Below are positions 1 through 36,242 of a stretch of 36,242 nt of DNA, one piece after another; the first letter of the stretch is position 1, and the number at the start of each line of letters is the position of its first letter. Source of the stretch: an uncultured Verrucomicrobiales bacterium (lineage in GTDB: Bacteria > Verrucomicrobiota > Verrucomicrobiia > Limisphaerales > Palsa-1400); the NCBI GenBank assembly GCA_903898185.1, contig CAIUEN010000446.1, positions 1 through 36,242 of the forward strand. The letters are read 5' to 3'. The notes beneath the pieces were generated by a model. It had not been told where the DNA came from. It made no database searches and saw only the letters and a program-made list of their open reading frames with translations. The translations under genes were made by a program, and so were the position numbers.

Positions 1-86
1 ATGCTTTCCCTAACAATAGTTCAAGAAATGTTCAACTTTGGTTCCAAAAAGTGGGAATCTTCTGAGGCTGGAAACGGGCCGGTTTT

Positions 87-3932
<3,846 letters not shown>

Positions 3933-4064
3933 TAGATCGGGCGTCAATGTAAGAAACAAGATGCCACACTATTGTGAGAATGTCCAGAATATTGTGGTCA
4001 AATGCCAACCGGTTCTGCTACCATGCTCACGGCACTTTTAGCCAAAATCGTAATAACGCAGACT

Positions 4065-4471
4065 ATGAAAAAACTATTCATTTCAATCGCATTGATCGCG
4101 GCGCTCGCGGGAGCATCGATCACGACCGCCTTCGCCCAGGAAAAGAAAACAGAAACCGCAGCCACGAATGCGGTGGCAGCCACAAAATCCCAGATCGTGC
4201 CGTTTCGAGGCACTGTCGCCAGCGTGGACGCTGTCGCCAAGTCAGTGACCTTGCAGGGGGAAAAAAACAAGTTCTGTTGATCACCCCGCAAACCAAAATT
4301 TTCAAGGGTGGCAAAGTCGTTACATTTGAAGCCATCACCCCCGATCACAAGGTGCAGGGATCCAAGGCTCTGAACAGCGAAGGAAAATATGAGGTCAGAA
4401 CTTTCAAGATCGTCGAGGCCAAAACGCCCCCCGCCGTCACAAGTTCGAACGCGCCCGCTTTGACTCGATAG
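4065..4471 (+). CDS. small exported protein split by a -1 frameshift
   Basis: Short secreted protein of unknown role. A signal peptide (MKKLFISIALIAALAGA, cleavage near AFAQ) is followed by a beta-rich stretch resembling DUF5666-like domains (RGTVASVDAVAKSVTL). The frame that starts at 4065 ends at 4280. The -1 frame continues smoothly (QVLLITPQTKIFKGGKVV) to 4471 and completes the expected strand pattern. The shift falls at G5A7C (4256-4268), where the zero frame reads GAA AAA AAC. The joined product would be about 135 residues. It may be a programmed frameshift, transcriptional slippage, a recent mutation or a homopolymer sequencing error. The gene is divergent from the kinase. Confidence 0.6.
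4262..4268 (+). promoter_or_regulatory. candidate -1 slippery heptamer A AAA AAC
   Basis: The heptamer lies in the correct X XXY YYZ phase of the upstream frame. A -1 slip gives CAA GTT CTG and enters the 4471 frame. I see no obvious downstream stimulatory hairpin. Confidence 0.4.
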
Positions 4472-4510
4472 TTCGCTCTCGACCAGCTTATATCCCGAAC
4501 CCTCCTACTT

Positions 4511-4592
4511 CATCATTGGATATTCCTTGTTCGATATTGGATATTCACCGGAGGATGAACCTGGGAAGGCTCACACGAAGACACGAAAGCAG
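4511..4592. repeat. intergenic quasi-tandem motifs (ATTGGATATTC; ACACGAAG)
   Basis: ATTGGATATTC occurs twice, at 4515-4525 and again around 4536-4546, with TTCGATATTGG between. It is followed by CACACGAAGACACGAAAG near 4572-4589. These are short near-tandem units in the space before the peptidase gene, of the same kind as the units at 6008, 8713, 11882 and 32681. Confidence 0.5.
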
Positions 4593-4621
4593 TATTGTCC
4601 ACTCACTCGATATGGGTTACG

Positions 4622-6010
4622 ATGAAGAGCGTGCAAACTGTTTTGAATTATCTTGATGGCAACCAGGATCGATTTGTGCGCGAGCTGTGTGAGTATATAC
4701 GCATACCGAGCGTATCGGCTCAAACGGAGCGCCGGGACGATGTGCGCCGATGCGCTGATTGGTTGACTGATCATTGCCGCAACATGGGCTTGGATGCCGT
4801 CGTTCATGCCACGGCTGGACATCCAATCGTTGTGGCGAAAACGCCCCGCTCCAAAACCTCACGCAAACCACAGTTCGTCATTTACGGGCATTACGATGTG
4901 CAACCGGCGGAGCCGTTCGAGTTGTGGAAAACGCCTCCCTTTGAGCCGCGCATTGAGGGACGTTCGCTTTTCGGGCGGGGCGCCAGCGACAATAAAGGGC
5001 AGAATTTCGCGCATTTGAAGGCGGTCGAAGCCTATCTGAAAACCAATACCGAGCTCCCATGCGATTTGACGTTTGTGTTGGAAGGCGAAGAAGAGGTTGG
5101 AAGCGTCAGCTTGGAAACGTTCTTGAAAGCTCATCGCGATGAGTTGCGCTGCCAGGCGGTCGTGATCTCTGACACCGGCTTGCCCGGCTTGGATTACCCC
5201 GCCCTGACCTGCGGATTGCGCGGCATTTTTGCGGTGGAAATCACCCTATGCGGCCCATCACGAGATCTCCACTCGGGCCTTTACGGCGGCACGGTTGATA
5301 ATCCGGCCATGGCACTCTGCCAGCTTCTGGCCCAATTGCGCGACAAGAAGGGACGCGTTGCCATCCCTGGTTTTTACGATGACGTCGAGCTGTTATCCAA
5401 AGCAGACCGCAAGGAATTTGCCCGCCTGCCTGGCACCGAGGCCGAATATCGCAAGCATCTTGGCGTTCCCAAACTGTTTGGCGAATCCGGGTTTTCATAT
5501 AACGAACAGCGCGGAGCGCGTCCCACCATCGAGATTAACGGCTTGACCAGCGGCTACCAGGGCGAAGGCAGCAAGACCATTGTTCCAGCTTGGGCCAAAG
5601 CCAAGCTGACCTTCCGGCTCGTTCCAAACCAGCGGCCGTCGCAGATTCGCAAGCTTGTCCTTTCGCGCCTGCGCGCGCTCTGCCCGCCGACGGTTCGCAT
5701 GAGTCTCACCGTCGGACACGGAGGCGAGCCTTACCTGGTCTCGCCATCCAATCCGATGGCTCAGGCCGCGTTGAGAACCTTGAAACAGGCCTTCGGACAC
5801 GAGCCGGTTCTCATTCGCGATGGCGGCTCGATCCCCATCGTGACACAGTTCAAGAAGATACTCCGCGCTGACAGCCTCCTCCTGGGGCTGGCTTTACCCG
5901 ATGACAACCTGCATTCGCCGAATGAAAAATTCAGCCTGGATGCGTTTGAAAAGGGAATGCGAATGAGCGCCCTGCTTTGGAAGGAGTTGGGGGCTTTGAA
6001 AACAATTTGA
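4622..6010 (+). CDS. M20 family metallopeptidase (dipeptidase-like)
   Basis: Zinc-dependent cytoplasmic exopeptidase of the M20/ArgE-CPG2 family, most like the M20 dipeptidases that cleave dipeptides or small acyl-amino acids. Metal and catalytic residues are visible in order: H90 and D92 in YGHYDVQP, bridging D123 in GRGASDNKGQ, the E157/E158 pair in LEGEEEVGS, an Asp in VISDTG, and the last His in LHSPNEKF. The insert domain carries LHSGLYGG, typical of the dimerisation face. A length of 462 residues is normal for the family. I use the ATG at 4622; a TTG at 4595 would add nine poorly conserved residues. No signal peptide is seen. The exact substrate cannot be read from sequence. Confidence 0.9.
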   Translation: MKSVQTVLNYLDGNQDRFVRELCEYIRIPSVSAQTERRDDVRRCADWLTDHCRNMGLDAVVHATAGHPIVVAKTPRSKTSRKPQFVIYGHYDVQPAEPFELWKTPPFEPRIEGRSLFGRGASDNKGQNFAHLKAVEAYLKTNTELPCDLTFVLEGEEEVGSVSLETFLKAHRDELRCQAVVISDTGLPGLDYPALTCGLRGIFAVEITLCGPSRDLHSGLYGGTVDNPAMALCQLLAQLRDKKGRVAIPGFYDDVELLSKADRKEFARLPGTEAEYRKHLGVPKLFGESGFSYNEQRGARPTIEINGLTSGYQGEGSKTIVPAWAKAKLTFRLVPNQRPSQIRKLVLSRLRALCPPTVRMSLTVGHGGEPYLVSPSNPMAQAALRTLKQAFGHEPVLIRDGGSIPIVTQFKKILRADSLLLGLALPDDNLHSPNEKFSLDAFEKGMRMSALLWKELGALKTI

Positions 6011-6036
6011 CAGGATTAACAGGATTTACAGGATTG
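6008..6036 (+). repeat. CAGGATT quasi-tandem motif after the peptidase stop
   Basis: Three units of CAGGATT with TAA/TA spacers follow the stop codon directly. The reverse complement of the same unit occurs at 11882-11903 before the RelB-like gene. The unit is too short to show whether it is mobile. Confidence 0.6.
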
Positions 6037-6163
6037 GGAAAAGTCTTTGCCGAGTCTTTCGATTTTCTGTCGTTCAATGCCATTGGCTCCCTTTTGTGAA
6101 ATTATGGAGAATTATCGTTTTGACTTAAAGACGCTAATATCCGATTATGAAGCAGATTATTTT

Positions 6164-6601
6164 ATGAAAAAGCTATTAATCGCATTGTTCGCTGTGTGGG
6201 CCATGATGCAGTCCCAAGCGGCAGAGTTGCAGTGGATGACCGATGCCCCTAAAGCCTTGGCAATAGCCAAAGCCGAAAACAAGCTCGTCATGCTCGATTT
6301 TTCAGGCTCGGACTGGTGCGGTTGGTGCATCAAGTTGAATAAGGAGGTCTTTTCAACGCCGGACTTCGCAGATTATGCCTCCAAGAACCTGGTTCTCGTT
6401 GAAGTTGATTTTCCGAGGAAGAAGGCACAAAGCGCCGAATTGAAGAAGGCCAACGAGGAACTGGTGCGGAAGTATAAGATCGAAGGGTATCCGACGATCA
6501 TTGTCTTGAACGGAGAAGGCAAGAAAGTGGGCGAGCTTGGCTACCAAGCCGGCGGGCCAAAGCCATTCATCTCTCAACTCGATAAACTTAAGAAGAAGTA
6601 G
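6164..6601 (+). CDS. exported thioredoxin-fold protein with WCGWC motif
   Basis: Small periplasmic or secreted thioredoxin-like protein (Thioredoxin_7/DUF255-like) that probably takes part in thiol-disulfide exchange. A signal peptide (MKKLLIALFAVWAMM, cleavage after QAA) is followed by WMTDAPKALAIAKAENK, typical of this subfamily. The redox motif WCGWC has cysteines at residues 52 and 55. A cis-Pro loop (GYPTIIVL) follows, and the protein ends in a Lys-rich tail. The mature protein is about 125 residues. I chose the ATG at 6164 because it begins the signal peptide; an upstream ATG in frame at 6047 adds no domain. It stands alone between a peptidase and a convergent permease. Confidence 0.88.
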   Translation: MKKLLIALFAVWAMMQSQAAELQWMTDAPKALAIAKAENKLVMLDFSGSDWCGWCIKLNKEVFSTPDFADYASKNLVLVEVDFPRKKAQSAELKKANEELVRKYKIEGYPTIIVLNGEGKKVGELGYQAGGPKPFISQLDKLKKK

Positions 6602-6617
6602 TCTGAGGCATCGCTTC

Positions 6618-8459
6618 CTACCCGTGAATTAGCAACTGGATGTTCTCAGGCAAGTTGCGCACGATTTCTCGGACGACGTTGCCTTTCATCAGGTTGACCA
6701 TCGCATTGCGGTGAGGAACTCCAAGAACCAGAATGTCGATGCCGATCGTTGCGGAGAGATCCAGGATCGTTGCCGCCGTGTCAGCGCTCTCGGAAAAGAG
6801 TGGCACCACTTGCACGGAGCTTTCCCGTCCAAGTTCAAGCATTGGGTACATGATTTCGGCGGCTTTGGGATCGTCCTGCCAACGGGGACGCGCTGAGCTG
6901 CGCATGATGCCGGACATGGTCACAGCCAGTTCCTTGACGTAGAGCACGTAGAGAGTGCCGCCGCGGAGGCGGGCTTCTTCGAGGGCAAAACGCAAGACAG
7001 GGGTCAGGCCGCGGGCCGCCACCATGATCGACTGCCCCGGGTTTAGTTGAATTCGTAGGTTGGCCAGGGATTCGGGGCTCATTGCGGCGGCCAGCTCTTT
7101 CTTTAACGTAACCGTCTCAAGACCGGCGCGTTTCATCTCCCACCAGCGCAGGCCGAACCCGCAACCCACCACGCACACCGCGAAGAACAGAGCGGCGGGC
7201 TTGGTGTTGGCGATGGTAATTTCAATGGCAAAGAGCACTGCGAAGGTCGCCAGCATGACGGTGCGCTCCAAAGTGGTGAGGTTCAGCTTCCTATTGAAGG
7301 CGCAGGAGCCGAGGTTCACTGTGATGGCGCCAACCACCCCAATGGCGTACTTGTCAGCCATTGAATCCAAGTCGGCGGAAATAAGCGCGAGCACGAAGGG
7401 CAGTACAGTGGCAGCCGCCAGAGGCAGCCATGGGACACCGTGTGAATTGAGCTTCGTAAAGGCGGCGGGCATTTCCCGGTCTTTGGCCAGCATATACATC
7501 AGCCCGATCATCGCTCCAATGGCGGTATTGACCGCGCTGAGCAGCAACAAACCTACAGTGATGCCGATGATGACTCCCAGTCCCTGACCCAAGTGATGCG
7601 CAACCCCGGGTGCCATCCCAATCTGGCCAAATGTCAGTTCGCCATAGTGCTCTCCCAAGAACCGCATCATGTCTTCGTAGCGATCCTTCATGATGTCGGT
7701 CTGTTCCTTGGGCACCGAAAGCATGGCCCACCCTAGCAGGGCGGTTCCGAAAACGACTTCAATCGCCACCGGCACAATGGCTTTGCGCGCGGTTTTAGCG
7801 ACAGCCGGACGGTCCGGAGCCGAACCCTCGTCGGATTTCATCACCCCCGTCAGATTCGCTATCGCCTCGACACCGCTCAAGGCCAGGATCACATCGACAA
7901 ATCTCACCCAATTGATCGCGAAGGATGAATGGGTTGGCTCCATGTGGGTAAATGTCAGATGCGGCAGGGCTAGAGCGATGATAATGATGACTACGATGAC
8001 CATCGGCACCGCAAGCGAAATGGCGAAACTGCCGCTGTGTTTGGGACCGAAGTAATTGACGAACCCGATAAAAACGATCAATCCCAGCGTCGCCACTTTT
8101 ACGTATTCCTTTGGAACCCCGAAATAATGCATGGCATCCCAGCAGCTCAACGACGCGGTAACAATGAAATCGGCCAGCAACAGCAGCGCCCCCAACACCG
8201 CCAGCACACGGCTTTGCTCGCGGGCCGCCGAGTAAACCCCGCCCCCGTCAGGGAAATGCTTGCAGATAATGATGTAATTGAAGCCAACGATGCCGGTCAG
8301 GGCACAGACAGCCAGAACGATCGGAAATGAAGAAAACTGCGCCACCACAAACGCCATGCCAATGACGTAAGCTTTGCTGGTGCCCCAGTCTCCATAAAGC
8401 AGGCCGGCGGCGCGCTTCCAGTCAACGTTCCGCGGACGGTGAGAGCCAAGGCTATCCAT
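6618..8459 (-). CDS. APC-family permease with C-terminal Usp-like domain
   Basis: Integral inner-membrane transporter of the amino acid-polyamine-organocation superfamily; the substrate is unknown. About twelve hydrophobic helices span roughly residues 30-465. They include the conserved GGVYSAAREQ segment after the second helix and SGVEAIANLTGVMK around helix six. A soluble tail of about 140 residues follows, with an alternating beta-alpha pattern and LGVPHRNAMVN plus KGNVVREIVRNLP near the end. That tail resembles a universal stress protein (Usp) nucleotide-binding domain. APC-Usp fusions are known and are thought to regulate transport. I start at ATG 8459; 18 more upstream codons are open but not family-like. 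The gene is convergent with the thioredoxin-fold gene, with only 16 bases between the stops. Confidence 0.85.
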   Translation of the reverse strand: MDSLGSHRPRNVDWKRAAGLLYGDWGTSKAYVIGMAFVVAQFSSFPIVLAVCALTGIVGFNYIIICKHFPDGGGVYSAAREQSRVLAVLGALLLLADFIVTASLSCWDAMHYFGVPKEYVKVATLGLIVFIGFVNYFGPKHSGSFAISLAVPMVIVVIIIIALALPHLTFTHMEPTHSSFAINWVRFVDVILALSGVEAIANLTGVMKSDEGSAPDRPAVAKTARKAIVPVAIEVVFGTALLGWAMLSVPKEQTDIMKDRYEDMMRFLGEHYGELTFGQIGMAPGVAHHLGQGLGVIIGITVGLLLLSAVNTAIGAMIGLMYMLAKDREMPAAFTKLNSHGVPWLPLAAATVLPFVLALISADLDSMADKYAIGVVGAITVNLGSCAFNRKLNLTTLERTVMLATFAVLFAIEITIANTKPAALFFAVCVVGCGFGLRWWEMKRAGLETVTLKKELAAAMSPESLANLRIQLNPGQSIMVAARGLTPVLRFALEEARLRGGTLYVLYVKELAVTMSGIMRSSARPRWQDDPKAAEIMYPMLELGRESSVQVVPLFSESADTAATILDLSATIGIDILVLGVPHRNAMVNLMKGNVVREIVRNLPENIQLLIHG

Positions 8460-8712
8460 GGCTTGCAGCCTCCACGCCAACCGCCCGGCGCTGGAATGCC
8501 GAATTCTGTCCAAATTGTATCATCCGTTATTGATATTGACCGAAAGACGGATGGTTCGTCAAATGAGAATGGGCAGGCCAAACGCGTGCTTGCGGGCAAA
8601 CCGCCGTCCGGAACGAATGAACGCAGTCGAAGGCTTATTTTGAAAGTCACAGATGGGTATCAGGCGCAAGTCAGTGAATCGATTTGTTTTAGCTTGGAAA
8701 CCGCAGTTGGGT

Positions 8713-8850
8713 GAACCGCAGAACACGCGGAACACGCGGAATACGCGGAAAGAAGAGGCAGAATGAGGTTTTGAAGATGCCATCCGTCAGATCAAAATAC
8801 ATTCTTCGCAAAAAGTTCTTCTTCCGCGTGTTCCGCGTATTCTGCGGTTC
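8713..8850. repeat. 138-bp inverted repeat built from NACGCGGAA units
   Basis: The left arm (8713-8755) reads GAACCGCAGAACACGCGG and continues with ACACGCGGAA and ATACGCGGAA units. The right arm (8818-8850) is its reverse complement with one unit fewer. About 62 bases separate the arms. The arms could form one long hairpin. The surrounding stretch 8460-8983 otherwise shows no gene I can support. Confidence 0.75.
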
Positions 8851-8983
8851 GTTTGCAGTCACGCATCGAATTCCCGCCATACCGATTCATCGATTTAACG
8901 ATTGTCGTATTTATTCACTGGCGAACAACGCGGATTGCTGGCAGATTGCGCCCGCCCTTAAGGGCGACGAGCTAATTAGAAAT

Positions 8984-9445
8984 ATGCATAGGAAATCTCC
9001 AAACGAAGAAGCGATTGTTCAGAAGACTGTGGAATTGTGCCAAGTCATTGTCGCCCAGCCCCAATTTTCGGACGTTCGCCGTCAAATTGAATCATTCATG
9101 GCTGATCCAAAAGCCCAGGAGCAGTATCGCATCCTGAGCGAAAAGGGTCAGGCCCTCCATGAAAAGCAGCATCAAGGAATGCCTCTCGACCAAGCGGAAA
9201 TCACCGCGTTTGACAGCCAGCGCGAAGCGTTTTTTGCCAATCCCATTGCCGCCGGTTTTGTCTCGGCTCAGGAACAGATGCATAACGTGCAGGAAACTGT
9301 CTCGCAGTATGTGGCCAAGACCTATGAATTGGGTCGCATTCCGCTGACGTCGGATTTTGAAACCGACGGCTGCTGCGGCGGACAACATCACCACGGTGAT
9401 GAACCGCACGAACATGGCGGCGAAGGCTGCCAGTGTCGTCATTGA
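8984..9445 (+). CDS. YlbF-like protein with Cys/His-rich tail
   Basis: Helical protein matching the YlbF/YmcA (Com_YlbF) pattern: AIVQKTVELCQVIVAQPQF, then a short helix containing PKAQEQYRILSEKGQ and FFANPIAAGFVSAQEQMHNV. In Bacillus, YlbF and YmcA act with YaaT in RNA processing and development; the role here is unknown. The last 25 residues are unusual for the family: CCGGQHHH, then HEHGGEGCQCRH. This looks like a metal-binding tail. I use the ATG at 8984, because the longer open frame runs back through the inverted repeat. The stop overlaps the start of the next gene in TGATG, so the two are probably translationally coupled. Confidence 0.75.
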   Translation: MHRKSPNEEAIVQKTVELCQVIVAQPQFSDVRRQIESFMADPKAQEQYRILSEKGQALHEKQHQGMPLDQAEITAFDSQREAFFANPIAAGFVSAQEQMHNVQETVSQYVAKTYELGRIPLTSDFETDGCCGGQHHHGDEPHEHGGEGCQCRH

Positions 9446-10815
9446 TGGAAACTTCCACCACTCCACCAAAGGCCCTTGATTACAATGCCCGGCACGGGTA
9501 TCTGACCAAGCCGGTTGAGACTTCGGGCATGCCGCCCGCTGTGCCTTACATTGTGTCGAGCGAGGCCGCCGAGCGATTCAGCTTTTATGGCATGAGGGCC
9601 ATCTTGGCCGTCTTCATGACCAAGTACCTGTGCGACTCCAGCGGCAAGCTGGCCACAATGAATGAGGAGGAAGCCAAGTACTGGCAGCATCTGTTCATTT
9701 TCGCTGTCTATTTCTTCCCTTTGTTCGGGGCGATCATCGCCGACGGCTTTCTGGGCAAGTACCGGACGATCATCTATTTGTCCATTGTTTATTGTTTTGG
9801 GCACATGGCGCTGGCGTTGGATGACACACGTCTGGGGCTGTTCATCGGACTGTCATTGATCGTAATGGGCGCGGGGGGCATAAAACCCTGTGTTGCGGCA
9901 ACGGTGGGCGACCAGTTTGGCTCGAAAAACCAGCATCTCCTCCCGCGGGTGTTTAGTTGGTTTTATTTTTCGATCAATCTTGGCTCGTTTCTGTCGATGC
10001 TGACGATTCCGGAAATCCTGGACAAATACGGCGCTCACTGGGCATTTGCGATTCCTGGCATTCTGATGGCAATTGCGACCGCTGTTTTCTGGGCCGGACG
10101 CCACAAATACGCGCATGCTCCAGCGCAAGGGGTTGAGTTCGTCAAAGAAACCTTCAGCCTGCGCAGCTTGGGCATCATAGGACGGCTTATTGTGCTTTAC
10201 GTTTTCGTGGCAGCTTTCTGGTCGTTATTCGACCAGACCTCATCGGCTTGGGTGTTGCAGGCTGAGAAAATGAATCGTGAGTTTCTTGGGAAGGAATGGC
10301 TTGCGTCGCAGGTGCAAGCGGTCAATCCGCTGTTCATTCTGGCCTTTATCCCGCTGTTTTCGTATGTCCTGTATCCTGCGGCAAATCGTTTTTTTGAACT
10401 GACGCCGCTGCGGAAAATTGCAATTGGTTTTTTCACGGCGATCCCATCGTTTGTCATTCCGGCGTGGGTGGAGTGGCGTATCGGCCTAGGGGAGCATCCC
10501 GCCATTTACTGGCACATTATCGCCTACATTTTCATGACGGCGGCGGAGATTCTCATCTCGATTACCTGCCTGGAGTTTTCCTATACGCAAGCGCCAAAAC
10601 GGATGAAATCGCTGGTGATGAGTATTTATCTCTGCTCGATTGCTCTCGGGAATTTGTTTACCGCTCTGGTGAACAAGTTCATTCAAAACGCGGATGGCAC
10701 ATCGAAGCTGCCGGGAGCGAATTATTACGTTTTCTTCACCGGTCTGATTGTGGTGACCTCGATTGGCTTCCTCTTTGTGACCCCGCTCTTAAAGAAGAAG
10801 CAGATGTCCCCATAA
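9445..10815 (+). CDS. POT/PTR2 family proton-dependent peptide transporter
   Basis: Inner-membrane MFS transporter of the proton-dependent oligopeptide family, importing di- or tripeptides (or related nitrogen compounds) with protons. The family signature ExxERFxxYG is present as EAAERFSFYG at residues 40-49. A second signature lies in GGIKPCVAATVGDQF, and a third in FYFSINLGSFLS. The remaining sequence shows the usual twelve or more helices, ending in a short basic tail (LLKKKQMSP). The ATG at 9445 overlaps the YlbF-like stop by one base. The 456 residues are within the family range. Pairing with the M20 dipeptidase upstream would fit peptide scavenging, but they are not one operon. Confidence 0.92.
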   Translation: METSTTPPKALDYNARHGYLTKPVETSGMPPAVPYIVSSEAAERFSFYGMRAILAVFMTKYLCDSSGKLATMNEEEAKYWQHLFIFAVYFFPLFGAIIADGFLGKYRTIIYLSIVYCFGHMALALDDTRLGLFIGLSLIVMGAGGIKPCVAATVGDQFGSKNQHLLPRVFSWFYFSINLGSFLSMLTIPEILDKYGAHWAFAIPGILMAIATAVFWAGRHKYAHAPAQGVEFVKETFSLRSLGIIGRLIVLYVFVAAFWSLFDQTSSAWVLQAEKMNREFLGKEWLASQVQAVNPLFILAFIPLFSYVLYPAANRFFELTPLRKIAIGFFTAIPSFVIPAWVEWRIGLGEHPAIYWHIIAYIFMTAAEILISITCLEFSYTQAPKRMKSLVMSIYLCSIALGNLFTALVNKFIQNADGTSKLPGANYYVFFTGLIVVTSIGFLFVTPLLKKKQMSP

Positions 10816-11101
10816 TTTCACTCAAAATGAGAATTGCTTCCTGATCTGGGATGCATCTTGCCGACACAACATCAACGAGTTATAAGAGATCGGGCCGAAC
10901 AGGGTCGTTGCCGAAGTGTATTGGTGACAACTAGAATTTAGGTTTTCCAAGAACTTTCGATCTTCGATGGTTGACACATGTCATTTTGCGGGTGAAAATC
11001 ACCCACGCTTCATGCCGAAAGGCACTGTCGATGACAGCGCTTAAGATCGGGTCGGTAAATGCACATCGGTTTCCAAAGTATTTTGGCCCTGCTCGCCGTG
11101 G
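10816..11101. other. gene-free stretch after the POT gene
   Basis: I see no gene here. It begins with one copy of the ATGAGAATTGCT motif (10827-10838), fifteen bases past the stop codon. The rest shows no recognised element. Confidence 0.5.
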
Positions 11102-11176
11102 ATTTTAGGCGAGAGTTGCGCCCGTTGGCCCTCAGCGGCCTTGGTGCGCGGTTCTCCAGACTTATGCCATTCTCCG
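11102..11176 (-). pseudogene. integrase gene remnant (first copy)
   Basis: About 62 bases (11102-11163) match the integrase gene at 22516-22577 with roughly nine identities in ten, in the same orientation. They are followed by CATTCTCCG (11168-11176), which also occurs beside the attachment site at 12801-12809. This is a leftover of a related element, not a gene. Confidence 0.7.
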
Positions 11177-11177
11177 A

Positions 11178-11356
11178 TTACTGTTCAGCAATCCAAGATG
11201 GCAAAGAGGCTGCCCACAGCCGCGCGTGTTTGGCTGTTGAAGCTCCTGAAAGACGGGCGGCGGTATCACCACTTGGCGGAAAAGGCTGGGCAGGATGCTT
11301 TCGGCATCGCACAAAATGAGATAGTGCAACGGCGATGTGTCAGAGACGCGCGACAC
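11178..11356 (-). pseudogene. broken PIN-domain toxin (DUF3368-like)
   Basis: The N-terminal half of a PIN ribonuclease toxin: VSDTSPLHYLIL carries the first catalytic Asp, and PSLFRQVVIPPPVFQELQ is typical of DUF3368 toxins. After QQPNT the frame is lost by what looks like a one-base deletion. The shifted frame continues as ARLWAASLPSW, as expected for the family, and then stops. The remaining half with the other acidic residues is absent, and the integrase remnant begins at that point. The GTG start follows the antitoxin stop directly. Toxin activity is very unlikely. Confidence 0.75.
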
Positions 11357-11605
11357 TCACGGGCGGGAGAGAATCTTTTCGAGCGTGGCGTTATCGGCGG
11401 CAAGATCGGCGGGGGAATAATTCAGCGGAACGGCGCGCGCATTCAAGAAAGCTTCCGTCTGCCAGTAATCCAGTCCCAGCATGACGTCTAATTGCCGCTG
11501 GCTGAGCCGCCCCGCGCGATATCCTTCCACTGCCGCATCTTCCATCACATGACGGACTACCTCGTCCGGGGTTTCCCCCCATTGGCGGGCGACTTGATCG
11601 GGCAT
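11357..11605 (-). CDS. UPF0175 family antitoxin-like protein
   Basis: Small protein of 82 residues with the UPF0175 pattern: a helical segment (TPDEVVRHVMEDAAVEGYRAG), then LSQRQLDVMLGL and FLNARAVPLNYSPADL. UPF0175 proteins are usually antitoxins encoded just before DUF3368 PIN toxins, and that arrangement is kept here. The partner is broken, so this antitoxin is probably an orphan. I start at ATG 11605; twenty more codons are open upstream but lie outside the family pattern. Confidence 0.75.
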   Translation of the reverse strand: MPDQVARQWGETPDEVVRHVMEDAAVEGYRAGRLSQRQLDVMLGLDYWQTEAFLNARAVPLNYSPADLAADNATLEKILSRP

Positions 11606-11665
11606 TAGGAAATGGCCGCCCGTTCGATTGCTTCGAGAAAAACAGCGAGAGCGGAACGGGAACAA

Positions 11666-11974
11666 CGAATCGCTTACAATTCGCCCCTTTTGAGCTTTAA
11701 GGAAAATCTCCTGATAAGGCGTTTTGGCGATAACTTCATTGGGAGACGAACGGTTTTTGGTATCAGGACACTCTCAATTATTTTCCCTGACATCAGGAAG
11801 TCTGAACTTCTGTGCTTTCTGCGTCTTTTAGTGGCAAGTGATTTTCCGTGCTTCCTGCCCCTCCTTCCCCAAAGAAAATCACGTTAATCCTGTTAATCCT
11901 GTCCTCCCAAGTTCCACGTCTGATGCCCCCTTGCGGGGCTTGAAAATGCTCCGGTGGAGTGCTACAATTGAAGC
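11666..11974. other. intergenic region before the RelB-like/MazF pair
   Basis: No gene is supported here. The stretch holds the reverse CAGGATT motif (11882-11903) and the promoter at 11940-11968. Confidence 0.5.
11940..11968 (+). promoter_or_regulatory. sigma70-type promoter of the toxin-antitoxin pair
   Basis: TTGAAA (11940-11945) and TACAAT (11963-11968) are separated by 17 bases, near the sigma70 consensus. The antitoxin ATG at 11975 lies six bases after the -10 box, where transcription should start, so the message is predicted to be leaderless. Confidence 0.65.
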
Positions 11975-12199
11975 ATGACTGTGCTATTCAGATGTCGGGT
12001 CGAAAAGCCGTTGCTCGAGAAAGCCAACGCAGTGACCCATTCACTTGGGACTTCCACTTCGGAAATGGTTCGCGTGTTCCTGACTCAGATCGCCAAGACT
12101 GGAAAAGTTCCCGTGTCCTTGGATGCCGCTGAACCATTGGTGGGCAAGAAACGTCGGAATGATATCTTGAAAGGATTGGATGAAACCGAGACCTGGTGA
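11975..12199 (+). CDS. RelB/DinJ-like antitoxin
   Basis: Antitoxin of 74 residues. The N-terminal part (VLFRCRVEKPLLEKANAVTHSLG, then TSTSEMVRVFLTQIAKTG) fits the ribbon-helix-helix fold of RelB/DinJ proteins, which bind operator DNA as dimers. The C-terminal part would wrap the toxin. It overlaps the toxin gene by 20 bases, as is common in such pairs. The protein pair probably represses its own promoter just upstream. RelB-like antitoxin with a MazF-like toxin is a mixed but known combination. Confidence 0.82.
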   Translation: MTVLFRCRVEKPLLEKANAVTHSLGTSTSEMVRVFLTQIAKTGKVPVSLDAAEPLVGKKRRNDILKGLDETETW

Positions 12200-12497
12200 G
12201 GTGTTTATGCTGGATTTGGGCTATGAAGGGAAGGTCCGTCCGGTGGTAATTGTTTCCAGGGAGGATGATTCCGCGCCTCGGGCGCTGGCCGTTTTCGTTC
12301 CGTTGACGACGGAATTCAGGTCAAGCCGCTATGAAGTGAAGCTTCCGCGTGTTCCGTGGCTGGCGCATCAGAGTTTTGCCAACGCGCAGGCGATGGGCGC
12401 GGCGGAATATCACGAATTGACAGATCGTCGGGGACGGTTGGAACCGGCAGTGATGGCGGAAATCAAAGCGGCTATACGATGGGCGTTGGACCTTTAA
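12180..12497 (+). CDS. MazF/PemK family toxin
   Basis: Endoribonuclease toxin of the MazF/PemK/CcdB fold, expected to cut mRNA at short sequences. Family features are visible in order: PRPGEVFMLDLGYEGKVRPVVIV (first strands with the catalytic Arg in KVRPVVIV), VFVPLTTEF with the Thr-containing strand, and SFANAQAMGAAEYHEL in place of the usual N/D-Q loop. The length of 105 residues is typical. No break is seen, unlike the PIN toxin nearby. Translation is probably coupled to the antitoxin through the 20-base overlap. Confidence 0.87.
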   Translation: MKPRPGEVFMLDLGYEGKVRPVVIVSREDDSAPRALAVFVPLTTEFRSSRYEVKLPRVPWLAHQSFANAQAMGAAEYHELTDRRGRLEPAVMAEIKAAIRWALDL

Positions 12498-12665
12498 TCG
12501 GGAGTGGAACAATCTTTCGCGGGCTTTCGACAGGCTATTTCGTATCACCGTTCGCGAGTGTCAGCGGCGGCCATAGGGATGACGATGGCGGCTGGTTTGG
12601 GCGACAAGGCAAGCCATGCTCCCGCGTTTGTCGTCAAGCCTTTGTGACGGGCGTCAATCTTGGCT

Positions 12666-12790
12666 AAATCGCAAACCGCATGGCCGGGGAATGTGCCAGA
12701 GAACCGACGCAGCATGATGGCGCGGTTGTATGCGTATTTGGGCGAGAGTTGCGTCCGTTGGCCCTCGACGGCCTTGGTGCATGGTTCTTC
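12666..12790 (-). pseudogene. integrase gene remnant (second copy)
   Basis: About 125 bases match the integrase gene at 22448-22572 closely and in the same orientation. An attachment-site copy follows directly at 12798-12847, whereas in the intact element roughly 500 bases of gene lie between. It is therefore a deleted remnant of a second, related element at the same tRNA locus. The bases between the MazF stop and this remnant (12498-12665) show nothing I recognise. Confidence 0.8.
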
Positions 12791-12809
12791 GGACGTATTT
12801 CATTCTCCG

Positions 12810-12847
12810 AGGGAGAATTGGTGCGCTTAGCAGGACTTGAACCTGCA
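12810..12847. repeat. distal attachment site of the integrative element
   Basis: A perfect 38-bp direct repeat of 23082-23119. It contains the CCA, the acceptor 3' strand and the T-arm of tRNA-Leu (12819-12847) but no other tRNA part. The match extends left to 12798 with two mismatches. It includes an ATTCTC-N5-GAGAAT hairpin just beyond the tRNA end; the loops differ between the two copies. Confidence 0.92.
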
Positions 12848-12973
12848 ATTTGACTATCCTGTTTATTGCTCATTGTTGCCTTTCATTGCGTTTACCTGCT
12901 AAGACATATACAGCGATAACCTTGCTATTACAACACATTTGTTGCATTAGTGGGCAATTAAATGAAAAAAAAG

Positions 12974-13058
12974 CTGTGTCGGTTTGTGTCGCTGGTTTGT
13001 CTGTGTCGCGGTTGTGTCGGCTTTGAAATTGGGCTGTTTCTGTGTCGGTTTGTGTCGG
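12974..13058. repeat. cluster of TGTGTCG repeats, possible integrase arm sites
   Basis: Six copies of TGTGTCG in 84 bases, all in the same orientation (starts 12975, 12985, 13002, 13013, 13041, 13051). A matching pair, CTGTGTCGGTTTTGTGTCG, lies at 23038-23056 near the other end. Direct repeats inside both ends of an element are typical of arm-type sites for tyrosine recombinases. The rest of 12848-13373 shows no gene I can support. Confidence 0.55.
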
Positions 13059-13373
13059 CTTGTGCCGTGGTCAATTCCCCATCCATTTGATTGCACCAGC
13101 GGCCCAACAGTTGAACCATCTTCCGCCCCAGCCTCGACCTCGACCTTGGCAGACCAGCCCAGACGCCCGGCTTGGGCGGCGGGCCAGTAGTTCAGTGCCA
13201 GCCGGGAACAAAAGGAATCTCTTAGTAATCCACAGAGGGTGTGGGCACTACCTACCCCCAGGGGCCACAGGCGCGGGGTCGATCATCGTGAAGAGGCTCT
13301 TACCCAATGGTGGTTTTTGGAAACTTCCGTTTGCGAGGTTGCAGGCTGGTTGATCGGGGCGTAAGTTTACCCT

Positions 13374-13775
13374 ATGCCGCTATTCACCCGCGAAAATGCC
13401 CGCCAATACCAAGCCCGCGCAGTGGTCGCAAGAAAGTCGCGAGCCACGTATGCGGAGCCCGAATCGCCACCATCGCCGCAAGTTGCGGGTACTGACTCCT
13501 ATTCAGAAGCACGACTCTCCCGCGTGAGGCGGCAGCTTGATCGACTCGACACAATGGTTGAAAGGGAAACAGACCCGATGAAGCTCGACAAGTTGGCCAG
13601 TGCCCAAGCTCGTCTGGCTGAACAGGAGCGCCTGCTGGCTGGCCGCCCTCTGCCGGGTTCACGCCGTCCAGAGCGCGAGCGTCCAAAACGGCAATGGGCC
13701 AGCATGGTGGATTTCGATCCCCAACCACTCATGCCTATTGCCGAGGCTCCGAACCCCGCTCCTGTCGAATCATGA
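13374..13775 (+). CDS. small hypothetical protein of the element
   Basis: Unrecognised protein of 133 residues. The N-terminus is basic (MPLFTRENARQYQARAVVARK), the middle is helical and charged (RVRRQLDRLDTMVERE, then DPMKLDKLASAQARLAEQERLL), and the end is Pro-rich. The helical part could be a small DNA-binding or packaging-type subunit, as phage elements often carry at this place. That is a guess from composition and position. It is transcribed towards the convergent cargo operon and no Shine-Dalgarno site is evident. Confidence 0.5.
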   Translation: MPLFTRENARQYQARAVVARKSRATYAEPESPPSPQVAGTDSYSEARLSRVRRQLDRLDTMVERETDPMKLDKLASAQARLAEQERLLAGRPLPGSRRPERERPKRQWASMVDFDPQPLMPIAEAPNPAPVES

Positions 13776-13882
13776 ATGGATATGCAAATGACTCAGGAAC
13801 ATTATTTTGGAAGCGAACTCGGTCGGCGAATGTCCAAGACCACGACTGAAAGCAAAAGCGGCACGACGACTTACGGTTCAGG

Positions 13883-14404
13883 TCATTTCAGAGGTTTGCG
13901 GCTGCCGTCTTTTGAACCAGCCTCATCTCTTGCTTTCGCGGCAACTGCCACCCAAGCCAACACTGCAATCCCAAGCATTATTCCATTTTCCAAAAATTCT
14001 TTTCGCTTGTATTGGTCCTCGGAAACTTCCGCGTAGAATTCAGGAACGTCGGGGTGGAGTCCTTCCGGATCGCCTCCGCCGCCATAGCGCACGATTCCAC
14101 TCCCTTTGTGATTTGCTGTATCTACAAGATTCACTACTGAAAGGCCGATGATGAAGCCGAGTCCAGCACCCCAAAGCATCCAACGGTTGAATATCCAGAG
14201 CGAGTTGGTGCGACCGAGTAGCACGAACAGAACTATGCCAAGCGCAAAAAGGATGATGGCGAGAACCACATGGTTATCACCACTGGGCGTCTGAGAACTG
14301 AGCAACACGCAACCATTGAGGAGCATCCGCAGAAGGAAAACCACACCAACCCAAAAGCAAATGCCAAGAATGAATAAACCGATTGATTTGAGCGTGTCTT
14401 TCAT
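13883..14404 (-). CDS. small membrane protein, last gene of the cargo operon
   Basis: Unknown inner-membrane protein of 173 residues. Three hydrophobic segments lie in the first half (SIGLFILGICFWVGVVFLL, VVLAIILFALGIVLFVLL and WMLWGAGLGFIIGLSVV). A Gly-rich hydrophilic loop with GGGGDPEGLHPDVPEFYAEV follows, then a fourth segment (ENGIMLGIAVLAWVAVAA) and a basic tail. The start codon overlaps the stop of the preceding gene by four bases (ATGA). The role is unknown; the tight coupling suggests it works with the J-domain and Sel1 proteins. Confidence 0.75.
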   Translation of the reverse strand: MKDTLKSIGLFILGICFWVGVVFLLRMLLNGCVLLSSQTPSGDNHVVLAIILFALGIVLFVLLGRTNSLWIFNRWMLWGAGLGFIIGLSVVNLVDTANHKGSGIVRYGGGGDPEGLHPDVPEFYAEVSEDQYKRKEFLENGIMLGIAVLAWVAVAAKARDEAGSKDGSRKPLK

Positions 14405-14721
14405 GGTGGTGGCTTGTGCCAGTCAACGATGGCGATTGAAACCAGAAGCAGCACGGCGGCGGCCACATCAACAAGAGCCCAAGTTTCGCGTTTAAAATGA
14501 AGCGGGACGATGGGGTTTAGAATGAGGGCCAGTATTGCAAAAATCCACAGCCAGCCGTTTCTTTTGGTCAGGGAGGCTTGAAAGGCGGTGTAGGCACAGA
14601 CACCGCAGGCTATCCAGCGCAGAAGCGTATAGAAGTCGTAACCATGTCGGCCAAGAGCGGCGAAGAGCATCCCGGCAGCAAGCAACTTGGCAAGGATACA
14701 GCAGAAATTGGTGGGTTTCAT
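14401..14721 (-). CDS. small four-helix membrane protein (DUF6804-like)
   Basis: Membrane protein of 106 residues with four hydrophobic stretches. The segments YTLLRWIACGVCAYTAFQA, WLWIFAILALILNPIVPLHF and RETWALVDVAAAVLLLVS match my memory of DUF6804-type proteins, whose function is unknown. The hallmark NPIVPLHFKRETWALVD is well kept. It overlaps the J-domain gene by four bases upstream and the next membrane gene by four bases downstream, so it is translated as part of one polycistronic message. Confidence 0.78.
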   Translation of the reverse strand: MKPTNFCCILAKLLAAGMLFAALGRHGYDFYTLLRWIACGVCAYTAFQASLTKRNGWLWIFAILALILNPIVPLHFKRETWALVDVAAAVLLLVSIAIVDWHKPPP

Positions 14722-16034
14722 AGTGGCCCTTCACTCCGCTCCCCATTCTGCACCCATTGCACCAACCTAGCAATCGGGTTGCTTGGCCAACGTTCCATCA
14801 CCACGGCAATCAACCAACCCAAGCTGAAGCCTAGAACCACCTGCGACAAGAGCATGATCACAAACGCAATGGCATAGCCTGCCACCGAGGCCAACCACGA
14901 GCCACCGAACGCAGTGGCCAGCCTAAGTCCAATTGAACAAGAAAAGACAAGCAGGCAGCCGACCACAAACAATCCAAGCAACGAAACTACTGCGTAGTAA
15001 CCCAGCAGCAGTGCCAGCCGACAGAATGCACTTAAGCAGGGCCAACCCTCCAGTTCGCCGTATCGCCTCAGCAGCGCCTTCTCCAATCTAGGCTCAAGAT
15101 TGGCCTGAGGTTTGGCTACAATTCCTGTTGGCATACTTGGTGTCTTATTTCTCAGAATTTTGATTTCGTTCGCAAGTTGTTCAGCCTGCTTTTCCAATTC
15201 CGCAATTTCAGTTTCAACCTGTTTGATTCGTTCCACCGCAAGTTCTTCGAGCGTGCCGGGCTTCTGTTCGCTCAATTGGCAAAGCTCGTAATCGGGACTT
15301 TCGCGCAACCGCCTCAACGAATCTGCCACAACGCCAATTTCTTCTGTGAGTGTTTCATGCAGTTTACGCAATTGGGCCAGTTCTGCGGCGTCGCCAAAAT
15401 CCAGAGTTGCCCAGCCTTGACGCATCAGGAAGCCTTGCGGGTCTTCTGCGATTTCGCGCAGGAGTTCGATGTCGCCATTGTCCTTTGCCTGGTTGATTGC
15501 GCTGGTCAGCTTGTGATAGGTCTCTAATTCTTCCGGCTGGTTGGCGTAACGGTCGGGGTGATACAACTTGACCAGCTTCTTCCAAAGCTGCGTTAGTTCG
15601 GCTTCTTCGTTAGCGGTCAATGGCTTCCTTGTGTCTGCCGCCGCCGCCAGTTCTTCGTAATCCCTGTCTGTTTGCGCTTTGGCTTGCTTGTAATTTTGAT
15701 CCTCTTGTTTTGCGCCTTTTGAATCACCACGTTTAAGGGAGTTCAAAAACTTGCGACGGTATTCCACTTTTAGGCGCAGTCGGTCGCGCTTGTGATAGTG
15801 CTCCCGCAAAAGCAGGAACAACACAGCCTGCAAAGCGTCAACGCGGGATTTCTCTTTGGTGAAATCGGCTTCTAATTCCGCCAACCGCGCCCGTGCGCCA
15901 GCCACAAGTTGACGCAGTTGTTCCAGTTCCGGACTTGTGTAGATTGTTGGCAGCGTTGTTTTCATGTAGTCCAGGGCGATGAAAGGGTGATCGTGCGTTT
16001 CAATCCATTCGAACGCACGATTCAAGGTCGTCAT
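14718..16034 (-). CDS. membrane-anchored J-domain protein with coiled coils
   Basis: Probable co-chaperone-like protein of 438 residues that would recruit DnaK/Hsp70 to the membrane. The N-terminal half is helical and charged. A J domain follows (ANEEAELTQLWKKLVKLYHPD) with the essential HPD at residues 159-161. After it come a second coiled coil (VERIKQVETEIAELEKQAEQ) and two long hydrophobic segments near residues 355-430. The J domain sits mid-protein and there is no Gly/Phe or zinc region, unlike DnaJ. I start at the ATG at 16034, which overlaps the Sel1 gene by 35 bases; 28 more codons are open upstream. Its stop overlaps the next start in ATGA. The partner or client is unknown. Confidence 0.8.
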   Translation of the reverse strand: MTTLNRAFEWIETHDHPFIALDYMKTTLPTIYTSPELEQLRQLVAGARARLAELEADFTKEKSRVDALQAVLFLLLREHYHKRDRLRLKVEYRRKFLNSLKRGDSKGAKQEDQNYKQAKAQTDRDYEELAAAADTRKPLTANEEAELTQLWKKLVKLYHPDRYANQPEELETYHKLTSAINQAKDNGDIELLREIAEDPQGFLMRQGWATLDFGDAAELAQLRKLHETLTEEIGVVADSLRRLRESPDYELCQLSEQKPGTLEELAVERIKQVETEIAELEKQAEQLANEIKILRNKTPSMPTGIVAKPQANLEPRLEKALLRRYGELEGWPCLSAFCRLALLLGYYAVVSLLGLFVVGCLLVFSCSIGLRLATAFGGSWLASVAGYAIAFVIMLLSQVVLGFSLGWLIAVVMERWPSNPIARLVQWVQNGERSEGPL

Positions 16035-17487
16035 AGCAGAATCTGGTTTCCCCGATGACAAGCCTGAATCTGCGCTCATCAATGGTTTCAAGCAGCAGAA
16101 CCGATTCGTCCAGCTCAAGTTTGCCGGTCATCCGTATCTCGTTCTTGAGCCAGACCTCAACCTCATATCCGATGGGCAAACCAAGTTTTCGCGCCAAGCG
16201 GTGGCTGGCGCGCTCGCGTTCCGTGGGCTTGGGGGTGAGTGATTCTATCGGCTCGGTTTTCCGTGACAAGATTCCCTCTTCCATTACTTCGAGAAATGCT
16301 TCACAAGCTTCTTCTGAGGCTTTTTCCTCATTGATGTATTTAAGTTTCAGTGGCAGCGCCCACTCTGGAAATGAGTCGAGTGAAGCGAGCTTTGCGACCG
16401 CGTCTTTGTCCTCTTGGTCAATGTCGTGCCAGTCGCGCGTCAGACAGGTCAGGAGATAATTGAGCTTCGGTAGCATTTTTTCGGCGGACTCTTGCAACTG
16501 TGGATCATCTGAAGCTTCCATCACCTCTCCGTAGTGGTTGCTAAGCGACTGGATGGCGTGGAGGATTGATTTCTTGGGAGATGGCAATTTACTGCAATCG
16601 CCGAGGGGCGGGCTCTTGGCTGCCAAGAAGTCGATGAAAGCAAAGACGATTTCCTGTTGGTTCTTGAGCTCGAGGCACCCGCTTAATCTCTGAAGATTGG
16701 AGGGCGCATTCGAGTCTCCTCCCTCTGCTGCTTTGCGATACCAATTGGCAGCTTCATGTAGATTCTGCGGAACGCCTTGGCCTGTTTCGTAGCAAACCCC
16801 GAGATCATTCTGAGCTCCAGCCAAACCTTGTTCAGCAGCTTTTCTATACCACTTGACGGCTTCGGTGAAGTTTTGCGGAACGCCTTGGCCCCTATCGTAA
16901 AAAACGCCAAGATTTTTTTGAGCAATGGCGTCCCCTTGTTCGGCGGCCTTACGAGTCCACTTGACCGCTTCCGCGTAGTCTTGGATTACGCCTTCACCGT
17001 CCATGTAACACAGCCCAAGGCTCCATTGTGCTACGGCGTCGCCTTGTTCAGCAGCTTTGCGATACCATTGAACTGCTATGTCGTGAACCTGTGTGTCTTG
17101 GTAGAATACTCCCAACTGCCGTTGTGCGATTACAAATCCCGATTCTGCTGACTTATGAAACCACTCCAAGGCTTTTTCCAAATCCTCTGAAACTCCGTGA
17201 CCGCCCAAGTAACTCTCGTAAACGAGAAGTTGCGCTTCGCCGTGCCCGGCAACTGCTGCGCGGTAGAAGTGTTCAAACGCGCGAATGTCTTCGGGCGTCA
17301 TCCCTTCGCGGCGTTGAATTCGTTTTCCCTCTAGAACAAGCGCGTCGAGATCAACCCTATTAACCGCCGCTAGGACGTCCGCCACCATGCCCGCCAAAAT
17401 GCGTTTTGCACTGGGCTTAGCCTTTTCAACGGCGCTTGGCAGTCGCCGAACGAGCGGAAGATCGTTGCGCGTTTCGTCGTTGTTCAT
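16000..17487 (-). CDS. Sel1-repeat protein, first gene of the cargo operon
   Basis: Solenoid protein of about 495 residues, probably a protein-binding scaffold. At least five Sel1-like repeats of 36 residues span about residues 75-265, with the typical AVKWYRKAAEQG and A-x-x-x-LGVFY-x-x-GQGVPQ pattern. The middle is helical without a known domain. The C-terminal 65 residues (YEVEVWLKNEIRMTGKLEL, then RFRLVIGETRFCYDDLESC) look like a small Sm/SH3-like beta barrel. The ATG at 17487 is preferred over one 33 bases upstream. No signal peptide is seen, so it is probably cytoplasmic. It opens the four-gene operon and is divergent from the XRE gene. Confidence 0.82.
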   Translation of the reverse strand: MNNDETRNDLPLVRRLPSAVEKAKPSAKRILAGMVADVLAAVNRVDLDALVLEGKRIQRREGMTPEDIRAFEHFYRAAVAGHGEAQLLVYESYLGGHGVSEDLEKALEWFHKSAESGFVIAQRQLGVFYQDTQVHDIAVQWYRKAAEQGDAVAQWSLGLCYMDGEGVIQDYAEAVKWTRKAAEQGDAIAQKNLGVFYDRGQGVPQNFTEAVKWYRKAAEQGLAGAQNDLGVCYETGQGVPQNLHEAANWYRKAAEGGDSNAPSNLQRLSGCLELKNQQEIVFAFIDFLAAKSPPLGDCSKLPSPKKSILHAIQSLSNHYGEVMEASDDPQLQESAEKMLPKLNYLLTCLTRDWHDIDQEDKDAVAKLASLDSFPEWALPLKLKYINEEKASEEACEAFLEVMEEGILSRKTEPIESLTPKPTERERASHRLARKLGLPIGYEVEVWLKNEIRMTGKLELDESVLLLETIDERRFRLVIGETRFCYDDLESCVRMD

Positions 17488-17655
17488 CGCAGTTGGAGGG
17501 CGGTAAATCCCCGATAGCATTGGCAGGTTTGTTCAATACACATGCCGACGGTCGCGTTCCTACGCGAAAAGACACCCCAAGCATTGTTCATAAGACGCGC
17601 ATGTGGGTTTCAGTTTTACGGTGCATTACCCCGTTCCGTCAAGCTTTTATAAACG

Positions 17656-17895
17656 GTGCAATGCGCCGTGAATTCAAAAGACAAGATTACGGCTCAATTG
17701 AAACGGTTCGGCGGGAATGTTCGACGGGAACGAATGGCGTCGGGGAAAACCCAAGAATGGCTGGCTGAAAAGTCTGATTTGAACGTCCGCACGTTGCAGA
17801 GCATCGAGGCGGGCGAACTCAACATTTTGATCACCACGGCAGCCCGGATTCAAAAGGCGCTGGGATGCGATTGGGACAAGTTGATGGAGACTTGA
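17656..17895 (+). CDS. XRE-family HTH regulator
   Basis: DNA-binding protein of 79 residues with a Cro/C1-type helix-turn-helix (RRERMASGKTQEWLAEKSDL, then VRTLQSIEAGELNI). The start is GTG at 17656, or GTG at 17668; no ATG fits. The first helix is immediately preceded by a basic stretch. It is divergent from the Sel1 gene with a 168-base shared space, so it probably represses the cargo operon and itself. The operator was not identified. It could instead control element excision. Confidence 0.8.
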   Translation: MQCAVNSKDKITAQLKRFGGNVRRERMASGKTQEWLAEKSDLNVRTLQSIEAGELNILITTAARIQKALGCDWDKLMET

Positions 17896-17941
17896 CGCGT
17901 TATGAGAAGCAACCTTCGGCACTCGTTAACAGGGCTTGAAT

Positions 17942-18280
17942 TCATGGCTTGGCGGCGGTGAGTCTTTCCAGGGCGCGGCGGCAAAGGGGATGTTGAATTG
18001 AGCGTAGCCCGATGCTCAAGGTTTGGGCGGTGGACTTGTCCAACGGCTCGAATTCACCCGCCAGGACTTGTTTGGAGACGTGCAGCCAAGGGGCGCAGTC
18101 GTCTGGCAGACCGAGGGCGCGGGATTCCAGCAGCATGAGCAATTCGGTTTTGTGCTGCCGCAACGAGTCCGCCAATTCAGCGGGCAGCCGACTGCCAGGA
18201 ATAACGGCTAAGCGGTCGCCTCGCGGCTCAAGTCGCAAACCAAGAGCGGCGGCACGGCGGAACAAATCAGGTGCGGTCAC
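17942..18280 (-). CDS. TubC N-terminal docking domain-like protein
   Basis: Small protein of 112 residues. The N-terminal half (LFRRAAALGLRLEPRGDRLAV, then LPAELADSLRQHKTELLMLL) matches the TubC_N docking fold, which is also common in mobile elements beside primase genes, where its role is unclear. The C-terminal half is helical and unrecognised. The ATG overlaps the primase stop by four bases, so it is coupled to the replication gene. A DNA or protein docking role in replication is an inference. Confidence 0.7.
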   Translation of the reverse strand: MTAPDLFRRAAALGLRLEPRGDRLAVIPGSRLPAELADSLRQHKTELLMLLESRALGLPDDCAPWLHVSKQVLAGEFEPLDKSTAQTLSIGLRSIQHPLCRRALERLTAAKP

Positions 18281-20613
18281 AGCAGCACCTCGTCTGGTTG
18301 GGGGTTTTCAATCGTAACCGCGTAACTTGCCCCGTCTTTATTGCCTTTTTTGCCTGTTTCAATCCGTAACCCGGTTATTGCTGGTGACGGTTCAGAAAGT
18401 GAAAAATCGCCAATATCTTCGGGGATGGTTACGGGGTTACGGTCTGAAAGGGGGGTGTTTGGCAGATAACGGGCGAAGGCATCCGCAAAGTCCGCCAGGT
18501 GATAGCCTTTGGCGGTGTCGCCGGAACTCAGTTTGAGTGTGCGTGGAGAGACTTTAAACGGTTTAAGCAACCGCGCCAGGGTGTTTGCGGTGATCGGCTT
18601 CCGATCTCGGCCAAATTCGGCCCAGAGCTGCCCTTCCATCGAGAGCAACAGTTTAACCAGCATTCCAGAGGAGATTTTGGTCGCGGATTGGCCGTAGAAA
18701 ATGGCCCTAATATCCGCCAGGAGCGTTGCGCCAATGCCTTGTGCGTCCGTGTCATCGGTCGCCGTCAAGGCGGCAAAGGCAGCCGCCGCCCGGCGCGGCC
18801 AATCGCCGCCCGCAACTTCGGCAATAGCAAAGAGAGGTCGCCAGTTGTCGGCTAGGCGGTTGAATGCGCCGTCCGGCAATGTCGGGTCGGAAGACTCAAA
18901 CGCGGGGCGTTCATCAGCAATCCACCGCGCCAACTTCCGGCACAATTGGGTTTCTGATTCAGTGTGCCGTGAATCGAACCGCGCGGGTAATTCGCCCGGT
19001 TTGGCGCGAGTCAACCGGATAACGATGCTCCGGTCGTGCAACGTTACAGGCAAGTGGCCAATGCCACAAAGAACGGCTGGGGCGAAAACATTGAACGCTC
19101 TTACTTCGTTGGAATCTCCTTCGCAGCGCAATGCCTGACCGCCACGCCGATGCCCCGCGTTCAACATTCCCCGCAGTTCCTCATTGTCACCTAACCAACT
19201 GTCACACTCGTCGGCGAGCACCGTTGGCTTACGCGATTGAATTACGCGGAACAAAACAGCCACGCTCAAATTCTCCGTCGCCAACGGGCGCGGCACAAAT
19301 AGCATAACTAGGTCGCGGGCTGTTGTTTTGCCGCAACCCCGTTCCGGTGAACAGATGTTGAGTCTCGGTGTTATGGGGAACGCCTCAAAGCAATGCGTGT
19401 GGGCGGCCCAAAGCGTCATGCCATCGGCAGCGCCCGGCGGCAGGGCCAGGAAGCGGCGAAAGGTGGCGGCAATCGCGTCCAGGACTTCCGCGCCATTAAC
19501 GGCTTGCGGCCACGGTTCAACGTCCGGTGATTTTACGGCGCGGCCTTGGAGCATCGAGCCAGCGCCACCCGCCGCGCCGCGCAATCGCTCGACTTCCTTG
19601 TCGAGAGTGCCAACACGAATTCTCAAAGCGTCGGCCTTTTGTTCGCGGCAGCGATCATACTCTCCGCCGGGGAGCGCGGCCAAACGGGCATATATTTCTT
19701 CGTCGGTTTCTGTTGGTGTCTGTGCGGCGGCGATCTGTTTATTCACGGTGTCAAGTCCTTCTCGTTGGTGCAGGTCATTGAAGTCGGTCGGCTTGTTGGT
19801 GGTTGAACGGAAACAAGGCGAAGCCAGTTTGGCCCGGATTGCCTTTGCGGCTTCTGTGGCTTTCGTCATACCCGGGTTGCTGTCCGTCCATTGGTCATTG
19901 TCGGCGGCAACAATAATTTCGCGATCTGGCCACTTGGAGCGGAGATCTTCCGCAACGCTTTTCAGGTTGGCGCAATTCATGGCGCAGACTGTTGCGAAGC
20001 CGGTGGCTTGGTAAATGGTCGCGCCGGTGGCGAAACCTTCGCAAATCACAAGCGGCCCGGTGGGATTACCGACCGGAGTGAAGTAGCATCCTTGGACGCG
20101 GCCGCCCGCAAGGAAACCTTTCGTGCCATCCGGGTCAATAAATTGAAGACTATGCAACACGCCGTCGAAGTCGCGTAACGGTAGGACAATCGTGCCGTGA
20201 TAATCGCGGGCTTCACCGAACTCTTGAACGCCTTTCGATGTTAGATAGGGGTGCGCTGTCAGCGGCTTAGACCGCTTCAGAATCCAACCGGCGGTTTCTT
20301 TCGCCTTTTCGCGGAGTTGCTTTTCGGCCCGCTCGCGCTCCGCTTCCGCCCGCTTCCAGGATTCCCCGATAGCCCGCTGTTGCGAATGCGTCAACTCACT
20401 CGGCTGTTTCTCACAAAACGTTTCTTTGATTTGCCGCTTCCAACAACCAAATGCGCCCGCCATTGGCGGACCGGTATGAAGGACATACCAAGAATTCCGG
20501 GCGCGGTCACCAGCGGCTTTGAAACGGCGCAGTATGCCATCCTCTAAGATCGGGCCGGAGTAATCCAACCCGGTGCGGAGCATCTCGGCGCGGAATAAGT
20601 CAATGGCGTTCAT
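18277..20613 (-). CDS. Toprim primase / DUF3631 helicase-like replication protein
   Basis: Large replication protein of 778 residues, probably a primase fused to an ATPase for element replication. Residues 40-60 (SWYVLHTGPPMAGAFGCWK) match the start of satellite and plasmid primases. A Toprim domain follows: VICEGFATGATIYQATG at 189-205 with catalytic Glu192, and IIVAADND at 233-240 with the metal-binding Asp residues. A P-loop ATPase comes next, with Walker A ERGCGKTT at 424-431 and a Walker B-like TVLADECDSW at 464-473. The C-terminal part resembles DUF3631. The ATG at 20613 shares a base with the previous stop (TAATG). I reject 54 open codons upstream. This gene type is characteristic of P4-like satellites. 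Confidence 0.88.
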   Translation of the reverse strand: MNAIDLFRAEMLRTGLDYSGPILEDGILRRFKAAGDRARNSWYVLHTGPPMAGAFGCWKRQIKETFCEKQPSELTHSQQRAIGESWKRAEAERERAEKQLREKAKETAGWILKRSKPLTAHPYLTSKGVQEFGEARDYHGTIVLPLRDFDGVLHSLQFIDPDGTKGFLAGGRVQGCYFTPVGNPTGPLVICEGFATGATIYQATGFATVCAMNCANLKSVAEDLRSKWPDREIIVAADNDQWTDSNPGMTKATEAAKAIRAKLASPCFRSTTNKPTDFNDLHQREGLDTVNKQIAAAQTPTETDEEIYARLAALPGGEYDRCREQKADALRIRVGTLDKEVERLRGAAGGAGSMLQGRAVKSPDVEPWPQAVNGAEVLDAIAATFRRFLALPPGAADGMTLWAAHTHCFEAFPITPRLNICSPERGCGKTTARDLVMLFVPRPLATENLSVAVLFRVIQSRKPTVLADECDSWLGDNEELRGMLNAGHRRGGQALRCEGDSNEVRAFNVFAPAVLCGIGHLPVTLHDRSIVIRLTRAKPGELPARFDSRHTESETQLCRKLARWIADERPAFESSDPTLPDGAFNRLADNWRPLFAIAEVAGGDWPRRAAAAFAALTATDDTDAQGIGATLLADIRAIFYGQSATKISSGMLVKLLLSMEGQLWAEFGRDRKPITANTLARLLKPFKVSPRTLKLSSGDTAKGYHLADFADAFARYLPNTPLSDRNPVTIPEDIGDFSLSEPSPAITGLRIETGKKGNKDGASYAVTIENPQPDEVLL

Positions 20614-20876
20614 TATTCGCCACCCCGCTGGCGGCGTAGCAGCCACGCCTCGACGCTGGCGGGGTGAAAAAAAAGGCGCCTCCCAAGAACGATATGCGGA
20701 AGTCCGCGCTTGCGTAGATCGTGGATTGTCCGGCGGCAAACCGGGACATGCCGGATGAATTCCGGCACATCCCATAAGTCACCGAGAGATGGCGTCTTGA
20801 TGGTCTCAACCTGTACTGCCAGCTTTCCTGTTCCCGTGGCAACTTCGGGCGTTTGTGTTATTTTGCTCTTAGGCAT
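20613..20876 (-). CDS. AlpA/excisionase-like HTH protein
   Basis: DNA-binding protein of 87 residues with a winged-helix HTH_17 pattern: LWDVPEFIRHVPVCRRTIHDL, then GLPHIVLGRRLFFHPASVEAW. Such proteins act as excisionases or as AlpA-type activators of the integrase. The N-terminal 30 residues are a loose tail. The ATG at 20876 is preferred; the longer frame to 20969 overlaps the upstream gene. The stop shares TAATG with the primase start. It lies between the integrase side and the primase, the usual place for AlpA. Confidence 0.8.
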   Translation of the reverse strand: MPKSKITQTPEVATGTGKLAVQVETIKTPSLGDLWDVPEFIRHVPVCRRTIHDLRKRGLPHIVLGRRLFFHPASVEAWLLRRQRGGE

Positions 20877-20955
20877 GCGCATACACTGGCGCATGGGTGC
20901 GTTGGGGTCGCATAGACAAAAGTGCGGTGACTTTTGTTTAGCCCTCTCACGGCTG

Positions 20956-21693
20956 TCAAAGTGGCACAAGCGAAGACGGGAACCCTGTCAGGCCCCAATA
21001 CAAAGGCCGGGGGGCGTGATAGAGTCTCAAAGAGCGGTGAGCGTTTGAAATTACCTGGCCTTGATACGGCTCTCCAGAACGTGGATACAGATCGTTAAGG
21101 AACGCAGCTACACCCTCGTTAGTGAATGCCCACAGGCAGGCGGGAATCCAATAAAGGAGCAATTGAGGTTTGAGTCGCCGGTCGCCCTTGTTCTTGTTGG
21201 GCTTGCGTTGTTTTTGTTTGGCGAGCTCTGTGTTATAGGCAACGTCTCCAACTTTAGATGCGACGAAAATATCATCTGCAAAAAGATCAAAAGTCGAGGC
21301 GTCGCTTGCCTCCGGGCCGTTCATCGCCAATTGAAAAACAGCGTGCGATTGGAAAGCTTCTTGTCGGAATAGTTCTTGAATCCATTTGCTTTCCCCGTCT
21401 TTGTCGACTGGCAATTCAAATCCTGCCGCTCGAATTTTTGCAACAATGTCGGTGGGCGAAGCGTTACCCCAGTTGAATTGAAACTCCTTCCACTGCTGGC
21501 GGGATTGGTCGAACGTTTCAGCATCAACCCAAGCCCAATAAGCCGAATGCCAACTGTCGCACGCAAGGTGGTATCCTGCCCAAGATTGGCTTTGGAAAAA
21601 TATCTCTGCCAATCCATTGGCGGCCACCACGCGTTGAATGAGGCGACGGCTCAGGAAATGCCTTGCTGTTTCTGTTGGCGGTTCGGTCGGCAT
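20956..21693 (-). CDS. unknown protein between integrase and AlpA-like gene
   Basis: Unrecognised soluble protein of 245 residues. It has a Trp- and Phe-rich region (FFQSQSWAGYHLACDSWHSA, then WKEFQFNWG), a basic Lys/Asn patch (QKQRKPNKNKGDRRLKPQLL) and WIPACLWAFTNEGVAAFL. There is no signal peptide, membrane helix or known motif. The start lies six bases after the integrase stop, so the two are probably co-transcribed. Its place next to int suggests a role specific to the element, but no function can be assigned. Confidence 0.65.
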   Translation of the reverse strand: MPTEPPTETARHFLSRRLIQRVVAANGLAEIFFQSQSWAGYHLACDSWHSAYWAWVDAETFDQSRQQWKEFQFNWGNASPTDIVAKIRAAGFELPVDKDGESKWIQELFRQEAFQSHAVFQLAMNGPEASDASTFDLFADDIFVASKVGDVAYNTELAKQKQRKPNKNKGDRRLKPQLLLYWIPACLWAFTNEGVAAFLNDLYPRSGEPYQGQVISNAHRSLRLYHAPRPLYWGLTGFPSSLVPL

Positions 21694-21699
21694 GGCCTG

Positions 21700-23004
21700 C
21701 TATTGTGTTTTCACTGCTGGAAGTTGAATGACGTTAGCAGTTTGCGACGGCGCGACGGAGAACCACTTTTCGGCTTCTGATTTGGTTGACAGTCCTTTGT
21801 AATGCTGGTGAATCATGGCCGGACTGTTGCCCGCCTGCTGGGCAGTCAGGTTTTCGTTCCCGTGCGCGGCGTAATGGTAGGAGCAAAAGGCATGGCGGAG
21901 GCCGTTCGCTTTGCGCGTCACCTTGGCGTCTTCGCAGAGTTGGCGAAATTGTTGCTGCCAGATGACTTCGGCGCTCTTGGCGGTAATGGGGCAGACATTG
22001 CCAGCGGCGCAAGTGCGGAAGTCGGATAGCCAATTTGATAAGGTTGGGCAGATTTCCACAAGCCTGCGCTGGCGGGTCTTGGCTTTGCCCGCCGTAATTT
22101 CGATATGGCCAGGGACGCGCCAAACGTCCTCCCAAGTCAGGCGCAGGAGCTCGGCGGAGCGCAGACCGGCAAAGCCGCCAATGGCGATCATGGCCCGCAT
22201 GGGGCCTTCCGCCGTTTCGAGCAATGTTCTAAATTCGGCGCATGTGTAAAATTCCGTCTCGCAGTCGTTGGAATGTTCGGGGCGCATACCGTCGGCCTCG
22301 GCCATGCGATGCGTCACAGACAAGTAGTCCTTGCGGACACACCATTGAAGGAGTTGTTTGATTGTGGCGCGGTGATGATTACGGCTCTTGGCAGAGAAAT
22401 CGCAAACAGGCTTGGAAGTCAAAAATGTGTCGAGATGTTCCTTGCCCAGATCGCAAACCGCATGGCCGGGGAATGTGCCAGAGAACCGGCGCAGCATAAT
22501 GGCGCGGTTGTATGCGTATTTGGGCGAGAGTTGCGCCCGTTGGCCCTCGGCGGCCTTGGTGCGTGGTTCCTCTGACTTGATAAACTCTTCAACGGCTTCG
22601 GCTAGGTCTTTGCGCTTCACGGTGGCAACGGTGGATAGGTAGCCCGTCACCGCATCGGCTAGGGGCCGATTACTCAAACGCACCGCAGCTTCGCAGTATT
22701 CGTTCACGGTGGCCCGCAAGGAGATTGTGCGCCCTGTTTGTTGGTGAAACTGCCTGAGTCGTTCCAGCGCGGCTAGGGCGTCATTGGCTTGGGAATGGGA
22801 AAGGGCTGTTGCCTGCCCGCCTTTGGATAACTCTTTAACCAGAGCATCGGCCCTGAGTTTGGCTTGGCTGTAGCTACGGAATCGCTCCAACTTTCGCTTC
22901 CCTGCGACATTCCAAGCCAGCCGATAGGCTCCATACGCCTTTGATTTTGCGTAGATGGTGGCCAGCACTAGTCCACGATGCCTGATTCGCATGGGAAACC
23001 GCAT
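21700..23004 (-). CDS. tyrosine recombinase (integrase)
   Basis: Site-specific recombinase of 434 residues that integrates and excises the element at tRNA-Leu. The catalytic domain shows Arg282 in GLRSAELLRLTW, Lys near GKAKTRQRR, Arg370 in NGLRHAFCSYHY and nucleophile Tyr402 in IHQHYKGL. The usual first His of the HxxR box is Asn368, and the later box His is also Asn (AGNSP). These changes occur in some phage-type integrases. The N-terminal part holds a probable arm-binding region and a SAM-like core-binding domain (residues 130-235). It starts 87 bases beyond the tRNA 3' end and reads away from it, the classic arrangement. Confidence 0.92.
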   Translation of the reverse strand: MRFPMRIRHRGLVLATIYAKSKAYGAYRLAWNVAGKRKLERFRSYSQAKLRADALVKELSKGGQATALSHSQANDALAALERLRQFHQQTGRTISLRATVNEYCEAAVRLSNRPLADAVTGYLSTVATVKRKDLAEAVEEFIKSEEPRTKAAEGQRAQLSPKYAYNRAIMLRRFSGTFPGHAVCDLGKEHLDTFLTSKPVCDFSAKSRNHHRATIKQLLQWCVRKDYLSVTHRMAEADGMRPEHSNDCETEFYTCAEFRTLLETAEGPMRAMIAIGGFAGLRSAELLRLTWEDVWRVPGHIEITAGKAKTRQRRLVEICPTLSNWLSDFRTCAAGNVCPITAKSAEVIWQQQFRQLCEDAKVTRKANGLRHAFCSYHYAAHGNENLTAQQAGNSPAMIHQHYKGLSTKSEAEKWFSVAPSQTANVIQLPAVKTQ

Positions 23005-23037
23005 ATTTTTAACCTCGGCCTCAGATTCGGGCGTTTC

Positions 23038-23056
23038 CTGTGTCGGTTTTGTGTCG
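23038..23056. repeat. paired TGTGTCG repeat near the integrase end
   Basis: CTGTGTCGGTTTTGTGTCG matches the pairs at 12974-12991 and 13040-13057 except for one extra T. It lies 26 bases inside the tRNA-proximal attachment site. It is a candidate arm-type site for the integrase. Confidence 0.5.
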
Positions 23057-23081
23057 AAAGCACCATTTTTTTCATTCTCAT

Positions 23082-23119
23082 AGGGAGAATTGGTGCGCTT
23101 AGCAGGACTTGAACCTGCA
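23082..23119. repeat. tRNA-proximal attachment site
   Basis: This 38-bp sequence is identical to 12810-12847. It overlaps the 3' 29 bases of the intact tRNA-Leu gene, so integration leaves a complete tRNA at this end. Confidence 0.92.
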
Positions 23120-23175
23120 CGGGTTTCCCCACTACCACCTCAAAGTAGCGTGTCTGCCAATTCCACCATAAGCGC
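23091..23175 (-). tRNA. tRNA-Leu (anticodon GAG)
   Basis: A complete 85-base tRNA. The acceptor stem GCGCTTA pairs perfectly with TAAGCGC, and CCA is encoded. The D-arm carries TGGTGGAATTGGCAGACA. The anticodon stem CTACT/GGTAG encloses the loop TTGAGGT, giving anticodon GAG for CUC and CUU. It has the long variable arm of class II tRNAs and a T-arm of GCAGG-TTCAAGT-CCTGC. It is the integration target of the element. Confidence 0.96.
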
Positions 23176-23244
23176 AACCGGTTGTGTGATTGAAGCAGTT
23201 CGCTTGTAAAACCGCAAGGGACATTTTCGCAACTAATTCAAGTA

Positions 23245-23304
23245 GCATGGGCATCCTTGCCTGTGCCCCTCCCTTCGGCGAGCGTCAGCGAGACGCCAAT
23301 TTCC
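23245..23304 (+). repeat. 60-bp direct repeat, copy before the TPR gene
   Basis: Matches 24859-24918 at 53 of 60 positions, in the same orientation. It contains two small hairpins: AGGCA-TCCT-TGCCT in the second copy (GGGCA here) and GCGTC-AGCGA-GACGC. Confidence 0.85.
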
Positions 23305-23434
23305 ACTGCGACTTGAATAGACACGACATTCTTTCAAAAATGATGAGATTGAGACACTTACTTTCCGGTCTTGCGCCCAGAATCGGGCTGAACTCTCAAC
23401 TGGCTTTTTGGGGAGTTCATTATAGAATTCGGCA

Positions 23435-24832
23435 ATGTCAGAGAAAACGCTTAACCAGGTTCCACGGCCCGTGCGAGAGCAATATCAAAAAGGGGTGACG
23501 GCGTTGCAGCGTCAGAATTTCGACTATGCGATTGCAATTTTGACACAGGTGTTGGACCAGGAACCCGGCTTCTACGAATGCCGCGAGGCGCTCAGGGCCA
23601 CGCAATTCAAGAAGCGCGGCTCCGGCGGTGGATTTTTCAAGAAAATGTTCAGTGGCGCCAGTTCGTCGCCCATGTTCGCCAAAGGGCAACTGGCCTTGCG
23701 CAACAACCTGCGGGAAGCGCTGAGTATCTCCGAGCAGATTCTCAATTCCGACCCCAACAGCAATGGCGCCCACAAAATCCTGGCTGAGGCCGCCCATGCG
23801 CTGCAGTTTCCTAAAACCGCGCTGCTGTCGCTCGAAATTTTGGCCAAAAATCTGCCCAAGGACCAGGACATCCAGCGGCAGTTGGCCAATGTCTATGCCG
23901 ACCTGGGTCAGGGCGACAAGGCTGAGTCGATCTACACTCAGTTGATTCAGACCAATCCGCTGGACCCCTCTTTGCAGGAGGAATTCAAGAACCTGTCCGC
24001 CCGCAAGTCGATGGCCGAGGGCGGTTACGAGGCGTTGGCAGATGGCAGAGGTTCCTACCGCGATATTTTAAAGGACAAGCAGGGGGCGGAGGCAATCGAG
24101 CAGGAAAACCGCCAAGTCAAGACCGACGATGTGGCAACGCGTTTGATCCGGGATTATGAATCGCGTCTCGAAGTTGAACCTGACAATGTCAAGCTGATGC
24201 GCTCGCTGGCTGATCTGTACACCCAGAGGAATGACTTTGACCGCGCCCTGCAATATTACGACTCCATCGCCCAAACCAGCGGGGCTGTCGATTCGGCGTT
24301 GCGCAAGTCGATTGCTGATATCACGCTCAAGAAACTCGATTTTGCTCTTTCGAAGCTTGATCCGCAGGTGGCTGACTACGCAGAGCAGACCGCTCTGCTC
24401 AGGTCTCAGCGCGACGCTTACACGCTTGATGAATGCAAGCAGCGCGCCGACGCCTATCCAAACGACCTGCAAATCCGCTACGAGCTCGGCCAGCTTTACT
24501 TTCAGGCCGGAAAAATTGGCGAAGCGATCCTGGAATTCCAGAAGGCTCAGAACCATCCGAATCGGCGCATCCAGGCGCTCGGTTATCTAGGCCAGTGTTT
24601 TGGTCGCCGCAACATGAACGACCTGGCCGCGCGCACACTTCAGACGGCGATCAAGGAAAAACTGGTGTTCGACGACGAAAAGAAGGAGTTGATTTACTCC
24701 TTGGGATGCGTATTGGAAAAGATGGGCAAGAAAGAGGAATCCATCGAGCAGTTCAAACAGATTTACGAGGTGGACATCGGCTTCAAAGACGTGAGCGCCA
24801 AAGTGGACGCCTACTATTGCGACCAAGGTTGA
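23435..24832 (+). CDS. TPR-repeat protein
   Basis: Helical repeat protein of 465 residues, probably a scaffold for protein complexes. TPR-type units are visible in three groups: near residues 15-50 (GVTALQRQNFDYAIAILTQV, then LDQEPGF), 110-195 (ANVYADLGQGDKAESIYTQL) and 260-460 (DLYTQRNDFDRALQYYDSI, ELGQLYFQAGKIGEAILEFQ, LGCVLEKMGKKEESIEQF). A Gly-rich linker (KKRGSGGGFFKKMFSG) separates the first group. No signal peptide or membrane helix is seen. It is monocistronic and flanked by the two 60-bp direct repeats. No partner can be named from the sequence. Confidence 0.85.
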   Translation: MSEKTLNQVPRPVREQYQKGVTALQRQNFDYAIAILTQVLDQEPGFYECREALRATQFKKRGSGGGFFKKMFSGASSSPMFAKGQLALRNNLREALSISEQILNSDPNSNGAHKILAEAAHALQFPKTALLSLEILAKNLPKDQDIQRQLANVYADLGQGDKAESIYTQLIQTNPLDPSLQEEFKNLSARKSMAEGGYEALADGRGSYRDILKDKQGAEAIEQENRQVKTDDVATRLIRDYESRLEVEPDNVKLMRSLADLYTQRNDFDRALQYYDSIAQTSGAVDSALRKSIADITLKKLDFALSKLDPQVADYAEQTALLRSQRDAYTLDECKQRADAYPNDLQIRYELGQLYFQAGKIGEAILEFQKAQNHPNRRIQALGYLGQCFGRRNMNDLAARTLQTAIKEKLVFDDEKKELIYSLGCVLEKMGKKEESIEQFKQIYEVDIGFKDVSAKVDAYYCDQG

Positions 24833-24858
24833 CCTGTCATCTCGCGCCTATTCATGTG

Positions 24859-24918
24859 GCATAGGCATCCTTGCCTGTGCTTCTCATTCCGGCGAGCGTC
24901 AGCGAGACGCTAATTTCC
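24859..24918 (+). repeat. 60-bp direct repeat, copy after the TPR gene
   Basis: Second copy of the repeat at 23245-23304, starting 26 bases after the TPR stop. It could help to end the TPR transcript, but no T-run follows. Confidence 0.85.
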
Positions 24919-24943
24919 TCTCGTAACTGATAGTTGCGTCTCC

Positions 24944-25687
24944 TCAGCTTACCGCTTTTGCTATCAAAAATGCGGCTGCTGCCGCCAGCCCGCCGATGAG
25001 CAGTGTTTGCGCGCCGCTGCGCCACGCTGGCGCGCCAGTGAACCGCCCCTTGATGCAGCCAAAGATCAAGAGCGCCAGCAAGGTCACCGCCACTGAAAGC
25101 TTCAGCCCCGCGACCGGATTGCCTCGTTCGATCATGTATGGAACAAGCGGGATCAGCCCTCCCACAATATATGACAACGCTATGTTTCTGGCGCTGGCCA
25201 GCGCCCGCCTGGGATCGGGCTCCTCAAGCCCCAGTTCGAACCGCATCATAAAATCAACCCACGCACGGGGACGCTTCTGGAGCGCTTCAACGATTGTCAT
25301 GCTCTGCTCAGGCGTCAAACCATAATTTGACAGAATGTCTGCCGTCTCCTTGACTTCGATGGCGGTTTTTTCGACGACCTCCAATTCTTCGCGTCGCCGC
25401 TCGCTTTCGTAGTGCTCGGCCTCGCTGCGGGCCGCCAGATAGCCGCCCAATCCCATCGCGATTGAGCCAGCGGCGATCTCGGCCAGGCCGGCGGTGACGA
25501 TGATGAATGACGTGTTGACAGTGGTTGACTGGCTCACCACTCCGGTCAGGCCGGCGGCCAGAGCGAATGGCACCGTCAGCCCGTCGGACATGCCGATCAC
25601 GATGTCGCGCACAGTTTCGCTGGCTGTAAAATGAGATTCGCGGTGGCCGCCGAAGCGGGGGGACCCCGGGCTGAATGTGTTGTTCAT
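24944..25687 (-). CDS. VIT1/CCC1 family metal transporter
   Basis: Membrane transporter of 247 residues in the VIT1/CCC1 family, which moves Fe2+ or Mn2+ across membranes. The N-terminus carries the family signature VRDIVIGMSDGLTVPFALAA in the first helix. The second helix contains GLAEIAAGSIAMGLGGYLAA. A charged cytoplasmic loop rich in Glu follows (SEAEHYESERRREELEV), as in the metal-binding domain of plant VIT1. Three more hydrophobic segments end the protein (NIALSYIVGGLIPLVPY, LSVAVTLLALLIFG, TLLIGGLAAAAAFLIA). The start at 25687 lies 22 bases from a copy of the ATGAGAATTGCTG motif on the same strand. Confidence 0.9.
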   Translation of the reverse strand: MNNTFSPGSPRFGGHRESHFTASETVRDIVIGMSDGLTVPFALAAGLTGVVSQSTTVNTSFIIVTAGLAEIAAGSIAMGLGGYLAARSEAEHYESERRREELEVVEKTAIEVKETADILSNYGLTPEQSMTIVEALQKRPRAWVDFMMRFELGLEEPDPRRALASARNIALSYIVGGLIPLVPYMIERGNPVAGLKLSVAVTLLALLIFGCIKGRFTGAPAWRSGAQTLLIGGLAAAAAFLIAKAVS

Positions 25688-25709
25688 AGTCGGAAAGAAA
25701 CTGTTGTTA

Positions 25710-25843
25710 CAGCAATTCTCATTATGTGGGGCAGACCTCTGGTCTGCCGGTTGCGGTGCCTCTGGCTCCGCAGGGAGTTGAAAACTTCGTGCGCATGCAG
25801 ATCATCGTTTTCCCCCCTTCGTTGTTCAAAATGAGAATTGCTG
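25710..25843. repeat. 134-bp element with 14-bp inverted ends
   Basis: The ends read CAGCAATTCTCATT (25710-25723) and, inverted, AATGAGAATTGCTG (25830-25843). Just inside the left end is a hairpin GGGGCAGACC-TCT-GGTCTGCC (25728-25748), followed by GCC-TCT-GGC (25758-25767) extended to GCCTCTGGCTCCG. The hairpins belong to the same family as the insertion in the kinase gene. The element fills the space between the VIT1 and methyltransferase genes. Confidence 0.7.
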
Positions 25844-25849
25844 CTGTTG

Positions 25850-26818
25850 TCACGGGTTAAATTGCGGGTGCTCAAGCAGCTTGTTCCAGGATAACTCCGA
25901 GATCGGGGACTGCCTGTACACGGGTTCCCACATAGGCTCGGCGCTGGTGGAATGGCGCGCCCGTTGCAGCCATGCCTGCGGCAGCGGATCCTCCAGCAGT
26001 TCCGGGGTGTTGGCGGCGATGGTTGTCTCCTCCTTCTCGCCAGTGGCATGGCCTACGCCGACATAAAATCCGGCCAGCAGGAGGGTTACTCGCAACATCG
26101 TGCTGCGAGAGTAGGTCGGCATGGAGCAGGGACGCTCCGGGTCGAGCATCCGGTGAATGCCTGCGAACAGCGGAGCCGTCCACATCGCCGGGTTTTTGGC
26201 CGGCGAATAGGCGTCAAATAAAATAGCGTGCGGCGCGGGCAATGACAGGGCTGCTCTAGAATCGGTTAGCGGCCACGGAGCCAGAGGCTCATGGAACCGG
26301 CAGACCGGAGGTCTGCCCCACAGGGGAGCGAGTTTAGAACACCCTTGGGGCAATGAGTGCTCCGGCCCGGACTGCGCGATAAGCGTCGGAAAATCTCCCA
26401 GCCGCAGTTCCCAGCGAATCCGCTGGGCAGCTTCGGAGAATTCGACATGCGAATGTTCGAGCAAATTCTTCACCTGTGACGCGTAACGGTCGATGTATTC
26501 CAGAGCATCGCCATGGCGCAGGGCAAATTCAAGCGGCCCGATGGTGCGGTCAAAACTCACCACGCGGATTGAGCAGGCAATGTCGCGGGTAGCCTCGAAC
26601 GCGGTCAGGACATTCGCCGCGGCGCCAAGTCCAACATCCCAAATGACAAACTCGCTCTGGCACGCGGCGACCCGGCTCGGCAGCCGGAGCTGGTTGACGT
26701 AAAGGGCGCGCGCCTCCCGCACAGGACCGATCACGGGGTGGAATGTCTCATCTTCCGCGCAGGAGCGGATGCTATACGTTCCATTGTCCAGGCGGACGAC
26801 TTCGTAATCGCTCTGCAT
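25850..26818 (-). CDS. MnmD-like SAM-dependent methyltransferase with repeat insertion
   Basis: Methyltransferase of 322 residues in the MnmC N-terminal (Methyltransf_30) family. Members methylate the 5-aminomethyl group of wobble uridine in tRNA; MnmD is the stand-alone form. The SAM-binding motif is VIWDVGLGAAANV (residues 58-70), with an acidic residue later in VVSFDRT. The active-site region HAILFDAYSPAKNPAMW is followed by LDPERPCSMPTYSRSTMLR and GHATGEKEETTIAANT. Residues about 150-190 are foreign to the family and encode the hairpin repeat in frame (APLWGRPPVCRFHEP). The insertion lies just before the conserved FDAYSP loop, so activity is uncertain. The 3' end abuts the 134-bp element. 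Confidence 0.82.
   Translation of the reverse strand: MQSDYEVVRLDNGTYSIRSCAEDETFHPVIGPVREARALYVNQLRLPSRVAACQSEFVIWDVGLGAAANVLTAFEATRDIACSIRVVSFDRTIGPLEFALRHGDALEYIDRYASQVKNLLEHSHVEFSEAAQRIRWELRLGDFPTLIAQSGPEHSLPQGCSKLAPLWGRPPVCRFHEPLAPWPLTDSRAALSLPAPHAILFDAYSPAKNPAMWTAPLFAGIHRMLDPERPCSMPTYSRSTMLRVTLLLAGFYVGVGHATGEKEETTIAANTPELLEDPLPQAWLQRARHSTSAEPMWEPVYRQSPISELSWNKLLEHPQFNP
26249..26371. repeat. in-frame hairpin repeat inside the methyltransferase gene
   Basis: The recognisable core is two hairpins: GGAGCC-AGA-GGCTC (26277-26290) and GGCAGACC-GGA-GGTCTGCC (26299-26317) followed by CCACA. The core matches 25725-25770 inverted, at 25 of 26 positions in the main hairpin. About 41 codons in total appear inserted. 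The outer limits are inferred from where the protein stops matching its family. Confidence 0.7.
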
Positions 26819-27042
26819 CGGCTATGCCGCCGCCTTGGGCGCCGCTGCGCCGGTTGTCCCTTTTTGTTGCTGGATCAAGCTCATCGCCTCGTATAATGAC
26901 TTTATCCTCATCAGATGCAAGCGCCGCTGATTGTGCCTCTCAGATTCTTTTTGGCAACTATGTCGCGCCTACAGTGCTTTGGAGTGCGTTCTTTTCACTA
27001 TTGGTTTGATGCGTTAGCCCTGTTTCGACGGCTTTTAAGGTT

Positions 27043-27190
27043 CAACCGCCGCTACGCGACGGGCATGATCTTCCATCAACGGGCATACCGGGCGTTGAAA
27101 CGCCCGGCTACTATCAAGGCTCGCTCCGCGAGCGGGCCGGTCGCGTAGCGATCACATGACGGTAGCCGTGGGTTTTAACCCACGGCCACA
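27043..27190. repeat. cluster of three REP-like palindromes
   Basis: CCGGGCGTT-GA-AACGCCCGG (27088-27107), CGCTCCGCGAGCG (27122-27134) and CCGTGGGTT-TT-AACCCACGG (27166-27185) occur within 100 bases. The first and third are near-perfect and share the same architecture. They resemble repetitive extragenic palindromes. Confidence 0.7.
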
Positions 27191-27410
27191 GTTTGCACCG
27201 ACGCCCCGCGTCGCGTGCAGATGTCCTCAATGAACTCATTCAATTCTGAAACGAAGTGGAAACGAAACACATTGTCGCAGCATGCCAAGAATCTGAAATT
27301 GGGCGGCGGCGTTTCCGCGTGATACGAAAAAAAAGATAAGTTGAGTGGTAGATGTAATTATTTTACAATCTGACGATTGCGGCGATCATCCTCCCTAGCG
27401 GCTCTCCGTG

Positions 27411-27435
27411 GCAATTTTCATAATGAGAATCGCTG
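27411..27435 (+). repeat. palindromic copy of the ATGAGAAT motif upstream of lpxI
   Basis: GCAATTTTCAT-A-ATGAGAATCGC forms a nearly perfect inverted repeat. The right half is a variant of the motif seen five other times in the window. It ends about 58 bases before the lpxI start. Confidence 0.6.
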
Positions 27436-27492
27436 GACTTCGCCAAACTCTCCTTGCCCTGCCGGTTGAATTCCGGCTAAGGTAAGTCATCA

Positions 27493-28329
27493 ATGATGGA
27501 AATGACAGACCCCATCGGGCTTATTGCGGGAAACCGGAGTTTGCCGTTGCTTTTCGCGCGGCAGGCGCGGCAATTGGGTGTCCAACGAATCGTAGCCGTC
27601 GGATTCGAGGGCGAAACCGATCCGGAACTGGCCGCCTCGGTTGACGAGTTGGTATGGACGCGGGTTGGCCAGTTGGGCAAGTTGATCGAGGCTTTCAAGA
27701 AACGCGGGGTCACACGATGTGTCATGCTCGGACAGGTCGCGCCCAAGAGCTTGTTTGATGTCCGGCCCGACCTGCGGGCCATGGCGTTGCTGCTCAAACT
27801 GAAAGAAAAAAATGCGCACACGATCTTCGGGGCCATGGCCGACGAATTGCGCAAAGACGGGATTGATCTCATTGACCCGCGTCCGTGGTTGCAATCCTCC
27901 ATGCCTGCCGTCGGTTTTTGCATCGGCCCGAAATTGAACGCCGAGCAACAATCTGATGTTCAGTTCGGTTTCCGCATGGCCAAGGAAATTTCGCGGCTGG
28001 AGATTGGCCAGTCGGTTGTGGTCAAAGGGGGCACCGTTTTGGCGGTGGAAGGATTCGAAGGCACCGATCAATGCCTGCGACGCGGCGGGGAACTTGCGGG
28101 ACGGGACGGCGGGGCGGTGGCCACGAAAGTGGCCAAGGAACGGCACGATGTGCGCTTTGACATCCCATGCATCGGCCCCACCACAATGGATATCTGCCGC
28201 GAGGCTCGCATTTCTGTTCTGGCTTTCGAGGCGGACATGACACTTGTTCTGGAAATGGATCGCGTGACGGAAATGGCAAGAAAGTCGAAAATTGCTGTTG
28301 TGGCAGTTGGGCCACAGCAATTCTCATGA
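27493..28329 (+). CDS. lpxI: UDP-2,3-diacylglucosamine pyrophosphatase LpxI
   Basis: Lipid A biosynthesis enzyme that hydrolyses UDP-2,3-diacylglucosamine to lipid X and UMP; it replaces LpxH in many Gram-negatives. The LpxI (DUF1009) pattern is clear: IGLIAGNRSLPLLFARQARQ at the start, VTRCVMLGQVAPKSLFD, then VVKGGTVLAVEGFEGTDQCL, followed by GGELAGRDGGAVATKVAK and DIPCIGPTTMDICREA. Length is 278 residues, normal for the family. The start is ATG at 27493; the ATG at 27505 is also possible. The last codons and stop (CAGCAATTCTCATGA) are supplied by a copy of the dispersed motif, so the final three or four residues are probably not ancestral. The gene stands alone here. Confidence 0.93.
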   Translation: MMEMTDPIGLIAGNRSLPLLFARQARQLGVQRIVAVGFEGETDPELAASVDELVWTRVGQLGKLIEAFKKRGVTRCVMLGQVAPKSLFDVRPDLRAMALLLKLKEKNAHTIFGAMADELRKDGIDLIDPRPWLQSSMPAVGFCIGPKLNAEQQSDVQFGFRMAKEISRLEIGQSVVVKGGTVLAVEGFEGTDQCLRRGGELAGRDGGAVATKVAKERHDVRFDIPCIGPTTMDICREARISVLAFEADMTLVLEMDRVTEMARKSKIAVVAVGPQQFS

Positions 28330-28337
28330 TGTGGGGT
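28313..28337 (-). repeat. dispersed motif copy overlapping the lpxI stop
   Basis: CAGCAATTCTCATGATGTG followed by GGG, the complement of the motif. It provides the lpxI stop codon. TAGGCATTGTACAGCATGC follows. Confidence 0.6.
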
Positions 28338-28410
28338 AGGCATTGTACAGCATGCGCAGCGTTTCCGGCGCTGAACACTGAACACTGAAAACTGAAAACC
28401 AGCAAACTCT

Positions 28411-28869
28411 CTAACGCACTTCCCGAATGCGGATCGTAAACTTCACAGCCGCCGTGTTCATGGCGGTGTAAGTGACCGTTTCCTGAGCGTTCTCGGTGAG
28501 AAGCATGTTTTGCCAGGGCGTTTCGTCGCCGCTGGAGAAACCGTCGGGGCCTTTGAACACGCAGCTCACCTGCACTTGGATCGGTTTCTCCAGGCGATTG
28601 CGCAAATTGGCCTGCACCTTCAAGCGTCCTTCTGGCGAGACCCCTTGGATCAGTTCGGAAACAGTGATCGAACGTTGGACCCGCCGGTCCATCAACACGA
28701 TGGGGTCGCGGTTTTCCAGATCGTATTTATCGGTGTTTTTTGGGACGTAAGCTCCGCCCATGTGGCCGGTAACGACGGTTTGGGTGGTGTCATGCACGGC
28801 GGTGCGCGTCTGTGCGCAACCAGCAAGGATCAGGGTGGTAATGGTGGTAAGAATCAGATGTGTTTTCAT
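28411..28869 (-). CDS. YcfL-like (DUF1425) lipoprotein
   Basis: Outer-membrane-type lipoprotein of 152 residues. The signal peptide ends in the lipobox ILAGC with Cys18. The mature part is a beta-rich domain like DUF1425/YcfL: DPIVLMDRRVQRSITVSEL, then GRLKVQANLRNRLEKPIQVQ and CVFKGPDGFSSGDETPWQ. In Enterobacteria ycfL lies beside lpoB, and the same association is kept here, as the third gene after lpoB and a COG3014-like gene. Four bases separate it from the gene before. Its function is not established; a role with LpoB in envelope growth is inferred from neighbours. Confidence 0.82.
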   Translation of the reverse strand: MKTHLILTTITTLILAGCAQTRTAVHDTTQTVVTGHMGGAYVPKNTDKYDLENRDPIVLMDRRVQRSITVSELIQGVSPEGRLKVQANLRNRLEKPIQVQVSCVFKGPDGFSSGDETPWQNMLLTENAQETVTYTAMNTAAVKFTIRIREVR

Positions 28870-28873
28870 GGTG

Positions 28874-30052
28874 TCAAAAACTTGTGGATTGATCGCTGAT
28901 ATAAATAATGCTGTCCCGAGACCCGACGGGGATATTCAAGGTAATAGTCTTGCTGAGCCCTTCAACAGCGTCCCCGTAAGCGTCCTGGAAATCAATGCGC
29001 ATGGTGTGCTGGCCGGGCGAAGCGGTCAGCGCCACAAAACTCAGATACTGGGGAAGGTTGTCCCATGCGCGTATATCCGCCTCGGGCGTTGTGGCGGCTG
29101 AAACAACCTCACTCAGCACGCCCAACGCCAGCAACCCGGCGCCCACTTCGCGCGTTCCGCGGTTCTGCAGGAGAACCGCTCCGCCAACAATCGCGCCCAT
29201 CCCCGCAATGGCTGTGGTCTCCTTGAACACCGCTTTGTTTCCAAGAATGTGATCCATCACACGTCCGCCGCGAGTGATCGCCTGAAAGTAAAGATCATCG
29301 AACGCTGGCGCTCTGACCGATTGATTATCCACGGTCACCAAGGCATTGCGAACACGCTGGTTCCCCTCGCCAAACCTCAGTTCCTGACCATACTCGCCAG
29401 TGGCAAATTTGTGCGGGCCCTGGCCAAAATCCAGAAAAATCAAAACATTCGCCTTGGGATCGCAGGCTGGGAGCGAACCGGTTTTATCCAGCTTGCGCGC
29501 CCGTTTGTCCGCATCCGAGCCATCGCCAGCGAGTTTGGCAGTTGCCAGTCCGTCGAGATAATCCAGCAGCACGTAGTCCGCTGAGTACGTTTTGTTCTCG
29601 TTATCGCTGTCCTCAATTTGCGCGCTTCGGAAACAAGCCCTGGCGTTGTCTGGTTCGCCATCCATCCAATATAGAATGCCCCGATAATAAAAGGCCATCA
29701 CCCGCTCGTAGGGTTCGCCGAGGAAAGTCTTCTTGGATTCGCTGTGGAAATAGCCCCGCGCCTTGCGCGAGTCGGAGTCGGCAGTCTTGATGCCACCGAT
29801 GCTCAGGATGGCATCGTCAAGCAACCGTTTGGCCTCTTCAAACTGACCTTTGCGCATATAGGCCAGCCCTGCTCGATATTCCCACAGGACACGGTCACGC
29901 TTTGGCCCACGCTCAATCGCCACCCGCGAGTCGGCGATTGGGTCGCCGGTCAGGCGCAGCGAGGAATAGTCAGAATCGGTGGCGCAGCCCGTCGGGATGA
30001 TCAACAACAACCCCCCGAGCAAGCTGGCACACAGCACAGCTTTCATACGCAT
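28874..30052 (-). CDS. COG3014-like lipoprotein
   Basis: Lipoprotein of 392 residues. The signal peptide ends in the lipobox IPTGC with Cys23. The N-terminal half has a TPR-like character (WEYRAGLAYMRKGQFEEAKR, then ERVMAFYYRGILYWMDGEPD). A Gly/Ala-rich hydrophobic stretch (AIAGMGAIVGGAVLL, then GAGLLALGVLSEVV) lies near residues 285-325. The C-terminus looks like a beta domain (ASPGQHTMRIDFQDAYGDAV). It lies between the lpoB-like and ycfL-like genes, spaced 12 and 4 bases, so it is one operon. The family is known mainly from this neighbourhood. The function is unknown. Confidence 0.8.
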   Translation of the reverse strand: MRMKAVLCASLLGGLLLIIPTGCATDSDYSSLRLTGDPIADSRVAIERGPKRDRVLWEYRAGLAYMRKGQFEEAKRLLDDAILSIGGIKTADSDSRKARGYFHSESKKTFLGEPYERVMAFYYRGILYWMDGEPDNARACFRSAQIEDSDNENKTYSADYVLLDYLDGLATAKLAGDGSDADKRARKLDKTGSLPACDPKANVLIFLDFGQGPHKFATGEYGQELRFGEGNQRVRNALVTVDNQSVRAPAFDDLYFQAITRGGRVMDHILGNKAVFKETTAIAGMGAIVGGAVLLQNRGTREVGAGLLALGVLSEVVSAATTPEADIRAWDNLPQYLSFVALTASPGQHTMRIDFQDAYGDAVEGLSKTITLNIPVGSRDSIIYISDQSTSF

Positions 30053-30064
30053 TCCAGCGGTGTC

Positions 30065-30691
30065 TTAACGATAAACCGCATCATCCTGCCCCTGCTTCTT
30101 AATCCGGTGCGAGCCGTTCCAGATGATTTCGCTCGTATCCGGATTGATCAGCTCAAACGAGTAAAGTATGTAATCACTCGTGCCGGCTGAGGTCCGAGTG
30201 GTCTGGCCGACCAGTTTGCCGGTCAGCATGTAGTCAGCGCCCTTGAACTTGTTGACACTCACATCGGTGCTGCTGGTCACCTGACCACTACGCTTGAGAT
30301 CGCGCTCCTTTTCCAACTCGGCCATCCGGTCGCGCGCCAGGAAACGCACTTTGCCGCCCGAGCGTTCGTTCAGCAATGCCATGATTTCCTCCAAAAAGAT
30401 GTTTTTGTTGATAGGAAACCGAGTGTCGTTCTGTACCGGCAGCACCACAATGCGCGGCGCGGTCTGAGCGTTGGCGATTTCGGGAATGCCCATAATCCCG
30501 CGCGCCATCTTATCAGTCACAGCCACAATGTCCTGCGACTCAATGCCAGTGCCGCTGACAAATCCGCGTTCGTCGGGTTTCATTTCGCGAGCCGCCACGC
30601 CGGAAGGCTGCTTGACGCCGTAAGAAGCGCATCCACTGACAACAGCGGCTGCCAGAACTGCCGAAAGAGAACGAAGAAAACTTAATTTCAT
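30065..30691 (-). CDS. lpoB: LpoB-like penicillin-binding protein activator
   Basis: Outer-membrane lipoprotein of 208 residues. The lipobox VVSGC places Cys at residue 21. The mature domain matches LpoB/YcfM: PRIVVLPVQNDTRFPINKNI, then FLEEIMALLNERSGGKVRFL, DYMLTGKLVGQT and SYELINPDTSEIIWNG-like SFELINPDTSEIIW. In E. coli LpoB spans the periplasm to activate PBP1b during peptidoglycan synthesis. This copy has a shorter disordered linker than the E. coli protein. It opens the three-gene lipoprotein operon. No clear Shine-Dalgarno site precedes the ATG. The partner PBP is not in this window. Confidence 0.87.
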   Translation of the reverse strand: MKLSFLRSLSAVLAAAVVSGCASYGVKQPSGVAAREMKPDERGFVSGTGIESQDIVAVTDKMARGIMGIPEIANAQTAPRIVVLPVQNDTRFPINKNIFLEEIMALLNERSGGKVRFLARDRMAELEKERDLKRSGQVTSSTDVSVNKFKGADYMLTGKLVGQTTRTSAGTSDYILYSFELINPDTSEIIWNGSHRIKKQGQDDAVYR

Positions 30692-30871
30692 ACTATCGTG
30701 GTTAGACTAACAAACGGCCAAAATGTTCATTTGGCCAATCAGAATTACAATACGGAATTCGCAGAGCTATTACAGCAAGGCGTAAGTTTAGAAGCGATGA
30801 ATTGGTGGATTTTACTGGGTAAAATGAGAGTCCAACCGACTCACGAACTTACGACTTACTGAACTATTTGC

Positions 30872-31306
30872 CTACTTTTTCTGGGCAGGCTGGCGTTTGG
30901 CTTCCCAATCGCGGCTCTGGATATGGCCATCTGGTCCAAATTCGGACTTTCCTTTGATTCCTTCAGCGGTGACTTTGCCAGAGTATTTGGTGACCATTTT
31001 GTTGCCGCTAAACTCGTGTGTCAGCGCAAAGGAGACCGTGCCGTCCACCAGTTTGGCATCCTCGATCTTGGTTTCGTTGGGCTCGTTTTTGCGCAAGGCC
31101 GAGACCGTGCCGGTCAGTTTCTCGCCTTCAAGCTTCAAGACTAGGGTGTTCGTCCGATCTGGAGCGCCATTGCGTCCGGGCACGGTCCATTGATAAACAC
31201 CGGCGACACTGGCTTTTTCCTGCGCCTGTACCTGCGCCAACGCACCCAGAGCAAAAACTGCGCAGATTGCCAACATTGAGACAAAAGCTTTACGATTAAG
31301 TTTCAT
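30872..31306 (-). CDS. small exported beta-rich protein
   Basis: Secreted or periplasmic protein of 144 residues. The signal peptide (FVSMLAICAVFALGALAQ) ends near VQAQ. The mature part is a repeated beta pattern: VAGVYQWTVPGRNGAPDRTN, LKLEGEKLTGTVS, IEDAKLVDGTVSFALTHEF, KYSGKVTAEGIKGKSEF and a final RDWEAKRQP. This resembles small lipocalin-like domains found alone or fused to glycoside hydrolases in Verrucomicrobiota and Planctomycetes, from memory. The function is unknown. I start at ATG 31306, where the signal peptide begins. It follows the tail-anchored pair by 115 bases and may be transcribed with them. Confidence 0.75.
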   Translation of the reverse strand: MKLNRKAFVSMLAICAVFALGALAQVQAQEKASVAGVYQWTVPGRNGAPDRTNTLVLKLEGEKLTGTVSALRKNEPNETKIEDAKLVDGTVSFALTHEFSGNKMVTKYSGKVTAEGIKGKSEFGPDGHIQSRDWEAKRQPAQKK

Positions 31307-31421
31307 ATAACATTTAGAAGGATGCTCCCCTTGCAGGCATTGGCAAGCACTTTCATATTGAGGCTGGAAACTGCCCACTTTTCCACAGGATGGAGACCCT
31401 CCGAAGATTCTTCCGGGGCGC

Positions 31422-31913
31422 TTACCGCCGCAGCATTGCCGCGAGTGTGCCCAATACAATGATTGCCAACAAGATCGCCCAGGCGACAAACCGGTTGCGG
31501 GCGACTCGTTTTTCGTAGCGCAATGATCTCAGTCCCTGAACGCTTCCGGCCGCCAAATAATTGACAAGCCTCGGATTGGATACCGGTGGCCCGTAGAAAT
31601 GTTTGCGAATGCGGTCGATCAGGCCGATCAGGTGATACTTGCGCAACCCCAGTTCGTTGAGCGCATGCGGGGTGGCTGGCTGCGATTGCTCTTTAAGACG
31701 GTTTTGATCGACTCTTTCGAAAATCGGCTCGACGCTGCGTGTCCCAGCCAATTGCGCCTGAATGATCGGACCGCTGGAACTGCGCCGCATTGGAGCCTCA
31801 GATTGAGCTTGGTTGTTCACCTCTTTAATCCTGGCTTCCAGAGCGGCAATCTCAGAATTCAACGCGCGGGCGCGATCTGAGATGGGGTCGTGTTTATTCT
31901 TGAAAATCCCCAT
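31422..31913 (-). CDS. tail-anchored protein A (unknown)
   Basis: Unrecognised protein of 163 residues. The N-terminal half is a short coiled coil (RARALNSEIAALEARIKEVN) followed by a Ser/Pro-rich linker. The C-terminal part has LRKYHLIGLIDRIRKHFYG and ends in a single hydrophobic helix with a basic tip (FVAWAILLAIIVLGTLAAM, then LRR). This predicts a cytoplasmic protein anchored at its C-terminus. I use the ATG at 31913; a TTG at 31922 is possible. It follows the other tail-anchored gene by 12 bases in the same operon. No function can be assigned. Confidence 0.7.
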   Translation of the reverse strand: MGIFKNKHDPISDRARALNSEIAALEARIKEVNNQAQSEAPMRRSSSGPIIQAQLAGTRSVEPIFERVDQNRLKEQSQPATPHALNELGLRKYHLIGLIDRIRKHFYGPPVSNPRLVNYLAAGSVQGLRSLRYEKRVARNRFVAWAILLAIIVLGTLAAMLRR

Positions 31914-31925
31914 GCGGTTCAAAGA

Positions 31926-32627
31926 CTAACGGCGCAGCAGCAACGTGAGAAAAATAACCAGGCCGAGAGCCACCAAAGGCCAGGTCAGAGCGAAACCGAG
32001 CTTGCAGAGTTGCTGCATGCTCAAGGAAGCCAGGTCGGATGTCTTTTCGCCGCCAGGTTTCGCATCGGCATCGGCCATTCCATTGAGCAGCGGAAACTTC
32101 AATCGCGCCGAGTTCCATTCCATCCGCGCGTTTTCAATCGTGGTCAGCGCCCGTGTCAGTTCAACGGTCAAATTTTCCTGGGTCCAGACATTTTCGTTGA
32201 TCGCCTGCACTTTGTCCGAGGCTACGCGAAATTCCCCCAGAAACCGCGCCATTTGTTCGGCTTCGCGCCGGGTGGTCAACTCCATGTCTTCGAGCAATCC
32301 GATGCCTCGGGTGAGGTTTTGCAGCATCTCCTCGCGCCCGTTGTGATACTCGGCTTGCCGACGGCGCATTTCCTCCAGAGCGGCGCGTTCGCGCTCAAGT
32401 TCCTCCTGGGCGCGTTTGAGCTTGGCAAGTTCCTGCTGCTTGGCGCTTACCTGCGCTTCAATTTCCTCGCGTGTCGGCGGCCGGCTGCCGCTTGCGACAT
32501 GGTTGCCGCCGCCAATACTGCTGGTCAGTACAGGGCTGATCTCCACAGCAGGCAACGGCGCGGTATAAGCACTCTTCCGCGCTGACTGAAATTCGCTGTC
32601 GATGAAATCAGAGCCATCATTAGACAT
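31926..32627 (-). CDS. tail-anchored protein B with coiled coil (unknown)
   Basis: Unrecognised protein of 233 residues. The first 50 residues are unstructured. A strong coiled coil follows (EIEAQVSAKQQELAKLKRAQ, then ERERAALEEMRRRQAEY) and a helical middle with REAEQMARFLGEFRVASDKV. It ends in one hydrophobic helix and a basic tip (GFALTWPLVALGLVIFLTLL, then LRR), the same plan as its neighbour at 31422. The ATG at 32627 is preferred over a GTG at 32633. It is divergent from the ExbB-like gene across a 178-base space, so the four genes may share control. Confidence 0.72.
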   Translation of the reverse strand: MSNDGSDFIDSEFQSARKSAYTAPLPAVEISPVLTSSIGGGNHVASGSRPPTREEIEAQVSAKQQELAKLKRAQEELERERAALEEMRRRQAEYHNGREEMLQNLTRGIGLLEDMELTTRREAEQMARFLGEFRVASDKVQAINENVWTQENLTVELTRALTTIENARMEWNSARLKFPLLNGMADADAKPGGEKTSDLASLSMQQLCKLGFALTWPLVALGLVIFLTLLLRR

Positions 32628-32680
32628 GCGCACAGCGTATCACGCCTGTTTCGAGTGTAAAGCCCCTGCTTCAGGAGCGC

Positions 32681-32767
32681 TCACGCGGAGGCGCGGAGAG
32701 CGCGGAGGCTGAAATCTTCCACTCAATGGTGGGTATATTGCCTGCCTGCCATAATGAGAATTGCTGG
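32681..32767. repeat. GCGGAG quasi-tandem units and a motif copy in the divergent promoter region
   Basis: CACGCGGAGGCGCGGAGAGC with a further GCGGAGG (32682-32707) is followed by a copy of CATAATGAGAATTGCTG (32750-32766). The motif lies on the plus strand 39 bases before the ExbB-like start. A TTATATAAAAT stretch at 32792-32802 could act as a -10 region for that gene. Confidence 0.5.
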
Positions 32768-32805
32768 TTGCGCACCGAACCGGTTCGGATGTTATATAAA
32801 ATCGA

Positions 32806-34512
32806 ATGAAACGCTGGGTGTTAGCTCTTATATGCGCCATCTTCGGATTGGCGCTGCTGTTTTGCGGCCTGCTGGTGCCGATGCACCTGCAAGCGGTGGA
32901 TGTCGGCGTCATCCAGCGCGCCGGCAAAGACACCTCCACCGTGGTGGTTCACGGGATGAATTGGGTCAACGGAGAGAATTGGGGCGCCGCTCAAATGCTC
33001 ATGGACGCTTCGACGGGCGTGGTTGGACGCAACAGGTTGGCGATTGCAGTCACGAATCTCGCTCAACTGCATCCGGAACTCATTTCCTGGGGCGGTGGCG
33101 ATCCCCGTTTTCGAGCTCTTTTCAAGCCCGATTCCAAAAAGCTCAGCACTGGTACATATCCGTTTGCCGGATATGTTTTACGCCTTGAGAACCGGGGCAG
33201 ACTGCTTGATTTTCTGCGCGCTTCGACTCGTTCCGATGTAAAGGAATTGCTGCGCTGCCGCGAACTGAAAGAAACCGCAATTTTCGATCCATCGCTTTCA
33301 AGTTCCGGCCAGGCATTCGATGCCGCGCTGACCCTCTGCGGGCTTTTGATGGAAGGTGGGCGCTTAAATCCACGCTTGAACGAGACCGTGTATCTGCTGG
33401 CGATCAAAGCCAACCGGAACGAGGGTTCGCGCGAACTGGAAGCCCTGCTGCTTGATCTCACCTCGCTGGCGCAGCGGATGAACTGGGGGCAGTTGACTGT
33501 ATTTGTCAGCCAGATCAGTACCTCCGATACCCTGCATATTCTTGCCGACCAAGCCATCAAAGCGCGGGCAGACCTTGATCTCGCCCAGATTTTTGCCGCC
33601 GTTTGCCTCACCGGAAAACCCGCTGCTGTGGCCAATTACCTCGCAAACTTCAGCCAGACCGGCCTGGATGATATGGGACTGACCCTCCGATTTGGCGCTG
33701 GCGCTGTCAACGAACTTCTGCAACGCAATCAGAGGCTTCATGTATCGAGTTGGCGGATGCGCATGGGGACAATTCCCCCTTTCGGACTGTTTCTGAGGTT
33801 TGCCGCAGACCTCTGCTGGCTGGCTCCCGCGCTGGGGTTTGCCTTGAAATGGCTTTTTATCCTTGCGTCCGGTTTTCTGTTCGCTCTGACGCTGCACTTC
33901 TGCAAACTCTCTCCCACGGATATGGAACGGCCATTGCAAGTGCGCGGCTTGCATCTGATCCGCGAGTTTCTCTTTGCGCTGGGCTTCCTGCTGATGGTCC
34001 TTATTCTGAGCGAGCCATTTCTTGCCCAGAAAAGCCAGAAAGTGGAAAATGCCTTTCGATTGCGCGTGCCCACGGTGGGTGCCGTCGTCTCCGCTGGAAA
34101 GATCGGCGCTGCCTCAACAATTATGAACCAACTCAATGTGTTAACTCTGCTCGTGTTTTTCGTGCTCCAGGGGCTGATCTACACGGTTTGCCTGGTGAAA
34201 CTAGCTGAAATACGCCGACAAAACGTGCCACCGAGACTCAAGCTCAAACTGCTCGATAACGAGGATCACCTCTTCGACGCCGGCCTCTACCTCGGCTTCG
34301 TCGGCACGATCATATCGCTCATCCTGGTATCGCTGGGCATCATTGAGTTTAGCCTTATGGCAGCGTACTCATCCACATCATTCGGCATCATCTTTGTCTC
34401 AATCTTCAAGATATTCCACTTGCGGGGCACCCGCCGAAAGTTGTTGCTTGAGGTCGAAGCTGAGATCGCCATATCCGAACATCAAAGCGCACAGGTTGTC
34501 CTGCCGTCATGA
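32806..34512 (+). CDS. ExbB/TolQ/MotA-like channel protein with large extra domain
   Basis: Membrane protein of 568 residues. A first hydrophobic helix (6-25) is followed by about 295 mostly polar residues without a known domain, probably periplasmic. At least four more hydrophobic regions span about 325-367, 386-405, 444-465 and 492-536. The last hairpin is the telling part: GLYLGFVGTIISLILVSLG (493-511), then AYSSTSFGIIFVSIFKIF (520-537) and RRKLLLEVE. This matches the final helices of MotA/TolQ/ExbB stator subunits (GLLGTVxG and ALxTTxFGLI). It overlaps the next gene by four bases (ATGA); that gene encodes a matching ExbD/MotB-like partner. A role as an ion-driven force generator is inferred. 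Confidence 0.7.
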   Translation: MKRWVLALICAIFGLALLFCGLLVPMHLQAVDVGVIQRAGKDTSTVVVHGMNWVNGENWGAAQMLMDASTGVVGRNRLAIAVTNLAQLHPELISWGGGDPRFRALFKPDSKKLSTGTYPFAGYVLRLENRGRLLDFLRASTRSDVKELLRCRELKETAIFDPSLSSSGQAFDAALTLCGLLMEGGRLNPRLNETVYLLAIKANRNEGSRELEALLLDLTSLAQRMNWGQLTVFVSQISTSDTLHILADQAIKARADLDLAQIFAAVCLTGKPAAVANYLANFSQTGLDDMGLTLRFGAGAVNELLQRNQRLHVSSWRMRMGTIPPFGLFLRFAADLCWLAPALGFALKWLFILASGFLFALTLHFCKLSPTDMERPLQVRGLHLIREFLFALGFLLMVLILSEPFLAQKSQKVENAFRLRVPTVGAVVSAGKIGAASTIMNQLNVLTLLVFFVLQGLIYTVCLVKLAEIRRQNVPPRLKLKLLDNEDHLFDAGLYLGFVGTIISLILVSLGIIEFSLMAAYSSTSFGIIFVSIFKIFHLRGTRRKLLLEVEAEIAISEHQSAQVVLPS

Positions 34513-36020
34513 ACCGCTCCATACTCATCGTCATTTGCGATTTCCTATTGATCAGCCTGCTGGCGTTCTCGTCTGCGGATATCAATAATGTCGCCAAGAA
34601 CGGCAGCGAGCGGACTGCCAAGTTGACCTTGGCCACCAATCAGACCGATCCCAAGCAGGAACTCGGCAATGTCATGCGTCTGGCTCTTCAGGAAGAAAAG
34701 CGCAGCCAGGAAATGCTCGTGGGTGAACTCAAAGAAACCCGCCAAGTCGCTGAGCAAAGGCAGACTCAGTTGACCGAGCGTGAGAAGCAATTGGTCGAAG
34801 AACGCAAGAATCGCGAGAGCCTCGCAAGCGAATTGAACAAGACCATCACGGTGGCCGAGGAAGAACGCAAAACCAGCCAGCAATTGGCGGGACAACTCAC
34901 TGAAACCCGCCAGATCGCCGAACAACGGCAGGCTGCTCTGAGCGAACGGGAAAAACAGCTTGCCGCCGAGCGCAAAAAACGCGAGCAACTGGAGGCGCAG
35001 CTCGAAACGACCCGTCAAGAAGCCGCGCGCGCGTCAACGCTCGTCGCAGAATTGGATAAGCGTCTCGATCAAACAACGGCGCTTCAACAGCAACTGTCGC
35101 AACTCCAGCAGAGCAACCAAGTCATGCAGACAGAGAAACAGAGGCTGTCCACTCAACTCCAAGTTACCGAAGCTCAAAAGAAGGCCGCAGCCGATCAAGC
35201 CGCTCATTTGGAGGAAGAGGTCAAGATCGAGCGTCAGGAGAAAGACAAACTTGCGCAGAACATCGATGCCCTCTCCAAGAATTCCGGCCAGTTGGCGGCG
35301 GAAATCCGGGACAATCGCTCGCTTACCCCCAATAACGTGTTCTCCGAGTTCGCCAGCAATCGCGTTCAGGCTCATTTCAAGGCCACGAGGACCGCGTTGT
35401 TTGGCGTGGACTCGATTCGCAATCGTCAGACTCATGCCATCCTTGTAACCGACGGCAAGACCACCTACGGCCTCTGCCATGTGCAGGAAACCCCAATGAT
35501 CTTCTCCGATCCAGGTTTGGACTGGGAATCGCTGGAAGGCGCGCTTTCGCGCGAGGCCATATCGTTTCCGATCCGATGCATTTCATTCCATCGATTCGAC
35601 CCCCGTGTGATCCTGATTCCGATCTCTGAACCAGAAGCCAAGGCTCTGCGCTGCCGGATCTATCGCACGTCGGCTGAGCCCTTCAAATTCGCTGATGCGG
35701 TGGTGGTTGGCCCGAAAGAAGGTTATTACGGCGAGTGCAAATTCCAGATTGATCTCTCCACCCCAGGGTATGTCCAGATGGACCGCAATTCACTGACCGG
35801 CTTGTTTGGCAAATTCAATCCGTCCACCGGCGATCTGGTGTTCAGCAAAACCGGCGAGTTGCTGGGTGTCATGGCCAACAGCACCTACTGCATGGTGATT
35901 CGCGATTTCAGCGCTGCGGCAACCTTCAAGTTTGGTCCCGGAACTCCAGATCAGCACACCGGCTTGACACTGGCGCAGTTCTATGGGTTTCTTGCCCAAC
36001 TGCCGTTCAAGCTGCAATAA
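34509..36020 (+). CDS. ExbD/MotB-like protein with coiled coil and protease-like domain
   Basis: Protein of 503 residues with one N-terminal transmembrane helix (ILIVICDFLLISLLAFSS). The acidic residue Asp11 in it matches the proton-carrying Asp of ExbD, TolR and MotB. A coiled coil spans about 50-265 and contains a duplication with a 56-residue period (ETRQVAEQRQ at 76-85, ETRQIAEQRQ at 132-141). The C-terminal domain (about 275-503) may be a chymotrypsin-like fold: His324 in YGLCHVQ, Asp364 in FDPRVILIPI and Ser439 in NPSTGDLVFSKTGELLGVM sit in the order of the catalytic triad. The usual GNSGG is changed to STGD, so activity is doubtful. It is coupled by ATGA to the ExbB-like gene. Confidence 0.7.
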   Translation: MNRSILIVICDFLLISLLAFSSADINNVAKNGSERTAKLTLATNQTDPKQELGNVMRLALQEEKRSQEMLVGELKETRQVAEQRQTQLTEREKQLVEERKNRESLASELNKTITVAEEERKTSQQLAGQLTETRQIAEQRQAALSEREKQLAAERKKREQLEAQLETTRQEAARASTLVAELDKRLDQTTALQQQLSQLQQSNQVMQTEKQRLSTQLQVTEAQKKAAADQAAHLEEEVKIERQEKDKLAQNIDALSKNSGQLAAEIRDNRSLTPNNVFSEFASNRVQAHFKATRTALFGVDSIRNRQTHAILVTDGKTTYGLCHVQETPMIFSDPGLDWESLEGALSREAISFPIRCISFHRFDPRVILIPISEPEAKALRCRIYRTSAEPFKFADAVVVGPKEGYYGECKFQIDLSTPGYVQMDRNSLTGLFGKFNPSTGDLVFSKTGELLGVMANSTYCMVIRDFSAAATFKFGPGTPDQHTGLTLAQFYGFLAQLPFKLQ

Positions 36021-36146
36021 GCCGGGAACAGTGAAATCAACCCGCTTTAACAAAAACCGCAGAACTTTTCACAAACTGTCAAAGATGAAGAATTCCTGGA
36101 TTGAAAACTCCGCGAGGGTGTGTGACCGGAAAGTAACCTAAAGCAG

Positions 36147-36174
36147 AAATACGACTTCTGACGGCGTATTTTTT
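36147..36174 (+). terminator. possible rho-independent terminator
   Basis: AAATACG (36147-36153) pairs with CGTATTT (36165-36171) around an 11-base loop, and a run of six T (36169-36174) overlaps the stem end. It lies 127 bases after the preceding stop codon. The stem is short and AT-rich. Confidence 0.35.
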
Positions 36175-36210
36175 GTGGTCTATCCTATCAAGTTGGATGT
36201 AATACATTCC

Positions 36211-36242
36211 ATGCCAGACACCAGACCCAATCCGAAATGGCC
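36211..36242 (+). CDS. possible start of a gene cut by the window end
   Basis: An ATG at 36211 opens MPDTRPNPKW up to the window edge. There is no clear ribosome binding site and too little sequence to name it. Confidence 0.25.
   Translation, partial: MPDTRPNPKW

Follow-up and report, generated by a model that had tools for sequence, protein, structure and literature searches.

We analyzed a 36,242-nt stretch (the window) from an uncultured Verrucomicrobiales bacterium, whose genome is a 4.48-Mb assembly of 535 contigs. A four-gene operon in the window sits within a 10.3-kb integrative element that has att repeats, a tRNA-Leu, an integrase and a primase, and whose borders are 50-nt direct repeats identical at 48/50 positions (12798-12847 vs 23070-23119). 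The features of the element that lie outside the operon and its facing regulator are as follows, in window coordinates.

12798-12847, no strand: att repeat at the distal element end (50-nt direct repeat)
13374-13775, + strand: orf133, an element gene; in another genome, its 47% homologue adjoins DUF6804 and a DnaJ gene
17942-18280, - strand: orf112, TubC_N-like (sub-threshold Pfam match)
18277-20775, - strand: primase-type replication protein, Toprim_3 + DUF3631 (profile matches)
20956-21693, - strand: orf245, without a family match
21700-23004, - strand: tyrosine integrase (phrog_1, 3e-21; Pfam Phage_integrase sub-threshold, 23.1 vs 27.1 bits)
23070-23119, no strand: att repeat that overlaps the tRNA-Leu 3' end (50-nt direct repeat)
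23091-23175, - strand: tRNA-Leu(gag), the integration target (ARAGORN)

The integrase, tRNA site and flanking att repeats are present as in P4-like satellites, which an initial annotation of this DNA had named as the carrier of the operon. The integrative element with tRNA att sites stands, and P4-like is a tentative label for it; when P4 hallmark genes (size determination, polarity suppression) were sought in the element, the PHROG matches were to integrase, primase, repressors and unknowns only. A sister element (L118, 2-5157 of G081 C191) carries int, XRE, primase and an orf112 homologue in an order similar to the window's, and orf112 homologues lie 3' of the primase in sister elements at 48% (L118) and 61% (L119) identity. 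In L118, HsdM and HsdS (type I restriction) occupy the position of the window's operon, after primase-orf112, so this slot holds exchangeable cargo. To the left of the window's element are two integrase remnants (11104-11178 and 12659-12793, 80% and 91% identical to the element integrase), which are scars of earlier integrations at the same tRNA-Leu hotspot. A pair consisting of a RelB-like antitoxin and a PemK/MazF-like toxin (11975-12497) lies between them.

The operon, its regulator and their internal features are the following; all five genes are present at the positions given in the initial annotation.

13883-14404, - strand: the other small membrane protein, of 173 aa, with four membrane segments (hydropathy)
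14401-14721, - strand: DUF6804 membrane protein, 106 aa (PF20619, 3.9e-25)
14718-15965, - strand: J-domain protein, 415 aa, from the start homologous to relatives (alternative start 16034)
14817-14993, - strand: membrane hairpin of two helices, within the J protein's C-terminal extension (hydropathy)
15138-15947, - strand: conserved J module, coiled coil - J core - coiled coil (profile E 2e-150; predicted structure)
15552-15560, - strand: HPD motif, invariant in the alignment
16000-17520, - strand: tag-Sel1 protein, 506 aa, with N-terminal tag, Sel1 repeats and C-terminal domain (ORF and profiles)
16003-16239, - strand: C-terminal domain of the Sel1 protein (aa 428-506), sharing 66% identity with a 97-aa protein from this genome
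17359-17466, - strand: the tag (NDLPLVRRLPSAVEKAKPSAKRILAGMVADVLAAVN), profile match 1.9e-18
17618-17634, no strand: candidate operator copy 1 (ACGGTGCATTACCCCGT), 17-nt repeat
17653-17669, no strand: candidate operator copy 2 (ACGGTGCAATGCGCCGT), 17-nt repeat
17656-17895, + strand: small XRE/HTH_3 regulator (HTH_3, 6.5e-9; alternative start GTG 17668)

The initial annotation had given overlaps of 35, 4 and 4 bases between the operon genes and had taken them as coupling stronger than in the rest of the element. Both 4-bp overlaps are exact (J/DUF6804, 14718-14721; DUF6804/fourth gene, 14401-14404). The 35-bp overlap needs the J start at 16034, which relatives do not support: ATG 15965 (MKTT..IYTSPELEQL) is the position where short-J homologues begin in the alignment, and the extra 23 residues from the 16034 start matched only the window's own sequence and nothing in the relatives' loci. 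With the start at 15965, J follows the Sel1 stop after a 34-bp gap. Nor is the coupling exceptional within the element, which also has a 4-bp overlap between primase and orf112 and a spacing of 6 bp between orf245 and the integrase.

The small XRE gene does face the operon from the opposite strand, as had been described, and its HTH_3 match is above the Pfam cut-off (36.1 vs 23 bits). It also matches PADLOC Control_protein (1e-8) and, by sequence, resembles restriction-modification control (C) proteins. The two copies of the 17-nt repeat are 35 nt apart, placed before and across the annotated XRE start, and are putative operators; together with the C-protein-like XRE, they are consistent with delayed expression on entry. 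A PADLOC 2.0.0 search of the element gave generic HTH matches and weak noise only, with no listed system protein.

The J protein has the intact HPD and the two membrane segments noted initially: the motif is invariant in 22 aligned homologues, and hydropathy identified 2 segments. The HPD is flanked in the structure model by predicted helices 118-134 and 144-162, and the match to PF00226 (DnaJ) is sub-threshold (21.2 vs 27.8 bits, profile positions 13-51 of 63). J-domain cores generally act via Hsp70. Searching structures for resemblance to the J model (Foldseek, VIA-align) returned generic coiled coils and helical bundles, with no J-domain chain among the matches listed, and a search of the J profile against PDB sequences gave human DnaJA3 at E 0.2, a hint only.

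The J module spans ~277 residues (24-300 of the J protein, counted from the 16034 start) and is 65-72% identical in relatives. For most relatives, it makes up the C-terminal half of a ~550-residue protein, the N-terminal half being an RNase_T/DEDDh exonuclease (E 1.7e-13), with the DEDDh catalytic motifs kept in most of these exonuclease-J (DEDD-J) copies. The window's J protein begins at the J module, without the exonuclease. J-only proteins, the window's among them, fall into a single clade (support 1.000). In the rooted tree, the forms around this clade bear the exonuclease, so its loss within the clade is likely. Given that a J-only clade exists, we consider the DEDDh exonuclease common in the family and not family-defining. 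Other J proteins in one alignment end near the window's membrane hairpin. The window's J groups with the J of G002 at a support of 0.854 to 0.884; the G002 protein is likewise extended at its C-terminus and followed by a DUF6804 gene. The J module had no relative in IMG/VR viral contigs and no match among plasmids and phage records.

The tag-Sel1 gene lies directly 5' of the J gene on the same strand. Near the start of its product is a tag of ~37 residues with the consensus xDFALVPRPPxAVEKAxPGAKRILSxMVxDxLAxAxx. The initial annotation had described this protein as a Sel1 scaffold, and the Sel1 repeats (PF08238) are well above the Pfam cut-off (173 vs 30.7 bits, 5 stretches); what did not hold is that Sel1 defines the system, as it is one of several interchangeable domains. 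The tag is joined to Sel1 in most loci and elsewhere to Response_reg (REC), LRR, HSP70 substrate-binding, PTS_EIIA_2 or HEAT+Sel1. Two further arrangements were observed: in L022 (8267-8803), the tag is joined to a substrate-binding region of Hsp70 that lacks the ATPase part, in a gene adjoining a J-domain protein, and in L104 (1651-3555 of G455 C364), a membrane protein has an internal tag followed by Sel1 repeats.

As the same first ~37 residues precede very different domains, the tag could be a conserved 5' segment that, much like an exon, lets recombination shuffle genes, with no docking function. We consider this very unlikely. Identity among tags by codon position is 0.67/0.76/0.48, which indicates constraint on the peptide and not on the DNA, and the tag is also found inside a membrane-Sel1 protein and co-occurs with J.

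The remainder of the Sel1 protein points to exchange as well. It is 51% identical over 271 residues to the Sel1 protein of L046, which is paired with a DEDD-J protein, so tag and J partners are exchanged. Its C-terminal domain (the last 79 residues), initially called beta-barrel-like, has no Pfam match and is homologous to a free-standing host protein of ~97 aa. Since the copy in the same genome is 66% identical and those of other species do not exceed 47% identity, this end was probably acquired from a close host; it is possibly a captured host domain or a decoy. In L144 (3-3511 of G000 C129), the gene for the 97-aa host protein shares 4 bp with an overlapping SNF2 helicase gene. A constant association of the two was considered and rejected, as the arrangement was found in the window genome only.

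Tag and J recur as an operon of 1-3 tag genes followed by J. Counting tag matches at E <= 1e-10 as strong, 17/21 are followed by a J gene of the same strand and contig. Of the other four, three are on contigs that end nearby and one is in a rearranged locus; two of these four J-less matches are at a contig end that apparently runs on to the J contig of G019. Operons with two tag genes also occur, and if the two contigs join, the one in G019 probably has three. The conserved core is the ~37-residue tag plus the ~277-residue J module. The initial annotation had included neither the N-terminal tag nor the exonuclease form of J, nor the exact att sites.

The J module was found in 32/320 genomes of the order and in 27 named loci, and in an evenly drawn sample of the phylum (n=387) it was present in the window genome only. 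Fragments and stops are frequent among the J copies. The named relatives are mostly Limisphaerales/Verrucomicrobia metagenome-assembled genomes; J modules in assemblies labelled Akkermansia, Klebsiella, Acidobacteria and Lentisphaerae (L059, L060, L053, L046, L051) probably come from mislabelled bins. Among tag-J loci, the integrase-primase setting was seen for the window only, with a TrwC relaxase adjoining one other locus and a weak integrase-like match near another. Literature searches found no paper on the tag-J system.

In nine loci, a co-directional gene overlaps the first tag gene or ends <=20 bp upstream of it.

L027: 4TM effector (PADLOC 3.8e-15) preceded by a CD-NTase (6.1e-61), upstream of tag-LRR and DEDD-J
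L100: SIR2_2, directly upstream of the first tag gene
L057: DUF2971/PDC-S31 (4.3e-56), directly upstream of the first tag gene
L039: Trypsin_2 after Fic, directly upstream of the first tag gene
L034: GNAT, directly upstream of the first tag gene
L049: small membrane protein (by eye), directly upstream of the first tag gene
L041, L043, L045: genes without a known family, directly upstream of the first tag gene

Additional conflict-type genes lie close by in L044, with a ThsB_TIR gene (2e-16) ~530 bp upstream, and in L136, where a short J gene is followed by Mrr_cat. The window has no upstream effector gene. In a PADLOC control scan, genes downstream of J also matched, to generic models, so a PADLOC match alone is not decisive, and we rejected the use of such matches as an enrichment measure. 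Our reading of the upstream genes rests on specific, mostly full-length matches. In L027 (3380-8008 of G030 C77), the CBASS-type cyclase, 4TM effector, tag-LRR and DEDD-J genes follow each other with overlapping or short junctions, and tag-LRR plus DEDD-J are possibly an accessory to CBASS.

These neighbors bear on whether the family serves the physiology of its host. Because J-domain cores work through Hsp70 and the tag is fused to REC and PTS_EIIA_2 domains, the operons could encode a chaperone module for stress or nutrient signalling, where REC/EIIA tag proteins report cell state and J directs DnaK to them. We consider such a role unlikely, given the patchy distribution of J within the order and its presence in just one genome of the phylum sample, the frequent J fragments and stops, and the CBASS, SIR2 and PDC-S31 genes that adjoin tag genes. 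A defence role for the family is likely.

The third gene was described initially as DUF6804-like with four helices, and this was borne out: PF20619 matches at 88.3 bits (cut-off 27), and the AlphaFold model has four helices; hydropathy gave 3 membrane segments. A structure search with this model found generic or designed four-helix proteins only, none at E <= 0.001, and a literature search found no papers on DUF6804. DUF6804 occurs once in each of 7/196 genomes of the order, and 4/7 copies are within about 6 kb of a J operon. In L135, it follows a receiver-domain gene and is 68% identical to the window copy. In L132 (4988-6250 of G064 C67), it is fused to a REC-like domain, which matches tag proteins (8e-22 vs L041). 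The linkage to J, the REC fusion and neighbor, and the internal tag of the G455 membrane protein support the view that DUF6804-type membrane proteins are functionally connected with the tag-J system. A row in L133 (1015-3846 of G392 C342) consists of an orf133 homologue, DUF6804 and an overlapping DnaJ gene of another kind, which is full (DnaJ, 5.5e-20); it is perhaps an independent version of the same idea.

The fourth protein (173 aa) is a four-helix protein as initially described, with four membrane segments by hydropathy. It has no Pfam, PADLOC or NCBIfam match, and in 286 genomes its gene gave one weak partial match (42% over 95 aa), with no recognizable relatives of the operon in the neighborhood of that match. 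All four operon genes together were found in the window genome only, in the searches made. The initial annotation had proposed the four genes as one recurrent machine and had let this stand or fall with their co-occurrence; since the four proteins do not recur together, the exact four-gene machine fails. Its broader proposal of an undescribed system carried as mobile-element cargo fared better, backed by the Sel1-J operon in relatives, the independent DUF6804-J linkage and the known anti-phage effector genes upstream of several related operons. The family reading is thus stronger than the four-gene reading.

Addiction offers another explanation for the window's membrane proteins. A stabilization module similar to a toxin-antitoxin system, with membrane-protein toxins restrained by a Sel1-J complex, would keep the element in its host, and it would account for the translational coupling of the membrane proteins to J, the XRE that is like restriction-modification control proteins, with its two 17-nt repeats, and, in one relative, the Fic/Doc upstream. 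An addiction pair would, however, need neither as many as three tag adaptors nor fused exonucleases, and no partner appears to be antitoxin-sized, making this quite unlikely.

We consider it somewhat probable that the operon is cargo belonging to an undescribed modular conflict family, most likely anti-phage, with a J/Hsp70 hub. This reading builds on the observed gene order, tag, J module, domain swaps, conflict-type neighbors and DUF6804-J link; the function and the docking of tag to J are what we infer from them. In this proposal, the tag would be a docking peptide that joins interchangeable sensor or adaptor domains (Sel1 in the window) to the J protein, which would recruit host DnaK (Hsp70) and hold or remodel the complex. 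Infection would disturb the complex and release or arm a swappable effector. In most relatives, the effector would be the J-fused DEDDh exonuclease and/or the upstream gene; in the window, the J membrane hairpin, DUF6804 and the 173-aa protein may act at the membrane, e.g., by depolarizing or leaking, and the facing XRE probably times expression. The small membrane proteins might thereby bring about abortive infection, as initially suggested.

A broader version, which we put forward tentatively as possible, is a prokaryotic immune architecture of a new kind, in which the J/Hsp70 hub serves any tag-bearing partner, with sensors (Sel1, LRR, receiver, EIIA, Hsp70 substrate-binding) and effectors (exonuclease, CBASS pair, SIR2, protease, membrane proteins) being swapped as plug-ins, and with the host-derived end of the Sel1 protein serving as a decoy of a host target. 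If the conflict-family reading is true, Hsp70 co-chaperones would be tied to bacterial immunity under the rule that a 37-residue tag plugs a protein into J. New sensors and effectors could then be found by tracing the tag and reading the next gene, a role would be suggested for DUF6804, and the system would be a bacterial parallel to the adaptor-domain logic of eukaryotic immunity.

Among known systems, the modular NTP-dependent conflict systems with effector-associated domains (Kaur et al. 2020, PMC7159879) share with tag-J operons a small adaptor domain found over different partners, swappable effectors and Hsp70/DnaJ components; some of their GAP1-N2 GTPase systems carry HSP70, GrpE and a DnaJ-domain FNIII protein (PMC7159879). 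The tag-J operons differ in that GTPase, vWA, MoxR and FNIII are not among the components seen, the hub is a J module, often DEDDh-fused, and the tag is a different, 37-residue one. No Pfam match to a GTPase or MoxR-vWA core was found within the window's element. CBASS is approached by the relative L027, with its CD-NTase and 4TM effector directly upstream of tag-LRR/DEDD-J, whereas other tag-J relatives hold other genes in that place, and the genes of the window's element had no Pfam/PADLOC match to a CD-NTase cyclase. With the cargo hotspots of phages and P4-like satellites, as outlined in PMC9122126, the window shares anti-phage-type cargo on an integrase-primase element and a sister element with type I restriction genes in the same slot; it differs from those outlined there in its host, an uncultured Limisphaerales-type bacterium. 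Finally, a T4-related phage encodes a J-domain protein (PMC3486835). There, too, a mobile genetic element encodes a J protein, one that acts on host DnaK as the window's J is proposed to do; it differs in belonging to a phage and in standing outside a tag operon.

Follow-up and report, generated by a model that had tools for sequence, protein, structure and literature searches.

Could two overlapping genes near the end of a Verrucomicrobiales contig encode a membrane motor that differs from those already described? Ion-driven motors of the MotAB/ExbBD type come in few kinds, which serve swimming, outer-membrane import, envelope stability, gliding and phage defence. An earlier note on this DNA had proposed an ExbB/MotA-like protein coupled to an ExbD/MotB-like partner with a protease-like tail, in a layout unfamiliar among described systems. 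The window analysed here is the entire source contig, a stretch of 36242 bases from a genome of 4.48 Mb. The architecture, the buried Asp, the hairpin and the unfamiliarity of the layout in the original proposal are all upheld by our analysis. The motor reading itself is plausible and specific rather than established, and we hold its chances to be about even.

The strongest competing explanation is a membrane assembly that is not a motor. Here A would act as scaffold or receptor, with B as its obligate partner in the periplasm, the Asp would be a buried assembly residue, and the head of B would bind envelope proteins or signal to A in the manner of a DegS-type sensor without catalysis. We consider this possible, with a probability clearly below even, and give the observations that bear on it with the features concerned.

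A conserved two-gene system

Both open reading frames lie on the forward strand, at the coordinates given in the earlier note. Gene A (32806 to 34512, 568 aa) encodes a multi-helix membrane protein, the candidate ring (stator) subunit. Gene B (34509 to 36020, 503 aa) encodes a single-helix partner with a coiled coil and an HtrA-like head. The two share the bases ATGA (34509 to 34512, forward strand), the B start ATG (34509 to 34511) overlapping the A stop TGA (34510 to 34512), and each matches once in the source genome. Searches of Pfam and NCBIfam gave no match for A and only generic coiled-coil matches, with no informative family, for B. No description of the pair was found in the open-access literature searched.

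Homologues of A were detected in 105 and homologues of B in 97 of the 384 genomes of the source class. When the two lists were compared by hand, all 97 B-bearing genomes were also among the 105 that carry A, a count in which the genomes are not phylogenetically independent. Joint retention is informative here because the presence of the genes is patchy across the class. In five of the eight A-bearing genomes outside the B list (G010, G026, G035, G060 and G077) a diverged B comes immediately after A, in a sixth (G366) B adjoins A, and in a seventh (G337) a contig end cuts the locus and the start of B is visible after A. The eighth (G266) has only a decayed A, a remnant with internal stops (L218, G266:C12:284000-294000), and no B was detected in that genome; this suggests joint loss of the pair. 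In two lineages (G286/G370 and G276/G342) A and B are non-adjacent and both are retained. At four loci (L140, L070, L216 and L217) A is intact and B lies elsewhere in the genome; the gene following A in L070 and L140 resembles lpxA by sequence.

A phylum-wide search showed that, outside the source class, A homologues are mostly of ~170-220 residues and match only A residues ~390-560; some longer forms also occur there. The gene for the compact A is immediately followed by one for a B-like protein of ~485-630 residues. In further stretches, A was directly upstream of B for 54 of 56 matches, two of them class members found through B. More than 100 loci preserve the pair, only a few lineages departing from the order in which A is upstream of B, and this conservation shows that the features of its layout are not due to chance. 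The pair is far more widespread than could be known from the sequence behind the earlier note. The genes are real, and together they form an unnamed, unannotated, phylum-wide, usually single-copy two-gene system. Should it prove not to be a motor, it would still be an unnamed, conserved envelope system of two proteins.

Architecture of protein A

Protein A begins with a transmembrane helix (residues 5-23, 32818 to 32874, forward strand; hydropathy 2.89; helix 2-23 in the model). The addition of some 295 residues that had been noticed after this helix is borne out: residues 33-320 (32902 to 33765) are predicted to form a helical-repeat domain, with a pLDDT of ~90 for most of it, in single-chain models that predate the compact homologues and were built from shallow alignments (17-18 sequences). 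The domain is probably periplasmic, is missing from the compact homologues and has no informative fold match in the PDB. Its presence in A would suit a scaffold or receptor. A Foldseek search of the PDB with the whole A model, the core of which is of low confidence, gave no match.

The C-terminal four-helix module (residues 382-562, 33949 to 34491) constitutes the whole protein, ~180 residues, in the compact homologues of other classes. Since the compact form consists of this module only, the module is the core of A, and the N-terminal helix and the helical-repeat domain are an addition. Compact A proteins have scarcely anything outside the membrane except a loop of some 50 residues, which argues against a scaffold or receptor role.

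As had been claimed, A ends in a hairpin, formed in the model by helices 492-509 and 517-562 and hydrophobic to ~537. Its candidate pore helices (residues 491-537, 34276 to 34416) are conserved. In 52 diverse A cores, D491, L494, G497, Y521 and G527 are invariant, the T501 position is T or S in 52/52 and the T524 position T or N in 52/52; residue 535 is an invariant basic residue (K/R). With the cytoplasmic ends set at D491, K535 and B residue 3, in a topology deduced from hydropathy and N-terminal charges, T501, T524 and Asp11 of B would all lie 8-11 residues into the membrane. An Asp and two polar hairpin positions at about equal depth, as in stators, weigh against an assembly without motor action. 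The invariant K/R535 could in principle pair with the B Asp in such an assembly, but it would be situated close to where its helix ends on the cytoplasmic side. Only ~20 residues of A separate helices 442-467 and 492-509, with a similar loop in the compact forms, and the cytoplasmic helical domain found between helices in known stators is absent from A at this position.

Architecture of protein B

The single opening helix with a buried Asp, also proposed previously, is clear. A strongly hydrophobic helix occupies residues 3-21 (34515 to 34571, forward strand; hydropathy and model) and contains Asp11 (codon 34539 to 34541). This Asp is present in 151/151 downstream partners examined (132 by profile and 19 by eye, some loci being redundant), and every one of these proteins starts with two or three polar residues followed by the hydrophobic helix.

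A coiled coil follows in the model (residues 51-269, 34659 to 35315). It carries the duplication reported in the earlier note, with a period of 56 residues (34721 to 34817 and 34889 to 34985; its best stretch has 22 of 30 residues identical, and at the DNA level 97 nt are 71% identical). At 0.15 nm per residue, a fully stretched rod of 219 residues could reach up to ~30 nm, about the width of the periplasm. The long conserved rod and its head suggest force or reach across the periplasm, and they make it improbable that A is simply an ion or solute channel or a transporter gated by B, with no motor action. The polar hairpin positions and the B-helix Asp could line a conduction path in such a protein, but there is no match to a transporter family.

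The C-terminal head (residues 285-503, 35361 to 36017) has an HtrA/Deg-like trypsin fold by Foldseek. The best PDB matches are Deg2, Deg9, HtrA and DegS (probability 1.00), with TM-scores that are low because the rod was included. This fold would also be appropriate for a sensor of the DegS type. The protease-like tail that had been suspected is therefore confirmed as a fold, but not as an active enzyme. The triad-like residues H324 (35478 to 35480), D364 (35598 to 35600) and S439 (35823 to 35825) were assigned by motif, not by structural superposition. Among 59 source-class proteins the first is conserved in 55/59, the second in 57/59 and Ser439 in 44/59 (S 44, K 6, T 3, and others). There is no GNSGG-type motif in the B head and no conserved catalytic triad; by inspection, the His and Ser are lost in other classes. 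Because the nucleophile position is not conserved, the head is probably a pseudo-protease in which catalysis has been lost, and an active protease at the tip of B is disfavoured.

Possible relationship to known stators

Known stators are two-gene units in which the single-helix B subunit carries a mid-membrane Asp (PMC9389320, PMC12505986); in TolQR and ExbBD this essential Asp lies near two conserved threonines (PMC12215075). Protein B has the single N-terminal transmembrane helix and conserved Asp of MotB, ExbD and TolR, and the last two helices of A carry threonines of the pore-lining type.

When A and its compact homologues were searched by HMMER against Pfam, NCBIfam and the sequences of the PDB, no credible hit emerged, and in particular there was no match to PF01618 or to the MotA, ExbB and TolQ chains in the PDB. 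A search of ten whole genomes with a compact-A profile (E<=10) did not return their ExbB genes. This absence of stator homology at the HMMER level favours an assembly that is not a motor.

When the profile of 68 compact A sequences was compared by HHalign with that of 32 ExbB-type sequences of the same phylum, the score was 25.1 and the probability 29%, which is short of any accepted threshold. None of 300 shuffles within the membrane segments reached this score (11.4 +/- 2.2, maximum 20.4). Reversed profiles scored 12 to 14, and in a control against the compact-A profile 54 membrane-rich ORFs scored at most 21.1, while the 32 single ExbB sequences averaged 19.4. The positive control, MotA of the source genome versus ExbB, scored 30.8 for the hairpin and 41.1 for the full profile, both above the value for A. 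With a 52-row set that includes window-type sequences the match to ExbB was weaker (20.9), and 1 of 200 shuffles was as high.

The HHalign register places GLFGTV and AYSST-GI of A on GLLGTV and ALITT-GL of ExbB, with both helices as expected, and the signal comes mostly from ~12 columns around GLFGTV. On the basis of this register, T501 and T524 would be equivalent to Thr148 and Thr181 of ExbB. ExbB has a conserved Pro141 seven residues ahead of Thr148 (PMC12215075), and compact A has an invariant Pro eight residues before the Thr that matches this pore Thr. For the B helix, comparison with ExbD gave 8.2 versus 10.9 +/- 2.9 for shuffles, a test in which a helix of 20 residues has little power.

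The stator relationship put forward in the earlier note thus survives in part: compact A has a weak profile-profile match to ExbB, but there is no HMMER match and the B helix gives a null result against ExbD. The resemblance of A to ExbB is suggestive of a real, if sub-threshold, signal, and as a score above all shuffles it tells against an assembly without motor action. For B, comparison at this level appears to offer no independent evidence of stator kinship beyond the Asp. Because A neither matches the profile nor has the cytoplasmic domain, placing it in PF01618 is not justified; these two shortfalls lower the case for membership of the MotA/ExbB family more than the case for a stator-like way of working.

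The system resembles ExbB-ExbD and TolQ-TolR in being a two-gene unit, in the GLxGTV-type motif and the threonine in each helix of the last A hairpin, and in a single-helix partner with a constant Asp, which is essential in the known motors. Unlike ExbB and TolQ, A lacks cytoplasmic helices, has an extra helix ahead of the hairpin and shows no detectable PF01618 match. Unlike ExbD and TolR, B has a cytoplasmic start of three residues, a rod of ~220 residues and an HtrA-like head in place of the periplasmic domain; no Pfam match to an ExbD/TolR or OmpA-like peptidoglycan-binding periplasmic domain was found in B.

With MotA-MotB the pair shares a four-helix core, probably the same topology and a single B helix with Asp-Phe, and work would likewise be delivered via a partner anchored outside the membrane. 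It differs in lacking the FliG torque-generating cytoplasmic domain and the OmpA-like peptidoglycan-binding domain, and no plug was recognised by sequence. The source genome has its own MotA (L030).

ZorA-ZorB is a stator-type pair that serves a purpose other than motility and bears long extensions of an unusual kind. A and B have a comparable stator-type layout with long extensions, but here the long extension is on B and is probably periplasmic. The PADLOC Zorya models gave no ZorA or ZorB match for either protein, and no ZorC- or ZorD-like neighbours were seen beside the pair. With HtrA, Deg and DegS, B shares the trypsin-type fold of the head, with His and Asp largely conserved in the class and the Ser present in the source protein. 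It differs from them in its variable Ser position, in the absence of a GNSGG-type motif and of a PDZ domain, and in carrying the head on a coiled-coil rod.

A kinship of the A core with KwaA, the membrane protein of Kiwa, a system of defence against phages, was rejected as very improbable: one compact A is hit by the PADLOC model for KwaA at E=8.4e-7, and 5/52 members in all are hit, but most compact A proteins fail to match it, the profile-profile score with real KwaA (15.7) is within the range of shuffles (13.2 +/- 2.4, maximum 19.8) and A is paired with B rather than with the KwaB-like gene that adjoins real KwaA. A relative from another class has what looks like a genuine Kiwa pair, with a KwaB-like gene after KwaA (L211).

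A proposed mechanism

Our preferred reading, to which we give an even chance, is that A and B assemble in the inner membrane into a minimal and divergent stator-like complex, which is powered by ions and drives a periplasmic rod. We infer its topology, ring, stoichiometry, ion flow, rotation and target as follows. Several copies of the four-helix core of A would form a ring with the last two helices lining the pore, and a B dimer would place its N-terminal helix in this pore. Ion flow past Asp11 of B and the T501/T524 ring of A would turn or tilt A around B. The work would pass into the periplasm via the B coiled coil to the protease-fold head which, being probably non-catalytic, may grip or bind a target in the envelope. 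The helical-repeat domain that A has in the source class may anchor or regulate the ring.

We attach slightly less than even probability to a further, tentative proposal: that the pair represents a class of ion-driven membrane motor new to science and widely distributed in one phylum, in which a four-helix A is devoid of a cytoplasmic domain and B transmits force via a rod of at most ~30 nm to a pseudo-protease grip. If true, it points to an unknown energy-consuming envelope process in these bacteria, and the stripped-down A would reveal which parts of a stator are truly needed.

Genomic context

In the source class no conserved neighbour of A and B was found; the pair stands alone and its downstream genes vary. 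The genes upstream of A in the source contig were not found by BLAST in related loci. These include two adjacent reverse-strand genes, divergent from A (31422 to 31922 and 31926 to 32633), each encoding a coiled coil with a C-terminal transmembrane helix (a tail-anchored layout). They have no informative family match and were not seen beside A and B at related loci.

The compact A and B of other classes are followed, in at least seven loci, by a gene for a large protein. The one such gene scanned (L086:910-3606) encodes a Ser/Thr protein kinase fused to an FGE-sulfatase domain, and the third genes in L090, L091, L093, L094, L099 and L100 cluster with it by BLAST. A kinase-FGE gene directly downstream is a point in favour of an assembly that is not a motor.

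Two further regions of the source contig, both on the reverse strand, were noted. A lipoprotein-type cluster at 28411 to 30691 includes a DUF1425 (YcfL-like) protein, a TPR protein and an LpoB peptidoglycan-synthase activator. The genes at 18280 to 20775 and 21703 to 23004 give a Toprim plus DUF3631 protein and, nearby, a weak phage-integrase match; this combination suggests a mobile element in the contig.
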